From the NCBI GenBank assembly GCA_002282015.1, contig NCIJ01000001.1, forward strand, positions 310,001 through 374,000: a DNA stretch of 64,000 nucleotides, read 5' to 3'. The translations under genes were made by a program, and so were the position numbers. Below the pieces are notes generated by a model that saw only the letters and a program-made list of their open reading frames with translations, ran no database searches and was not told where the DNA came from. Shown here one piece after another: positions 1 through 64,000 of this stretch (positions are counted from its first letter, which is position 1; every line of letters starts with the position of its first letter). The stretch comes from Sulfuricurvum sp. 17-40-25 (lineage in GTDB: Bacteria > Campylobacterota > Campylobacteria > Campylobacterales > Sulfurimonadaceae).

Positions 1-172
1 CAGGTGAAAGAACACGCTTGGGATCTTCGACCATTGTCAGCTGTCGTTTTGGTGAGGAGTGTTCACCATGTCCTCCATGATCGTGTTCTTGTGCTTTGAG
101 TGAAGCTCCCAAACCAGCAGATGCCAGTAATGTCGCACCAAGCCCTAAAAAATCTCGTCTATTTTGTCCCAT
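1..172 (-). CDS. Multicopper oxidase, N-terminal part (Tat-exported, CopA-like), partial
   Basis: Only the first 57 codons lie in the window; the gene runs off the left edge. The protein opens with a twin-arginine signal (MGQNRRDFLGLGATLLASAG), followed by a His-rich stretch (EHDHGGHGEH) and then PKRQLTMVEDPKRVLSP. This layout is typical of periplasmic multicopper oxidases of the CopA/CueO kind, which oxidise Cu(I) and are folded in the cytoplasm before Tat export. The ATG has a good GGTGGTG ribosome site and overlaps the end of the TolC-like gene by 14 bases, so the two are translationally linked. The cupredoxin domains are outside the window, so the family call is an inference from the signal peptide, the His-rich linker and the neighbour. 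Confidence 0.6.
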   Translation of the reverse strand, partial: MGQNRRDFLGLGATLLASAGLGASLKAQEHDHGGHGEHSSPKRQLTMVEDPKRVLSP

Positions 173-1499
173 TACTATCACCACCCAATACATATTCTAA
201 ATCGGCTTGCGCCTTGTTATATTCCCCTGCAAAGACGAGCGATTGCATTTTAGCTTCGCTGTAACGACGTTGATCTTCTAAAAGTTCATACACCCCATCG
301 AGCATACCGTTATAAAACAACTTTGTTTCCTCTAATATTTGTTGATTCACGGGGACAATTACGTCACTTGCTTCAACCGCTTTATCATGAGTATAACGTG
401 ACGCTGCATACGATTCTCGTACTTGCGATCGAATGTTTACTGCCATTTCATAGAGATGATGTACTTTTTGATTATACGTTGCTTGCGCTTTTGCTACACG
501 TCCCTGCCCAAAATCAAAGATAGGAATCGGAATTTTTATCCCAAAAGTGTTGAATCTCTGGCTATCCGTCTCTTTTTCACTTTCAGCCGATAATTCAATC
601 TCATTCAGTAATCGGGTATTTTGGGTGTACCCAGCATCTCGTGCGGCATAATCTACCGCTTTTATGGCAGCATTCATGTCTAAACGCTTCTTAATAGCTC
701 TTGTCTCCAACCCTTTGTCATCCGATGTCGGGGTTCCAAGTCCTAGAGGTGTGTTATCTAAGGTGTAGTTTGTTTGATTACCATAGAGACCCAAAATTCG
801 GTTCAACATTTCACGCGCCATCACATTTTCACGATTGAGATCCATTGCTTCAAGCCGTGCATGAGCATAGGTATCTTGTATTTTGAGTAAGTTCCGTTTT
901 GAGAGATTCCCCGCCGTATACTGACGAATCGCTAACTGGATAGAGGCTTCATGTGATTTCAACAAGTTAGTATATAAAGCCAACTTTTCTTGCGCTACAA
1001 AAGCATCAATGTAGGCTTTTTTAACCTCTCTTACCGTTCGTAAGACTTCATCCCCTACGCTAAATCGGGTCTCTTCCAACGCCACACCGCTAAGGTCTCT
1101 GCGAAGCGGTATCCAAAGAAGGTCCAAGAGTGCAACATCCAGACTTAACGTCGATCGTGTTACACCACCGGCATGTCCAATTGAGTAGCCTAATAACGGA
1201 TTACTCATCAGCCCAGCTTGTACCAGTTCACTTTGAGCCAGCCCGATTTGCGCATAGGTTTGCTGTAACGAGCGGTTATTGATCAGTGCTATGTGTACTG
1301 CAGTGTCTTGGCTTAGAGGTTTTACGAGAAGATCATTCACACTTTCACGTACTATCGCAGCTTCTTGGGGTGTTTTGATCCATTGAAGCTCTTTGGAGGT
1401 CTCTTTTTTGACACCGTTAAATACATCGTTTTGAGAAATCGTTGAACAGCCTGAAAGAACTAAAAGAGCTATAACCGAATATAAAATTTCTTTCTTCAT
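159..1499 (-). CDS. TolC-family outer membrane efflux lipoprotein
   Basis: This is a 446-residue outer membrane efflux protein of the TolC/CusC superfamily. It has a lipoprotein signal with lipobox LSGC near residue 18 and the repeated long helices of the family, for example the segment SELVQAGLMSNPLLGYS, which matches the usual exit-duct consensus. In a tripartite pump it forms the channel across the outer membrane. It lies between a small periplasmic protein gene (its ATG overlaps that stop as ATGA) and a multicopper oxidase, so export of copper or a similar metal is likely. No inner membrane RND or adaptor gene is visible here; they may lie beyond the left edge. Family confident, substrate inferred. 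Confidence 0.85.
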   Translation of the reverse strand: MKKEILYSVIALLVLSGCSTISQNDVFNGVKKETSKELQWIKTPQEAAIVRESVNDLLVKPLSQDTAVHIALINNRSLQQTYAQIGLAQSELVQAGLMSNPLLGYSIGHAGGVTRSTLSLDVALLDLLWIPLRRDLSGVALEETRFSVGDEVLRTVREVKKAYIDAFVAQEKLALYTNLLKSHEASIQLAIRQYTAGNLSKRNLLKIQDTYAHARLEAMDLNRENVMAREMLNRILGLYGNQTNYTLDNTPLGLGTPTSDDKGLETRAIKKRLDMNAAIKAVDYAARDAGYTQNTRLLNEIELSAESEKETDSQRFNTFGIKIPIPIFDFGQGRVAKAQATYNQKVHHLYEMAVNIRSQVRESYAASRYTHDKAVEASDVIVPVNQQILEETKLFYNGMLDGVYELLEDQRRYSEAKMQSLVFAGEYNKAQADLEYVLGGDSNGTK

Positions 1500-1705
1500 C
1501 TCGCTTGTCCAAGTCCTGTAGTATTTTGATCTTCTTGCTGAATTTTTGACTCATCAATGAGATTTACAGTAGGTGATATGGGAATATAAACTACTTTTCC
1601 GTCTTGTGCTTTTAGCGATGAGGGTTCATGAACTTCATTTCCTGTTGCAAAAGCAGTAAATACACCTAAAGTCATTAGGAGCAGTGTAAAAAACAGCCGA
1701 TACAT
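1496..1705 (-). CDS. Small exported protein of unknown function, first gene of the copper-type operon
   Basis: The reading frame is open further upstream, but the ATG at 1705 follows an AAAAGGATTACT ribosome site and begins a good signal peptide (MYRLFFTLLLMTLGVFTAFA), giving 69 residues. The mature part is about 50 residues, polar, with no Cys or His cluster. I do not recognise a family. Its stop overlaps the start of the TolC-like gene by four bases, so it is the leading gene of that operon. A periplasmic accessory role in metal handling is a guess from position only. Confidence 0.55.
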   Translation of the reverse strand: MYRLFFTLLLMTLGVFTAFATGNEVHEPSSLKAQDGKVVYIPISPTVNLIDESKIQQEDQNTTGLGQAR

Positions 1706-1724
1706 AGTAATCCTTTTTACATCA

Positions 1725-1814
1725 AATATAGGCAAAGTGTAACATGAAACGCTCCATTTGTTGTTAATCAAAAATTAACGCATTATTCCTTCTTTAGGAA
1801 AACTTTCTTAAAAT
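1725..1814. promoter_or_regulatory. Divergent promoter region with two inverted repeats
   Basis: Between the copper-type operon and lemA there are two inverted repeats: GTTAAT-N5-ATTAAC at 1763-1779 and TTCCT-N5-AGGAA at 1786-1800. A TATATT box at 1725-1730 on the minus strand could serve the exported-protein gene, placing the first repeat at about -45 to -60, where an activator would bind. A TAAAAT box at 1809-1814 on the plus strand fits lemA. The repeats are seen directly; their role is inferred. Confidence 0.4.
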
Positions 1815-1840
1815 AGAGGAATATTTCACAAGGAACTCAT

Positions 1841-2398
1841 ATGAATACAATTTCAATCATTTTTGCCCTGATCGCTGTGATCGCAGTTTTGATGTACAAC
1901 TCTCTTATCAGTAAAAAGAATCAAGTCGATAACATCTTCGGTGGTGTTGACGCAGTTTTAAAAAAACGCTTTGACCTCATCCCAAATCTCGTGGCCTCCG
2001 TCTCCCAGTACATGGAACATGAAAAAACGACTCTGGAAACAATAACCGAACTTCGTGCATCCGCTATGAAGCCCGGAATCACGGATGATCAAAAAATAGC
2101 ACTGGATGCAAAACTCACCTCTGCATTAGGGGCTATTAACATCGCTATGGAAGCTTACCCTGATCTCAAAGCCAATGAAAACGTAATGCATCTGCAGCGC
2201 TCACTCAACGAAGCAGAAGAGCAAATTTCCGCTGCCCGCCGTGCTTACAACCAAGCGGTCACCGATCTCAATAATGCCATTGAAATGTTCCCTACCAATC
2301 TAATGGCATCGTATATGAAATTACAGCCTAAAAAAGTCTTTGAAATCACCGTCAATGAACGTGCAAATGTTGACGTAGGGGCCCTTTTCACTAAATGA
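1841..2398 (+). CDS. lemA: LemA family protein
   Basis: This 185-residue protein has one N-terminal membrane segment (residues 3-22) followed by the family hallmark FDLIPNLVASVSQYMEHEKTT-like region and a long helical bundle with the conserved RRAYN motif. LemA proteins are membrane-anchored helical bundles with the bulk usually outside the cytoplasm; their biochemical role is not established. An AAGGAACTCAT ribosome site precedes the ATG. The stop overlaps the start of the next gene as ATGA, and LemA is commonly paired with a membrane protein, here a DUF3137 protein. Confidence 0.9.
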   Translation: MNTISIIFALIAVIAVLMYNSLISKKNQVDNIFGGVDAVLKKRFDLIPNLVASVSQYMEHEKTTLETITELRASAMKPGITDDQKIALDAKLTSALGAINIAMEAYPDLKANENVMHLQRSLNEAEEQISAARRAYNQAVTDLNNAIEMFPTNLMASYMKLQPKKVFEITVNERANVDVGALFTK

Positions 2399-3360
2399 AA
2401 TCAACCTCTGAGTTAACAGACTTTTATTATAAAGAGCTGTATCCCTCTTTGAGCGAATTAGAAAAAACGCGTCTTCATATTCTCTCTCAACTCAAATGGT
2501 ATGGAGCGATGGGGGCAGTTTCCTTTCTAGTTACTGTGATATGGATGGGCAAAAACTTCGGATTACTTCATCCCCTGATGATGGGAATCGTCATCGGCTT
2601 TGCCGCACTCGCCTCCATCACCTATCGTTTTATGATCAAAGGATACGCCAAAGATTTTAAATCCAAGATCATAACGCCTCTCATCGCCGCTATTGATTCG
2701 CATCTGCTTTACAACCCTGATTTCATGATCTCACAGCATCTTTTTAGCCGTTCTTCCCTTTTTAAACATGACATCGATCGCTACAGCGGTAATGATTACG
2801 TCAAAGGTTCTATTGAGGGTGTTAACCTGGAGTTTTCAGATGTCCATGCCGAGTATCAGACCAAAGATGCCAAAGGGCGCACCCAATGGCACACCCTCTT
2901 TCGCGGACAGTTTTTCGTTGCGGAGTTTAACAAACATTTCAAAAGCCGTACCATCATCCTCCCCGATCTCGCCGAAAAAACATTTGGAAACCTCATCGGA
3001 GGATGGCTGCAATCTAAGAACATGTCACGAGATGATGTGATCCAACTCGATGATCCTGAATTTGAAAAGAAGTTTGTGGTTTACGGAAACGACCCCATCG
3101 AAGCACGCTATATTCTTACGCACTCCATGATGAAACGGATCGTAGAATTTCAAAAAAAGATTTCTTACCCCTTATTCATCTCCTTTGTACATAATCATAT
3201 CCATATTGCTATCGCTACGAAAAAAGATCTCTTTGAGCCCGCTATTTTCACCTCGCTACTGGATTATAAGCAAGTCATGGAATATGTTAGTACCTTGAAC
3301 AATACCATCGGTCTAGTGGAAGAGTTGAAACTAAATGAGAAGCTTTGGAGTAAAGGGTAA
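2395..3360 (+). CDS. DUF3137 domain membrane protein paired with LemA
   Basis: The protein has 321 residues with two adjacent membrane segments at about residues 37-52 and 60-80, then a large soluble domain with conserved features of DUF3137 (GSIEGVNLEFSDVHAEYQ, then FRGQFFVAEFNK, then YVVYGNDPIEARYILTHSMM-like motifs). Members are often next to lemA, as here, with a four-base overlap, which suggests a joint membrane complex. The function is unknown. I am confident of the family and of the operon, not of any activity. Confidence 0.75.
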   Translation: MKSTSELTDFYYKELYPSLSELEKTRLHILSQLKWYGAMGAVSFLVTVIWMGKNFGLLHPLMMGIVIGFAALASITYRFMIKGYAKDFKSKIITPLIAAIDSHLLYNPDFMISQHLFSRSSLFKHDIDRYSGNDYVKGSIEGVNLEFSDVHAEYQTKDAKGRTQWHTLFRGQFFVAEFNKHFKSRTIILPDLAEKTFGNLIGGWLQSKNMSRDDVIQLDDPEFEKKFVVYGNDPIEARYILTHSMMKRIVEFQKKISYPLFISFVHNHIHIAIATKKDLFEPAIFTSLLDYKQVMEYVSTLNNTIGLVEELKLNEKLWSKG

Positions 3361-3363
3361 CTA

Positions 3364-3939
3364 TTAGAGTATAGAGATCATCCGTCCCATGGCATCTTTA
3401 AAAGCACCCAATCGCTCTTGAGTCCCCTCAATCTCCACAACGGCTCCATCAGTGATAAACTCTTTGTGCACTATTACCACACACTGTTGTATCGCTTCGT
3501 ATTCGAGTTTCGATATAACCGAATACAGACACTGAATTTTTTGTCGATACAGTTTTTCGTATGGTCGTAGTGATGCTGTACTTACCGCCGTATTGGCAGC
3601 TTCGGCATAGGCACGCACCAATCCCCCTGGCCCCAACTTCGTTCCGCCAAAATAGCGTACTGTAATGATCGCGGCATTGATAAGCTCATGCCCCTGCAAC
3701 ACAGACAGAGTTGGTTTACCCGATGTCCCTTTTGGTTCACCGTCATCGCCGCTGTATTCGACGATCTGATCCAACTCATTGAGCATTCGATAGGCACTGA
3801 CAAAATGGACTGCTTTGGGGTGGTTTTGGCGCAGATGCTTCATCTCTTCTTCATAAAGAGCCATCGGCATTAAAAACGCCAAAAATTTGGACTGCTTGAT
3901 CTCAATCGTATCGGTAAAAATTGAATCGACTGTGACCAT
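3364..3939 (-). CDS. yigZ: YigZ/IMPACT family protein
   Basis: This 191-residue protein carries the UPF0029 N-terminal domain with conserved motifs EIKQSKFLAF near the start, the SGDDGEPKGTSGKP signature at about residues 60-75 and VRYFGGTKLGPGGLVRAY after it. The C-terminal part resembles the small DUF1949 ferredoxin-fold domain. The family is related to eukaryotic IMPACT and is thought to bind nucleic acid or ribosome-associated factors; its exact bacterial role is not settled. It converges on the DUF3137 gene with a three-base gap and no evident terminator. Confidence 0.85.
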   Translation of the reverse strand: MVTVDSIFTDTIEIKQSKFLAFLMPMALYEEEMKHLRQNHPKAVHFVSAYRMLNELDQIVEYSGDDGEPKGTSGKPTLSVLQGHELINAAIITVRYFGGTKLGPGGLVRAYAEAANTAVSTASLRPYEKLYRQKIQCLYSVISKLEYEAIQQCVVIVHKEFITDGAVVEIEGTQERLGAFKDAMGRMISIL

Positions 3940-4059
3940 AAGACCTCTTTTTAATGTACGTAATTATAGTATTAAAATTGTCTGTTATTTGTTTAATAAC
4001 AATGTCAAAAAATAGTGATGCTTCTTATATCCATCTGTATTCAGCTTAACCGAAAAAAT

Positions 4060-4091
4060 ACTTATATTTAAATAAGTAAAACTAATATACT
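4060..4091 (+). promoter_or_regulatory. Putative korAB promoter with inverted repeat
   Basis: The 184-base gap before korA is AT-rich. It contains ACTTAT-N6-ATAAGT at 4060-4077, followed by a TATACT -10 box at 4086-4091. The repeat would cover the -35 position. A second possible -10 (TAAAAT at 4103-4108) lies too close to the ribosome site to be favoured. No other structure is evident in the gap. Confidence 0.3.
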
Positions 4092-4123
4092 ATTATCTAT
4101 CCTAAAATTTTAAAAGGTAATAC

Positions 4124-5971
4124 ATGAGTGCCTTTACAGAAGTTGAAAGTGTCGTAATCCGTTTCTCTGGTGACTCTGGAGATGGAATGCAGCTCACTGG
4201 TACACAGTTTTCAAATACATCAGCCATAATGGGTAATGATATTGCCACCTTCCCTGATTATCCAGCGGAAATAAGGGCACCTCAAGGGACTATTGCTGGG
4301 GTATCAGGATTTCAGATACACTTTGGATCTCGAGAGATTTTCACTCCTGGAGATGAAGCTGATATGCTCGTTGCCTTCAACCCTGCTGCACTTATGGTTA
4401 ATCTCAAAGATCTAAAAAAGGGTGGCACCTTATTGGTCAACTCTGATGCTTTTTCAGATAGCAAAGTTGCCAAAGCCGGTTTTCAAACCAATCCTATAGA
4501 CAGTGGTGAACTTGATGGCTATAAAGTAATCAAAGTGCCCATAGACTCTCAAACCATTGAAGCACTCAAGGATATTGAGCTCGACACAAAAAGTAAAAAA
4601 CGTTGTAAGAACTTTTATGCACTAGGAATGACGTATTTCTTGTATCACCGTGAAATGCAGACAACCTTACAATGGATTGAAGATAAATTTAGTGATCATC
4701 CCGAACTTCTTCTGGCGAATCAAACGGCGATGAAAGCAGGAGCCCATTTTGCAGAAACACTAGAAGAAGTTGTCTCAACCTATAAAGTATCCAGCGCCAA
4801 GGTCGATCCTGGAATTTATCGCCAAATAAATGGAAACACTTCAACTGCATGGGGCTTTATCAAAGCGGCCGAAGCAGCCAATTTACCCTTATTTTTAGGA
4901 AGCTATCCTATTACGCCGGCTTCAGATATCTTACATGAACTCTCTAAGTACAAAGAGTTTGACGTCAAGACTTTTCAAGCCGAAGACGAGATTGCCGCCA
5001 TCTGCGCGGCTATTGGTGCGAGTCTTGCAGGTTCCTTGGCCATTACCACATCCTCAGGTCCAGGAATTGCCCTGAAAGCTGAGGCTATTGGTATGGCAAT
5101 TAGCTATGAGATGCCTTTGGTCATAGTAAACGTTCAACGTGGTGGTCCCTCTACTGGGCTTCCTACCAAAACAGAACAATCTGATCTGTTTCAAGCACTT
5201 TATGGCAGAAATGGTGATGCTCCCCTAATTATCGTGGCAGCATCACGACCCAATGACTGTTTTAATATGGCGTATGAAGCCAGCCGTTTAGCGTTAGAAC
5301 ATATGAGCCCTGTCATCATGCTCACGGATGGCTACATTGCAAATGGGACAGAGCCTTGGAAGATTCCTGATATTGATACAGATTACGCACAGATCAATCA
5401 TAAAATGCTTGACCCAAAAACAGTTGACACAGAGAATTGGAACTGGATTTCACGTGACCCTAAAACGCACGTCAGAGATTGGGCCATTCCCGGAATGCCT
5501 GGACTAGAACACCGAGTTGGAGGGCTTGAAAAAGATTTTGAAACGGGTAATGTCTCCTACGATCCTGCCAATCATCAAAAGATGAGCGATACACGCCGCG
5601 ATAAGATTGAAGCAGTAAAAGAAAACATCCCTTTACAAGAGATTGAAGGTGAAGCAAGTGGTGACCTGCTCATCATTTCATGGGGTGGTACCTATGGCGC
5701 TGTTGAAATGGCCATGAGAGCATTGCAAAAAGAGGGAAAAAAGATTTCATTGATGCACCTTCGTTACATTAATCCAATGCCCAAGAATGTAGGGGAAGTT
5801 ATTAAAAACTTTAAAAAAATCATAGTCCCTGAACTGAATATGGGCCAAATGGTACATATCATCAATGCAAAGTATGGCTGTAATGCCATTAGCTATCACA
5901 AAGTCGAGGGATTACCTTTTAAGATATCAGAATTGAAAACTGCCTTTACGCAAGCATTGAACGAGGTGTAA
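4124..5971 (+). CDS. korA: 2-oxoacid:ferredoxin oxidoreductase, fused gamma-alpha subunit (probably 2-oxoglutarate)
   Basis: This 615-residue subunit joins an N-terminal gamma domain (residues about 8-200, with the RFSGDSGDGMQLTG and FPDYPAEIRAPQGT motifs) to the alpha pyrimidine-binding domain (from about 240, with SYPITPASDILHEL, ITTSSGPG and GLPTKTEQSDL). With KorB it would interconvert 2-oxoglutarate, CoA and oxidised ferredoxin with succinyl-CoA, CO2 and reduced ferredoxin, a key step of the reductive TCA cycle used by autotrophic Campylobacterota. The two-subunit layout differs from the four-subunit OorDABC enzyme known in Helicobacter and Campylobacter. The beta gene follows after one base. 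Substrate (2-oxoglutarate rather than pyruvate or a branched-chain oxoacid) is inferred from the KorAB type. Confidence 0.85.
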   Translation: MSAFTEVESVVIRFSGDSGDGMQLTGTQFSNTSAIMGNDIATFPDYPAEIRAPQGTIAGVSGFQIHFGSREIFTPGDEADMLVAFNPAALMVNLKDLKKGGTLLVNSDAFSDSKVAKAGFQTNPIDSGELDGYKVIKVPIDSQTIEALKDIELDTKSKKRCKNFYALGMTYFLYHREMQTTLQWIEDKFSDHPELLLANQTAMKAGAHFAETLEEVVSTYKVSSAKVDPGIYRQINGNTSTAWGFIKAAEAANLPLFLGSYPITPASDILHELSKYKEFDVKTFQAEDEIAAICAAIGASLAGSLAITTSSGPGIALKAEAIGMAISYEMPLVIVNVQRGGPSTGLPTKTEQSDLFQALYGRNGDAPLIIVAASRPNDCFNMAYEASRLALEHMSPVIMLTDGYIANGTEPWKIPDIDTDYAQINHKMLDPKTVDTENWNWISRDPKTHVRDWAIPGMPGLEHRVGGLEKDFETGNVSYDPANHQKMSDTRRDKIEAVKENIPLQEIEGEASGDLLIISWGGTYGAVEMAMRALQKEGKKISLMHLRYINPMPKNVGEVIKNFKKIIVPELNMGQMVHIINAKYGCNAISYHKVEGLPFKISELKTAFTQALNEV

Positions 5972-5972
5972 G

Positions 5973-6989
5973 ATGAGTGAAAATACAGAACTAACCTATA
6001 CAAAAAAAGACTTCTCCAGCGATCAAGAAGTTAAGTGGTGTCCAGGATGCGGTGACTATGCCATTTTATCTGCTATGCAAACTGCATTGACCAAAATAGG
6101 CAGAAGACGTGAGGACATCGTCTTTGTCTCAGGTATTGGATGTTCTTCCCGTTTTCCATATTACATGAATACCTACGGCTACCACACCATTCATGGACGT
6201 GCTCCTGCTGTTGCTTCTGGGATTAAGACTGCCAATCCCAATTTGAGCGTTTGGGTCATCACAGGCGATGGAGACGGCCTTTCTATCGGGGGAAATCATC
6301 TTATTCATGCGATTAGACGCAATGTGGACATGAATATTGTCCTATTTAACAATGAGATCTATGGACTGACTAAAGGACAGTATTCTCCAACAACACAACA
6401 AGGGCATATTACCAAATCGTCCCCATACGGTTCATTGGACCGCCCATTCAGCCCGGCAAAACTTGCTTTTGGTGCGAGTGCGACTTTCATCGCGCGTACC
6501 TTGGATAGCGACTCCAAACACATGCAAGAGATCATGCTAGAAGCAGAAGCCCATAGAGGTACTTCATTCATAGAGATCTATCAAAATTGTGTCATATTTA
6601 ACGATGGCTGTCACTCGCAATATGTAGATAAAGAAAGTCGTAATGACCACTCAATCATACTTACCCATGGAAATCCTATGATCTTTGGAGGTGATATCAA
6701 AAAAGGCATTATCCTTGATCACCTCACACTAAAAGTCGTCGAGTTGGGTGGGACTTACACGGAAGCTGACTGTTTGGTACATGACAAAACCAATGAGATG
6801 CTTGCTTCATTACTTGTGGCTATCGATGCTAACCCAGCAATGCCAAAACTCTACGGGGTATTGTATGCAGTAAACGATGTCATATACAACGAACAACTAA
6901 CAGCCCAAATAGCAGAAGTCAAAGCCAAAAAAGGTCCTGCAGACTTCCATAAACTTTTATATTCCGGTGATACCTGGAACGTTGAGTAA
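5973..6989 (+). CDS. korB: 2-oxoacid:ferredoxin oxidoreductase, beta (TPP-binding) subunit
   Basis: The 338-residue beta subunit has the WCPGCGDY motif near residue 22, GIGCSSRFP near 50 and a later Cys (YQNCVIFND), which together can hold a single 4Fe-4S cluster. The thiamine diphosphate motif is GDGDGLSIGGNH followed by NNEIYGLTKGQYSPTT. These residues are all intact, so an active enzyme with KorA is expected. No separate ferredoxin-like delta gene is present in the neighbourhood, consistent with the two-subunit class. Confidence 0.87.
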   Translation: MSENTELTYTKKDFSSDQEVKWCPGCGDYAILSAMQTALTKIGRRREDIVFVSGIGCSSRFPYYMNTYGYHTIHGRAPAVASGIKTANPNLSVWVITGDGDGLSIGGNHLIHAIRRNVDMNIVLFNNEIYGLTKGQYSPTTQQGHITKSSPYGSLDRPFSPAKLAFGASATFIARTLDSDSKHMQEIMLEAEAHRGTSFIEIYQNCVIFNDGCHSQYVDKESRNDHSIILTHGNPMIFGGDIKKGIILDHLTLKVVELGGTYTEADCLVHDKTNEMLASLLVAIDANPAMPKLYGVLYAVNDVIYNEQLTAQIAEVKAKKGPADFHKLLYSGDTWNVE

Positions 6990-7044
6990 AATCTATTTAT
7001 CATATAAAGCTATCCACATTAAATAAGATATTAATGTCGATTTT

Positions 7045-7075
7045 TCTAGTAAAATTCGGCTAAAATATTACTAGA
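7045..7075 (+). promoter_or_regulatory. Inverted repeat flanking the -10 box of the GGDEF-EAL gene
   Basis: Eight-base arms TCTAGTAA (7045-7052) and TTACTAGA (7068-7075) flank a TAAAAT -10 box at 7061-7066. The predicted start of transcription lies in the right arm, about 20 bases before the ATG. A repressor bound here would block the promoter. The geometry is seen in the sequence; the regulator is unknown. Confidence 0.4.
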
Positions 7076-7093
7076 AATCATAAAGGAATAGAA

Positions 7094-8956
7094 ATGAATG
7101 TTAGCGAAAATCTTACTTTCTATAAATTTATGCATAGACAAATTCTCATCATCATCGCGCTAAATGTTTTCACAGCACCTGGGTATTTACTCATGGGTTA
7201 CTTCTATACATCCATGGTCTATGAAGCTATCTGGTTGGTTCTGATGATACTCATTCTACCTGTCTATGGCTATTCTCTTTATAAACAATTTAGTATTAAC
7301 ATGACCATAGTACAAAAAGAGATTTGGCTTACTAAAATCAGATATTTTATGTTTACCTACTCTGTAGCATGGAGTTTAATGTTCGTGTATTATATTTCAA
7401 GCGACAACCTTGAGATGCATTACATCACCATAGCGACACAAATAGGAAGCGGCGTTGTTGCAGCTACCCTCTTAGCATCCCAAAGAAAACTTTTTTTCTT
7501 TACCGTTATATCCATCATGTTACCGCTTGCCATTTACTTTTTGGTTGTTGGGCAACTTTTTTCGTATATATTGGCCTTCTTTACTGCTGTTTTGACAACC
7601 GTCTTACTGTATGCCGCTAAAAATACAAATGACTATATTGTGAAAAGTAATTATCAAGCGTACCATGACAAATTGACCAAACTGGGCAATAGAAGATATT
7701 TCCTAGAAATCCTCGAGAGCTCCGTAAGAGAGTTTGGAAACAAGTACTCCTACTTGTTACTAATAGACCTCGATTATTTTAAAACGGTTAATGACACTCT
7801 TGGACATGATATTGGGGATGAATTATTACGTGAAGTTGCACGAAGAATGGTGATGTTATCCAATAAATATGACAACAATGTTGCTCGCTTGGGTGGTGAT
7901 GAGTTTTGTGTGTTAAGCCATGTTTACGATTCTGAAGATGAATGTCTCAACAGTGCTAAGCTTTTTTCAGAAAAACTGCTTAGTGAAATCAAACAGACAT
8001 ACATAATCAAAGAAAATCACCTGCATATCAGTGCCAGTATAGGCGTAAGCGTTTTAAATAACAGTAGTGTTGATCCTGCAAAGTATTTAAAAGAAGCAGA
8101 TATGGCGATGTATGAAGCCAAATATCATGGAAGAGACGGAATTATTGTCTTCACTGAAGATCTATATGCCCTGGTTCAAGATAAACTTCAGATTGAAAGG
8201 CTACTGTACTTTGCTATTGCAAATGAAGAACTCAGTTTAAACTATCAACCTCAAGTAAATACTAACGACAAAGTGATTGGCTGCGAAGTTCTTGTTCGGT
8301 GGAATAATTCTAAACTAGGAGCGATTGGACCGGATGTCTTTATACCCATTGCAGAAGACACGGGTTATATCATTGAACTGGGAGAATATATATTAATAGA
8401 GGCTTTTAAAACGATAAACGAGTGGTCTAAAAACGATCTAGCGATCCAAACCGTATCTATAAACATCAGCATGAGACAAATACTTAATAAAGATTTTGTC
8501 AACATGGTCGTAAAAACCTACAATCAGTATATAGAGCCAAATTGTAAAATTAGAATCATATTTGAAATCACCGAAACAAGTTCTTCGGATAATTTAAGCA
8601 GTTTAAAAGAGACGATTAAACAGTTAAAAGAGTATGGTATTGCTTTTTCGATAGATGATTTTGGAACGGGTTATTCATCTATAAGCTATTTAAGTGAAAT
8701 TTCCCTAGTAGAGCTTAAAATAGATAAAACATTTGTGGATAAATGTTCAGAAGCAAAACAAAAACTACTGATTAAATTAATGGTGGACATTGCTAAGAAT
8801 CTAAATCTTACAGTCGTTGCAGAAGGTGTTGAGACGCTATCCCAAAGAAAAATCTTGGAAGAAATGAATTGTGATCTATACCAAGGATATCTTTTTTCTA
8901 AACCTGTAACTAAAGAAGAATTTCAAAAATTATGTACCTTATCAACAGATCGTTGA
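7094..8956 (+). CDS. Membrane GGDEF-EAL protein (c-di-GMP turnover)
   Basis: The 620-residue protein starts with about 190 residues holding five or six membrane helices, then a GGDEF domain (RLGGDEF at about residues 265-271) and an EAL domain from about residue 370. The GGDEF motif is intact, but the usual inhibitory RxxD site upstream reads KYDN, so product inhibition is probably absent. The EAL signature reads EVLVRW; the metal-binding Glu is kept, as are IDDFGTGYSS, KIDKTFV and VAEGVE, so phosphodiesterase activity is plausible. The membrane part has no recognised sensor domain. It stands alone with its own promoter. Net direction of c-di-GMP turnover cannot be told from sequence. Confidence 0.9.
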   Translation: MNVSENLTFYKFMHRQILIIIALNVFTAPGYLLMGYFYTSMVYEAIWLVLMILILPVYGYSLYKQFSINMTIVQKEIWLTKIRYFMFTYSVAWSLMFVYYISSDNLEMHYITIATQIGSGVVAATLLASQRKLFFFTVISIMLPLAIYFLVVGQLFSYILAFFTAVLTTVLLYAAKNTNDYIVKSNYQAYHDKLTKLGNRRYFLEILESSVREFGNKYSYLLLIDLDYFKTVNDTLGHDIGDELLREVARRMVMLSNKYDNNVARLGGDEFCVLSHVYDSEDECLNSAKLFSEKLLSEIKQTYIIKENHLHISASIGVSVLNNSSVDPAKYLKEADMAMYEAKYHGRDGIIVFTEDLYALVQDKLQIERLLYFAIANEELSLNYQPQVNTNDKVIGCEVLVRWNNSKLGAIGPDVFIPIAEDTGYIIELGEYILIEAFKTINEWSKNDLAIQTVSINISMRQILNKDFVNMVVKTYNQYIEPNCKIRIIFEITETSSSDNLSSLKETIKQLKEYGIAFSIDDFGTGYSSISYLSEISLVELKIDKTFVDKCSEAKQKLLIKLMVDIAKNLNLTVVAEGVETLSQRKILEEMNCDLYQGYLFSKPVTKEEFQKLCTLSTDR

Positions 8957-9028
8957 GCTTAAGTATCCTATAGTAAACAATGGAATTTTTAAATGAATTT
9001 ATAGATATTTGTAGTGGAAGTTTTTAGT

Positions 9029-9105
<77 letters not shown>

Positions 9106-9133
9106 GTATGAGAGTTATTCTTTTTCTGAGCGG

Positions 9134-9139
9134 ATTATA
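9134..9139 (-). promoter_or_regulatory. -10 box for the initiator tRNA
   Basis: A perfect TATAAT on the minus strand lies about 29 bases upstream of the tRNA 5' end, giving a leader of about 20 bases. No convincing -35 box is seen, as is usual in this group. Confidence 0.55.
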
Positions 9140-9209
9140 CTCTATGTATACTTAAAACCTTCAGTAATAAATATTATGAATTTTATAAGACATTTTGATA
9201 CAATATTTG

Positions 9210-10160
9210 ATGCTAAATACAATTCACAATTCACTTCAACGCTGGTACGAAGTCAATGGAAGACATAACTTACCATGGCGTACCACCAACAATCCCTATA
9301 AAATATATCTGAGTGAAATCATGTTGCAGCAAACACAGGTCAAAACCGTGTTGGAACGTTTTTATTTTCCATTTTTAGAACGCTTCCCTACCTTTTTAGA
9401 TGTAGCACACAGTGATTTGGATGATGTTCTTAAGATGTGGGAGGGTTTAGGCTACTACACCCGTGCTAAAAACCTGCATGCAGCTGCCAAACAGTGTCAA
9501 GGCATATTACCCACTAATGCATCCGAACTGCTCGAATTACCAGGGATTGGTCGCTCAACTGCCCATGCCATCAGTGCTTTTGCCTACCAAGAAGCTCTTC
9601 CGATTTTAGATGCCAACGTCAAACGCATTCTGCATCGCTATTTCGCTATTGAAGCGCGTGATGAAAAACAGCTGTGGAAAGCAGCTTACGAGCTTTTTGA
9701 TGTCCGATATCCGTTTGAATACAACCAAGCGATGATGGATATTGGGTCGCTAGTATGTCTGGCAAAGAACCCGTTATGTGAGGTATGCCCTTTTGAACAA
9801 GGGTGTAAAGGTAAAGTAAGCCCTTTACTCTACCCTCAACCAAAAGTCAAAAAAATCAAACCAACGCGTAAGCGTATCATCGTTGTGTACAAACATAATG
9901 ACAAGTTCGCCTTATATCAGCGTAAAGAGCGTTTTTTACATGGTCTATGGGGGTTTATGCAATATGAAGAACTAGAGAATAACGAGGGAAAACTTTTAGG
10001 ACATATTACACAGCAGTACAGTCATTTTACCCTGCAAGCCGAGATATATGTATTTGATACTGACTATGTAAACGAAGGGTGTGAATGGTTTACACGTAGT
10101 GAGATCGATCTCCTCTCACTGAGCCGTGCCGATCACAAAGTGTTAAAACTTATATACTAA
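9210..10160 (+). CDS. mutY: A/G-specific adenine glycosylase MutY
   Basis: The protein (316 residues from the ATG at 9210; a TTG five codons earlier is also possible) removes adenine paired with 8-oxoguanine. It has the catalytic Glu in SEIMLQQTQV, the helix-hairpin-helix LPGIGRSTAHAI, the catalytic Asp in PILDANVKRIL and the 4Fe-4S cysteines C-X6-C-X2-C-X5-C in CLAKNPLCEVCPFEQGC. A short NUDIX-like C-terminal domain follows (LYQRKERFLHGLWGF). The ribosome site is weak for either start. It converges on ttcA with an 11-base overlap of coding ends. All key residues are present. Confidence 0.93.
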   Translation: MLNTIHNSLQRWYEVNGRHNLPWRTTNNPYKIYLSEIMLQQTQVKTVLERFYFPFLERFPTFLDVAHSDLDDVLKMWEGLGYYTRAKNLHAAAKQCQGILPTNASELLELPGIGRSTAHAISAFAYQEALPILDANVKRILHRYFAIEARDEKQLWKAAYELFDVRYPFEYNQAMMDIGSLVCLAKNPLCEVCPFEQGCKGKVSPLLYPQPKVKKIKPTRKRIIVVYKHNDKFALYQRKERFLHGLWGFMQYEELENNEGKLLGHITQQYSHFTLQAEIYVFDTDYVNEGCEWFTRSEIDLLSLSRADHKVLKLIY

Positions 10161-10908
10161 ATCGCTTCGGGTCAAAAAATGTTTCGTCACTGATATGTCC
10201 GAAAGCCGCGTTCATGGAGACAAAAAGATCGGGGTATTTTTCCTCCATATCTCCTAGCATCGCTTTCATACTAGCACGGGCATGAGGCATTTTGACATCA
10301 AATCGCATCGATGGGCACGCTTCATCCCCAACGGTAGGCATCTCATTTTCAATCGCACATGCCGCCAGTTGACGTTCACGCAACTGAATCAATGGCCGAA
10401 TGATAATAAGCCCATTTTCGGCTTTGTATTTAGGAGCGAGAGCACGCATATGGCCGTTATAGATCATGTTCATAAAAAAGCTCTCAGCCGCATCATCGAG
10501 ATGATGACCCAAGGCCACCTTGTTACATCCATATTCTGCCGCCGCACTGTACAGTGACCCTCGTCTCATGCGAGAAAAGAAACTGCAAAACGAAGAGTTT
10601 TTACGAATTTTATCCCCAGCGATTTCATAGGTATTGGTCTCATGGACAACATGGGGAATGTTGTATTGGGCACAATGCGCTACTAACGCACTCAAATCTT
10701 CTCCCATACCATACGTCACGGTCACCGCAAGAAGTTCAAACGAAAATGGAGCACGTCGCTGCTGCTCCATCAGGGCATGGATCATCGTGAGAGAGTCTTT
10801 TCCGCCGCTTAGACCAACGAGGATTTTATCCCCTTCTTCGATGAGATTAAATGCCGCATTGGTTTGACCCATACGGCGCATGATCTTTTTACTGAGCTTA
10901 ATGGCCAA
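10150..10908 (-). CDS. ttcA: TtcA-like tRNA 2-thiocytidine ATP-pyrophosphatase
   Basis: This 252-residue N-type ATP pyrophosphatase has the P-loop VGLSGGKDSLTM at about residues 30-42 and the motifs CSFFSRMRRGSLY and ALGHHLDDAAESFF. TtcA adds sulfur to C32 of certain tRNAs using a 4Fe-4S cluster. E. coli TtcA holds its cluster with a CxxC motif plus a later Cys. Here the CxxC position reads FCSFFSR, so the second Cys is Phe; a later Cys is present in GDEACPSM. Cluster binding may therefore differ. It is the last gene of the fabD-mtnN run and overlaps mtnN by 11 bases. Superfamily is sure; exact substrate less so. Confidence 0.8.
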   Translation of the reverse strand: MAIKLSKKIMRRMGQTNAAFNLIEEGDKILVGLSGGKDSLTMIHALMEQQRRAPFSFELLAVTVTYGMGEDLSALVAHCAQYNIPHVVHETNTYEIAGDKIRKNSSFCSFFSRMRRGSLYSAAAEYGCNKVALGHHLDDAAESFFMNMIYNGHMRALAPKYKAENGLIIIRPLIQLRERQLAACAIENEMPTVGDEACPSMRFDVKMPHARASMKAMLGDMEEKYPDLFVSMNAAFGHISDETFFDPKRFSI

Positions 10909-11590
10909 GGCGTTTTACCATGTCCAAAATAAACTTGGCACTTACTTGTGCTGATGTCTTCAAAAAGGCATCAAAATCCTCACTTGCTCCACCGTCCGCT
11001 GTGTCACTGATCGCACGCAGGACAAAAAATGGAACACCGAAGTTTTGACAGACACATGCAACACTTGCACCTTCCATCTCTAGGGCATCGGCATTAAATG
11101 TTTGCTCAATCCATGTTTTACGCTCACTGCTGGCGACAAACTGATCACCCGTAGCGATAATCCCCTCGTACAAATCGATACCCATGTCCACCGCCACTTG
11201 AGATGCCAATGAGCGAAGTTGCGCATCGGCTTCGATCATCAAAGTTCCCTCAGGGATGAAACCTGCTGGATGACCAAATGCCGTAATATCAACGTCATGC
11301 TGACACAATGCACTGGCCATTACCAAATCACCGATTTTTAACTCTTTACTGATTCCACCCGCAACACCGCTAAACAAAAGCGTCTGGGCTTTAAAACGCT
11401 CCAACATCACTGATGCCGTAATCGCTGAAAACACTTTGCCTATTTTTGAATAAGCGATGACGAGTTCATGACCGCCATAGGTACACTCATAAAACACATT
11501 TCCCGCATATTCGGTAGTAGTATATTTTTCAACCGTACTTAAAATCGGATCGATCTCTTCGCGCATTGCGCCCATGATGGCTATTTTCAT
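10898..11590 (-). CDS. mtnN: 5'-methylthioadenosine/S-adenosylhomocysteine nucleosidase
   Basis: The 230-residue protein starts with the family signature MKIAIMGAMREEIDPI and contains GVAGGISKELKIGDLV, MEGASVACVCQNF (purine and ribose contacts, with catalytic Glu) and RAISDTADGGA (catalytic Asp). It cleaves MTA and SAH. In Campylobacterota the same enzyme is known to hydrolyse aminodeoxyfutalosine in menaquinone synthesis, which probably applies here. It sits 24 bases from the nitrilase gene and overlaps ttcA. Confidence 0.94.
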   Translation of the reverse strand: MKIAIMGAMREEIDPILSTVEKYTTTEYAGNVFYECTYGGHELVIAYSKIGKVFSAITASVMLERFKAQTLLFSGVAGGISKELKIGDLVMASALCQHDVDITAFGHPAGFIPEGTLMIEADAQLRSLASQVAVDMGIDLYEGIIATGDQFVASSERKTWIEQTFNADALEMEGASVACVCQNFGVPFFVLRAISDTADGGASEDFDAFLKTSAQVSAKFILDMVKRLGH

Positions 11591-11614
11591 TCTATATCCT
11601 TTACTTCTTCTCTA

Positions 11615-12373
11615 TTATGTGTGTTTTACGATGTAACGCTGAAGCTTTTTAAGCCCATGATTTAGAGTAACTACTTTTTCTTCGGTATCCAAAAGAGCCA
11701 GTGTGTATTCACTCTGGCCCAAAGGGGTAATCACACGGCTTCCGCCCCAAAATCCAAGACCGTCTTCAAATCCGACACGATTGACAAAGACAACATATGA
11801 ATGGGTCAAAAGAGCACATGATTTGAGTAATGCATCCCACTGACGCTCAATGAGTAAACCCTCATCACTAAAATCGCGTGCAGGAGAGGCCGCTAAAATA
11901 TAAATAACATCCGGATCACAATCAGCTAGAGACGCTAGTGTTTGCGGACGCCACATATCCTCACACACCACCATAGCTGCTCTGCCATTAGTGGTTTCAA
12001 AGCTTGTAATCTCATCTCCTGAGGCAAAATAACGCCCCTCTTCGAACATTCCATAGGTAGGTAAATGATTTTTATGATGGATATGAACCAGTTTACCTTG
12101 AGCAAAATACAAAGCACTGTTATACACTTTTCCATTATCCCACATAGCCGCACCAATAGCAATATCGCATTGCACACTGGCACTACAAAGTTCATGCAGT
12201 TCATCCACATTCCATGCATCTTCAAAGAGTTTGTCTTGCAGCATGTATCCACTCAATGCCAACTCCGGAAGTACAACAACATTAGAATCATGATGTTGTT
12301 TTATAATCCCAAGAACTTCCTGCAGGTTTGAACGATTCAGTTTGGGTGCAAATTGTATTAGTGCGACCTTCAT
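11615..12373 (-). CDS. Nitrilase-superfamily carbon-nitrogen hydrolase
   Basis: This 252-residue cytoplasmic hydrolase shows the Glu-Lys-Cys triad of the superfamily: Glu in VVLPELALSGY (about residue 37), Lys in HHKNHLPTYG, and Cys in MVVCEDMWRP. The closing Arg-Val-Gly region FVNRVGFEDGLGFWGGSRV is also typical of the amidase branches related to NAD synthetase domains and omega-amidase. The substrate cannot be told. Its ATG overlaps the fabD stop as ATGA, so the two are cotranslated. Confidence 0.85.
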   Translation of the reverse strand: MKVALIQFAPKLNRSNLQEVLGIIKQHHDSNVVVLPELALSGYMLQDKLFEDAWNVDELHELCSASVQCDIAIGAAMWDNGKVYNSALYFAQGKLVHIHHKNHLPTYGMFEEGRYFASGDEITSFETTNGRAAMVVCEDMWRPQTLASLADCDPDVIYILAASPARDFSDEGLLIERQWDALLKSCALLTHSYVVFVNRVGFEDGLGFWGGSRVITPLGQSEYTLALLDTEEKVVTLNHGLKKLQRYIVKHT

Positions 12374-13308
12374 TTGAGCGCTTCACATACCTTTGCCAAC
12401 GTTTCCATATCCGATATTCCAAATGTCTCATTATTAGGAGCATTACGTTTATTAAGCCCTTTGAGAACAGCACCGTTTCCAAATTCGATCATAATATCGA
12501 TTTCACCTACAATGGCTTCAATCGATTGCTTATAGCGTACCGGTTTGACCAACTGATCTTTTAGCAATGCTACCGCATCTGCTTTAGTCGCGTATTTTTG
12601 TATCGTAACATTGGAAACAACCGGGGCAATAAACGTATCACTCACCATTTTTTCCATTACTTGCGCCAAAGGCTCTTGAGCAGGGGCAAGAAGTGGGCAA
12701 TGACTAGCTATGGACATATTGAGCAACAATGCACGCTTTGCACCCGCTTCTTTGAACGTCGCTTCCATAGACTGTAAATCAGATTTTAAACCTGCAACTA
12801 CTAGCTGACCGTTTTGGTTAAAATTGGCAGGCCACACTTTTTTACCTGCTGCATTAGCCGTAGCGCAAAGCTCTTCTACAACATTATCTTCTAACCCTAA
12901 AATAGCCATCATTCCAGCATCAATCTCTTCACACGCACTTTGCATCAAAGCTCCACGCTTATGGACCAATTCAACTGCATCAACATAATCAATCGCACCC
13001 GCAGCACTCAAAGCACTGAACTCACCAAGGGAGTGCCCTAATAACATAACAGGCTTTGTTGGCATCGCCTCTTGAAACAGTCGGTATGCGATCAAAGAGA
13101 TCAACAAAATAGCGGGTTGTGTAAACTCTGTTTTATCCAGCTGGTCATTTTCTTCAAACAATAGTTTTGTGAAATCAACTCCGATACGCTCCCCTGCTTT
13201 TTCAAACATTTCACGTGCGACAGAACTGTTTTCATAAAATGACTTCCCCATACCGATACTCTGGCTTCCCTGACCTGGGAAAATCATCGCTATTCTTTTG
13301 TGATCCAC
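12370..13308 (-). CDS. fabD: Malonyl-CoA:ACP transacylase FabD
   Basis: The 312-residue enzyme loads malonate onto acyl carrier protein at the start of fatty acid elongation. It opens with IAMIFPGQGSQSIGMG, has the nucleophile elbow GHSLGEFSAL, the substrate Arg in VHKRGALMQ and the catalytic His in SIASHCPLL. The start codon is GTG and overlaps the regulator stop by one base (TAGTG), so translation is coupled to the upstream Fis-type gene. Confidence 0.95.
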   Translation of the reverse strand: MDHKRIAMIFPGQGSQSIGMGKSFYENSSVAREMFEKAGERIGVDFTKLLFEENDQLDKTEFTQPAILLISLIAYRLFQEAMPTKPVMLLGHSLGEFSALSAAGAIDYVDAVELVHKRGALMQSACEEIDAGMMAILGLEDNVVEELCATANAAGKKVWPANFNQNGQLVVAGLKSDLQSMEATFKEAGAKRALLLNMSIASHCPLLAPAQEPLAQVMEKMVSDTFIAPVVSNVTIQKYATKADAVALLKDQLVKPVRYKQSIEAIVGEIDIMIEFGNGAVLKGLNKRNAPNNETFGISDMETLAKVCEALK

Positions 13309-14078
13309 TAAATATCCTTTAAATCAAATTGATAGTCGCTGTTGTCAGCAATTTTTTTACGTAATGTATTGCGGTTGAGTCCTAACTTATCTGCCAATTG
13401 TAACTGCGATTTAAATCGCTTAATACCCGCGCGAATCAGCGGTACTTCATACAAATGCAAAAACTTTCGATAATCATTATTACTTCCCAACTGATCCATT
13501 AAAAAGTGTTCAATAATATCCATTAAATCATTTTCCTTAATACTACTAAGTAAGTAATACAAGTAAACCTGCCGTCGCAATGAGATTGCATTTTCTGAAA
13601 CATCAGGAACAAAGTCTTGCGTGTTTAATCCATCAGTTCTTCCAAATGTATTTTTGGCTTCTTCTACAAACAAATTGACTAAAATCGCAATATCTTCGTG
13701 CCGTTGATTTAGTGGTGGTAATACCAAGCGAATAGAAAAAATTTCTTCAAGCTGCTCTTGAGTATAGCGGTAACCGCCCGTTGCAACAACTCTCGTTTTG
13801 GTTCTACTAAGCGTATCAATCAAACGTTTAAGATTAGCTACATCATCAAGACGATGAATAATAATTTCACTGTTTCGTTCAATAGCCTCAAGAAGTTCTT
13901 CAAAATGACTGGCATCGACAATAGGTGCATTAGGGAGTATATAACGTGCGAGTGTGAGTTTCCCGGTTCCATGCTCACCAATAATCATGGCATTAACCGA
14001 TAAAGCTTTTAATAAATTTGCAGTCTTAAACGCCTCAATAGAGGCGTTTGAGGCAGTTAGAAAATTAGTGACATCCAC
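13308..14078 (-). CDS. Fis-type HTH regulator with degenerate AAA+ domain (no sigma-54 contact loop)
   Basis: I chose the GTG at 14078 (256 residues), since further upstream the frame lies wholly inside slyD; the start is uncertain. Residues 34-41 (GEHGTGKL) are a Walker A loop in which the final Ser/Thr is Leu. A weak Walker B (EIIIHRLDDV) follows only about 40 residues later, and the GAFTGA loop that contacts sigma-54 is missing. The C-terminus has a Fis-type helix-turn-helix (LADKLGLNRNTLRKKI). It resembles an NtrC-family activator that kept DNA binding but lost sigma-54 activation. It sits between slyD (14-base overlap) and fabD (1-base overlap). Target genes are unknown. Confidence 0.7.
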   Translation of the reverse strand: MDVTNFLTASNASIEAFKTANLLKALSVNAMIIGEHGTGKLTLARYILPNAPIVDASHFEELLEAIERNSEIIIHRLDDVANLKRLIDTLSRTKTRVVATGGYRYTQEQLEEIFSIRLVLPPLNQRHEDIAILVNLFVEEAKNTFGRTDGLNTQDFVPDVSENAISLRRQVYLYYLLSSIKENDLMDIIEHFLMDQLGSNNDYRKFLHLYEVPLIRAGIKRFKSQLQLADKLGLNRNTLRKKIADNSDYQFDLKDI

Positions 14079-14574
14079 AACCTGTGCCACAACTTCCACT
14101 ATTATCAACAGCATTCTCAGCAGGAATACCGCTCTCAACTTCTGAAGCAGATGCATCACGAACATTATTGATGGTTACTGTAAACATCAAATCTTTACCC
14201 GCTAATGGGTGATTGAAATCAATAATAACGTTTTCTTCTTTCACTTCTTTGACGATAACTTGAACCGTACCGCCATCTTCACCTTGACCGTAAAGTGTCA
14301 TCCCTGGATTCAAATCAATACCTGCAAATTGCTCACGTGGAAGCTCTTGCTGTGCATCTGCATTATAATCACCGTATGCATCAGCAGCTTTTACCAATAC
14401 ATCAGATTTTTCACCGACTTTCATATTTGCAATTCCTGATTCAAGACCTGGAATAACTTGACTTTTACCAAACATAAATACGAGTGGCGCGCCACCCACA
14501 TTACTGTCTACTACATTTTGTCCGTCACGTACTTCATATTCGATCGAAACGATCTGATTTGCTTCAATTGCCAT
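14065..14574 (-). CDS. slyD: FKBP-type peptidyl-prolyl isomerase SlyD
   Basis: The 169-residue protein has the split FKBP fold with insert-in-flap chaperone domain: VSIEYEVRDGQNVVDSN, then PLVFMFGKSQVIPGLESGI, and NHPLAGKDLMFTVTI. It ends in a Cys- and His-rich tail (SGSCGTGCGCH), as expected of the nickel-binding SlyD tail that assists hydrogenase and urease maturation. A TAAAAT promoter lies upstream, so it appears to start the slyD-regulator-fabD-nitrilase-mtnN-ttcA operon. Confidence 0.93.
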   Translation of the reverse strand: MAIEANQIVSIEYEVRDGQNVVDSNVGGAPLVFMFGKSQVIPGLESGIANMKVGEKSDVLVKAADAYGDYNADAQQELPREQFAGIDLNPGMTLYGQGEDGGTVQVIVKEVKEENVIIDFNHPLAGKDLMFTVTINNVRDASASEVESGIPAENAVDNSGSCGTGCGCH

Positions 14575-14605
14575 TGATTTCCCTTACAAATTTTAAGATA
14601 ATGCG

Positions 14606-14611
14606 ATTTTA
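14606..14611 (-). promoter_or_regulatory. -10 box of the slyD operon
   Basis: GCTAAAAT on the minus strand lies about 32 bases upstream of the slyD ATG, in the 76-base gap after the tol-pal genes. The sequence matches the GnTAnaAT form of housekeeping promoters in this group. Confidence 0.5.
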
Positions 14612-14650
14612 GCACAATTAACTATGCTTAGCCTGAAAACGCCCATATAG

Positions 14651-15523
14651 CTATTTGAGCTTAGAGAGTAAGCCTTGCGCTTCATTAGCAGCACCGCTAC
14701 TGCTGTATTTACTTATTGTTGCTTTATAAAATGCTTTTGCACTCGTCACATCCCCAGTCTTTTCCATTGCGTAACCCGTATGTAAAAGTAACGTTGGCAT
14801 ATAGGATGCTTTATCATCATGCGATGCACTTTCTTTATAATAAGAAATTGCCTGTTTATAATCTTGACGCTTATAATAGGTTTCTCCAAGCCAAAAATTG
14901 GCTTCAGCAATTTTATATTTTTTTTGGATCAACGCTTCATAGTAAGTTTGCGCTTCTGCAAACTTTCTCTGATCAAATAAGCTTTTTGCTTTTTTCTCAA
15001 GTGATTTTGGATCCATATTACTACTGGTTTCTGTTTTCGTAGGAAGAGTCAACTTTAATTGTTTTACCAATGCTGAAAACTCTTCCTTACTGACATAGGC
15101 ACTATTAATCGAATCTACCACATGCGAAAGCTCTTCGAGTAATGTTTTAAGCTGAGTAATATTTTCACCGTTGACCGCCGTTTGCTGACGCAAATCACTG
15201 ATAAAAGCAGAAACATTTTCATCACCTGCAGAGGACTCAGTGAGCTTTTGAAGTGACATCTTATGCTCATTAACTGACTGTCCAAGCCCTTCTATAATGG
15301 CTTGGAGACCATCCAGACGTTCTGCTACCGTATCAACTTTTGCATTTTGCATGTTGTTTTTTTGGACAACAGCTTGAATTTCTTGCTTGTTTTCAAGAAT
15401 CAGTTTTTCTTCAGCAGTAAGACCATAAGGTTGAGGATTATTGAGGTTACCCGCACCGAACACTGAAGGCTCGGCTGCGAGTAATAAGGTAGAGAGGAAC
15501 GTAAGACTAACGAAAAGGCGCAT
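14651..15523 (-). CDS. cpoB: Tol-Pal system protein CpoB/YbgF
   Basis: The 290-residue periplasmic protein has a signal peptide (MRLFVSLTFLSTLLLAAEPS), a coiled-coil central region rich in Gln, Asn and Leu (about 45-145), and a C-terminal set of three TPR repeats (from about 175, with AKSLFDQRKFAEAQTYYE and NFWLGETYYKRQDYKQAI). CpoB coordinates Tol-Pal action with peptidoglycan synthesis in Gram-negative cells. It starts one base after the pal stop, as the last gene of the tolQRA-B-pal set. Confidence 0.9.
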   Translation of the reverse strand: MRLFVSLTFLSTLLLAAEPSVFGAGNLNNPQPYGLTAEEKLILENKQEIQAVVQKNNMQNAKVDTVAERLDGLQAIIEGLGQSVNEHKMSLQKLTESSAGDENVSAFISDLRQQTAVNGENITQLKTLLEELSHVVDSINSAYVSKEEFSALVKQLKLTLPTKTETSSNMDPKSLEKKAKSLFDQRKFAEAQTYYEALIQKKYKIAEANFWLGETYYKRQDYKQAISYYKESASHDDKASYMPTLLLHTGYAMEKTGDVTSAKAFYKATISKYSSSGAANEAQGLLSKLK

Positions 15524-16063
15524 TTACGGAAGTTTTACTTCAACACGACGATTTTTAGCCCAACACTCTTGTGTTTTATCGGTACAAGTAGGGTTACCCT
15601 CACCTAAACTTACCATACTGATTGAATCAGCAGCAACACCTTCATTTACAAGAGCTGTTTTAACAGCATTTGCACGCTTAAGTCCCAATGCGAAGTTATA
15701 CTCATCGCTACCGAACTCATCACAATTTCCTTCAAGTTTAAAGGTTTTGTTTTTTAATAAATCTGCATTACCCTTAACCGTTCCCATCATGTCTTCACGA
15801 ATATCGTATTTATCGTAATCAAAATAGACACTCACGATTTGTGAACCGGCAGAACCATTTGCAGAACTGTCTGCAGGACTTGCGTTAGTAATTGCATTAA
15901 TCACAGCTGAACCGTTAGTACCGCTAGTTTGACCACTAGATGCACCGCCATTGCTACCATTTCCAGCAGCATTTGCTGTTGCGTCGATTGCAGGCTCCTT
16001 AGTTGAACATCCACTAAATACTAATGCTGCTAACACAGCGCTTAAATATGCTATACGTTTCAT
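15524..16063 (-). CDS. pal: Peptidoglycan-associated lipoprotein Pal
   Basis: The 179-residue lipoprotein has a lipobox (LVFSGCSTKE, Cys about residue 19), a Gly/Ser/Asn-rich linker (about 30-75), then an OmpA-like peptidoglycan-binding domain (VYFDYDKYDIRED, FKLEGNCDEFGSDEYNFALG, KRANAVKTALV). It anchors the outer membrane to the wall and binds TolB. It has its own TATAAT promoter in the gap after tolB, besides readthrough from tolB. Confidence 0.95.
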   Translation of the reverse strand: MKRIAYLSAVLAALVFSGCSTKEPAIDATANAAGNGSNGGASSGQTSGTNGSAVINAITNASPADSSANGSAGSQIVSVYFDYDKYDIREDMMGTVKGNADLLKNKTFKLEGNCDEFGSDEYNFALGLKRANAVKTALVNEGVAADSISMVSLGEGNPTCTDKTQECWAKNRRVEVKLP

Positions 16064-16097
16064 ATTTCATTACCCCTGAATTTTAATTATTTAGAAC

Positions 16098-16103
16098 ATT
16101 ATA
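16098..16103 (-). promoter_or_regulatory. -10 box of pal
   Basis: A perfect TATAAT on the minus strand lies about 35 bases upstream of the pal ATG, in the 55-base tolB-pal gap. It would let pal and cpoB be expressed above the level of tolB. Confidence 0.5.
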
Positions 16104-16118
16104 CCTAAAAAAGGTAAA

Positions 16119-17351
16119 TCACCAGTCAATAGATTGCATTCTACCAATATGCAAGGGGAAACTAAAACTTTTATTCACACCAAGACGAATGATCCCCACC
16201 ATACTGCGTGAACCCTCATGTTTGATGTGCAATATAGCTTCACCATCATGTGAAAAACGCGGATAGTCATTGTCTCCACTGCTTGTTAAACGACGAATAG
16301 AACTGTTATTTAAAGAAATAAGATGCAAATTAAAAGCACCTCTTCCCTCACGCGCCTTGTACACAAGCCAATCACGATAGGTACTGCATGTTGAATTATT
16401 TCTACCCTCAAAAACGACTTGTTTAATAGCACTTTCACTAATTTTTTTAGAAAATATGTTCGGGCTACCCATACGGTTTGATACAAATGCAATTCGATCC
16501 TCACCCATAAACTGACCGCTGACATCAATACCCGAATAATCCGTTAGGCGTGTTTTTGTTTTAGTACGCACATCATACAGATAAATATCAGGCTGTCCAT
16601 TAGGTGCCAATGTTAACAATAAACGATTGCCGTCTTCACTGACATCTGAACACACCGCCATTCCATCTGAAGAGATAACGGGTGATCTGTTGCCCGTTGC
16701 TAAATTTACCTTATAAATAGTAGGATGAAAATCACTTAAAGACGTATAATAAAAATCAGTCTGTTCACGATTTGCCCATTTTACAAAACCATACATTCCA
16801 CCGCTCAAAACAACTTTTTGATACGATAAAGTATAGTCTGCAGCTACGATATCCGAACGTCTCGGTCCACTTAGACGAACAAAAAGGACTTTTCGTTTCA
16901 TCCATTCCAGAGGTCCTCCTCCCATTTTTGCATTAATGTCATACGCAACTGAATGGGCTAGAAACACCAACATTTCTCTTTGTTTCAAATAGTATATTTT
17001 ACTAAAAAGCTCTAAACTGTTCTGAAATAACTTTACATCTGTTCTGTATCCGCCACTGCCATCAGGTACTAAACGATACCGTAAAATGTAAACAGCATCT
17101 TTATGAATTCCAGCCGCTTGGGGATTATCAAACGATTGAGTTGCATAACGATCATCGACGTCGAATAAGGACACAACATTCATATCCGCACTCAGCATTT
17201 TATGAAATCGTGTTCCTGAATCATTTCCCACGGAGCTAGCGTCTTCTATTGCAAGTTTTGGTAACATACCCACATTTTTGGTCACTTCCAATGTGGCATC
17301 AGCACTCCAAAGAGCTGAGATGAAAAATGTTAGTATTAATAAATAACGCAT
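16119..17351 (-). CDS. tolB: Tol-Pal periplasmic beta-propeller protein TolB
   Basis: The 410-residue protein has a signal peptide (about residues 1-17), an N-terminal alpha/beta domain, and C-terminal WD40-like propeller repeats (DIYLYDVRTKTKTRLTDYSG, then NIFSKKISESAIKQVVFEG, then NLHLISLNNSSIRRLTSSG). TolB shuttles between Pal and the TolQRA motor. It begins one base after the TonB/TolA-like gene stop. Confidence 0.93.
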   Translation of the reverse strand: MRYLLILTFFISALWSADATLEVTKNVGMLPKLAIEDASSVGNDSGTRFHKMLSADMNVVSLFDVDDRYATQSFDNPQAAGIHKDAVYILRYRLVPDGSGGYRTDVKLFQNSLELFSKIYYLKQREMLVFLAHSVAYDINAKMGGGPLEWMKRKVLFVRLSGPRRSDIVAADYTLSYQKVVLSGGMYGFVKWANREQTDFYYTSLSDFHPTIYKVNLATGNRSPVISSDGMAVCSDVSEDGNRLLLTLAPNGQPDIYLYDVRTKTKTRLTDYSGIDVSGQFMGEDRIAFVSNRMGSPNIFSKKISESAIKQVVFEGRNNSTCSTYRDWLVYKAREGRGAFNLHLISLNNSSIRRLTSSGDNDYPRFSHDGEAILHIKHEGSRSMVGIIRLGVNKSFSFPLHIGRMQSIDW

Positions 17352-17352
17352 T

Positions 17353-18111
17353 TTATTCCTTTGCGGTCAATATAATCTCAAATACAGCTTCTTGCCCTTG
17401 TGGATGGGGAGGAAGCCCTACTTGGCGTAATCGTTCTTTAAGCCAATCAACTTCAGCATTAAAAACTGCACTACCTGAGTATGATATCACACGATAAGCC
17501 AACAAACGGCCATCAGGGCTTAAGCTAATACGCACTCGGGCAGCATACCCTTCAGTCCCACTTGCAGGATGAAAGTTAGCATATATGATTCCCTGTATCT
17601 TGGCATTGTATTCATTTACTGCGGGTCCACTGGATGGTGCCATCATCTTGACACCAGATTTAGCCAGATCAAGTGTTTTGACTTTATCAAAAATCTTTGA
17701 ATCACGATTGCTTTCTAGTACTTTTCTTTCTAATGCATTTAACTCTGAAAGCTGTCGAGTATTATCGGGTGTTTTTGGCTTAGTTTTACTTACTTTTACG
17801 GTTGCGAATAAATCATTAATTTCAGGTACAACTGGCTTGACTTCATTCTCTTCAGGTGGGGTTTCATCCAGAGTTTTTGGTTCAATCACTGGTTCCGCTG
17901 CTGATGGCTCACTGCGCACAGAGGCTTTTGTAGAAACGAAAGAAGGTTTATCCTCTAATGAGATCGATATGACATCACTTTTAGTCATCGCAAACGCATC
18001 AGGCTTGGTAGTATTTAAAACTCCACTAACAAAAAAGGAAAAGATTAACACCAAGATAAAAAAAGTGATCAAACCACTTTGAAGAAAGAATCGCTGATAA
18101 TGTAAATTCAT
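17353..18111 (-). CDS. TolA/TonB-like energy transducer
   Basis: The protein (252 residues from the ATG at 18111; a TTG at 18150, overlapping the tolR stop, is possible) has one membrane helix near the start (about 12-33), a Pro/Glu/Lys-rich periplasmic span (about 75-130), and a TonB-type C-terminal domain (RVRISLSPDGRLLAYRVISY, then VFNAEVDWLKERLRQVGLPP). It takes the place of TolA, joining the TolQR proton channel to TolB and Pal. The ribosome site is weak for both starts. Confidence 0.82.
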   Translation of the reverse strand: MNLHYQRFFLQSGLITFFILVLIFSFFVSGVLNTTKPDAFAMTKSDVISISLEDKPSFVSTKASVRSEPSAAEPVIEPKTLDETPPEENEVKPVVPEINDLFATVKVSKTKPKTPDNTRQLSELNALERKVLESNRDSKIFDKVKTLDLAKSGVKMMAPSSGPAVNEYNAKIQGIIYANFHPASGTEGYAARVRISLSPDGRLLAYRVISYSGSAVFNAEVDWLKERLRQVGLPPHPQGQEAVFEIILTAKE

Positions 18112-18146
18112 GTAAAAAATATTCTTGTAATAATTTTTAGATGAAT

Positions 18147-18542
18147 TCAACCGCTGGTTGCGAGTGAAATATTGGTCAAACCTGAACGCTTTACTGCACT
18201 CATCACATTCATAACATCACCATAGTCCAGCTTATGATCCGCACTGATACGAACAACTGTCTCGGGAGAAAAATCATTGGCAAATAATCTAAAATTGTCA
18301 CTAAACGTCAAATAATCAAAGGTTTGATTATTAACCTTTATTTCTTTAGCATCATTAATGAGAATCTCAATTTTCTTCTTCTCTTTTACTTCTGTTTGAG
18401 CTGAACCTTTTGGAAGATTGATCAACTCTTCATAAATGATATTGGGCGATATGACCATTAATATAGCTAGTAAAACCAACATCACATCCACAAGTGGTGT
18501 AATATTGAGTTCCGGTTTATCGTCCCAATCATACATAATCAA
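18147..18542 (-). CDS. tolR: TolR/ExbD-type proton channel subunit
   Basis: The 131-residue protein has the LNITPLVDVMLVLLAILMV membrane helix with the essential Asp, followed by a periplasmic domain (KKKIEILINDAKEIKVNNQ). It works with TolQ to turn proton flow into movement of the TolA-like protein. The start overlaps the tolQ stop by four bases. Confidence 0.9.
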   Translation of the reverse strand: MIMYDWDDKPELNITPLVDVMLVLLAILMVISPNIIYEELINLPKGSAQTEVKEKKKIEILINDAKEIKVNNQTFDYLTFSDNFRLFANDFSPETVVRISADHKLDYGDVMNVMSAVKRSGLTNISLATSG

Positions 18543-19105
18543 TCAGCTTTAGAAAGCAAAGAGTCACTTTGCATACGAATAAGACCTACAACTTCAAACG
18601 ATTGACGTTTTAATATTTGATGATAACTATAAGCAAATATAGCTACAAATATCCCAGAAGCTGTTGCAACAAGTGCATCCGAAACGCCTGCAGCGATTAT
18701 ACTCATCGTACCGCTTGCTTGACCAATGTTGCTAAACGTATCTAAAATAGAAACAACCGTTCCAAAAAGACCAATAAACGGTGTTGTTGATGCAACCACT
18801 GATAGTATGGTTAACCCTTTTGTTGCCTCTTTAGTAGCCGCAAATTGTGCCAAATCAAACAATGCTTTTGAGTTATTCGAATCAGATTTTAAAAATGGTG
18901 CGAGGAATGCATAATCATTAAGACGTTGTGAACCCATTAAAAGAGATTCTAATGTCTCATTTTCTTGTGATATCCACTGGTTTAACGCCAACCATCGATA
19001 AAAGAAAACCCAATTGATAATGATGAGATAGGCGAAAAGAACCAATAACACGCCAAGTGTTACTGGATGACTTTTGTCTATAAAATTTGAAAGAGACTCA
19101 AACAT
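18539..19105 (-). CDS. tolQ: TolQ/ExbB-type proton channel subunit
   Basis: The 188-residue MotA/TolQ/ExbB protein has three membrane helices. The signature is TTPFIGLFGTVVSILDTFSNIG followed by GVSDALVATASGIFVAIFAY, split here only for reading. It is five bases from atpC, so the Tol genes seem to be cotranscribed with ATP synthase. This links the proton-driven envelope machine to the energy operon, as in other Campylobacterota. Confidence 0.9.
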   Translation of the reverse strand: MFESLSNFIDKSHPVTLGVLLVLFAYLIIINWVFFYRWLALNQWISQENETLESLLMGSQRLNDYAFLAPFLKSDSNNSKALFDLAQFAATKEATKGLTILSVVASTTPFIGLFGTVVSILDTFSNIGQASGTMSIIAAGVSDALVATASGIFVAIFAYSYHQILKRQSFEVVGLIRMQSDSLLSKAD

Positions 19106-19110
19106 CGCAG

Positions 19111-19518
19111 TTAGAGCATATGTGAGTGATTTTGATGATGTGCCGCTGACTCAATTCTCGCTGAAACAGAGGCAATTAATGGACTTGAATCTGCAACACT
19201 TGCGATAAGTTCTTTTGCTTCATCAAGAGCTTTTGCAACTTCACTTTCACTGTCACCACGGATAGCGACAGCACCGTCAACTAGAACCGTTACCAAATTA
19301 TTAGCAATTTGTACAACACCCCAGTTTACGACGATTGATTCTTTTTTACCATTCTCTTTAATGATATCAACAACACCCGCTTGTAGTAGTGTTGTTAATC
19401 CCACGTGCTCAGGTAGAACACCAAATTCACCCTCTTCACCAGGGACTGTTACACTTTTAACAGCACCGTTGAAAATTGGTCCACTTGGTGTTAGCACTTC
19501 TAATTCTAGAGTATGCAC
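19111..19518 (-). CDS. atpC: ATP synthase epsilon subunit
   Basis: The 135-residue protein has the epsilon beta-sandwich signature (LEVLTPSGPIF, VTVPGEEGEFGVLPEHVGL) and a C-terminal two-helix region (SEVAKALDEAKELIA) ending in a short His-rich tail. It is the regulatory foot of the F1 central stalk. It is the last atp gene, 26 bases after atpD. Confidence 0.94.
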   Translation of the reverse strand: MHTLELEVLTPSGPIFNGAVKSVTVPGEEGEFGVLPEHVGLTTLLQAGVVDIIKENGKKESIVVNWGVVQIANNLVTVLVDGAVAIRGDSESEVAKALDEAKELIASVADSSPLIASVSARIESAAHHQNHSHML

Positions 19519-19544
19519 TATCTATCCTTTAGGATGAAAAGCAA

Positions 19545-21847
<2,303 letters not shown>

Positions 21848-21856
21848 TAAAGATCC

Positions 21857-23374
21857 TTATTGCGCAACGAAAGTAGTTTTAAACTCTTCGAGCGCTTTTT
21901 TCATTGTTGCCATAGTATCGTCATCGATTTTTGATGATGCACGGATGCTTTCAAAAATCTGTGGATAGCTAGCTTCAATAAATGGATATAAATCTGATTC
22001 AAATTTAACAACAGCGGATGCTGGAAGACTATCAAGATAGCCTTCGTTACCTGCAAAAATGATCAATGCTTGTTTTTCAACAGCAAGTGGAGAATATGGA
22101 GGCTGTTTCAATACTTCAACCATACGCTGACCACGCTCAAGCTGCTTGCGGCTTACTTCGTCCAAATCAGAAGCAAACTGTGCAAACGCTTGAAGTTCAC
22201 GATATTGTGCAAGGTCAAGACGCAATGTTCCAGCCACTTGTTTAGTAGCTTTGATTTGAGCAGCACCACCAACACGAGAAACCGAAAGACCAACGTTAAT
22301 CGCAGGACGAACACCTGCATTAAACAAGTCAGTCTCCAAGAAGATTTGACCATCAGTAATAGAAATAACGTTTGTTGGGATATACGCCGCAACGTCACCC
22401 GCTTGAGTTTCGATGATTGGAAGAGCAGTCAAAGAACCGTTACCCAACTCATCACTCAACTTAGCAGCACGCTCTAACAAACGAGAGTGGATGTAAAAAA
22501 CATCCCCTGGATATGCTTCACGGCCCGGAGGACGACGAAGGATCAATGACATCTCACGGTATGCAACTGCATGCTTGGAAAGATCATCATAAACGATCAA
22601 ACCATGACGAGCTGAATCACGGAAATATTCCGCCATTGTTACACCCGTATATGGAGCCAAAAATTGTAGTGCAGCAGCTTCTGAAGCTGAAGAAGAAACA
22701 ACGATAGTATATTCCATCGCGCCGCTCTCTTCAAGACGACGAATAACGTTTGCAACGGTTGATTCTTTTTGTCCGATAGCAACATAGATACAAACTACGC
22801 CGTTACCTTTTTGGTTCATGATAGCATCAAGAGCGATCGTTGTTTTACCTGTTTGACGGTCACCGATGATCAACTCACGTTGACCACGTCCGATTGGGAC
22901 AAGTGCGTCAATTGATTTAATACCAGTTGCCATTGGCTCATGAACTGATTTACGAGCCATGATACCAGGTGCTTTTTCTTCTACAAAACGAGATTCTGTA
23001 GATTCGATTGGACCTTTTCCATCGATTGGCTCACCAAGTGCATTTACAACACGACCAAGAAGAGCATCACCAACAGGAACTTTCAACAAACGTCCAAGAC
23101 GTTTTACAGACATTCCCTCACGAAGTTCAACTCCCTTACCAAGAATAACAACACCAACAGCGCTTTCTTCAAGGTTCATAACAAGACCGCGAGTCCCGTC
23201 TTCAAATTCAACCATTTCTCCAGCCATAACATTATTAAGGCCGTAAACTTGCGCAACGCCATCTCCATATGAGACGATTTTACCGGTTTCGTTAATATCT
23301 ACATTAAGCTCAAAGTTACCAATTCTTTCTTTAATAATCGAACTTACTTCATCTACTTGTACTTTTGCTACCAC
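21857..23374 (-). CDS. atpA: ATP synthase alpha subunit
   Basis: The 505-residue nucleotide-binding F1 subunit has Walker [16 protein letters not shown], the arginine-finger region ([12 protein letters not shown]) and the N-terminal beta-barrel ([10 protein letters not shown]). It alternates with beta in the F1 hexamer. The spacing to atpH is 20 bases with a GAGGG-type ribosome site. Confidence 0.97.
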
Positions 23375-23394
23375 TATATCTCCTTTCGTGAGGG

Positions 23395-23931
23395 TTAAAT
23401 TGCTTTTAAAATGTGCTCAACGATCTGAGCATTAAGGCGGCTTTTTGAAAAATCAATTTCAACATTCAGATCATCTACAATAACCCGTATGCCATCACTG
23501 TTTGATGGAACAAACTGTAATGAGATTTTAGCTCCCATTTTCTTTCCTAAATCATTCGCGATTGCATCAATCGAATCTTGTTTGATTTCAGAAATACTGT
23601 AGATACGGCCATTATAAACACGTTTCTTGGAAGCTATTTGACGCTTTAAATCTTTTGAAATTGCTGGTATTAACGATAATCTTCCGTTTTCACCTAATAA
23701 TTTAATCAAGTTATTGATTTCAAGGCTATTAGCACTTTCAATCATACCAAGCACTAAATTTGTTTTAGATGCAACGGTAATATCATTGCTACGCATAACT
23801 TGAAGGAATTTACTGTCATTAAAAGCAGTCGCTAAAACCGTAAACAGTTCTGCTGCATTATCCAATGAAGTTTCATCCAAGACGGTCATCAGAGATTGAA
23901 CATAACGTTTTGCGATCAGTTCTTCCTGCAT
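23395..23931 (-). CDS. atpH: ATP synthase delta subunit
   Basis: The 178-residue OSCP-type subunit starts [16 protein letters not shown] and ends with the typical region [20 protein letters not shown]. It joins the stator stalk to the top of F1. The start directly abuts the atpF stop. Confidence 0.9.
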
Positions 23932-24447
23932 TTAGGCCACCTTCTTTTTCAAAATGTCTGTCATAGCATCTTTACCCATAGCCGTATCACTAGCACGCAT
24001 GACGTCGCCCATTACCTCGGCAACTACTTCGCGTACCATTTTACGTTTTTCAAGATCCATTAACGCATTGTTATGCTTTTGTGCAATCTCAACATCAACT
24101 TCATGTTGTGCCATGATTTTTTCACTTAGGATCTTGCACTCTTTTTTAGTCATTTCACTCAAATCTTGTGCGAAACGATTAGCATCGTCAATCTTGTGCT
24201 CTGCAGCATCTTTCAATCGTTTTGACTCGCGCAAACGCTCTTGAACTTTTTCAAGCTCAGACGCGATTCCTGCACTTCTACCGCCAAAATAATTTTTGAG
24301 CGGCTCTGCCAATAGATAATAAAGAATCCCTGCGAATATAAGAAAGTTAACGGTACGTTGTACAATATCCGTAGAACCCTCATGCACAGCGTCAGATCCA
24401 AACAGATAAGCACTGAGCATTAATACAGTAACCAATAATTTACCCAT
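23932..24447 (-). CDS. atpF: ATP synthase b subunit
   Basis: The 171-residue protein starts with a hydrophobic, signal-like segment (MGKLLVTVLMLSAYLFG), then a second membrane helix (VNFLIFAGILYYLLAEPL) and a long charged coiled coil. This is the stator b chain of the Campylobacterota type, where b carries an extra N-terminal hydrophobic stretch. It pairs with the b' chain encoded just upstream. Confidence 0.88.
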   Translation of the reverse strand: MGKLLVTVLMLSAYLFGSDAVHEGSTDIVQRTVNFLIFAGILYYLLAEPLKNYFGGRSAGIASELEKVQERLRESKRLKDAAEHKIDDANRFAQDLSEMTKKECKILSEKIMAQHEVDVEIAQKHNNALMDLEKRKMVREVVAEVMGDVMRASDTAMGKDAMTDILKKKVA

Positions 24448-24456
24448 ATTATCTCC

Positions 24457-24879
24457 TCAAATCTGATTTAGCTTAGCTGATACAGCAGCTTGGAAAGATG
24501 GAGCTTCTGCATGAAGCGCCTCTTTCAATCGTGAACGTTCTTCAGACATAGCGTCTTCAAACTTAGCATATTCTAGTGCCAGTTCAGCACGTTTTGCCTC
24601 TATCTTGCTGTTTGCCAACGCCTTGGCTTCAGCAACAACTTTTTCTCTTATTACATGCGCTTCTAGTTTAGCATCACTAATAATCTTTTCCGCTTGTGTA
24701 TGAAATGCAGCAATCTCAGCATCATTGTTTCCAACTTGCTCAAGATCTTTTTTAAGATCTGCATCTCTTTTTTCCATATAGTTGAAGAGAGGTTTGTAAA
24801 GTAAACTATTTAGAGCGGCAATAAGGAACAGGAAGACAATCAGTGTGCTGCCTAGCAACATCGGACTTATATCTAACAT
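24457..24879 (-). CDS. atpF': ATP synthase b' subunit
   Basis: The 140-residue protein has one N-terminal membrane helix (LLGSTLIVFLFLIAALNSLL) and a coiled coil with many Ala, Glu and Lys. Together with atpF it forms a b-b' heterodimeric stator. It is the first gene of the atp operon, with a strong AGGAGGTGG ribosome site and a TATAAT promoter just upstream. The membrane subunits a and c are not in this cluster, as in other members of this phylum. Confidence 0.88.
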   Translation of the reverse strand: MLDISPMLLGSTLIVFLFLIAALNSLLYKPLFNYMEKRDADLKKDLEQVGNNDAEIAAFHTQAEKIISDAKLEAHVIREKVVAEAKALANSKIEAKRAELALEYAKFEDAMSEERSRLKEALHAEAPSFQAAVSAKLNQI

Positions 24880-24901
24880 ACCACCTCCTAAAAGTTGCGT
24901 G

Positions 24902-24907
24902 ATTATA
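24902..24907 (-). promoter_or_regulatory. Promoter of the atp-tol operon
   Basis: TTGTATAAT (an extended -10) on the minus strand lies 23-28 bases upstream of the atpF' ATG, so the transcript leader would be very short. The 14-base core, read on the plus strand as CGTGATTATACAAC, occurs again exactly at 30906-30919 upstream of rplU. Confidence 0.55.
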
Positions 24908-24944
24908 CAACTTCTAAATTGAAGGGATAGTTAAATGGTGGGAA

Positions 24945-25793
24945 TTATGAAGAAAGTGTGGCTAAAAATGAGTCAATTTGTTCATTATTTTCAAATTCAA
25001 GGGTTAATTTTGACCCTTTTTTAGCTGTTTTAATACCTAGGTCTGCCAAGTAACTTTGCAATGTGTCAAAATCAAGTGCATTTATTTTAGGATTATGATT
25101 CGTAGGTGCTTGACCTGGAACTTTCATATTTTTAGCCATTTGTTCTACGTCACGTACGCTGAGCTTTTGCCCAATAATGGAATCAATCATCATTGATTGT
25201 TCATTTTCGTCCATTCCTACAACCACTTTTGCATGACCGGCACTTATTTTGCCCTCAATCAAGGCTTTACGCCCTTTGTCACTTAATTGCAGTAAACGTA
25301 AGGTATTGGTAATTTGTGTGCGACTTTTATGAACTGTTCCAGAAAGCTGATCGTGTGTCAACTCATGTATTTCAATCAGTTCTTGATAGGCTTGAGCTAA
25401 ATCAATCGCATTAAGCTCATCACGCTGAATATTTTCAATCAAGGCATGCTGGCGCATTTGTTCATCACTCACGGTGACAATGATGGCTTTAATGGTTTTA
25501 AATTTTGCTAGCTTACTTGCACGTAACCGTCGTTCGCCCGCGATTAATACATAACCATCAAGCGTTTCTTTAACAACGATTGGCTGTAAAAGGCCGTGAG
25601 TTTTTATGGATTCACTAAGTTCTGCAAGCGACTCAGGATCAAAATGTTTACGCGGTTGATAGGGATTAGCACGAACTTCACTAATAGAGATTTCTTCGAA
25701 CCCATTTCGTTTTGGAAGCTCATTATCGTATGCTTCTTCTATTTCACTTAATAATGCGCCTAGACCTCGTCCCAGTGCTGATGCTTTTGCCAT
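24945..25793 (-). CDS. parB: Chromosome partitioning protein ParB
   Basis: The 282-residue protein has the N-terminal CTPase/clamp motifs (EVRANPYQPRKHFD, then HGLLQPIVV and AGERRLRASKLA), a central helix-turn-helix that reads parS (HDQLSGTVHKSRTQITNTLR), and a C-terminal dimerisation region. The GERRLRAS box is intact. It follows parA by 10 bases and precedes the atp promoter. I did not find a convincing parS site in this window. Confidence 0.95.
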   Translation of the reverse strand: MAKASALGRGLGALLSEIEEAYDNELPKRNGFEEISISEVRANPYQPRKHFDPESLAELSESIKTHGLLQPIVVKETLDGYVLIAGERRLRASKLAKFKTIKAIIVTVSDEQMRQHALIENIQRDELNAIDLAQAYQELIEIHELTHDQLSGTVHKSRTQITNTLRLLQLSDKGRKALIEGKISAGHAKVVVGMDENEQSMMIDSIIGQKLSVRDVEQMAKNMKVPGQAPTNHNPKINALDFDTLQSYLADLGIKTAKKGSKLTLEFENNEQIDSFLATLSS

Positions 25794-25802
25794 GTACGAT
25801 CC

Positions 25803-26585
25803 TTAAGCAATAATTGCGTGAGCAAGATCTTGATACGCTAAAGATCCGCTTGATTTTACATCATAAAGAATCGCCGGTTTTCCAAAACTCGGAGACTCTG
25901 CTAATTTGACGTTACGCGGTATTACAATGTATTCATCTGTACGTGACTTAAATAGCTTTGTCTGAAAATGTTGACTCAGATCTGCAAATACTTGGCGTGA
26001 AAGATTATTTTGAGCACTGTACATCGTTGGCAAAAAGCCTTTTATACTCAATTTCGGATTAATCGTTTTACGTACAAGTTTGACTGTATTTAACAGTTGT
26101 GCCAGACCTTCCAGTGCAAAGAACTCACACTGTATCGGGATGATCACAGAATTAGAAGCACTAAGTGCATTAATCGTCATTGGCCCAAGTGCTGGAGGCG
26201 AATCAATGATAATATAATCGTATTCATCTTTTACTTGTGCAATAGCTCGCTTGAGAATTAATTCTCTCCCTTTTGCATTGGCCGCATCATAATATTCTTT
26301 TTCAACTCCGACCAAACCAATGTTAGAGGGTGCAATAAACAATTTCGGAAGTTCTGTTTTTAAAATGATCTCACGCAGTTTTTTAGCACCGATGAGAACA
26401 TGATAAATGTTAAACTCATAGTTGTTACGATGATAGCCCAATGAAGTTGTCGCATTTGCTTGCGGATCAGCATCGATGAGTAGTACTTTTTTTTCAGCAA
26501 CTGCCAAAGAAGCAGCTAGGTTTACAGCAGTTGTTGTTTTACCAACACCACCTTTTTGGTTTGCAATAACTATTACTTCGCTCAT
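25803..26585 (-). CDS. parA: Chromosome partitioning ATPase ParA
   Basis: The 260-residue ATPase has the deviant Walker [17 protein letters not shown] near residue 10, Walker A' [13 protein letters not shown] and Walker [14 protein letters not shown]. With ParB it segregates the chromosome origin. The ATG overlaps the birA stop by four bases. Confidence 0.96.
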
Positions 26586-27235
26586 CGTAAACTAAATATC
26601 CTTTGCCCATTGCATTCAAGGGAACCATCTTCTAACAAGATGGCATCTTTTAATCCAAAAATAGTTTCTTCCACATGCGTTGTGAAAGATTTACTTCTAC
26701 TGAATTCTAACTCGAACTTACTAAAAATCTGCTTCCATGTTGGAAACTTTTTTAGTTCTCTAACATAATTATTTGTTAATTCTTGCGCGGTAATCATAAT
26801 ATCCATTTTTGAAAAATTTTCAGGTGCATTGGAGAGGTTCATTCCGATCCCACACACAAGAGATTCACCCACTAAATTTGTAATCACGCCACCCATTTTT
26901 TGCTGACCAAGGTAAAAATCATTAGGCCATTTTAACCACGCATTTGAACCTAAAGACGTTAAGACTTCTTTCATAATAAAAGCAAAATAAATTGATGAGG
27001 ATTCGAGTTTTAAATCATTTGGCAACTGTGATCGATGAATAGCAACGGATATAAAAAGATTACCTGCATTGGAGATCCATGTATTACCACGACTCCCTTT
27101 ACCATCAGTCTGCAAAGAAGCTCCTACACAAACAGGAGCCTTTAACGTATCTGCTTTTAGCGCTTGGATTAAATACGCTTGCGTTGACTCTAGTTCATCA
27201 AACCAGTATATTTCCACACCCAAGTCGCTTTCCAT
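26582..27235 (-). CDS. birA: Biotin--[acetyl-CoA carboxylase] ligase BirA
   Basis: The 217-residue enzyme attaches biotin to acetyl-CoA carboxylase. It shows the biotin-AMP loop [29 protein letters not shown] and ISVAIHRS. It lacks the N-terminal DNA-binding domain, so it is a ligase only and not a repressor. The chosen ATG lies 38 bases inside fmt; a GTG six codons later (27217) is an alternative. Confidence 0.9.
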
Positions 27236-28109
27236 TTAAATATGCTATCGCTGAAGTTTCCTGTTTTGAGGGAGCTTGAAGTATGGTCAACAACAATGAT
27301 CCTTGAGTGCATTGGACAATAATACCATCAGCCTTGATAGAGAGGATTTCACCCGCTTTTCCACGACTCTTATCCTCTACCAATCTCATTTCTTTGAGTT
27401 TGAGTCCGGACTCCAAATAAATACCCGGCCATGGTGTAAATGCACGGTATTTATTGTAAATCTCACCCGCATTTTCAAACGCTATCAATCCATTTAGTTT
27501 AGATATCTTACTGCAATGCGTTGCTAGTGCATCATTTTGAGGAGCCACCGTTTTTCGATCCCAATTATGAATCACATCAACGGTTAATTCGCAAGCGATT
27601 TTAGTCAGTGAGGCATATAATGTTTCTACCATTTCATCAGGGGAAATATCAACGGTTGAAATTTTGATGATCGCCCCGGTATCAAGCCCTATATCCATCC
27701 ACATTGCCGTAACACCGCTTTGGGTGTCATTGTGCAATAAACTTTGCTGAATCGGACTGGCTCCACGATATTGAGGAAGAATGGATGCGTGTAGATTGAC
27801 ACAAGGAGCATGATCTAAAATGGCTTTTGGCAAAATCTGACCGTATGCTGCAACTATAATCATATCACACTCAATGGTGAGCAATTCATCAACTACTGCT
27901 GTATCTCTAAGTTTTGTTGGTTGAAAGACAGGGATATGTGATACTTCTGCTAAAACCTTTACCACAGGAGGGGTCATAATCGCTTTACGACCCACCGGTT
28001 TATCGGGTTGAGTGTAAACAGCCACCACTTCAATATCATCGACATCTATCAATGTTCTTAAAATATCTGCCGCATAATCGGGTGTACCCATAAAGATAAT
28101 ACGGGTCAT
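27198..28109 (-). CDS. fmt: Methionyl-tRNA formyltransferase
   Basis: The 303-residue enzyme formylates the initiator Met-tRNA. It has the start IIFMGTPDYAADIL, the catalytic region NLHASILPQYRGASPIQ and the GVTAMWMDIGLDTGAI segment, followed by the C-terminal OB-like domain (FTPWPGIYLES). It abuts proB with no gap and overlaps birA. Confidence 0.95.
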   Translation of the reverse strand: MTRIIFMGTPDYAADILRTLIDVDDIEVVAVYTQPDKPVGRKAIMTPPVVKVLAEVSHIPVFQPTKLRDTAVVDELLTIECDMIIVAAYGQILPKAILDHAPCVNLHASILPQYRGASPIQQSLLHNDTQSGVTAMWMDIGLDTGAIIKISTVDISPDEMVETLYASLTKIACELTVDVIHNWDRKTVAPQNDALATHCSKISKLNGLIAFENAGEIYNKYRAFTPWPGIYLESGLKLKEMRLVEDKSRGKAGEILSIKADGIIVQCTQGSLLLTILQAPSKQETSAIAYLNGKRLGCGNILV

Positions 28110-28877
28110 TTAAAGTGTGTTCGCTTTAAAGAGGCTTCCGCCAGTATGAACATCATCTAAAAGAAACGATTTCGCATCCGTTAGATCAAAACCGCTTGCT
28201 AAAAACATTGCTTTGCCGCGTTTGAGTAAAAAATCTGCTGCTTTTAGCTTGGTGACGATCCCACCCGTTGCAAAGTTATGATTTGGTGTCACCTCACGCG
28301 AAAGTTCATCAGGTTCAATGGCTGTAATGCGTGAACGCACTTTTGCATCTTCATGCGCACGAGGGTCTTTGTCGTAATACGCATCAATGTCTGAAAGTAT
28401 GATCAACAAATCCGCATCAAAATGATACGCTGCATACGCAGAAAGCTGATCATTATCTCCTAAAACCAATTCTTCCGTAGCAGTCGCATCGTTTTCATTG
28501 ATAATCGGTACGACATTGTTTTGCAACAATGTCTCAATAGTGTCTTTTGCTTTTTGTGACTCTTCTTGAGTATTAAAGTTAGCAGCAGTGACCAAAATCT
28601 GAGAAGGGATTATGTTGTGATGTTCAAACATCTTTTTATACTTGTTCATCAAGATCGGCTGTCCTATGGACGCTAACGCTTGTTTATTCGCAAGTATTTT
28701 TTTATCGAGTTTAAGTTCCGTATAGCCAGCAGCAACCGCTCCTGAAGATACGAGTATCACTTCATAACGGGATTTTAATTCGGCGATAAAATCGACTAGA
28801 TTGTTCATCCGTTCCTTGGCAATACGGTTTTGTTCGCTTAAAACGGCACTGCCGACTTTTACCACCAACCGTTTCAT
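28110..28877 (-). CDS. proB: Glutamate 5-kinase (short form without PUA domain)
   Basis: The 255-residue kinase catalyses the first step of proline synthesis. Motifs are [36 protein letters not shown] and [11 protein letters not shown]. The protein ends after the amino acid kinase fold, so the C-terminal PUA domain of the longer E. coli enzyme is absent. The ATG overlaps the obgE stop by one base. Confidence 0.93.
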
Positions 28878-29971
28878 TAACGCTCGATTTGTACCATATG
28901 GTAAAGAGCATAGGTGAGAGGTTTAATGTTCAAGTTAATCGCTGAAGATATCGGTACCACAAAAAATGGCAATGAAGAGTCACGGAAACCTATATCAAAG
29001 TTCTCTTGCTCAAATACCGGATACTCTTCACTAAATCCAAAACGGCTTTTTTTAACAGGATTAAGATTAAGCAACTTTAAAAAGGCATTACTTTTTTCAA
29101 CTGCTTCTTCAGGGCTCATTGCATCCGCACGGGTCAATGCGATAGCGTAGTTGCGCTCTGACAATAGAGGTGAAAATTTTGCCAGCTCTTCTTTAAGTGT
29201 TTCATACTGATGTTGCAACTCATGATATGAAGCCAAGTCAATCATGAAAAGCAATGTTTTGGTTCGTTCAATGTGGCGTAAGAACTTGAGACCAAGACCT
29301 TTTCCCTCAGATGCCCCGCCGATAATCCCAGGAATGTCTGCCATGATATACGAATCAAACTCACCGATATTGATCTGACCTAATTTTGGTGTCAATGTCG
29401 TAAATTCATAGTTTGCTACTTCTGGACGCGCATTCGATACCGTAGAGATAAGTGTTGATTTTCCAACGTTTGGAAATCCTACCAATCCTACGTCTGCAAT
29501 AAGCTTTAGATCCAATCGGACAATACGCGTTGTCTCAGGTTCACCTGGTTGTGCATACATCGGTCTTTGATTGATGGATGATTTAAAGTGAACGTTTCCA
29601 AGACCACCACGACCACCAGTCAAAAATAGTACTTCTTGACCATTGGTTAATAAATCAAGAAGTACTTCACCCGTTTCAACATCCACCACTTGTGTTCCAG
29701 GTGGAACAACAATGGTCAGTCTTTTACCGGATTTCCCGTACATGTTCGATCCTGAACCCGGTTGACCTTTATCTGCTTTGAGTGTTTTATTCCCTTGGAA
29801 ATTGGCCAATGTATGGGTATTATTATCTACTTTGAAATAAACATCCCCACCTTTACCGCCATCACCACCGTCTGGCCCACCTTGCAAGACAAATTTTTCC
29901 CGTCTAAACGCGACACAACCTGCTCCACCTTTACCCGAAGAAACAGTTACTACTACGCTATCGCTAAACAT
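28877..29971 (-). CDS. obgE: Obg-family GTPase ObgE
   Basis: The 364-residue GTPase has the Gly-rich Obg domain ([30 protein letters not shown]), then the G domain with G1 [13 protein letters not shown]3 DIPGIIGG and G4-like LTRAD. It acts in ribosome assembly and stress response. The C-terminal domain is short. It starts the obgE-proB-fmt-birA-parAB run; the region upstream contains hairpins. Confidence 0.95.
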
Positions 29972-30066
29972 TCATCATCCTTGTCATTGTTTTGGAACGC
30001 CAAAGGAATAAAATCCCTTTAGCTATGCTGGCCGCCATGGCACTAAAGCAAGCCTCGAACGAGGCT
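29964..30066 (-). other. Structured leader upstream of obgE, with a 24-codon ORF
   Basis: In the roughly 200-base gap between rpmA and obgE the minus strand holds two stem-loops: AGCCTC-N4-GAGGCT (30051-30066) and AAAGGGAT-TTT-ATTCCTTT (about 30002-30020). An ATG at 30038 opens a 24-codon frame (MAASIAKGILFLWRSKTM and on) whose stop overlaps the first codons of obgE. It has no good ribosome site, so coding is doubtful. The hairpins could be a leader that sets obgE expression. Confidence 0.3.
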
Positions 30067-30143
30067 GAAGTTATTGTCTTAACCATACACTTATGATCGA
30101 AAAGTACACTATTAAGAAAATACATTATTGGAAAAACTTGAGA

Positions 30144-30165
30144 AATCGGGCGCAGATGCCCGATT
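30144..30165 (-). terminator. Terminator of the rplU-rpmA operon
   Basis: A perfect 8-base stem (AATCGGGC/GCCCGATT) with a 6-base loop lies 8 bases after the rpmA stop on the minus strand and is followed by T-rich sequence (TTTCTCAAGTTTTT). Confidence 0.75.
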
Positions 30166-30173
30166 GAGGAAAA

Positions 30174-30431
30174 TTATGCGGCAGGAACGACAGAAACTTG
30201 TTTGCGCTTTTTGTCTTTACGGTGAAATAAAACAACACCATCAACCAATGCATACAAAGTGTGGTCTTTACCCATACCGATATTTTTACCAGGGTGAACT
30301 TTTGTTCCACGCTGACGGATAATGATATTACCCGCACGTACTACTTCACCACCATATTTCTTGACACCGAGTCTACGTCCCGCTGAGTCGCGGTTATTCT
30401 GTGTACTACCTTGACCTTTCTTATGAGCCAT
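30174..30431 (-). CDS. rpmA: Ribosomal protein L27
   Basis: The 85-residue protein begins [20 protein letters not shown] and contains [18 protein letters not shown], both standard for bL27. It has no cleavable N-terminal extension of the Firmicutes type. It follows rplU by 20 bases. Confidence 0.97.
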
Positions 30432-30451
30432 GCTGTCCTCCTACTTTATAA

Positions 30452-30760
30452 TTACGCAGCGATCTTAACGATACGAACGCGTGTGTGATCTCTACGGAAA
30501 CCACGCTTAACTTTACTGTCTTTACGACGACGTTTTTTGAAGATAATAACCTTGCGATCACGACCTTCATTAATTACTTCTATGGTAACCACAGCACCCT
30601 CAACATATGGAGTACCCATTTTAAGTTCACCGTTATTAACGGCAAGAACTTCTTTGATTTCGACGGTAGTCTTTGGTTCAAGACTCATTCTATCGAACAA
30701 AAGGATATCACCCTCTTGAACTTTGTACTGTTTCCCGCCGTTTTTTATAATTGCGTACAT
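30452..30760 (-). CDS. rplU: Ribosomal protein L21
   Basis: The 102-residue bL21 starts [18 protein letters not shown] and ends with the basic signature [20 protein letters not shown]. It is the first gene of the rplU-rpmA pair and has at least one promoter in the gap upstream. Confidence 0.97.
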
Positions 30761-30798
30761 TACTGTTCCTTACTTTGTCAGTCTACAAAAAGTTGCGA

Positions 30799-30915
30799 AT
30801 TGTAGCGAAATAATATTTAAGCTTAAATTAAAATGGAATACTTACTTACAACAATCCATAAGTTTACGTATCAATATACGTCAAATCTGACCTATAATCT
30901 AGCTTCGTGATTATA
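30799..30915 (-). promoter_or_regulatory. rplU promoter region with two -10 boxes and two palindromes
   Basis: On the minus strand a TACAAT box (30799-30804) lies about 40 bases from the rplU ATG, and a TATAAT with extended TTG (30910-30915) lies further upstream. Between them are a 14-base perfect palindrome ATTTAAGCTTAAAT (30815-30828), which covers the -35 position of the near promoter, and ACGTAT-N4-ATACGT (30866-30881). The rest of the 232-base gap up to the rhodanese gene shows nothing I can name. Confidence 0.45.
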
Positions 30916-30992
30916 CAACAATCTATATTAAGCGACACCTACTAGAGCTTCATCCTAGAAAAGATGCTTAAAAAGTTAAACACATACTATTA

Positions 30993-31454
30993 TTATTGTT
31001 CTTTAGCCAGCGTCGTAATACCTAATCCTGTTTCTATGGGATAACCTTCTTTGGCCCATCCTTTTAATCCACCTTGTAGATTTGTTGCATTGATATAACC
31101 TAACTTCTTAAGGCTTTGAGCAGCCAATGCACCTCGTCCACCACTACGACAGTAGGTCACAATAAGTGCATTTTTATCTTTTAGTTTATTAAGCACTTCA
31201 AATTCCAGGTTTCCACGTGTGAATGCTATAGTCGTTATTGCGTAAATCTCACCTTCTGCTCGTTGGCTCTCTTCACGTACGTCCATTACAATCACGTTTT
31301 CTTCAAAGTCAATCAACTTTTTCAACTCTTTAGGAGACATTTCTCCTGCTTCTTTCTTTGCCTCAGCAACAAGTCTATCCGTTTCCACTTGTCCTGCTAT
31401 AAGTGATGAGCCTATCATCAGACCTGCAAGCATCAATATAACGTTTAATTTCAT
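30993..31454 (-). CDS. Exported single-domain rhodanese
   Basis: The 153-residue protein has a signal peptide (about residues 1-20) and one rhodanese domain, with VIVMDVREESQRAEGEI before the active-site loop CRSGGRG, whose Cys is intact. The ending GGLKGWAKEGYPIE is typical. It would transfer sulfane sulfur in the periplasm. It is divergent from an ArsR-type regulator gene with a perfect operator between them, so that regulator probably controls it, perhaps in response to sulfide or polysulfide. Confidence 0.88.
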   Translation of the reverse strand: MKLNVILMLAGLMIGSSLIAGQVETDRLVAEAKKEAGEMSPKELKKLIDFEENVIVMDVREESQRAEGEIYAITTIAFTRGNLEFEVLNKLKDKNALIVTYCRSGGRGALAAQSLKKLGYINATNLQGGLKGWAKEGYPIETGLGITTLAKEQ

Positions 31455-31484
31455 CCCGTACTCCTAACTATGTTAATAACCTTA

Positions 31485-31520
31485 TTAGCTAAATAGCTAA
31501 CTTATTTGTTATGCTACAAT
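31485..31520 (+). promoter_or_regulatory. ArsR-type operator and promoter
   Basis: A perfect inverted repeat TTAGCTA-AA-TAGCTAA (31485-31500) lies in the divergent gap and covers the -35 position of a TACAAT -10 box (31515-31520) that leads to the ArsR gene. Binding there would block both directions. Confidence 0.6.
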
Positions 31521-31548
31521 ACTGTCACTGAATTTGTCAAGGAAATAT

Positions 31549-31926
31549 ATGCTCGATATGGATCAAAAGTTAAAAATTTTCAAAGCACTTAGCAATCAAA
31601 CTCGTTTTATGATCTTCAAAAATGTTTTTACGGGAGGATATACGTGTTCTCTGGATAAAGTGCAGCCAGGTGTCAAAGTGAATCCTATCGCAACGTGTGT
31701 GAGCACTGTTGCGGAGCATTTTAACTTTTCACTTCCCACTATCTCTGCACATATCAAAGAGCTTAAAGAAGCCAACATTATCTCTGTTGAAAAAAAAGGG
31801 AATAAGGTATATATTGAACCCAATATAGAGACCATTCGCGAAATGGCAGAGTGTTTTCAAACACTCGTAACTAATTTTGATAACAATAGAGAATTGTTTT
31901 TTGGTGATTCTCTATCGGTTAAATAG
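31549..31926 (+). CDS. ArsR-family transcriptional regulator
   Basis: The 125-residue regulator (ATG at 31549 with an AAGGAAATAT site; a TTG five codons upstream is less likely) has a winged helix with recognition segment FNFSLPTISAHIKELKEAN and wing ISVEKKGNKVYIEPN. It contains two Cys (GGYTCSLDK and IATCVSTV) about 21 residues apart that flank a loop before the helix-turn-helix; this is compatible with thiol or persulfide sensing but does not match the classical arsenic or metal motif ELCVCDL. It is divergent from the rhodanese. Confidence 0.82.
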   Translation: MLDMDQKLKIFKALSNQTRFMIFKNVFTGGYTCSLDKVQPGVKVNPIATCVSTVAEHFNFSLPTISAHIKELKEANIISVEKKGNKVYIEPNIETIREMAECFQTLVTNFDNNRELFFGDSLSVK

Positions 31927-31945
31927 GTTTTAAAGTAAAAGTATA

Positions 31946-31961
31946 AAGTCTAATTAGACTT
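31946..31961 (-). terminator. Palindromic terminator between ArsR gene and FKBP gene
   Basis: The perfect palindrome AAGTCTAATTAGACTT spans the FKBP stop codon. On the minus strand it is followed by T-rich sequence (ATACTTTTACTTT), so it suits termination of the FKBP transcript; on the plus strand the tail is poor. Confidence 0.45.
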
Positions 31962-32430
31962 CATAGGTGTCATTTTCTAACACTTCTTGTATCGTTTTTG
32001 CATCCGCTTCATGGATATCTAAGACAGTCCCCTCAAACACGAGATCCATTCCGGCTAGGGGATGGTTTCCATCCATTATTGCTTTTTTACCTTTGATCTC
32101 TTTTACCGTATAGATAATGACATCCTCGTCATCATCTTCCATGTATCCATCGATTTCCATACCAACATGTAAATCCGCTGGAAGTTCACTGATATTTTCA
32201 GTCACAAGCAACTCAGGATCGTATTCACCAAATGTCTGATCAGACGATAGAGCTACTTTAAAAGTATCTCCCACTTTTTTACCCTCTAAGGCTTCTTCAA
32301 CACCGTTGAAAAGCTGACCGTAGTCACCGTGTAAATAACTAAGAGATTCTTTCTCTTCATGCAGAAGATTTCCCTCAGTATCGTTGATATGATAATCGAT
32401 GGTCACAATACAATTTTTAGTAACTAGCAT
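31954..32430 (-). CDS. Second SlyD-like FKBP peptidyl-prolyl isomerase
   Basis: The 158-residue protein has the FKBP core with insert (VTIDYHINDTEGNLL, YLHGDYGQLFNGVEEALEGK, then NHPLAGMDLVFEGTV) but lacks the Cys/His metal-binding tail of the other SlyD at 14.1 kb. It ends instead with an acidic stretch. It is cytoplasmic, and probably a general folding helper. It stands alone with its own ribosome site (AAAGGAAAAGACC). Confidence 0.88.
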   Translation of the reverse strand: MLVTKNCIVTIDYHINDTEGNLLHEEKESLSYLHGDYGQLFNGVEEALEGKKVGDTFKVALSSDQTFGEYDPELLVTENISELPADLHVGMEIDGYMEDDDEDVIIYTVKEIKGKKAIMDGNHPLAGMDLVFEGTVLDIHEADAKTIQEVLENDTYEV

Positions 32431-32494
32431 GGTCTTTTCCTTTAGAGCTTTAGTAGAATTATAGCAGGAAGTCCGTCTCTAAATCGCAACTATC

Positions 32495-32845
32495 TTATTT
32501 CGAATTGCACCCAATAAAGACATTTTTATCTTGTGCGTATTCTATTCCCCATGAAAGCATCATATCGAGTATTGGGCGAAGAGACTTTCCATGATCGGTT
32601 AAGCTGTATTCGACTTTTGGAGGGACTTGTTCATAAATCACACGATGTATTAAGCCGTTTTCTTCCATCTCTCTAAGTTGTTGAGTCAGCATCTTTTGAG
32701 TGATTTTTGGAATCAGACGAAGCAGTTCTCCGTTACGAAGTACTTTTTTTTCGTGAATGTGCCATAGAATCAGACCTTTCCACTTTCCACCAATCAATTC
32801 AAGCGTCAATTCAAAAGGACAATTATACTTTTTTTCCTGATCCAT
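32495..32845 (-). CDS. HxlR-family transcriptional regulator
   Basis: The 116-residue winged-helix protein begins with a conserved Cys in NCPFELTLELIGGKWKGLIL and has the motif ITQKMLTQQLREMEENGLIHR. Members of this family often sense electrophiles or redox change through that N-terminal Cys and control nitroreductases or quinone reductases. It is divergent from a nitroreductase gene, which is its likely target. Confidence 0.9.
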   Translation of the reverse strand: MDQEKKYNCPFELTLELIGGKWKGLILWHIHEKKVLRNGELLRLIPKITQKMLTQQLREMEENGLIHRVIYEQVPPKVEYSLTDHGKSLRPILDMMLSWGIEYAQDKNVFIGCNSK

Positions 32846-32854
32846 ATAGTTACC

Positions 32855-32914
32855 TTTTGTATAGTATGGTACTTTTTAGTATGTAATTGACATAAGTAAA
32901 CAATGATATACAAT
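32855..32914 (+). promoter_or_regulatory. Nitroreductase promoter and probable HxlR operator
   Basis: A full TTGACA (32887-32892) and TACAAT (32909-32914) with 16-base spacing precede the nitroreductase ATG by about 32 bases. Just upstream the AT-rich divergent gap holds imperfect repeats (AGTATGGTACT and TAGTATG), likely bound by the HxlR protein. Confidence 0.6.
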
Positions 32915-32945
32915 CTCTCCTGAAATTACCCTCAAGGACACTAAA

Positions 32946-33554
32946 ATGCGAAACAACTTTGATGAGGCAATGCATTATCGTCATGCATGCAAGCTATTTG
33001 ATACTACGAAGTCAATCACTCCTGATGATTTGAAATTCATCCTCAATGCTGGGCGTTTAAGCCCTAGTTCATTTGGAGTGGAACACTGGCATTTTTTTCT
33101 TGTACGTAATCCTGAGATGCGTGAATCTATTCGCCAGGCATCATGGGGACAACAACAAGTCACTACAGCTTCTGAACTTATCGTAATCGCTTATAAGAAA
33201 AATGTACGCTCAACGGATACCTATATCCAAAGTGAATTTGATAAATTCTCTTATCCTGATGGTTTTCGTAACATGTATAAAGAGTGGATCGATCCTCGCA
33301 GCGATGATGTGTTAGACGCATGGTCAGCTAAACAAGTCTATATTGCTGCGGGGAATATGATGACTGCTGCAGCCTCCATTGGTATTGATTCCTGTCCTAT
33401 CGAGGGGTTTGACAGCGCAGCTGTTGAAAAAATCATGGGTATTGATACCTCTGTATACGGGATTGCGATGTTACTGCCATTTGGGTATCGTGTAAATCAA
33501 CAACCTGCCCTGCATCGCTCTGAACTGTCTGAGTTAATTACTTATCTCAACTAA
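32946..33554 (+). CDS. Nitroreductase family NAD(P)H-dependent FMN oxidoreductase
   Basis: The 202-residue enzyme has the FMN-binding start YRHACKLFD, the LSPSSFGVEHWHFFLVR segment and the C-terminal GFDSAAVEKIMGI and LPFGYRVNQQP motifs. It reduces nitro compounds or quinones using NAD(P)H. It is under the divergent HxlR regulator with a consensus promoter. The physiological substrate is not evident. Confidence 0.9.
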   Translation: MRNNFDEAMHYRHACKLFDTTKSITPDDLKFILNAGRLSPSSFGVEHWHFFLVRNPEMRESIRQASWGQQQVTTASELIVIAYKKNVRSTDTYIQSEFDKFSYPDGFRNMYKEWIDPRSDDVLDAWSAKQVYIAAGNMMTAAASIGIDSCPIEGFDSAAVEKIMGIDTSVYGIAMLLPFGYRVNQQPALHRSELSELITYLN

Positions 33555-33568
33555 ACCTTTCCAGACTA

Positions 33569-33627
33569 TTGACATTTAAATAGCTCATAGCTACAATGTC
33601 TAAATGATTTAGTTGCATAGTCAACTA
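33569..33627 (+). promoter_or_regulatory. marR-RND promoter with overlapping MarR operators
   Basis: TTGACA (33569-33574), a 17-base spacer and TACAAT (33592-33597) form a consensus promoter. Directly downstream lie the palindrome CTAAATGATTTAG (33600-33612) and TAGTTG-N6-CAACTA (33610-33627), which would place a MarR dimer over the transcription start. Confidence 0.65.
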
Positions 33628-33638
33628 TAGGAGAGAAT

Positions 33639-34109
33639 ATGAATCGATGTGAATGTCCCACTGAACTCACCTTGGGGTGTCTTACCACTCAAGCAGCTCT
33701 TAGTGCACGGGCATTTTTATCCCGTCGCTTGGAAGATAATGGAATCGATATGACCATCGAACAGTTTAAAGTGATGGTCGTGCTGTGGAAAGAAAAAAGC
33801 TCGACACAGCAAAACATCGCGGATTTTGTCGGAAAAGATAAGACCAGTGTAACACGCCTCATCGCAGGCTTGGAAAAACGCTCTTTGATTCAACGCTCTA
33901 CGGATAAAACAGATAAACGATGCAATCTCGTTACCCTCACTGCCCAAGGAATTGCATTGGAAATCCCTACAATGAGTGTTTTGAGTCAAGCAAGCGCCTA
34001 TGTCCATAAAAACATCGATCCCAAAGAGCTCGAAATCACCCTGCGTGTTTTACAAACTATGTGTCAAACATTAAATACCCCTACTAACACCTCCAAGGAA
34101 CTCTCATGA
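33639..34109 (+). CDS. MarR-family regulator of the RND efflux operon
   Basis: The 156-residue regulator has the winged helix TQQNIADFVGKDKTSVTRLIAGLEKR-like region and the wing STDKTDKRCNLVTLT. It opens with Cys residues (MNRCECPTELTLGCLT). It is the first gene of the operon and its stop overlaps the adaptor start by four bases. Palindromes downstream of its promoter suggest autorepression of the whole operon, released by a pump substrate. Confidence 0.9.
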   Translation: MNRCECPTELTLGCLTTQAALSARAFLSRRLEDNGIDMTIEQFKVMVVLWKEKSSTQQNIADFVGKDKTSVTRLIAGLEKRSLIQRSTDKTDKRCNLVTLTAQGIALEIPTMSVLSQASAYVHKNIDPKELEITLRVLQTMCQTLNTPTNTSKELS

Positions 34110-35236
34110 ACCATGTTACCACTATTGCACTCTCGTCTATTATACTCTTAGCATTGGCTGGATGCGAACGTCCTAAAGCTGCCGGAATGGAAAAACCGCC
34201 CGAGGGCCCTGTCCCTGTCAGTGTTACTACCGTACAATCAGGCAATTTTCCTGCGATACTCGAAGCAACCGGTCAGACAATGGCATTTAATACCGTACAA
34301 GTGTATGCACGTGTAAACGGCTATTTACAAAAACGCGTCTACACAGAGGGGCAAAAGGTTAATAAAGAAGACGTATTATTTACCATCGATCCTTCTGATT
34401 TGAAAAACGCGCTTGAAAGTGCCAAAGCCTCTTATGAATTAGCCTCTGCAAATCATACCAATGCCCTTGCTGTTTTAAATCGCATGAAACCTCTGGTACA
34501 AGCAAATGCGGCAAGTGCTCAAGATCTCGATACCGCAACGGCCAATGAGCGCAATACGGCGGCAGCACTCTCAGGAGCTAAGGCTTCACTGGAACAAGCC
34601 AAACTCAATCTCAGCTATACGACGATCAAAGCACCCATGAGCGGCTATGTGGATAAGTCAAAGATGGATGTGGGAACCTATATCGCCGCTGGAGCAAACG
34701 GGCTATTGACCACGATGTATCAAAGCGATCCGATGTATATCAACTTTAGCTTTAGTGAGAATGAAAAAATCGCACGCCAAAATGCTCTAGCAAGCGGTAA
34801 ACTGGTCGCCCCAAAAGATGGAAAATACGAGGTTGAACTGACACTGGGGGATGGGACGGTTATCACTAAAAAAGGGCGTATAAATTTCATAGCCCCATTC
34901 ATCGATCCAGCAACCGGTACGATCAGCTATCGTGCAAACATCGACAACAGTGACCATATGCTATTACCGGGTCAATTTGTCCATGTCAAAGTCAAAGGGA
35001 TGGAGTGGAAAAATGTCCTCTATGTTCCTCAAAAAACGCTTCTAACCGGAGAAAAAGGTAAATTCGTCTACACCATCGAAGCCAATAACACCGTTACCGC
35101 TAAACCTGTTGTAGCGACGCAGTGGATTGGCAGTGATGTCTTAATCGAGAGTGGTATCACAATGGGAGAAAAGATTGCAACCGATGGCTTAACGCAACTG
35201 CATCCGGGCTCCCAAATCATTGTGAATGAGAAATAA
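34106..35236 (+). CDS. RND efflux periplasmic adaptor lipoprotein
   Basis: The 376-residue membrane fusion protein has a lipobox (LLALAGCERPKA, Cys about 19), the barrel-sandwich halves (VYARVNGYLQKRVYTEGQKV and SYTTIKAPMSGYVDKSKMDVG-like), a helical hairpin between, and the beta-barrel (FIAPFIDPATGTISYRANID). It links the inner membrane pump to the outer membrane channel. It lies two bases from the pump gene. Confidence 0.93.
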   Translation: MNHVTTIALSSIILLALAGCERPKAAGMEKPPEGPVPVSVTTVQSGNFPAILEATGQTMAFNTVQVYARVNGYLQKRVYTEGQKVNKEDVLFTIDPSDLKNALESAKASYELASANHTNALAVLNRMKPLVQANAASAQDLDTATANERNTAAALSGAKASLEQAKLNLSYTTIKAPMSGYVDKSKMDVGTYIAAGANGLLTTMYQSDPMYINFSFSENEKIARQNALASGKLVAPKDGKYEVELTLGDGTVITKKGRINFIAPFIDPATGTISYRANIDNSDHMLLPGQFVHVKVKGMEWKNVLYVPQKTLLTGEKGKFVYTIEANNTVTAKPVVATQWIGSDVLIESGITMGEKIATDGLTQLHPGSQIIVNEK

Positions 35237-35238
35237 GT

Positions 35239-38200
35239 ATGTTTAGCAAATATTTTATCCAGCGACCTGTTTTATCGGCCGTTATTGCCATGATTATCAT
35301 GCTGTTGGGCTTTACCGCTATCAAAGGGCTGCCTATCTCTCAGCTGCCCAATATTACCCCTCCTACTGTTGTAGTTAGTGCTCAATACCCCGGTGCGGAT
35401 GCTCAAACGATTGCCAATACGATTTTAACCCCACTGGAATCTCAAATATCCGGGGCTGATGGACTGATGTACATGAGTTCCAAAGCCGCGGCACTACCGG
35501 GAAGCGCTACGATCACCTGTACGTTTAATATCGGTGTGAATCAAGACATGGCTGCTGTCGATGTCCAAAACCGCATTAACTCGGTCATCGCTCAACTGCC
35601 ACAAAGCACTCGTGATCTTGGTGTCAGTGTTCAGAAAAAAACCTCTGATATTTTACTGATCGTTGCTATCACCTCTCCAGATGGAAGCTATGACTCGACA
35701 CAGATCAGCAATTACATCTCTAGCAACTTACTCGATGAAGTGAAAAAAATTCCAGGTGCCGGACGGGCGCAGATCTTCGGTCAGCGTGATTATGCGATGC
35801 GCGTTTGGCTGAACCCTGATAAAATGGCCTCATTAGGGGTTACTTCTGCCGAAATAGCAGCTGCGATCAAAGATCAAAACCTCCAAGTTTCTCCCGGACG
35901 TTTAGGGCAAGCTCCTACTGCTAATGAGCAGATGTGGACCATGCAGCTCACTAGCCAAGGGCGATTTTCAACACCCGAAGAGTTCCAAAACATCATCGTA
36001 CGTGCTAAAAATAATGGGTCTACATTACGGCTTAAAGATGTGGCACGCGTGGAATTGGGAAGCCAAAACTATGAGTATTTTGGACGTGTTAATGGACATG
36101 CAGCTGCTATTATCGGTATTTTTGCCGATACCAATGCCAATGCACTCGATACCTCTGCTGCAGTTGCTGCCAAAATAGAACAGCTCTCCCATAAATTTCC
36201 AAAAGGGCTAGACTACGATATCCCTTACGATACAACCGATTTTGTTAAAATATCCATTGAAGAGGTCATATTTACCCTCTTTGCCTCTATTGTATTGGTC
36301 AGCTTGGTCATCTATCTCTTTTTACAAAGTACCCGCGCAGCACTGATCCCCGTGCTCTCTATTCCGATCTCTCTCACGGGTGCGTTTATCGGGATGTATC
36401 TGCTGGGCTATTCGATCAACACCCTCACCCTTTTTGGGCTGGTACTTGCCATCGGGATCGTCGTCGATGATGCCATCGTCGTAATCGAAAACATGGAGCG
36501 GATACTTCAAACTGAAAAACTCTCACCGCGTGCCGCAGCGATCAAAGCAATGGGGCAGATTTCCGGTCCCGTTATCGCAATCGTCCTCGTCATGTGTGCT
36601 GTTTTTGTCCCGGCAACCTTTATGGGCGGAATGACCGGACAGCTGTATAAACAGTTCGCCGCTACCATTGCTATCTCCGTCGTTTTTTCAGGATTTATGG
36701 CGCTGACGTTTGCGCCTGCAATCGGTGCTTTGATTCTCAAACACCACGACAAAGAGCCTGCACGTTTTTTCCAATGGTTTAATCGCATTTTTGGAAAGAT
36801 GACCGACAACTATGTGCGTCGTAGTGGATGGATGATTCGTAAACCTCTCATCTTCTTGGTGATCTATCTCTCTACTTATGGTTTTATCGCTTTTTTCCAT
36901 AAAACACTTCCAACCGCTTTTTTGCCTATGGAAGATCAGGGTTACTTTATCACGGCAATCGTCTTACCTGATGGTGCGACCGCAAACCGTACCATAGAAG
37001 TCGTCAAAGAAGTTGAAGCAATCTTGGCAAAAGAAGAAGGGGTATCAAAATATACCGCTATTACCGGTCTGAATATTTTGACCTTTTCTCAAGAACCCAA
37101 TGCCGCTGTTATTTTTTCCCGTCTAAAACCATGGGATGAGCGTAAATCTAAAGAGTTACAGATTTTTGGTGTATTAGGTTCTCTTGGACCAAAATTGGGA
37201 AGCATTAAAGAAGCCAAAGTATTTGCAATGCCTCCTCCACCGATACGAGGAATGGGACCTTCGGATATGTTCAGCCTGCGTCTTTTGCAACCGGGTGACA
37301 ATGATGTAGCACAACATGCTCAAACGACGAATGCATTTGTAAATACATTGCGCAGTGAACCAAGCATCAAGAACCCGTTTAGCACAATGAACATCACAAC
37401 ACCTACTCTGGCAGTTGAAGTTAATCGTGAAAAAGCCAAGATGCTGGGGCTTTCCATAGCTGATGTTTATCAAACATTGCAAGCCTCTATTGGTACCATG
37501 TACATCAATCAGTTTGATAAAAACGGTAAGGTGTACTGGGTACAGATGCAATCCGATGCTCCCTACAGAGCAACACCTGAAGACATAGGACGTGCATGGG
37601 TTCGCTCATCATCGGGGCAGATGATACCTCTCTCAAGTGTCATCACGGTAACCATGTCCAGCGCTCCATCATCCATAGAACATTTCAACGGGGTTTTGAG
37701 TACCACGATCATGGGCTCACCTGCACCTGGATACAGCTCAGGAGACATCATCAAAGTTATTGAAAAAGCCGGTAATACAGTACTGCCTACCTCTGCAAGT
37801 TACGATTGGGATGGGCTGTATTTGCAAGAAAAGCTGGTGGGTTCCAAAGCACTTATCATCATGGGAATCGCTTTGATCCTAGTCTATCTCATCTTGGCTG
37901 CACTGTATGAACGATGGACACTCCCGATTTCTATCATGTTGGCAGTTCCGTATGGTATTATGGGGGCCTATGCTGTTGTATGGCTCATTCCTTGGCTAAA
38001 TAACAATGTCTTTTTCCAAATCGGGCTACTGACCCTCATCGCTCTTTCGGCGAAAAATGCGATCTTGGTGGTCGAATTTGCCGAGGAACAGCGCAATGAA
38101 GGCAAAAATATCTACGATGCAGCGATGGAAGCGGCACGTTTGCGTTATCGTCCTATGATGATGACTTCTTTTGCCTTTTTAGCAGGGATGCTACCGCTTA

Positions 38201-38373
38201 TATTCAGTTCAGGTGCTGGAGCAGCTGGACGTTTTTCTATTGGTATTGCGATGTTTGGCGGAATGTTATCCGCTACGTTTATCGAGCGTTATTTTATCCC
38301 GTACCTCTATTATTGGGTTGCGACATTCCAAGAAAAAATTTCACCAAACAAAGGGGAAACCAATGAAGATTAA
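35239..38373 (+). CDS. HAE1-type RND efflux pump
   Basis: The 1044-residue pump has the AcrB-like start FIQRPVLSAVIAMIIMLLG, 12 membrane helices with two large periplasmic loops, and the proton-relay Asp pair in GIVVDDAIVVIENMER. The second half has GLLTLIALSAKNAILVVEFA with the conserved Lys. It exports hydrophobic or amphiphilic compounds by proton antiport. Substrate range is unknown; the MarR control suggests induction by a toxic compound. Confidence 0.95.
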   Translation: MFSKYFIQRPVLSAVIAMIIMLLGFTAIKGLPISQLPNITPPTVVVSAQYPGADAQTIANTILTPLESQISGADGLMYMSSKAAALPGSATITCTFNIGVNQDMAAVDVQNRINSVIAQLPQSTRDLGVSVQKKTSDILLIVAITSPDGSYDSTQISNYISSNLLDEVKKIPGAGRAQIFGQRDYAMRVWLNPDKMASLGVTSAEIAAAIKDQNLQVSPGRLGQAPTANEQMWTMQLTSQGRFSTPEEFQNIIVRAKNNGSTLRLKDVARVELGSQNYEYFGRVNGHAAAIIGIFADTNANALDTSAAVAAKIEQLSHKFPKGLDYDIPYDTTDFVKISIEEVIFTLFASIVLVSLVIYLFLQSTRAALIPVLSIPISLTGAFIGMYLLGYSINTLTLFGLVLAIGIVVDDAIVVIENMERILQTEKLSPRAAAIKAMGQISGPVIAIVLVMCAVFVPATFMGGMTGQLYKQFAATIAISVVFSGFMALTFAPAIGALILKHHDKEPARFFQWFNRIFGKMTDNYVRRSGWMIRKPLIFLVIYLSTYGFIAFFHKTLPTAFLPMEDQGYFITAIVLPDGATANRTIEVVKEVEAILAKEEGVSKYTAITGLNILTFSQEPNAAVIFSRLKPWDERKSKELQIFGVLGSLGPKLGSIKEAKVFAMPPPPIRGMGPSDMFSLRLLQPGDNDVAQHAQTTNAFVNTLRSEPSIKNPFSTMNITTPTLAVEVNREKAKMLGLSIADVYQTLQASIGTMYINQFDKNGKVYWVQMQSDAPYRATPEDIGRAWVRSSSGQMIPLSSVITVTMSSAPSSIEHFNGVLSTTIMGSPAPGYSSGDIIKVIEKAGNTVLPTSASYDWDGLYLQEKLVGSKALIIMGIALILVYLILAALYERWTLPISIMLAVPYGIMGAYAVVWLIPWLNNNVFFQIGLLTLIALSAKNAILVVEFAEEQRNEGKNIYDAAMEAARLRYRPMMMTSFAFLAGMLPLIFSSGAGAAGRFSIGIAMFGGMLSATFIERYFIPYLYYWVATFQEKISPNKGETNED

Positions 38374-39760
38374 TACCTATCTCTCACTTGCATCGCTCCT
38401 ATTTGTCAGCGGGTGCACTATCGGGCCCGACTATGTCAAACCTGCTAGCAGCGTTCCCGATGCATTCCATAATAGTGATTCCACCCAAAATGACCTCCAA
38501 AAAGGTATCATTGATAAAAATTGGTGGGAATCTTTTCATGATCCTGTACTTACACAACTTGTAAGTAAAGCACTTATCTCTAACTACGACATCGCTATCT
38601 CGCAAGCGCAAATGGATGCGTATTTAGGTCAATTTGATCAAACCGAGTCCTATCTCTATCCACATATCAACGGTTCAATGTCCTTTGATCAAAAAACGAC
38701 GCAAAATCCTATGGCCAATCGGTTCCAACAAGATGGTACATTTTCAACCTATGCCGCGTCCCTCAGCATGGCAAGCTACGAAATTGATCTCTATGGTAAA
38801 GTAAAACGGACAACCGATGCCGCGCGCTCACAACTGCTTGCTAGCGAATACAATCGTCGCAGTGTTCAATTAACAGTGTCGGCAAGTGTATGTGCATCCT
38901 ATGTTCGTCTCTCCTCTCTCAATGATCAAATACGTTTAGCCCAGGAGAATATCTCCGCAAGCGAAGAGATCGAAAAAAATACCCGTTTAAAATATAAACT
39001 GGGAGCCAGTTCAGAAACAGAATGGCTTAGTGTATCCGCACAGCTTGAAGCATCTCGGTCAACACTCTCCCAGCTACAGGCGGCACGAACAGCCGAAGAG
39101 ACTACTCTTAATACATTGTTAGGAGAAAATAATAAAAATATCGCTGTTTCTAGAATAGAGTTCATCAACGTTCCAAATGTTCCCGCAGGTTTACCAAGCC
39201 AGCTTCTCACACGCCGACCCGATGTTGCTGCTGCAGAACAAAACCTCATCTCAGCCAATGCAAAGATTGGGATTACCAAAGCAGCTTACTTCCCAACCCT
39301 CAGCCTCACCGCGATGCTGGGCGTTCAAAGCGATACCCTATCCAAAGTGTTTTCTGATCCAACAAGACTGTGGCAAGTCACGCCCGTGGCTTCCATCCCT
39401 ATTTTCACCGCAGGACTCATCGATGCACAAATGAGAATTGCCCGTGCGGATTACAACCAAAGTGTAGCGCTCTATCAAAAAACCGTTTTAACCGCTCTCA
39501 ACGATACCGACAATGCACTGGCTCAAAACACCCGTTCTAAAGAGCAAGTGATCTTTAATCAAAAAAGAGCCGATGCCCTCAAAAAAGCGTTTGAACAAGC
39601 CCAATTACGCTACAAAGTAGGCACCTATTCATACACCGATCTTTTACTCGTTCAACAAAATTGGATTACAGCTCAACAACAGGCAATCATATCAAAACAA
39701 AACGTTCTCACTACTACTATTAGCCTTTACAAAGCTCTCGGTGGCGGGTGGGAAAACTAA
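38363..39760 (+). CDS. RND outer membrane channel lipoprotein (NodT family)
   Basis: The ATG at 38363 follows an AAGGGGAAACCA site and begins a lipoprotein signal (LASLLFVSGCTIGPDY); the frame is open further upstream but only inside the pump gene. The 465-residue protein has the repeated OEP domains, with WWESFHDPVLTQLVSKAL and LTRRPDVAAAEQNLISANA. It overlaps the pump gene by 11 bases and completes the tripartite system. Confidence 0.94.
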   Translation: MKINTYLSLASLLFVSGCTIGPDYVKPASSVPDAFHNSDSTQNDLQKGIIDKNWWESFHDPVLTQLVSKALISNYDIAISQAQMDAYLGQFDQTESYLYPHINGSMSFDQKTTQNPMANRFQQDGTFSTYAASLSMASYEIDLYGKVKRTTDAARSQLLASEYNRRSVQLTVSASVCASYVRLSSLNDQIRLAQENISASEEIEKNTRLKYKLGASSETEWLSVSAQLEASRSTLSQLQAARTAEETTLNTLLGENNKNIAVSRIEFINVPNVPAGLPSQLLTRRPDVAAAEQNLISANAKIGITKAAYFPTLSLTAMLGVQSDTLSKVFSDPTRLWQVTPVASIPIFTAGLIDAQMRIARADYNQSVALYQKTVLTALNDTDNALAQNTRSKEQVIFNQKRADALKKAFEQAQLRYKVGTYSYTDLLLVQQNWITAQQQAIISKQNVLTTTISLYKALGGGWEN

Positions 39761-39791
39761 AATATTAAACAGGCTAAATACTTTGGAGAGT

Positions 39792-40031
39792 ATGTTGCAC
39801 AGTGCACAAATGGAGGTCAAAGCTTCTAAAGAATACGCCAATCTCACACGTGGACGTTTTGACAACAAACTTGCCAGTGCCGATGAGCTTAGCCGTGCGA
39901 TCTCTGATCTCTCAAGTACAAAGGCAAAAGAAGCGATACTACAAAGTGATCTGTTCACCCAAAAAGCAACCTTATGGCTGCTGGGGGGATTGAAAGTATA
40001 TGAGGAAAAAGTCTTAACTAAAATCCGCTAA
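39792..40031 (+). pseudogene. Fragment of a second TolC-family protein (C-terminal piece)
   Basis: A 79-codon frame after the efflux operon encodes the C-terminal helix pair typical of outer membrane efflux proteins (YANLTRGRFDNKLASADEL, then TQKATLWLLGGLKVYEEK). It lacks a signal, the first OEP domain and most of the second. A GGAGAGT ribosome-like site precedes the ATG. It ends 14 bases inside the ccdB coding end. It is most likely the remnant of a deleted efflux gene; expression as a stand-alone peptide cannot be excluded. Confidence 0.65.
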
Positions 40032-40323
40032 CCATAAAATCAATCGAAGCTATAACTTCACTGCGCTTGTCTCTTAGGGAACTGCACTTTTCCCCAAGTG
40101 CGGATTTATGCACGCCAGCTAGCTCCTGCGTTAACAGCACATACGATTTATTCTCAATCTCAAAGACTGGATTAAGATGTTGAATCGCTTTTATGTTTTC
40201 ACTTAAAGGAACAACAACTCTTGTATCCAAGCCCGATAGAATATCGGATTGTATGTCAAGTAAATAGGGGAATTCATGAGCACTTTCTAGATTGTTATTT
40301 CGATGAATATCAAACTGTGCCAT
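40018..40323 (-). CDS. ccdB: CcdB-family toxin
   Basis: The 101-residue protein matches CcdB along its whole length: MAQFDIHRN at the start, FPYLLDIQSDILSGLDTRVV, and the C-terminal helix DKRSEVIASIDFMVSGF, where the final residues of CcdB contact GyrA. It is expected to poison DNA gyrase unless bound by CcdA. The ATG overlaps the antitoxin stop by one base, the usual antitoxin-toxin order. Confidence 0.9.
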   Translation of the reverse strand: MAQFDIHRNNNLESAHEFPYLLDIQSDILSGLDTRVVVPLSENIKAIQHLNPVFEIENKSYVLLTQELAGVHKSALGEKCSSLRDKRSEVIASIDFMVSGF

Positions 40324-40568
40324 TAAAAACGTCTCAGACGATCCGAGAACAATCCCTTTTGAGATATATGTTTATTATAATCTTCAATAGCCTCTTTATT
40401 TTCCTGAAGCCATAATTCTTCTTTTTGCGTGGCAATGATTATCGCCAACTTTTCTTCAAGCAATTTTGAAAGATTGATTTTTAGCAGTTTAGCCTGTTGG
40501 ATAAGGTCACTGTTGATACTAAGGTTTGTTGATTTTTTCGGAGCATTTGGATTGTAATAAGCAGTCAT
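40323..40568 (-). CDS. ccdA: CcdA-family antitoxin
   Basis: The 81-residue protein has an N-terminal ribbon-helix-helix region (KKSTNLSINSDLIQQAKLL) for DNA binding and a C-terminal CcdB-binding tail (ENKEAIEDYNKHISQKGLF, then SDRLRRF). It neutralises the toxin and represses the operon. An AGGAAAATATC ribosome site precedes the ATG, and an operator-promoter lies just upstream. Confidence 0.9.
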   Translation of the reverse strand: MTAYYNPNAPKKSTNLSINSDLIQQAKLLKINLSKLLEEKLAIIIATQKEELWLQENKEAIEDYNKHISQKGLFSDRLRRF

Positions 40569-40580
40569 GATATTTTCCTA

Positions 40581-40604
40581 TGCGCATTATTTATACGCAT
40601 TATA
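40581..40604 (-). promoter_or_regulatory. ccdAB promoter and operator
   Basis: On the minus strand an extended -10 TGCTATAAT (TATAAT at 40599-40604) is followed at once by an inverted repeat of TGCGTAT/ATGCGCA type (40581-40599, one mismatch), covering the transcription start. A further half-site (CATACGTA) lies upstream at about 40606-40613. This suits autorepression by CcdA. Confidence 0.6.
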
Positions 40605-40653
40605 GCATACGTAAACTCACTATTAACAAGCGCTAATATCTACACCTGGTAAT

Positions 40654-40920
40654 TTAAACAATATTTGAAAGCCACACGAATGCTTTTTTTAATGTATCAC
40701 TTCTTGTACATTGGTATTCAGTAATATCAGAGCTAATAAGCACACGGATAAACTTCCAAATGAAAAGTAATGCATAAACTACAATAGCAAATATACTAGC
40801 AATTAAAATAGTTTTTGAATATAAAACTACTCCTACTATTTTTACTATTACATTTACAACAATTAATAGCCCTAGCAACTTCAAAAATGTAAAGAATTCA
40901 CATTGCAAAAATTTTCCCAT
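40654..40920 (-). CDS. Small two-helix membrane protein, unknown function
   Basis: The 88-residue protein has two membrane helices (about residues 12-34 and 37-62) and a short polar tail with one Cys. The ATG has a good AGGA ribosome site eight bases upstream, which supports it as a real gene. I do not recognise a family. It lies between ccdA and ridA on the same strand but is not tightly linked to either. Confidence 0.5.
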   Translation of the reverse strand: MGKFLQCEFFTFLKLLGLLIVVNVIVKIVGVVLYSKTILIASIFAIVVYALLFIWKFIRVLISSDITEYQCTRSDTLKKAFVWLSNIV

Positions 40921-40947
40921 GCTAGTATCCTATTATTGTTATGTGAG

Positions 40948-41325
40948 TTATCCGACCAACGCTATCGCGTCAATCTCAACCAATGCATTTTTTGGCAATG
41001 TCTTTACCGCAACCGTCGAACGAGCCGGTTTATGATTTCCAAACGCCGCTGCATACAGTTCATTTACCGCCACGAAATCATCCATGTTGTCTAGAAAAAT
41101 AGTCGTTTTTACAACCTGACTCATCGAACTTCCTGCCGCTTCTAAAACTGCTTTTAGATTACTCAATACTTGTGCGCATTGCTCTTTTACATCACCGGTC
41201 AACATCACACCTTCAGGCGTCAAAGCGATCTGACCGGAGGTAAATACCATACCGTTTGCGATCATCGCTTGAGAATACGGTCCTATTGCCGCAGGTGCAT
41301 CTGGGGTTTGTACTATTGTCATCAT
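40948..41325 (-). CDS. ridA: RidA-family enamine/imine deaminase
   Basis: The 125-residue protein has the RidA signature [23 protein letters not shown], the active-site Arg in [21 protein letters not shown], and usual length. It clears reactive 2-aminoacrylate. An AAAGGATTCAC site precedes the ATG. The thioredoxin-like gene lies 9 bases upstream, so the two are probably cotranscribed. Confidence 0.95.
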
Positions 41326-41334
41326 GTGAATCCT

Positions 41335-41733
41335 TTATTTTTTGTATTTACGCAAAGCGTCATCGAGAACTGAGTGGTAATCTTCACTCTCCCAGTAACC
41401 AGGAATCGAGTAGAGCACTTTTCCATTGCTAGGATCGAGAAAATAACTCATAGGAACCATTTTCGCCGTTAGGCTTTTTGGATAAACGCTCTTGTCTTTG
41501 GTCACGTTGATCGCTTGGAACTGAGTGTTGATTCGTGAGATGATCTCTTCATCTTGCAGTGTTGTAGCTTCCAGTTTACGACACCAACGGCAATCCTCGC
41601 TTGTAATGAGTACCATCAACGGTTTGGACTCTTTTTTCGCTTTTGCACGTGCCGAATCATACGAAGTATTCCAAGCAATCTCTGCCCCAAATACGCTAAT
41701 GCTGAACATCAGTAAAAAAAATATCTTTTTCAT
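41335..41733 (-). CDS. Exported thioredoxin-like protein with CxxC
   Basis: From the ATG at 41733 (good AAAAGGATACGTT site) the protein has 132 residues, a signal peptide (MKKIFFLLMFSISVFGAE) and a thioredoxin_7/DUF255-like domain with SEDCRWCRKLEATT as the redox motif and a cis-Pro candidate in KMVPMSYF. It would act on disulfides in the periplasm, perhaps reducing or maturing specific proteins. It lies between dapE and ridA. Confidence 0.82.
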   Translation of the reverse strand: MKKIFFLLMFSISVFGAEIAWNTSYDSARAKAKKESKPLMVLITSEDCRWCRKLEATTLQDEEIISRINTQFQAINVTKDKSVYPKSLTAKMVPMSYFLDPSNGKVLYSIPGYWESEDYHSVLDDALRKYKK

Positions 41734-41749
41734 AACGTATCCTTTTGTA

Positions 41750-42844
41750 TCAAAACTGTTCGATAAGACGACTAAACACACGATGTAACTGTTCTACTTC
41801 ACGAATGGATGTTCGTTCATTGGGTGCATGAATTGTATCATTGATAACCCCAAATTCGATCACGTTAATGCCATACGTCGCAATAAAACGTGCGTCCGAT
41901 GTTCCACCTGCTGTAGAGTGTTTTGGGGTGATACCGCATACATCCTGTATCGAGTCACTCAGTACTTGAACAATACGCGTAGCCGCATCGGTCACAAAAG
42001 GTACTGCTGATTGATCAAGTGTCAATGTGTAATTGAGGCCTGTGAAATGTTGCGCGATAAACGCTTCGATAGCCGCTTTATCGGTCTTCGTCGAATTACG
42101 GACATTGAACATCATCTTCAATTTTCCAGGAGAGACATTGGTCGTCTCAATACCCGAACGTATATCGGTTACTACCAGCTGACTTGGAGCAAAATACTCA
42201 TCTCCCTGATCCAAAAAAGCACCGGCTACTTGTGGTAAGACCAGTGCGATCTGATGGATTGGATTGATCGCTTTTTCAGGGTATGCGGCATGCCCTTGTT
42301 TACCCTGCAGTTCCAATACACCATTGATCGAACCGCGTCGCCCTACTTTGATCGCATCTCCAAAAGTCTTTTCACACGTTGGTTCCGACACCACAACAGC
42401 GTCAGGTAATAGGTTATGCTCTTTGAGATACGCTAACACTACCGCCGTTCCATATTTTCCAGGGCCTTCTTCATCTGAAGTGAGCAAGATAGAGAGTGTC
42501 CCATTAAAATGCTGTGCATCTTTGAGTGCTTGCGTAAAAGCACTTAGGCCACTTTTCATATCCTGCGCACCACGTCCATAGATGTATCCATCGATCTGGG
42601 TGGCAGTATAGGGATCAGTCGTCCAGCCATCTCCTGCAGGAACCACATCAACATGCCCTGCAAAACACAAATGAGGACCCTCACCAAAACGGCGATACGC
42701 AAAAAGGTTTTTCACCCCTTCTTTATCAATACGAATCGCGGTAAATCCGGCCAAATAGTTTTCGATAAAATCAAGCATCCCTCCATCATCGGGAGTCTGG
42801 CTTTTGGATTCGATAAATTGTTTAAAAAGTTCAATAACGGTCAA
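41750..42844 (-). CDS. dapE: Succinyl-diaminopimelate desuccinylase DapE
   Basis: The 364-residue M20 metallopeptidase has FAGHVDVVPAGDGW (zinc His and Asp), YGRGAQDMKSGL (bridging Asp), TSDEEGPGKYGT (catalytic and ligand Glu), and the C-terminal His in VINDTIHAPNERT. It makes LL-diaminopimelate for lysine and peptidoglycan synthesis. The family is large, but the motif GRGAQDMKSG is typical of DapE. Confidence 0.93.
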   Translation of the reverse strand: MTVIELFKQFIESKSQTPDDGGMLDFIENYLAGFTAIRIDKEGVKNLFAYRRFGEGPHLCFAGHVDVVPAGDGWTTDPYTATQIDGYIYGRGAQDMKSGLSAFTQALKDAQHFNGTLSILLTSDEEGPGKYGTAVVLAYLKEHNLLPDAVVVSEPTCEKTFGDAIKVGRRGSINGVLELQGKQGHAAYPEKAINPIHQIALVLPQVAGAFLDQGDEYFAPSQLVVTDIRSGIETTNVSPGKLKMMFNVRNSTKTDKAAIEAFIAQHFTGLNYTLTLDQSAVPFVTDAATRIVQVLSDSIQDVCGITPKHSTAGGTSDARFIATYGINVIEFGVINDTIHAPNERTSIREVEQLHRVFSRLIEQF

Positions 42845-42876
42845 TGTATATCCTCAATAATAATCATGAATGCGAA

Positions 42877-44736
42877 TTATAATCTTACATACATTGATTT
42901 TGCCTTCGGAGATTTGAGCTGACGCCGCAGTTCAAGTCCATCAAATTCATGCGCCAGATTTTCTCTGATTCGTTTCGCATCGGCCAAAAAGCCCTCATGC
43001 ATGTGCAGTGACTGTGCAAACTCCAGTCCATACACACTGCTGCCTCGCCCTGCACGCAATACACGGTCATAGATCAAATCATCACTTTGTTCATCATAAT
43101 GGACACTCAAGTGCAGATTTACAACACTTCGAAGTTTCGTCACTTCTTCTACTATCGAGAGCTGATGCAAATGGGTCGTCAGTATAAAAAGAGGATTTTT
43201 TTGAGTAAGCTGTAAAATAGTACTCGCCACAATAGCAACTGCCGAGAGTGTTTCCGTACCATGACTGATCTCATCACCTAAAACCAGTGTCTTAGGTGTC
43301 ACTTTGTGAAAAATACTGTTAAGTTCCAGCATCTCCACACCAAAGGTCGAGAGTGACTTAACCACATTATCACGCGAGAGGATACGGGTAAACAGTGCCT
43401 CAAAAGGGGAGAATTTCATCGCTTTGGCCGGGACAAAAAAGCCTCCCTGCGCCAACACCACTGCTATTCCGATACTTTTCATCAGCGAGGATTTACCGCT
43501 GGAATTAATACCATACAGCAAAACTCCATTGATATCTGCCCCATCATGCACTCTTGGGTCAAGCATCACCGTATCGGGATACGGGATATCCAGATAATCA
43601 CGATTTCCCATCACAATATCATTGGGGACATAGTCATTACCCTGAATCTCTACCAAAAGATGCCGTAGTCCCATCACTTGCATAAACGATTCAGTGTTCG
43701 ATGTTTTCACCAGTGTTGGACGGCAAAGACCGTATTGCTTGGCAACCATTGCCGAAGTCACCGTTACGTCCAGTTGCGCTATAAACACCAATACCGAATG
43801 TATAAATACATTCTGCTCTTTAAGCCATTTCGTTCTGTAATAGTTATTTTTAAACTCACAACACCAATCTCGAATTTCCAATGCTGTGATGAGCGGTATA
43901 TCTACATTGTGTTTTTCCAAATATTCATTGAGTGTTGCCAACTGCTCTAAGCCATTACATAATTGCTGTGAGTTCTTCTCCCATAACGATTGCATGCGAA
44001 CAACTGCCCAAGTTTGCGATATATTTGGCAACAGTGCCAATTCCCCATCCACATAATCACAATGGGACCGCAGTTTTTCAATACGACTGTACCGCTCATT
44101 GAGTTCATCGATGTTCACAATGGGAAGCCCAAAACGAAACCGTCCCAGTTCCTTACCTACATCCGTGCGCATCTTCAAAAACAATTTGGCAATACTCGCC
44201 TCGCGTTCATCATGCGATACCATTTCAAGCTGTTCAAGCGGATTGTTCCCCATTTGAAGCAATCCATCCATTCGTAAAACACCAGGGGTAGCTAAGGGGA
44301 GAAAATGACTATCGCCTACATGCATGCACAAAATTTCCAATGCCATCGCTGCATGGGCAGATTCTTCCAAACCTAAATGATCAATAGGGTTTAGAAGTGT
44401 ACGCAAAGAAAATACGGATTCAAAAAGTTCGTTTTGTTGATTTGAGGATAGAGGTGAAGACTCAAAAATAACCTCAAACGATTCAAAGTGATGTTTGAGT
44501 GTTTCATACAATGCAGGTGAAGAAGCACCAATAATTATTGTATGCGCTGAAGCAACAAACAAAAGATGCAGTATCTTATCGATAGTAGCATAGGGGTGCG
44601 TAGTATCTGAGGCGATTTCACACACCCATGTGCTCATCCCCAAGGCCCCTATTGTCGCAAAACCGGCACACAAACCATTAGCGTCTTCAGTGATATACAA
44701 ACCGCACAGTGAATTGGTCATTAAATAGTGGTTCAT
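42877..44736 (-). CDS. MutS-family ATPase lacking the mismatch-recognition domain
   Basis: The 619-residue protein has a connector-like N-terminal part (about 1-115), a lever and core region (about 120-370) and the MutS ATPase domain: Walker A GINSSGKSS near residue 410, STFGVEMLEL, Walker B TLVLGDEISHGTE, and TTHLHQL. There is no domain I with the Phe-x-Glu mismatch wedge and no Smr or HNH nuclease at the C-terminus; it ends soon after the ATPase domain. Campylobacterota lack the MutS1-MutL system, and this may be a shortened relative of the MutS7 type described from this phylum. The subfamily is an inference; role in repair is unproven. Confidence 0.75.
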   Translation of the reverse strand: MNHYLMTNSLCGLYITEDANGLCAGFATIGALGMSTWVCEIASDTTHPYATIDKILHLLFVASAHTIIIGASSPALYETLKHHFESFEVIFESSPLSSNQQNELFESVFSLRTLLNPIDHLGLEESAHAAMALEILCMHVGDSHFLPLATPGVLRMDGLLQMGNNPLEQLEMVSHDEREASIAKLFLKMRTDVGKELGRFRFGLPIVNIDELNERYSRIEKLRSHCDYVDGELALLPNISQTWAVVRMQSLWEKNSQQLCNGLEQLATLNEYLEKHNVDIPLITALEIRDWCCEFKNNYYRTKWLKEQNVFIHSVLVFIAQLDVTVTSAMVAKQYGLCRPTLVKTSNTESFMQVMGLRHLLVEIQGNDYVPNDIVMGNRDYLDIPYPDTVMLDPRVHDGADINGVLLYGINSSGKSSLMKSIGIAVVLAQGGFFVPAKAMKFSPFEALFTRILSRDNVVKSLSTFGVEMLELNSIFHKVTPKTLVLGDEISHGTETLSAVAIVASTILQLTQKNPLFILTTHLHQLSIVEEVTKLRSVVNLHLSVHYDEQSDDLIYDRVLRAGRGSSVYGLEFAQSLHMHEGFLADAKRIRENLAHEFDGLELRRQLKSPKAKSMYVRL

Positions 44737-44759
44737 CGCTTCTACCTTTATATATGCAG

Positions 44760-44765
44760 ATTATA
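44760..44765 (-). promoter_or_regulatory. -10 box of the mutS-like gene
   Basis: GGTATAAT on the minus strand lies about 25 bases upstream of the ATG, which has an AAAGGTAGAAGC ribosome site. It separates this gene from the upstream MATE transporter. Confidence 0.5.
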
Positions 44766-44778
44766 CCAAAAGCACCTA

Positions 44779-46095
44779 TTAAATCTTTTCGTCCAACCAT
44801 TTTCGCTGACGATACACTCTGTAAAACCATACCCCTTTAATAAATGTTTCGATGGCCATTGCCAAATATACACCTATAATACTCATCCCATAATGTACGA
44901 CTAACCATGCAGGTAAGATTCGAAAACACCACATAGAAGTAGTACTGATACGCAATGTCATACGAGTAGCTCCAGCACCGCGCAATGCTCCGCTGAGGAC
45001 AAACGTAACCGCAAGCGGAATCTGAGTCGCTCCGACAAGGCGTAAATAAAGTGTCGCCGATTCGATTGTTTCAGTATCCTTTGTAAAAAAATGGGCAAGG
45101 TAATGGGGAAAGATGACTAAAACAACTCCAACACTTCCCATAAAAATGGCTGCTATTTTCATACTCAGCAATCCCGCTGCATACGCATTTTCTTTTTGCT
45201 TCGCGCCTAGATACTGCCCGCTCAAAACCATTGCTGCAACTGAAAATCCGTATCCGGGCATAAACGCAAATGCTTCTATACGCGCCCCCACTTGATACCC
45301 GGCAAGCGCTTGTGTCCCGTACGAAGCGATGAGCCACACAAAGATCAAAAAAGCACTGATCCCGATAAAACGCTCCGCCACTGCCGGAAATCCAATCGTG
45401 ACAATACGCTTAACATCACTCCAATGAAAAATCGCGACTACCCGTATCTTTTTCGTCCGATAAAATAACCATCCGTATAGGAACAAACTAAAGCCATAAG
45501 CGCACAAGGTCGCATACGCCGCCCCCACAATCCCCATTGGTTCAAATCCGCCATGACCAAAGATAAACAGATAGTTTAAGCCCGCATGTAACGTGGCTGA
45601 AAAAATCTTGATATACAAAGAGCTCTTGGTGTCCCCCGCAGCACTTAGAACCGTAAATGCTAACGTATCCATAAAAATCAAAAGCATCCCCAGAGATAAA
45701 GTACCAAAATAGATACTCCCCAGTTTGATAACCTCAGCATCGGATCCCATCAAACGAAAAAAACTCTCAGATCCATAATAACCGATCGTCATAATCACAA
45801 ATGAGAGGACGAATGCCATGATTGCCGTGACATAAGCAACACTGCCGGCTCGTTTGGATCGACCGCTTCCGATATAACGTGAGATTACGGCACTTCCACC
45901 TACCACATATATTCCCATCAATGTCTGAATCAGCATCATAAACTGCATACTCAAACCCACCGCCGCCAATGCGGCAATGCCTAATGTTCCCACCATTAAC
46001 ATATCGATAAGAAGCTGTACAATGTCCAAAAGTTGCTTTAAAGCGGCCGGAATGGCCAGTGAAATAACGCGGCGTTTAAGAGAAAGTGTGTTCAA
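44779..46095 (-). CDS. MATE-family efflux transporter
   Basis: The 438-residue protein has about 12 membrane helices and MATE features: LAIPAALKQLLDIVQLLIDM at the start, GSAVISRYIGSGRSKRAG and GFPAVAERFIGISAF. It exports cationic compounds using sodium or proton gradients. It overlaps the upstream small gene by four bases, as the last gene of a three-gene run with the MFS transporter. Confidence 0.92.
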   Translation of the reverse strand: MNTLSLKRRVISLAIPAALKQLLDIVQLLIDMLMVGTLGIAALAAVGLSMQFMMLIQTLMGIYVVGGSAVISRYIGSGRSKRAGSVAYVTAIMAFVLSFVIMTIGYYGSESFFRLMGSDAEVIKLGSIYFGTLSLGMLLIFMDTLAFTVLSAAGDTKSSLYIKIFSATLHAGLNYLFIFGHGGFEPMGIVGAAYATLCAYGFSLFLYGWLFYRTKKIRVVAIFHWSDVKRIVTIGFPAVAERFIGISAFLIFVWLIASYGTQALAGYQVGARIEAFAFMPGYGFSVAAMVLSGQYLGAKQKENAYAAGLLSMKIAAIFMGSVGVVLVIFPHYLAHFFTKDTETIESATLYLRLVGATQIPLAVTFVLSGALRGAGATRMTLRISTTSMWCFRILPAWLVVHYGMSIIGVYLAMAIETFIKGVWFYRVYRQRKWLDEKI

Positions 46096-46373
46096 GACTT
46101 TACAAGAGTAGCAATATCGTTCATCGCAGCAAAAAGCTCTTCTTTCGTTTCGTATCGTATCTCCACGCGATTGACAGGTACTTCTCCCACAGGATCAAAA
46201 TCGCAAATGAGCACATAGGCTTCAAGTACAACCTGCTCTTTTTTCATATCCGCCCATTCCAATGATACCGAGGCACTTTCACCCCCTGCACTAATCAGTG
46301 CCGCAGGGTACAAACGCGTCACAAGCGATAAATCGATTTCCCCACCATCATAGACATATATTGTTTGTCTCAT
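46092..46373 (-). CDS. Conserved-looking small protein of unknown function between two transporters
   Basis: The 93-residue protein is soluble, acidic and rich in beta-forming residues (YVYDGGEIDLSLVTRLYPAA, then VSLEWADMKKEQVVLEAYVL). No signal, Cys or known motif is seen. Its stop overlaps the MATE start and its ATG overlaps the MFS stop by one base, so it is coupled to both. I do not recognise it. Confidence 0.7.
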   Translation of the reverse strand: MRQTIYVYDGGEIDLSLVTRLYPAALISAGGESASVSLEWADMKKEQVVLEAYVLICDFDPVGEVPVNRVEIRYETKEELFAAMNDIATLVKS

Positions 46374-47578
46374 TATTCAATCTCCTGAAGTTCATAATGT
46401 TGTCGCAACCATCGGTAGTAAACAGCTGCAATTAAAAACGCACTGCCCAACAGCACTGTAATGGACTCAAGTGTCCACCCCATATTTACCAAAAATCCGA
46501 TCATCAAAGAAACCAATCCTCCAACCCCTAAAAAAATCATGTCATTATACGCAACTACCCGTCCGTAATACTCAGGATGCGTATGTTTTTGTATCAGTGT
46601 ATACGTGTAGGACCATAATGTCGTTGTCATAAAGCCAACCAATACCGATGCTGCCAACGAAGCATAAAAGTCAGACATAGCCCATGCCCATACTCCAATA
46701 GCCAATGCTTCAGCAAGCAACAAAAACTCCAATCGTCTAATATTCACCCATTCTCCCAAGAACAGTGGTCCAATAGCCAATCCCACTGCCCGTGCAGCAT
46801 GTACCAACCCTATGCCTAACGAAATAGCAATAATATTCATATAGTACTTTTGAGCACTTAACACAACCAAAGCATCAAAGGTAGTAAACGATACCACCGA
46901 GTGCAGCAGCATTAAATGCCAAACAATCCGTTCTTTTCGTATATAACGTAAAGCATCCCCCATCATCGTCATAAAACGTGATGTACTTTTGATTTGTTCG
47001 AGCGTAAAATGTAAATTCATCTGAAGGAGCAATACAATCACAAAGAGCAATGCATCCAATAAAAAAGCATATTTTACCCCAACACTGTACACCAAGAGGC
47101 CGCTTAAAGCCATCCCTAACGTATACGATAATGACCAGATTATAGAGTGTATTTCATTGGCACTTTGCAAAGCCTTCCCACTGAGAATCCGTGGCAAAAG
47201 TGACATCTCTACGGTAAACTGAAAACTTGCCGCTGCCATTCGAGCAAATACCAGCACATACAACAACGGTAACTTTGAGACTTCATCAATACTCATCAGC
47301 ATCAATGTACAGCTAATTTCTATTACAGTCAACACTATCATTAACTTTTTAGGCGAAATCTTATCGATGAGAGCGCCACTCAAAGGAGCTTGTAACACTC
47401 CAGCAAAAAAATGCAATGCAGCCACAAAAGCAATAATCGAAGCATCCACATTGAGAGTAATCAATAAAGTATAAATAGCAACATTACTAAACCACGCTCC
47501 AAAATAAGCAATAAGTTGAATGAGAGAGAGCTTTGCAAGCAGCGGCTGGGTACGTAAAAGATTCCAATAACGTTTCAT
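46373..47578 (-). CDS. MFS transporter
   Basis: From the ATG at 47578 the protein has 401 residues and 12 predicted helices, with LIAYFGAWFSNVAIYTLLI and APLSGALIDKISPKKLMIV (the conserved loop 2-3 motif). The frame is open to an ATG at 47626, but that codon sits within the sigma-28 promoter of flaG, so the later start is preferred; ribosome sites are weak at both. It resembles the enterobactin-exporter-like (MFS_3) branch. Substrate is unknown. Confidence 0.85.
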   Translation of the reverse strand: MKRYWNLLRTQPLLAKLSLIQLIAYFGAWFSNVAIYTLLITLNVDASIIAFVAALHFFAGVLQAPLSGALIDKISPKKLMIVLTVIEISCTLMLMSIDEVSKLPLLYVLVFARMAAASFQFTVEMSLLPRILSGKALQSANEIHSIIWSLSYTLGMALSGLLVYSVGVKYAFLLDALLFVIVLLLQMNLHFTLEQIKSTSRFMTMMGDALRYIRKERIVWHLMLLHSVVSFTTFDALVVLSAQKYYMNIIAISLGIGLVHAARAVGLAIGPLFLGEWVNIRRLEFLLLAEALAIGVWAWAMSDFYASLAASVLVGFMTTTLWSYTYTLIQKHTHPEYYGRVVAYNDMIFLGVGGLVSLMIGFLVNMGWTLESITVLLGSAFLIAAVYYRWLRQHYELQEIE

Positions 47579-47614
47579 AAATGCAAGCGTAGCATAGTAA
47601 AATCGATTTGTAAT

Positions 47615-47641
47615 TAAAGTTTTCATTTACGCAGCCGATTT
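47615..47641 (+). promoter_or_regulatory. Sigma-28 (FliA) promoter of flaG
   Basis: TAAAGTTT (47615-47622), exactly 11 bases, then GCCGATTT (47634-47641) matches the sigma-28 consensus TAAAGTTT-N11-GCCGATAA at 14 of 16 positions, and contains CGATTT as in Campylobacter class 3 flagellar promoters. The flaG ATG lies 48 bases downstream. Confidence 0.8.
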
Positions 47642-47688
47642 AGTCTTACTAAGAATAAATACGCATATCGCGTCCAAGGAGAAGCATT

Positions 47689-48084
47689 ATGGAAATCCTA
47701 CAATCAGTAGCGAAAGTGCAGCAAACTCAAATGGCCACTGCAAAAGCAGCACCAACAGAAGCTCCTGCGCAGCAAAGTGTTCAACAAATACAAAAAGCGC
47801 AAATTGCTCAGGACAAAGTATCTGAAACAGAAGTTCAAAATAAAACTACAAAAATAAGTTCTCAGAAGGAAATGGACTCACTTATTGAACAACTCAATAA
47901 ATCTCTTGATCCCTTTAGTACCACATTACGTTTTGGATTTGATAATACATCCAAAGATTTTTTTGTTTCCGTTATCGACACACAGCGAAATGCAGTTCTT
48001 AGACGTTTTCCTATTGAACAAGCAGAACAACTATTACCAAAAATGCAAGAAGTGACAGGGATCCTTTTCGATATAAAAGGGTAG
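47689..48084 (+). CDS. flaG: FlaG-family flagellar protein
   Basis: The 131-residue protein has a low-complexity Gln/Ala/Thr-rich first half and a FlaG domain in the second (LRFGFDNTSKDFFVSVIDTQ, then RRFPIEQAEQLLPKMQEV). FlaG influences filament length and is under late flagellar control. A CAAGGAGAAGCATT ribosome site precedes the ATG. The sigma-28 promoter fits its late expression. Confidence 0.9.
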   Translation: MEILQSVAKVQQTQMATAKAAPTEAPAQQSVQQIQKAQIAQDKVSETEVQNKTTKISSQKEMDSLIEQLNKSLDPFSTTLRFGFDNTSKDFFVSVIDTQRNAVLRRFPIEQAEQLLPKMQEVTGILFDIKG

Positions 48085-48132
48085 TTCCTACGTATTTTTC
48101 AAATTCAAACAAGTACAACTAAGGATATTTTT

Positions 48133-48495
48133 ATGTATAACAACAATCTTGCCTATAACACCTATGCTCAAAATAATATTGGGGTGGAATCTCCAGAAAA
48201 ACTCATCCAAATGATGTATGAAGGAGTTTTACGTTTCAACATGCAAGCCAAACGCTCAATTAATGATGCAGACATTGAACGACGTACTTATTGGATCAAT
48301 CGTTCAAATGCTGTTATCAGCGAACTCATCGACATTCTCGATTACAAGCAAGGAGATGTGGCACATTATCTCGCAGGACTGTATGGACATCAACTACAGC
48401 TATTGTTGGAAGCTAATATTCATAACGACAGTACAAAACTTGATGAAGTCAATCAAGTCATGAAAGGACTTTTAGAAGCGTGGAGAGAACAGTAA
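48133..48495 (+). CDS. fliS: Flagellin export chaperone FliS
   Basis: The 120-residue helical protein has the FliS signature YAQNNIGVESPEKLIQMMYE and the conserved AHYLAGLYGHQLQLLLEAN-like segment. It binds flagellin in the cytosol and stops early polymerisation. It follows flaG by 48 bases; fliD, which usually sits between them in this phylum, is absent. Confidence 0.93.
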   Translation: MYNNNLAYNTYAQNNIGVESPEKLIQMMYEGVLRFNMQAKRSINDADIERRTYWINRSNAVISELIDILDYKQGDVAHYLAGLYGHQLQLLLEANIHNDSTKLDEVNQVMKGLLEAWREQ

Positions 48496-48749
48496 TGTGG
48501 CTTAGCAACTTTAAAAAAGCCATAATTCTAAAAGAATTTGAAACTCTAAACAAGCTTATTGACGAGATGCCAAGCATGGATACTCTTGTGCAGATGGAAG
48601 AAACCGCCTATTTATTAAATCATGCAAAAAGCCTTTTAGAGGAGGAGCAGTCCTCAACTCTTAGCTCACTGCAACAGCTCAAAAATACCATCGATTTTCT
48701 AAAAGCTACCGAAAACACCCCTTCATCTTCCCTCAATCTAAAACTTTAA
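48495..48749 (+). CDS. Small helical protein in FliT position
   Basis: The ATG overlaps the fliS stop (TAATG) and follows a GGAGAGAACA ribosome site. The 84-residue product is all-helical, rich in Leu, Glu and Lys (SLLEEEQSSTLSSLQQLKNT), with no membrane segment. By position and size it may be a FliT-like chaperone for FliD or an export regulator. Sequence alone does not prove this. Confidence 0.65.
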   Translation: MWLSNFKKAIILKEFETLNKLIDEMPSMDTLVQMEETAYLLNHAKSLLEEEQSSTLSSLQQLKNTIDFLKATENTPSSSLNLKL

Positions 48750-48772
48750 CCCCACACTCATCTATTTTTTGC

Positions 48773-48804
48773 TAAAATCGCGCTATTTACTCCACATTTG
48801 TGGA
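48773..48804 (+). promoter_or_regulatory. argG promoter and leader palindrome
   Basis: A GCTAAAAT -10 box (TAAAAT at 48773-48778) follows a T-run, typical of housekeeping promoters in this phylum. Downstream, TCCACA-TT-TGTGGA (48791-48804) is a perfect inverted repeat in the leader. It could be an operator or a small hairpin; it does not resemble an ArgR box. Confidence 0.5.
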
Positions 48805-48826
48805 AAATATACTCATAGGAATCATA

Positions 48827-50044
48827 ATGAAAAAAGAGGTCAAAAAAGTAGTATTAGCTTATTCCGGCGGTCTTGACACCAGCGTTATCCTTAAATGGTT
48901 ACAAGATGAATACAAATGTGAAGTTGTAACATTCACAGCCGATATCGGTCAAGGTGAAGAAGTAGAACCTGCACGCGCAAAAGCAATTGCACTTGGGATC
49001 AAACCTGAAAATATTTACATCGAAGATTTACGTGAAGAATTTGTACGTGATTATGTTTTTCCGATGTTTCGTGCCAACGCAATTTACGAGGGAGAGTACC
49101 TTTTAGGAACGTCTATTGCACGCCCATTGATTGCTAAACGCCAAACAGAAATTGCACGTATTACAGGTGCAGATGCTGTAAGTCATGGAGCTACAGGAAA
49201 AGGAAATGATCAAGTCCGTTTTGAAATGGGCTACCTAGGCCAAGACAGTTCTCTTACCATCATCGCTCCATGGCGTGAGTGGGATCTTAATTCCAGAGAA
49301 AAACTGCTTGCCTATGCAGCAGAACACGGCATTAAAATTGAGATGAGTGGAACAAAATCTCCGTATTCTATGGATGCAAATTTACTGCATATCTCTTATG
49401 AGGGTGGTATTCTTGAAGACCCTTCCGCTGAACCTGAAGAGAGTATGTGGCGTTGGACAACTGCCCCTGAAAATGCTCCCGATAAAGCAGAATACATCGA
49501 AATAGGCTATGAAAAAGGCGATCCAATTACCTTAAACGGTAAGGCACTGTCCCCTGCAGTCATGCTTGAACAACTTAATATCATTGCAGGACGTCATGGT
49601 ATCGGACGTGCTGATATCGTTGAAAACCGTTTTGTTGGTATGAAAAGTCGTGGATGCTATGAAACGCCGGGTGGCACATTGATGCTCAAAGCACACCGCG
49701 CAATAGAATCATTAACACTAGACCGTGAAGAGGCTCATCTTAAAGATGAACTTATGCCACGCTATGCAAAACTTGTCTATAATGGATTTTGGTTTGCTCC
49801 TGAGCGCGAAATGCTTCAAGCCGCAATTGATAAAACTCAACAAAACGTTCGAGGAAACGTTCGATTGAAGCTTTATAAAGGTGGTGTATACGTTGTCGGA
49901 CGAACTTCGGATCTCTCTTTATTCAATCCTGAATATTGTACATTCGAAGAAGATTCTGTCTATGATCAAAAAGATGCTGGCGGATTCATTAAACTTAATG
50001 CATTACGCTTTATCATCGCTGGAAAAGCGCGAAAAAACAAATAA
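48827..50044 (+). CDS. argG: Argininosuccinate synthase
   Basis: The ATG at 48827 has a TAGGAATCATA ribosome site and gives 405 residues; an in-frame ATG nine codons upstream lacks one. The ATP-binding loop [15 protein letters not shown], the citrulline/aspartate motifs [14 protein letters not shown] and [17 protein letters not shown] are present. It joins citrulline and aspartate in arginine synthesis. Confidence 0.96.
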
Positions 50045-50053
50045 GGATATACC

Positions 50054-50785
50054 ATGAGTACAACAATCACTAAAATTGATCCAGAATCGATTGAATTCAA
50101 AACGGAACTTGAAAAAACTATTAAATTTACGGATAAAGTCTGTAGCCAATTCGGTTTTGTCTACAATCCAGATGCAGAGATTAACGAAGGCATTCAACTT
50201 GGTTTAACACGCAATAAAATGATGCATGGAAAGCGCTATTGCCCTTGTTTCTTTATCACTGGTAACAAAGAGGAAGACCGTATCTGCCCATGTAAACCTG
50301 CATTGGAGCATGAGATTCCAGTTGATGGTGTTTGTCACTGCCAAATTTTTTGTACCCCTGAATTTGCAGCTGCACAAGCCAAAGGTGAAGAACTTCAAGA
50401 AGTAACGCACCAACATTCGCGTGGCCTTACCGTAGAAGAATGTGAATATTTACTTAAAAAACAAAATATAGATGCCGATGAGCTAATATCTCTTTTTGAA
50501 GCACGTGAATTAGGCATGGTTAATTTCAAGCTCGTTGATGTACGCGAATGGATGGAGTGGAAATCCAATCGAATTGAGGGAACCGATGTCCTTGTACCAA
50601 CCAGCAACTTCTTCCAGACATTGACCGAAGCCGAGTTAAGCATGGATGAGAACATTATTGTTTACTGTCATGTTGGAAGCAGAAGCGCACACTGTCAACG
50701 TATTCTTACCGATATGGGTTATTTAAAAGCTATCAATCTTTATGGCGGTATCGTCGCCTACAACGGCAAAATTATTCGTGGTTAA
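50054..50785 (+). CDS. Ferredoxin-thioredoxin reductase catalytic domain fused to a rhodanese
   Basis: The 243-residue protein has an N-terminal FTR-beta-like domain with C63-P-C65, C78-P-C80 and C94-H-C96, the cluster and active-site motif set of ferredoxin:thioredoxin reductase, and a C-terminal rhodanese domain (from about 125) with active Cys205 in CHVGSRS. Spacing between the Cys motifs is 12 and 13 residues, not the plant 16 and 8. No FTR variable subunit is encoded nearby. It may use ferredoxin electrons to act on a persulfide or disulfide held by the rhodanese. It lies 9 bases after argG and 12 before rplI. Confidence 0.82.
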   Translation: MSTTITKIDPESIEFKTELEKTIKFTDKVCSQFGFVYNPDAEINEGIQLGLTRNKMMHGKRYCPCFFITGNKEEDRICPCKPALEHEIPVDGVCHCQIFCTPEFAAAQAKGEELQEVTHQHSRGLTVEECEYLLKKQNIDADELISLFEARELGMVNFKLVDVREWMEWKSNRIEGTDVLVPTSNFFQTLTEAELSMDENIIVYCHVGSRSAHCQRILTDMGYLKAINLYGGIVAYNGKIIRG

Positions 50786-50797
50786 TCAAGGAGCATT

Positions 50798-51244
50798 ATG
50801 AAAGTATTACTAACCAAAGACGTCAAAGGTGTTGGAAAAGCCGGAGAGATAAAAGATGTAGCTGATGGTTATGGCAAAAACTTTCTCATCGGAAAAGGAC
50901 TTGCTCTCGCTGCAACCAATGAAGTATTAAAACGATATGAATCCGATCAACGCAAACAAGCAGCCAATGACGCAGCCCAGATTGAACGTTTAAATGCCAT
51001 CAAAACTACCTTGGGATCTATCAAAGTAGTCATAGCTAAAAAACTCGGAGATACAGGTCACCTTTTTGGTTCTGTCACCAAAGATGAAATTGCTCATGCA
51101 CTGCAAGAGCAACACGGTATCGAAATTGATAAAAAAGAATTGGATGCTAAGCATGGCATCAAAACGGTCGGAATGCATGATCTCGATTTAAAATTAGGTC
51201 ACAGTATCCACGCAACCCTTCACGTAGAGATTAAAGGTGAGTAA
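50798..51244 (+). CDS. rplI: Ribosomal protein L9
   Basis: The 148-residue bL9 begins [20 protein letters not shown], with the signature [14 protein letters not shown], a long central helix and the C-terminal domain ([16 protein letters not shown]). An AAGGAGCATT site precedes the ATG. The stop overlaps the era start by eight bases. Confidence 0.96.
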
Positions 51245-52115
51245 GGCCGGATTCGTAGCTCTTATCGGGCGTCCTAACGCCGGAAAAAGTACGATGATGA
51301 ACTGGATTTTAGGCGAAAAAATTGCCCTAGTCAGCCAAAAAGCCAACGCTACACGCAAACGCTCCAATGCCATCGTTATGCACAATGATGATCAAATCAT
51401 ATTTGTGGATACTCCCGGTCTTCATCAAGCCGAAAAACTACTCAATCAGTACATGCTCGAAGAGGCTTTGAAAGCTATCGGAGATTGTGATATTGTTGTT
51501 TATTTGGCCCCGGCATCCGACAAAACAAGCTTTTATGAGAAGTTTTTAGAAATCAATGGAGAGAAGCGAAAGCATATAATCGTTCTTAGCAAGATCGATC
51601 AGATTTCACAAAGTGATCTTTTAAAAAAGATCGGCGAGTATAATCAATACAGCGATAAGTTTGAAGCCCTGATTCCAATGTCTGTTACTAAAAATGTAGG
51701 TAAAGAAGATTTGCTTAATACCATCGTAAAACATCTCAACGAATCCCCTTATCTTTATGATCCTGAAAATATTACGACTGAGATGATACGTACCATTTAC
51801 AAAGAATTTATACGAGAAGCCATTTTTGACAACATTAGCGATGAAATTCCGTATGAATCTGACGTATTAATTGACAAAATAGATGAAGATTCACCCACAG
51901 AGCATATACGCGCTACCATTATTGTCGAAAAAGAATCCCAAAAAGGGATCATAATTGGAAAAGGCGGTGTAGCTATTAAGCGTATCGGTAAGAATGCTCG
52001 TGAAAAAATAGAACGCCTTGCTTCAAAACCTGTTTATCTAGAACTCTTCGTTTCCGTTAAAAAAGGATGGAGTACCGATAAAAAGTTTTTAAGCGATCTA
52101 GGATATGAATGGTAA
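51237..52115 (+). CDS. era: GTPase Era
   Basis: The 292-residue GTPase starts at a GTG overlapping the rplI end. It has G1 [10 protein letters not shown]3 VDTPGLH and G4 LSKID, and a KH RNA-binding domain with [20 protein letters not shown]. It matures 16S rRNA in the small subunit. Its end overlaps the next gene by seven bases, so the downstream cell-shape and pilus genes may be expressed with it. Confidence 0.95.
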
Positions 52116-53071
52116 CTAAAGTATTATTACTTTCCCTATTACTCACTTCTCTTTATTCAGGTGAGGTAATGGATCTCTACCGCAGTGGCGGGATGCATGC
52201 AATTAGCAAAGAAATCGATCGCGGAATAGGCGATACCACTTACTGGCAATCCAAACTTTCCCAAAAAGATCTACGTTTTGGATACTATGAATCCACCAAT
52301 ACTCTTTTAATTTGTGGAAAAGATCACGCCAGTTTAAATTTGTACCGAAAAGATAAGAATGAGCGGTTTACTCTTCTAAAAACCATACCCGCATTTACGG
52401 GAAAATACGATGGAGACAAAGTAAACGAAGGGGACCGGAAAACCCCGATTGGCGTGTATACCATCACTCAAAAACTCAATACCGTTGACCCATTTTATGG
52501 ACCAATGGCCTTTGTGACTTCCTACCCTAATCTTTATGATCGTATACGTGGTAAAAATGGTTCTGGTATCTGGATACATGGAGTTCCTGCTGACGGTGAT
52601 AGAGACAGTTTCACAAAAGGGTGTATCGCTATCAATAATGATGAGTTGATTGGATTGGATCAAGCAATTGATTATAAAAATACCTTGTTACTAATAGATT
52701 CAAAACTCAAAGAGCACCCGAACTCACCTTACGCAACTATATTGTCACAGCTGTATCAATGGCGATTTGCATGGAAATATAATGATTTCCAAGCCTATCT
52801 CTCCTTTTATGACACCACATTTATGCGTAATGACGGGATGGAATACTATGATTTTAAGAATTATAAACAACGTATTTTTGATAAAAAAGAATCTAAAGAG
52901 ATCCTATTTACAAACTTGAATATTATCCCTTATCCTGGTGAACGTTCCAATTTATTTATGGTTACCTTTGATGAAACCTATAGCAGTGATAACCATAGCT
53001 TTTCAGGGCCAAAATCTTTAATGATCTTACTCAATAGTGACCAATCCATTTCTATTATTTCTGAGCAATAG
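52109..53071 (+). CDS. Csd6/Pgp2-type L,D-carboxypeptidase (YkuD fold)
   Basis: The 320-residue periplasmic enzyme has a signal peptide (about 1-17), an L,D-transpeptidase (YkuD) domain at about 60-190 with active-site His157 in WIHGVPADGDRDS and Cys172 in TKGCIAINN, and a C-terminal NTF2-like domain (QWRFAWKYNDFQAYLSFYD). This order matches Csd6 of Helicobacter pylori and Pgp2 of Campylobacter jejuni, which cut tetrapeptide stems to tripeptides and are needed for helical shape. It overlaps era and is followed after one base by the Csd4-like gene. The assignment rests on domain order and context. Confidence 0.82.
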   Translation: MVTKVLLLSLLLTSLYSGEVMDLYRSGGMHAISKEIDRGIGDTTYWQSKLSQKDLRFGYYESTNTLLICGKDHASLNLYRKDKNERFTLLKTIPAFTGKYDGDKVNEGDRKTPIGVYTITQKLNTVDPFYGPMAFVTSYPNLYDRIRGKNGSGIWIHGVPADGDRDSFTKGCIAINNDELIGLDQAIDYKNTLLLIDSKLKEHPNSPYATILSQLYQWRFAWKYNDFQAYLSFYDTTFMRNDGMEYYDFKNYKQRIFDKKESKEILFTNLNIIPYPGERSNLFMVTFDETYSSDNHSFSGPKSLMILLNSDQSISIISEQ

Positions 53072-53072
53072 C

Positions 53073-54359
53073 ATGCGGCTCTTGCTTTCACTTGTTTTAC
53101 TGACAACACTTAGCCAAGCCCTTCCTTTTACACTTGTAAAGCATGAAGGATCTACCGGTAATGGACCTACTCTTTTTGTTATAGGTGGCATACACGGAAA
53201 TGAGCCTGGCAGTTACTTTGCAGCCTCTATTTTGGCTCAATACTACACCATAACAAAAGGAAATTTATGGGTCATCCCTAACTTAAATCATAAAAGTATT
53301 ATGATGAACAGTCGCGGTATTAATGGTGACATGAACCGTAAGTTTGCTGATATAGACCAAAATGATAAAGATTATCCCATTGTCGATGAACTCAAAAAAA
53401 TCATTACCGATCCACAAGTGGATCTTATCCTTAACTTACATGACGGACACGGATATTACCGTAAAGAGTACAAAGATCATATCTTCAACCCTGGAGCATG
53501 GGGACAAACATGCGTTATAGACCAAATATCCCTTGACAGTGATCATATCTATAAAGATATGAATCAAATAGCATCTATTATCAGTCAAGAACTAAATGGT
53601 GGACTCATAGAAAACTATCATTGTTTTGATGTACGTAATACCAACACTCGTGATGATGATGAAGCGATGAGACACTCTTTGACTTTTTTTGCTGTAAATC
53701 ATAACAAACCGGCCTTTGCAATCGAGACTTCTAAAAATTTACCTACATTACAAGAAAAAGTATTCTATCAACTACGTGCGATTGAGGGATACATGAAATA
53801 CATGGGGATAGGCTATCAACGTCCTTTTGAACTAACTGCAGATACATTAAAAGAAATCATTAGAATTAACGGGAATGTTACAATAAACAATAATATTAAT
53901 CTGAATTTAGAAAACTTAAGAACAGATTTAAGTTTTGTTCCGCTAAAATCGGAACGCAATGATTTCAATTTCACCCATCCACTTGGTGGCATACTCCAAG
54001 ATGGTGGAAAATTTAATCTTTATATAGGCAATCAAAAGGTCTCGACCCTATCTCGTAGTATTCATGCAGAAGCAAAGTGTGAAGACAACCTTAGCTTAGA
54101 AATCGATGGTAAAGAAGAAAAACTTTATTTTGCTAAAGAATACTTAGTAACTGCCGATGTTAGCATTATTAATAAGTCACTAACACGGACAAACATCATC
54201 GGTTTTACGCGCGAGGGTAAAAAAGATGAGAGTAATATACATGTCACACTAAAAGATTTTGATCCAAAGTATGCAGTCGATAAAGATGCAAAAACGTATC
54301 GTGTTGAGTTGTATCGAGAAAATGATTTTTGTGGTATGGTTTTGATACATTTTAAATAG
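53073..54359 (+). CDS. Csd4/Pgp1-type D,L-carboxypeptidase (M14 family)
   Basis: From the ATG at 53073 the protein has 428 residues: a signal peptide (MRLLLSLVLLTTLSQA), an M14 zinc carboxypeptidase domain (about 20-245) with ligands His41 and Glu44 in GGIHGNEPG and His123 in NLHDGHGYY, substrate residues in GDMNRKF and a catalytic Glu in FAIETSK, then two Ig-like or beta domains. Csd4 and Pgp1 trim tripeptide stems to dipeptides and set cell curvature. From memory, Csd4 has Gln in place of the first His; here the ligand is the standard His. Adjacent to the Csd6/Pgp2-type gene. Confidence 0.83.
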   Translation: MRLLLSLVLLTTLSQALPFTLVKHEGSTGNGPTLFVIGGIHGNEPGSYFAASILAQYYTITKGNLWVIPNLNHKSIMMNSRGINGDMNRKFADIDQNDKDYPIVDELKKIITDPQVDLILNLHDGHGYYRKEYKDHIFNPGAWGQTCVIDQISLDSDHIYKDMNQIASIISQELNGGLIENYHCFDVRNTNTRDDDEAMRHSLTFFAVNHNKPAFAIETSKNLPTLQEKVFYQLRAIEGYMKYMGIGYQRPFELTADTLKEIIRINGNVTINNNINLNLENLRTDLSFVPLKSERNDFNFTHPLGGILQDGGKFNLYIGNQKVSTLSRSIHAEAKCEDNLSLEIDGKEEKLYFAKEYLVTADVSIINKSLTRTNIIGFTREGKKDESNIHVTLKDFDPKYAVDKDAKTYRVELYRENDFCGMVLIHFK

Positions 54360-54368
54360 GAATATAGG

Positions 54369-55904
54369 ATGAGCAAACAGCAAACGTTTTCAACTATCAT
54401 ATCAGCCAATCCCTATCGGAAAGACTTTTATGTTGGTACGTTAAACAGCATTTCCAGCATTGCTTCACCGTCATTTGTTAAAGAGCAATATGCAGTCTCT
54501 TTTTTAAATACAAAAGGATTTATTTCCGCTTTAATCGGTATTAGTAAAAATGTTCCTGAAGATGATATATACGATGCCTTAGAAAACAAAGTCTATGAAG
54601 AGCTAGCTCTTGATATAGCCGTTGAATACCAGTTTCAATACATTGAAGCCATTAATAACTCTACTGAGAGTGAACGTTTTTACCATGTATTTATCGTAGA
54701 TCCTCTTACCTTAGAACAAGAGTTTGCTCCTGCTGTAGAATCTATAAAGTACATCGATCAAATCGTACCCGTTCCCTTATTGCTAAAATCACTCTATGTA
54801 AAAGAAATTTTAGATCTTAGCGGAACACACGCCTTTATCTATTTTCAAGAAAATGACGCTTTCTTAACGATTTACAGAGATCAAGAATTTGTCTATACAA
54901 AATCACTCAAATACTCTTTAAAACAAATGCATGAGCGTTTTTGTGAGATATTAGGTGAAATTATTGATTTAGCAAGTTTTGAAAATATCTTAGCGATGCA
55001 AGGGCTAAACCCGAGTAATTCAGACTATCAAAAAGCTTTTTTCAAGCTCTTTGGAGAAATATTTCTTCATATCAATGATGTCATCACGTATGCTAAACGT
55101 GCTTTTGAGATCAAACAATTTGATGCCATTTATACAGGTACAGCCGTTGGCAGTATCAGCGGACTTGATGAATATGCGCAAACCTATCTCGGACTAAAAG
55201 CACATCCATTTGAATTTGATTACGGATTTAAAACTGCTGATAAAGTCGTTGACCAAATCCATCAATTAATGCATTTGTATGCACGTCTTGAATCCGAAGA
55301 GCGTTATGAGTGTAATTTCACCCTATTCCATCGTCCACCACCTTTTGCTAAGCGTGACAGTGGCAAACTTATTTTGGTTACTGCCGCTGCCTTGGCTGCA
55401 GCATTACTGTATCCAGGTACCTATTGGGGACTTTCATATGTGGAAGAGTTTCATTATGCTCTGATGAATCAAGAATATGAAAAAGTACATATTGAAAAAA
55501 CCACTCGAGAACAAATCATTAATTTAAAAACAGCCAATAAAAATGCAGCTCAAGCCCTTTTAGATGAGCAAAAAACAGCGTATAAACAAAAGCAAGACAC
55601 CTTAACTCAGGTTCATGATAAAAAAGTAAACTATCCTATGAAAGCTAAAATTGCAGCTGATTTTACCCGTAGCTTTAACCAATATCGTGTTAAATTGCAA
55701 TCTATGGGGTACACTGAAGACAGCAATTCAACCGATAAAACATTTACTTTCATGCTAACCGCTGCTAAGACACAAGACATAACCGCACTTCTTAAATATC
55801 TTACCGATTCTAAAAGAGATAGCTTCACCTTTGATCTTCAACTTATATCCTATGATGAAACTAAAAAGTCTTATCTCAGTGAACTTAAGGCGGTACTGAA
55901 ATGA
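54369..55904 (+). CDS. MshI-like pilus assembly protein (PilM-like plus PilN-like)
   Basis: The 511-residue protein has a large cytoplasmic actin-like part (about 1-315, with LDLSGTHAFIYFQENDAFLT), one membrane helix (about 335-355, KLILVTAAALAAALLYPGTY), a coiled coil (about 365-425) and a ferredoxin-like end (TFTFMLTAAKTQDITALLK). This corresponds to PilM and PilN in one chain, as in MSHA and type II secretion inner membrane platforms. It is the first pilus gene, 9 bases after the Csd4-like gene. Family from context and layout; sequence motifs are weak. Confidence 0.72.
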   Translation: MSKQQTFSTIISANPYRKDFYVGTLNSISSIASPSFVKEQYAVSFLNTKGFISALIGISKNVPEDDIYDALENKVYEELALDIAVEYQFQYIEAINNSTESERFYHVFIVDPLTLEQEFAPAVESIKYIDQIVPVPLLLKSLYVKEILDLSGTHAFIYFQENDAFLTIYRDQEFVYTKSLKYSLKQMHERFCEILGEIIDLASFENILAMQGLNPSNSDYQKAFFKLFGEIFLHINDVITYAKRAFEIKQFDAIYTGTAVGSISGLDEYAQTYLGLKAHPFEFDYGFKTADKVVDQIHQLMHLYARLESEERYECNFTLFHRPPPFAKRDSGKLILVTAAALAAALLYPGTYWGLSYVEEFHYALMNQEYEKVHIEKTTREQIINLKTANKNAAQALLDEQKTAYKQKQDTLTQVHDKKVNYPMKAKIAADFTRSFNQYRVKLQSMGYTEDSNSTDKTFTFMLTAAKTQDITALLKYLTDSKRDSFTFDLQLISYDETKKSYLSELKAVLK

Positions 55905-56536
55905 AATTTAATATCGAAAACTACCTTTATTCACTAGATCAGATGCTTTCTTTAAAAAGTGAACGTGATAAAACAATGATGTTCGTAATGATCTTCGCAT
56001 CACTGTTTGCCTTTTCTTATTTATTGTTATGGGAAAGTTCTGAAGCATCATTTCAAATTTCGCATGAAAAAGCCATCAAGATGGAAAGTGATCTCTCAAG
56101 TGATAAAGGTTATTTAGAAATCAATCCTATTGAAAGAATCGCACAGCTTGAACAAGAAACCGTAGCCATACAAATGGATGAGCAACACTATATACAATAT
56201 AACAGCTATATAAAAGATCAAATTGAACAAATTTCATCGCTCTATTATGATGAAAAAGCATGGGGTGGATATTTAGACTCTATCTCAAAATATGCCCGTG
56301 CGTATAATGTAAAACTGCTGAACTTTGGGAATACCCTCACAATGGACAATAGTTCATTTGGCCATGTATTAGATATCAGTATCAAAGCAGAGGGACCTTA
56401 TAAAAATACTCTCAAATTTATTAATGCATTGGAACAAAGCTATCTTGTTGTTGATCTTCACGACATGCACATGGATGCAGATAAAAAACTGACAAGTGAT
56501 CTCAACATCTCAGTGTGGGGGATTGTACGACAATGA
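55901..56536 (+). CDS. MshJ/PilO-like pilus assembly protein
   Basis: The 211-residue protein has a short cytoplasmic start, a membrane helix (about 24-42, MMFVMIFASLFAFSYLLLW), a coiled coil (about 50-110) and a ferredoxin-like end (HVLDISIKAEGPYKNTLKFI). It overlaps the MshI-like gene by four bases and is the expected partner in the inner membrane alignment complex. Confidence 0.75.
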   Translation: MKFNIENYLYSLDQMLSLKSERDKTMMFVMIFASLFAFSYLLLWESSEASFQISHEKAIKMESDLSSDKGYLEINPIERIAQLEQETVAIQMDEQHYIQYNSYIKDQIEQISSLYYDEKAWGGYLDSISKYARAYNVKLLNFGNTLTMDNSSFGHVLDISIKAEGPYKNTLKFINALEQSYLVVDLHDMHMDADKKLTSDLNISVWGIVRQ

Positions 56537-57057
56537 AGACATTTATAATCATCTCTAGTTTCTTTACGCTGATGCTTCAAGCATCTAATTCCATCAACAC
56601 ACCAATGAGCGTACCCTCTTTAGGAAATGTTACCGTGCTTCAATCAAAAAGCGATAAAGAACTGGCTTGGGTGGATGAACAAATTCAGGCCATTCTTCCT
56701 TCAAGAATCGGTGTTGCAGATGGATACATAAACTCACTAAATGATCCTATGAAATACACCGCCCAAGCTCCTAAATCAGGAGACGGCATGATAAAAATGT
56801 TAGCACCGCCAAAACTCGGAGGGCTTCCTGGTATGCCTTTGCTTCCTAAAGTTGTTGAGGAACCATTACGATTGCAAGGATTGATGAATAAATCGGCTCT
56901 AATAAATGGTAAGTGGTATCGCTTGAATGATCCTATTCGAGCTTATACCTTGGCCGAAATCAAGCCAGGCTCAATTTTGTTATCCGGTAGCAAGGGTCAA
57001 CAACTGATCTTATTTATCAGTAAACAAAATAACAATATCAAAATTAATACCAAATAG
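56533..57057 (+). CDS. MshK/PilP-like periplasmic pilus protein
   Basis: The ATG at 56533 overlaps the preceding stop (ATGA) and starts a signal peptide (MKTFIIISSFFTLMLQA). The 174-residue product has a Pro/Gly-rich middle (PPKLGGLPGMPLLPKVVEE) and a C-terminal beta-rich part with RLQGLMNKSALINGKWYRLN, similar to the homology region of PilP and GspC that docks on the secretin. It directly precedes the secretin gene. Confidence 0.72.
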   Translation: MKTFIIISSFFTLMLQASNSINTPMSVPSLGNVTVLQSKSDKELAWVDEQIQAILPSRIGVADGYINSLNDPMKYTAQAPKSGDGMIKMLAPPKLGGLPGMPLLPKVVEEPLRLQGLMNKSALINGKWYRLNDPIRAYTLAEIKPGSILLSGSKGQQLILFISKQNNNIKINTK

Positions 57058-57066
57058 GAAAGCAAA

Positions 57067-58654
57067 ATGAGACCAGTATTGACATCAAATGCACGAGCAT
57101 TCTTATTATCAGTTGCGACAGCTACACTATTAAGCACATCAGCATATGCAGACTGTACCTATGAACTCTTCAACATTGCCTCCATCAAAGGAACCAGTAT
57201 CGGTGACTTTATTGATCAAATCAGTGATGAATGTGGAATGAGTATTATTGTTGCTGATTCTGAGGCTGAAAAAATTCTTCTCAAACAAATGAACAAAACC
57301 TACCTTAAAAATTTGACTATTAATGAAGTTTTAGACTTAATTATAAAAGAAAATGGACTTCAATATACGTTACAAAACAATGTATTAAAAATTTCATATA
57401 TTTCTACAAAAACGTACAATATTGATTATATCATCTCTCAGCGTAAAGGCGAGGGAAAAGCTAATGTATCCTTAAGTGGAGGAGGAATGGCTGGTGGTGC
57501 AGCTGGTGGTGCAGCTGGTGGTGCAGCTGGTGGTGCAGCTGGTGGTGCAGCTGGTGGTGCAGCTGGTGGTGCAGCTGGTGGTGCAGCTTGGTGCAGCTGG
57601 TGGTGCAGCAGCTGGTGGTGGTGCGTCTTCCGTATCAGGTATCAATATAACTTCCAGTGATGAAGTACTGTTTTGGGACACTCTTGATAAAGAAATTGCC
57701 AATGTACTAAACCGACCAGAAGACACTTATAAAGCATCGATTCCGATGATTAATAAGCATGCAGGACTCATAACGGTCAGTGCAACTGGGCAGCAACTCA
57801 AACGATTGGATGCCTATCTCGATCAACTTCAAAAAAAGATGCAAACACAGGTACTCATTGATGTGAAGATGTACAGTGTTACCTTTTCTGATGGGTCAAC
57901 TACTGGGGTAGATTGGGCACAACTTTATGCTCTTCAAAAGGTCGAGCTGGGATTTGATTGGGAAAAAACATACACTTCACCAGACACCAAGACCTTTACC
58001 CTTAGCGCAGGTGGTAGTCTTGATCAAGTAATCAAATTTTTAAAAACCCAAGGTGATGTATCATCTATCTCTAACCCAAAAGTTTTAACACTAAACAATC
58101 AAACAGCACTTATTACTGCAGGAACCGAACTTTTTTATAAAATTACAAATTCAACCACAGCAACTGGAACAGCTACCACCCAAACAGACAATGAAATCAT
58201 TAACTCTGTCTTTTCAGGTGTTTTATTGGATATAACTCCTGAAATAGCAAATGATGGTACTATAACCTTACGCATAAATCCATCTCTTTCTGAAGCTGTT
58301 GGAACTATTTCAGCTGATAATTCAAATCGTAAAATGCCTCCTGACTTAACCCGTAGACAGATGTCCTCTGTTATAAGTGTCAAAGATGGAAGCCGTGTAA
58401 TTTTAGGTGGTTTGATCAGTTCAAAAATGGTGACTGATGGGAATAGACTTCCACTATTGGGTAGTATTCCTGTTTTAGGCTGGCTCTTTAAAACTGAAAC
58501 AACCAGTAAAAAAACCGAAGAAATCGTAATGATCATAGAACCTCATATTATTCAAAAACAAGACAGTAAAGTCGGTTTATCTGACTTAGGATATCAACGT
58601 ATCACACCTACGCTTGAAAAAGAGCTTTTAGAGATGAAAGAATCTAGCAAATAA
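57067..58654 (+). pseudogene. mshL: MshL-type secretin, reading frame interrupted in a Gly-Ala repeat
   Basis: The first frame (57067-57660) encodes a signal peptide and an STN/N0 domain (FIDQISDECGMSIIV, then INEVLDLIIKENGLQYTL), then enters a Gly-Gly-Ala-Ala repeat and stops soon after. The second frame (from about 57590 to 58654) carries the rest: secretin core (VLIDVKMYSVTF, ISNPKVLTLNNQTALITAG) and the end VILGGLISSKM, LPLLGSIPVLGWLF. A perfect join would give about 528 residues. The break is in the ninth repeat unit, which has 10 bases, not 12. The outer membrane channel for the pilus would be lost unless the frame is restored. It may be real, phase-variable or an assembly error. Confidence 0.85.
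57493..57610 (+). repeat. 12-bp tandem repeat (GGTGGTGCAGCT) coding Gly-Gly-Ala-Ala
   Basis: Eight exact 12-base units run from 57493 to 57588, followed by a 10-base unit (57589-57598) and one more, slightly changed unit (57599-57610). Full-unit changes keep frame; the short unit shifts it by two bases lost (or one base gained). It encodes a flexible linker between the N-domain and the secretin core. Confidence 0.95.
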
Positions 58655-58657
58655 TAC

Positions 58658-59467
58658 ATGGAGCCCTCTCTATTTTCAAAACCTCGTGACCTGTTTACAG
58701 ACGTAGTCAATCCAAGGGACTACGTTCAAATTGACAGCGTATCCCATATGTACCAAAGTCTTAAAACATCGGTCCAAAAACCCCTTAAAATGATTTTGCT
58801 GTATGGACGACCAGGGACAGGTAAAAGCATGCTTTTACATAAACTCCATCATGACCTCTCAAAACATCAAAAAGTATGCATGATTGATATCCCTATCATT
58901 GATGAAGACGATTTTTTACGCGTATTGGCTCAAAAAGTATACTCGTATGCCAGTCGCGAAGCACTCACTCTTACGCGATTTTTAGAACTCTCCTCTGCAG
59001 TAAACTTCCCTGTTATCCCTATTGTATTACTAGATGAAGCACAGCTATACAGTGCGGCATTAATGGAAAAAATTCGTCTGATCTCAGATGCCCGTGCATT
59101 GAAATTTGTCATCACATTACATAAAACTGACAATGAAGATATCATTGCCAAAGAACATTTTCAAACTCGTATTTGGGAAAGTATTGAACTTCAAAATGCT
59201 TCTCATGAAGAACTTAAAATATACATACAAAAAAAACTTCTCAAAGCCAACTGCTTCGATGTAGCCAACATGATTAATGAGAAAAATATTAAACTTATCA
59301 GCAAGTTAACCCGTGGAAATTACCGCGAATCCAACAAACTTATGTTTGCCCTATTTAGTCTCTATGCATGGTATGAAGAGCATAATCCTAGTAAAATAAA
59401 ATACAATTCCCTCAGTACAAAATACATAGAAATGGCTGCCATTCATACTGGACTTATTAATGCTTGA
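58658..59467 (+). CDS. mshM: MshM/ExeA-like AAA ATPase
   Basis: The 269-residue ATPase has Walker A GRPGTGKSMLLHKL (about residues 50-63) and Walker B IVLLDEAQLYS (about 124). It belongs to the ExeA-type ATPases that help place the secretin in the wall. It follows the secretin by three bases and overlaps the next gene by eight. There is no C-terminal peptidoglycan-binding domain, unlike ExeA. Confidence 0.85.
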   Translation: MEPSLFSKPRDLFTDVVNPRDYVQIDSVSHMYQSLKTSVQKPLKMILLYGRPGTGKSMLLHKLHHDLSKHQKVCMIDIPIIDEDDFLRVLAQKVYSYASREALTLTRFLELSSAVNFPVIPIVLLDEAQLYSAALMEKIRLISDARALKFVITLHKTDNEDIIAKEHFQTRIWESIELQNASHEELKIYIQKKLLKANCFDVANMINEKNIKLISKLTRGNYRESNKLMFALFSLYAWYEEHNPSKIKYNSLSTKYIEMAAIHTGLINA

Positions 59468-60197
59468 TATTTCAAAATTAGAACACCGTTGGCTGAAATA
59501 CAAGATCAAAAGTATACTTCCTTATGCTGCGATATTGGCTGTCATTATTATTTCCATCATCACATTCTCTTTTTTAATGTTCAATAAAACAACAACGATA
59601 CCCATGGTCACATCAAAAAAAGAAGATTTAAAAGTAAAAACACCCGTACCTGTTCCTTCCATAAACGATGAAAACAGCATGTTACTAGAACCATCAATGC
59701 AGTTTTTACAATCTATGAGTGGATCTACCCCTCTAGTTGAGAGTGTCCCTACTACTCCCGTACCTGTTGTCCCCATTAAAAGGTCACTCCCTCTAGCACA
59801 AGTACAGGCACAAACCGACACAGTACCTCCCATAGTAAAACCTCCACAAGTACCTGTCGTAAAAGGAAAATTAACCTCAATAAAACGCGATGATGCTGCA
59901 TTTGATATCCATGAGCTTGAAGAGCGATTTAAAAATAATTCCAATCCAAATCTAGGGCTTTACATTGCACGATACCATTATGATCATGCAAACTACACAG
60001 AGTCCTATAATTATGCGTTAAAGACAAATGGCATAAATGCTACCATGGATGAGAGCTGGCTTATTTTTGCTAAATCATTGGTTAAACTGGGGAAAGAAGA
60101 TCAAGCTAAAAAAACACTTCAGCTGTATATTTCTAATTCTAACTCACAAAACGCTAAAAATTATTTAAACACCTTAACCAAAGAGTATTCAAAATGA
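59460..60197 (+). CDS. MshN-like membrane-anchored protein with TPR-like end
   Basis: The 245-residue protein has one membrane helix (about 20-42, AAILAVIIISIITFSFLMF), a long Pro/Val/Thr-rich span (about 55-135) that could reach across the wall, and a helical repeat end (LGLYIARYHYDHANYTESYN). In MSHA loci a TPR protein, MshN, sits in this place. The match is by layout and position. Confidence 0.65.
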   Translation: MLDISKLEHRWLKYKIKSILPYAAILAVIIISIITFSFLMFNKTTTIPMVTSKKEDLKVKTPVPVPSINDENSMLLEPSMQFLQSMSGSTPLVESVPTTPVPVVPIKRSLPLAQVQAQTDTVPPIVKPPQVPVVKGKLTSIKRDDAAFDIHELEERFKNNSNPNLGLYIARYHYDHANYTESYNYALKTNGINATMDESWLIFAKSLVKLGKEDQAKKTLQLYISNSNSQNAKNYLNTLTKEYSK

Positions 60198-60739
60198 TAA
60201 AATTATTTTTCACCCCACTACTCTTTCTTTGTACTCTTAATGCTGATGTTACTACCCAAATGCTCCAGCTATATCAAAAAGGTGCATACATCCAGGCATG
60301 TGCTTTAGGAGTGCAAAACTTTAAACTTATTCAACCAAACGAAGCATCAACTTCTTTATATGCTTTTTCATGTTTAAATGCAGATCAAATTGATCGCCTA
60401 AATACACCCATAAAAACCCTCAATCAAAGTTCTGAAGCACGGGCTAATGCTTCCTACTTTTCACTCTTGATACTGCAAAAAAGGCTTCTTATACAATCCC
60501 TTTATGATAGTTATCCTCTGAAACAACTCAAATTGCCGGCTAGTTCGCATTTGCTTTCTAGAGTTTTTGATTACTATTGTAAGAACCCTCAAACAAGCAA
60601 TACAATCAAGGAATATACCGATACAAGTAATCCACGACAAAGTTATAAACTTTATACGATTCAAATCGATAGTGTTAAAACATTCGCCATTGATGAATAC
60701 TATGATAAAATATTAGTAAAACACCATGTATATCAATAA
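60194..60739 (+). CDS. Exported protein of unknown function in the MSHA operon
   Basis: The 181-residue protein has a signal peptide (MIKLFFTPLLFLCTLNAD) and is mostly helical, with four Cys residues spread along it (QACALGVQNFK, FSCLNADQ, YYCKNPQT). It overlaps the MshN-like gene by four bases and lies 11 bases before mshE. I do not recognise a family or find it in the standard MSHA gene list; it is a likely extra periplasmic part. Confidence 0.6.
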   Translation: MIKLFFTPLLFLCTLNADVTTQMLQLYQKGAYIQACALGVQNFKLIQPNEASTSLYAFSCLNADQIDRLNTPIKTLNQSSEARANASYFSLLILQKRLLIQSLYDSYPLKQLKLPASSHLLSRVFDYYCKNPQTSNTIKEYTDTSNPRQSYKLYTIQIDSVKTFAIDEYYDKILVKHHVYQ

Positions 60740-60750
60740 AAGAGGCTGAT

Positions 60751-62487
60751 ATGGATCGCATTACGCATGATTTACTAGAAAAAACCCATATCTCGCAACA
60801 GCAAATTGATCGATTGATTTCAAGAGGTGTTCAAGACGACACTATTTTAGAAACCTTAACCAAGGTTGGAGCGATTTCTCTCAACTTTGTGAAACGTTTT
60901 GTGGTAGAGCGCATTCGAACAGGTCAATACGATGTCTCTATTATTAAAAATTACCATTTTTTGGATGAGTCTTCAATTTTACACCTTCTCGCGGAAGCTC
61001 TAGAATTAGCTTTTATTGATTTAGATTCCATAGATATGGATTATCGCTTAGTTGAAAAAATTTCTACGGCCCAATTAAAACGCTTCAATGCATTGCCAGT
61101 TTCACAAGATGATATGTACGTTGTAGTCGCTTTTTGCGATCCTCTTAATATTGAAGCGCAAGAGTCCATTCAACGTCTTTTCCCGCGTAAATCATTGCAA
61201 GTCGCGCTTTCAACCGAAAAGCAAATTCAAGCTTATCTTTTCAAGATTGAGCTAAAAGACAGCGTTAAAGAACTTGTCAATAATATTCGTAATGAATTAC
61301 GCAGTATTGGCAGCGTAGAAGAACAACAAGAAGCTTCTTCCATTTTACAGCTTATTGACGTTATTTTAAAAGCATGTACCAAAGCACGTGCGAGTGATAT
61401 ACACATTGAACCAACCGAAAAAAACTGTGTTGTTCGCGGTAGAATTGATGGTAAACTAACTGAGATTTTTATCTTTGACCGTGATATCTATCCACCGCTT
61501 GCATCTCGTATTAAATTGCTTGCAAACCTCGATATTGCTGAGCGTAGAAAACCGCAAGACGGGCGTTTTTCCGCGCTGGTCATGGAAGCCGAATTTGATT
61601 TTCGTATTTCTACCTTACCTATTTTATATGGTGAATCCATCGTTATGCGTATTCTTGATAAAACCAAAGCGCTTGTACGGCTGGAAGAATCAGGAATGGA
61701 TCAAGCAAGCTACAAAAAACTCATTAAAGCACTCGAATCCCCTTTTGGAATTATTCTTGTCACTGGGCCTACAGGAAGTGGTAAGACAACGACACTTTAC
61801 GGTGCTCTCAATGAGCTTCGAAACGTTGAAGACAAAGTCATTACCGTCGAAGACCCCGTAGAGTATCGAATGAATCTGATTCAACAAGTACAAGTCAATC
61901 CAAAAGTAGGCCTCTCTTTTGCCGATGCACTGCGTTCTATTTTACGTCAAGACCCTGATAAGATTATGATTGGAGAAATTCGTGACCATGAAACGCTTGA
62001 AATCGCGATTAAAGCCGCACTTACAGGACATATGGTTATCTCGACCCTGCATACCAATGATGCAATCAGTGCAATTACCCGTATGTCCGATATGGGGATA
62101 CAACCCTATCTTATCAGTGGGGCAGTCGTAGCCATACAAGCGCAGCGGTTGGTTCGAAAGATTTGTCACTTCTGTAAAAAAGAAGCAGATATCCCCACAT
62201 CATTAAGAGAAGAATACGCTGCCATTATCCCTGCTGGTACTGTTTTTTATACAGGGGCTGGCTGTAAAGAGTGTAATGGTTCCGGATATATGGGACGTGA
62301 AATGATTTGTGAAGTATTGGTTATTTCGGAAGAAATATCAAGCATGATCGCTCGTGAAGCAGCTAAAGACGATATTTTTAAGCAAGCAAGAGAAGAAGGC
62401 TTTATGGGAATGTTTGAAAACGGGATGAATAAAGCCATAGAAGGTATCACAACAATAGATGAAATATTAAAGGTGGCCAAAGGATGA
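60751..62487 (+). CDS. mshE: MshE/GspE-type pilus assembly ATPase
   Basis: The 578-residue ATPase has the type II/IV motor core: Walker A GPTGSGKTTTLYGAL (about 338-352), Asp box TVEDPVEY, Walker B KIMIGEIRDHETLEIA, and His box STLHTNDAISAI. Two CxxC pairs (CHFCKK near 472, CKECNG near 506) form the zinc knuckle. The N-terminal domain has the MshEN/GspE fold, but I do not see the RLGxxL...LxxxLxxQ c-di-GMP motif of Vibrio MshE. It powers pilus extension with MshG. Confidence 0.92.
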   Translation: MDRITHDLLEKTHISQQQIDRLISRGVQDDTILETLTKVGAISLNFVKRFVVERIRTGQYDVSIIKNYHFLDESSILHLLAEALELAFIDLDSIDMDYRLVEKISTAQLKRFNALPVSQDDMYVVVAFCDPLNIEAQESIQRLFPRKSLQVALSTEKQIQAYLFKIELKDSVKELVNNIRNELRSIGSVEEQQEASSILQLIDVILKACTKARASDIHIEPTEKNCVVRGRIDGKLTEIFIFDRDIYPPLASRIKLLANLDIAERRKPQDGRFSALVMEAEFDFRISTLPILYGESIVMRILDKTKALVRLEESGMDQASYKKLIKALESPFGIILVTGPTGSGKTTTLYGALNELRNVEDKVITVEDPVEYRMNLIQQVQVNPKVGLSFADALRSILRQDPDKIMIGEIRDHETLEIAIKAALTGHMVISTLHTNDAISAITRMSDMGIQPYLISGAVVAIQAQRLVRKICHFCKKEADIPTSLREEYAAIIPAGTVFYTGAGCKECNGSGYMGREMICEVLVISEEISSMIAREAAKDDIFKQAREEGFMGMFENGMNKAIEGITTIDEILKVAKG

Positions 62488-63731
62488 AGTACTTTCTCGT
62501 AACCGTTCTAAGTAAAGGTAAAAAAACCGATCATGGCGTGTATGCTGAAAATAAAAAAGAGGCACAATATCTTGCCAAAATAAAACACTCTGGCATGATT
62601 TTAAAAGCCGTTGAAACAGCCGCTCCCCTCGAGGATCAATTCAAAGCCTTTAAAGACAATTTGTTGGCAAATTTTAAAAAACGAAAATTAAAACCCGATA
62701 GCCTTATCGCCGCCATACGTCAATTAGCCGTTATGACGAATGCCGGTATTTCTATTCATGATTCGATGCATGAAATTGCAGATGCAACCAATGATGAAAC
62801 ACTCAAAGCTGTTTTAGATGGAATGGCAGAAGATATTAACTCTGGACTTAGTCTCTCCCATACAGCTGCTAAATACAGTTTTGAACTAGGAACACTCTCT
62901 CTAGCCATGATCGAACTGGGAGAAAAAACCGGTAATATGGCAGAAGCCCTGCATAAACTCGCTGACATGCTTGAAGAGATTCGACGTAATATCATCAAGT
63001 TTAAAAAAGCAATGGCCTATCCTCGAAACGTCATGATCGCGATGGCAGTTGCATTTACGATTTTGATTTCGTACGTTGTTCCACAGTTTAAAACTATTTT
63101 TGAACAGCTTGGGGCAGAACTTCCAATGCCTACTTTGATTCTCCTCTTCTTAGAACATCTATTTAATACCTATGGTTTGTATGTGCTGGCAGGATTATTC
63201 GCGTTTTTCATGGCATTTCGCTACATGTTAGATCACAACCAAGAATTTAAGTACAAATGGCATCAAACGCTTCTAAAACTCTACTTGATCAAAAACATCA
63301 TTATGTTTTCCACTCTGAGTCGTTTTACCCTTGTATTCTCAGAACTCGTACGCGCTGGTATCCCAATTGCCGAAGCACTAGAAACATCTGTCGCTATGAT
63401 CGACAACCTCCCCTTACGAGAACGGTTACTTATCGTCCGTTCAACCGTTGAAAAGGGAGGGTCATTGCATTCGGGACTTAAAGAAACAAAGCTCTTTGAA
63501 AACATGATTATCCAAATGATATCGGCCGGAGAATCAAGCGGTTCTCTGGATGCCATGCTTGAGAAAGTCATGGAGTATTACAAAATGCGCTTTGATGCTA
63601 TTATTGACGGTCTATCCGAAGCAATCGAGCCAATTATGCTCTTTATGATCGCGGGTATGGTTATTTTGCTGGCACTGGGAATTTTCTTACCGATGTGGTC
63701 CATGGGAGATGCCGTTCAAGGGCGGCATTAA
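62484..63731 (+). CDS. mshG: MshG/GspF-type inner membrane platform protein
   Basis: The 415-residue protein has the two GspF domains (about 75-195 and 280-400) with IRQLAVMTNAGISIHDSMHE and FSELVRAGIPIAEALE, and three membrane helices (about 180-205, 228-250, 380-410). It is the platform for the MshE motor. It is the last gene of the operon, overlapping mshE by four bases, with a terminator just after. Confidence 0.93.
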   Translation: MKYFLVTVLSKGKKTDHGVYAENKKEAQYLAKIKHSGMILKAVETAAPLEDQFKAFKDNLLANFKKRKLKPDSLIAAIRQLAVMTNAGISIHDSMHEIADATNDETLKAVLDGMAEDINSGLSLSHTAAKYSFELGTLSLAMIELGEKTGNMAEALHKLADMLEEIRRNIIKFKKAMAYPRNVMIAMAVAFTILISYVVPQFKTIFEQLGAELPMPTLILLFLEHLFNTYGLYVLAGLFAFFMAFRYMLDHNQEFKYKWHQTLLKLYLIKNIIMFSTLSRFTLVFSELVRAGIPIAEALETSVAMIDNLPLRERLLIVRSTVEKGGSLHSGLKETKLFENMIIQMISAGESSGSLDAMLEKVMEYYKMRFDAIIDGLSEAIEPIMLFMIAGMVILLALGIFLPMWSMGDAVQGRH

Positions 63732-63739
63732 AAAGAAGA

Positions 63740-63763
63740 AGGTTTATTCAACCTCTTTTTTTT
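63740..63763. terminator. Terminator between mshG and the convergent helicase gene
   Basis: AGGTT-N5-AACCT followed by a run of eight T on the plus strand forms a short hairpin terminator for the pilus operon. It lies within the last codons of the UvrD-type gene. The stem is only five pairs. Confidence 0.45.
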
Positions 63764-64000
63764 CAATCATCTTCGTATACGCTTCATCTGGTGGAATCAA
63801 GCCAGCTTCGTAAATAAATTGTGAGGGGACAAAACTCGTTTGCTTGATCTTATCGTATTTTGCGTAACTCAAAAACAAACGGTCTTTTGCTCTGGTCACT
63901 GCCACATAAAAAAGCCGTCTCTCCTCTTCGATACTGCCACTACGGCTCATTAGCTTTCGATTTGGAAATCGTCCATCCATGAGGTCAATGACATATACTT
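63744..64000 (-). CDS. UvrD/Rep-family DNA helicase, C-terminal end, partial
   Basis: The gene enters from the right edge; the last 85 or so codons are seen. They hold the end of the superfamily I motor domain (VYVIDLMDGRFPNRK, and EEERRLFYVAVTRAKDRLFL, which is helicase motif VI with its Arg). This is typical of UvrD, PcrA or Rep. The tail is short and acidic. The frame continues without a start, so upstream Met codons in the visible part are internal. Confidence 0.88.
   Translation of the reverse strand, partial: VYVIDLMDGRFPNRKLMSRSGSIEEERRLFYVAVTRAKDRLFLSYAKYDKIKQTSFVPSQFIYEAGLIPPDEAYTKMIEKKEVE

Follow-up and report, generated by a model that had tools for sequence, protein, structure and literature searches.

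The mshL gene in the window, i.e., the whole 64,000-nucleotide stretch of Sulfuricurvum DNA analyzed here, is a broken or mis-assembled, but otherwise ordinary, member of the MshL family of MSHA pilus secretins (TIGR02519), from which it differs by a frame break as sequenced. The break lies in a tandem repeat. Judged by comparison across the genus and family, this repeat is a low-complexity, hypervariable linker that joins the N-terminal domain of MshL to its secretin domain. All linker lengths but two, and all repeat periods found in the linkers, are multiples of three; therefore, the linker is a fast-changing spacer that is resized in whole codons. As the origin of the frame break, we favor an artefact over a recent genuine loss of the gene.

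The mshL Gene and Its Frame Break

The 5′ part of mshL (57067..57489, + strand, frame 1) encodes a signal peptide and an N-terminal, STN/N0-like domain, which scores 25.7 bits against Pfam STN, slightly below the cut-off; the 5′ part is 88-89% identical to the relative G025. The 3′ part (57590..58654, + strand), which is open in frame 2, encodes the end of the linker, an N1-like region and the secretin domain. This downstream part alone passes the MshL model TIGR02519 (255.6 bits against a cut-off of 250.2) and scores 150.9 bits against PF00263, over the cut-off. Together with the MSHA-type operon around the gene, the TIGR02519 score upholds the identification as an MSHA secretin that had been proposed in the sequence-only reading. 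Instead of a single open frame from the signal peptide to the secretin domain, the gene comprises two ORFs in different frames, 57067-57660 (197 aa) and 57476-58654 (392 aa), which overlap from 57476 to 57660. The secretin half contains no stop codon or frame lesion down to 58654; thus, the claim that there is no further lesion holds. It should be noted that the variable loop found in the secretin part of relatives is much shorter in the MshL of the window (57940-58030), where it is in frame.

The in-phase part of the repeat, encoding Ala-Gly-Gly-Ala (57490..57588, + strand, 99 nt), consists of eight exact copies of the 12-base unit GCTGGTGGTGCA, starting at 57490, 57502, 57514, 57526, 57538, 57550, 57562 and 57574, plus three bases. 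A 10-base unit, read directly from the sequence (57586..57595, + strand), is the site of the frame break, and frame 1 then runs into the TGA stop codon at 57658..57660 (+ strand), as seen in both the sequence and the ORF list. Direct reading and the ORFs thus confirm the succession of eight exact units and a 10-base unit, the resulting frame shift inside the repeat and the stop at 57660, all of which had been described earlier. The 10-base unit is followed by one full unit (57596-57607), after which the array degenerates. The out-of-phase remainder, by direct reading, is pure repeat as well (57589..57609, + strand, 21 nt); the 10-base step therefore leaves nothing but bases of the repeat unit, in two pure phases of 99 nt and then 21 nt. 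These phase lengths are also common assembler k-mer sizes, a post hoc coincidence to which we give no weight.

TRF reported the array at 57490-57617 with a period of 12, 10.8 copies and a score of 228. It found no second array in the window, and among the arrays in the 475 kb of the genome that were sampled, i.e., about a fifth of its 2.3 Mb, this one ranks first, with the runner-up scoring 129; therefore, the array is no chance feature. No second copy of the array was found in its own genome. When genome contigs were searched for the exact sequence of the break junction, no match was obtained, in a set from which records close to the window's genome may be missing. In the sampled genome, the repeat region that ranks second in strength consists of clustered 18-42-bp repeats in another ORF (L150, 15007-15149).

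The overlap of the two mshL frames could be expected if a programmed frameshift or a translational restart yielded a full or split secretin. We regard this as hardly credible. The split frame is not conserved in relatives, in which mshL is mostly a single open frame of about 510-612 aa, and the break contains neither a homopolymer run nor a known slippery motif. As to a restart, the internal ATG at 57487, preceded by a GGAGG-like stretch, belongs to the broken frame; translation begun in frame 2 would give a protein without a signal peptide. The suggestion of programmed recoding made in the sequence-only reading is therefore not supported.

The Pilus Operon

The neighbors of mshL are those of an MSHA biogenesis locus (MshEN/T2SSE, T2SSF, AAA and TPR-like proteins), and the remainder of the operon is intact. 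Upstream are full-length mshI-, mshJ- and mshK-like genes (54369..57057, + strand), which have tblastn matches in the syntenic locus L032 and, in the absence of family matches, are named by position alone. Downstream (58658..63731, + strand) are genes for an mshM-like ATPase and an mshN-like TPR protein, ORF 60194, mshE, identified by its MshEN and T2SSE domains, and mshG, identified by T2SSF, all of them open. Sulfuricurvum sp. LaCa_MAG_14 is a syntenic relative, and the assignment to the genus is based on it. In L032, tblastn found counterparts that cover essentially the full length of each of the eight neighbors of mshL; the MshN-like protein is matched more weakly, and the alignment of ORF 60194 begins later.

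The window's genome is a draft in 50 contigs, and mshL is its sole secretin-family match. Pilin-like N-methylation motifs are found on contigs other than that of mshL. Two of them lie at the extreme end of a 13.1-kb contig (G000 contig C3, 91-741; L155), and the end of this contig may cut the pilin locus.

The MshL Linker in the Genus and Family

In loci of the genus and family, we compared the segment of MshL that connects the N-terminal domain to the secretin part. In all searches, each half of the window's gene served as a query of its own, and the linker borders depend on the ends of tblastn matches. Linker length is divisible by three in 85 of the 87 distinct linkers of the family. The exceptions are the linker of the window and that of L013, which has an unrelated deletion of a larger piece. 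Apart from the deleted L013 linker, the linkers span about 22-62 codons, and they are rich in Gly, Ser, Thr, Ala and Gln. Tandem arrays are present in 32 of the 87 linkers, and each of the 42 TRF rows obtained for these 32 has a period divisible by three; for example, the L029 linker contains 7.3 copies of an 18-bp unit and the L031 linker 7.1 copies of a 9-bp unit, both assembled in frame. These observations show that linker length drifts by gain and loss of whole units, in multiples of three, such that the frame is kept.

The sequence-only reading had also raised the possibility of a slippage-based on/off switch of the pilus. The repeat is long and exact, hence probably unstable in length. 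However, the unit has 12 bases; therefore, ordinary slippage alters the length of the linker, not the frame, and cannot switch the gene. The frame could shift solely if the odd 10-base unit were gained or lost, in contrast to phase-variable genes, in which gain or loss of the repeat unit itself has this effect. The periods in the relatives' linkers, all multiples of three, also argue against a switch, as does the lack of any other array of more than four copies, a possible marker of contingency loci, in the 475 kb sampled. Such a switch is thus improbable and the proposal is not borne out. We give still less credence to a combined scheme, in which a length-variable MshL linker adjusts the pilus channel and, in this strain, changes in the number of copies of the odd 10-base unit turn the sole secretin on and off.

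Origin of the Frame Break

The 10-base unit is no part of the whole-unit drift of the linker. We consider it marginally probable that it represents either an off-register join in a read-length array or a local sequencing error, and that the gene in the cell is open; the assembly may have joined two stretches of the array out of register, or a sequencing error may have occurred there. Several observations point to such an artefact. The near-universal divisibility of linker lengths and periods by three in the family is one of them. The pure phases on either side of the junction fit an off-register join, whereas slippage of units would proceed in steps of 12. At about 100 bp, the exact array is near the length of short reads, and the assembly is a draft. 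As single-stranded DNA, the array can form hairpins (z -3.5). In addition, the gene encodes the only secretin of the genome in an intact operon, and its secretin half has no additional lesion. Conversely, the comparable arrays of L029 and L031 were assembled in frame. Apart from mshL, no obvious break is apparent in the ORF tiling of the window, which suggests good general base quality, although such codon-usage tiling detects gross breaks alone.

The alternative is a recent genuine loss, in which a rare deletion that does not correspond to whole repeat units, perhaps selected by pilus-binding phage or laboratory growth, knocks out the sole secretin, such that no MSHA pili are formed on the surface. 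We regard such a loss as a serious possibility, although on balance a doubtful one; these weights are a matter of judgement and not computed probabilities. To look for traces of decay, we compared the divergence of the secretin half with that of the N-terminal half, using simple identities and no tree. The ratio is 1.53 for the window and 1.40-2.14 for 25 intact relatives; accelerated decay of the secretin half was accordingly rejected. Because the ratio is within the intact range, constraint lasted until very recently, in agreement with the earlier impression that the break looks recent. Normal divergence and a lone lesion fit error and recent mutation alike. Taken together, the lone lesion, the intact operon, the normal divergence and the status of mshL as the sole secretin gene imply that the break either arose very recently or does not exist in the cell.

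A genuine loss has parallels. In Vibrio alginolyticus under filamentous phage, mshL, mshE and mshG were repeatedly mutated, in some cases by frameshifts (PMC9532999); these mutations are of the loss type and affect the same gene and operon. However, selection was shown in V. alginolyticus, whereas the Sulfuricurvum lesion is known from assembled sequence alone. The mshL gene is also broken in four genomes of the family, which indicates that real losses may occur and weighs against an artefact as well. All four are at sites other than that of the break in the window. In G008 (L013), a single deletion with a frame change (about 1160-1174, reverse strand) has removed the linker together with the end of the N domain before it and the start of the secretin part after it. 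The frame break in G032 (L082, near 439-466) is close to the signal peptide, and those in G050 (L075, near 1340-1367, reverse strand; a single-contig-scale assembly) and G052 (L078, near 1634-1637) are in the secretin part. The breaks in G032, G050 and G052, none of which is in the linker, may reflect either sequencing errors or genuine losses. Short mshL frames in G012, G034, G044 and G087 were rejected as linker breaks, since they represent contig ends; the true breaks, including the G008 deletion, are located elsewhere. Two features of the lesion disfavor a genuine loss in the window: it falls in the repetitive stretch, roughly 8% of the gene, for which assembly is least reliable, and its step is unlike any made by unit slippage. 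Furthermore, mshL remains a single open frame in the vast majority of relatives from the genus and family; therefore, loss is rare. We thus favor an artefact.

Discussion

The MshL linkers resemble the small basic repeats described for neisserial PilQ. These are polymorphic, separate two periplasmic domains and are reported to affect how efficiently pili are formed (PMC3441751). Like these repeats, the linkers of the family are low-complexity, in-frame and variable in repeat number, and are located between periplasmic domains of a secretin. The differences are the Gly/Ala composition of the linker in the window and the other secretin subfamily, and the comparison is one of sequences alone. The MshL linkers look like the PilQ-repeat kind of feature in another secretin subfamily. 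Such repeats were called unprecedented among secretins in the 2012 PilQ paper (PMC3441751); contrary to this, the MshL of the family contains secretin repeats in many genomes. The literature collection that we searched yielded no paper on repeats in MshL. A tandem repeat inside a gene for a surface structure is also shared with phase-variable contingency loci; however, unlike the short repeats of those loci, the mshL unit is divisible by three and its slippage is frame-neutral.

The broken mshL matters little unless reads confirm the break. A real break would leave the strain without its sole outer-membrane secretin, and MSHA pili should then be absent. The wider result is that the MshL of the family carries a fast-changing, frame-keeping repeat linker, comparable to the neisserial PilQ repeats, and the effect of this linker on pilus function could be tested.
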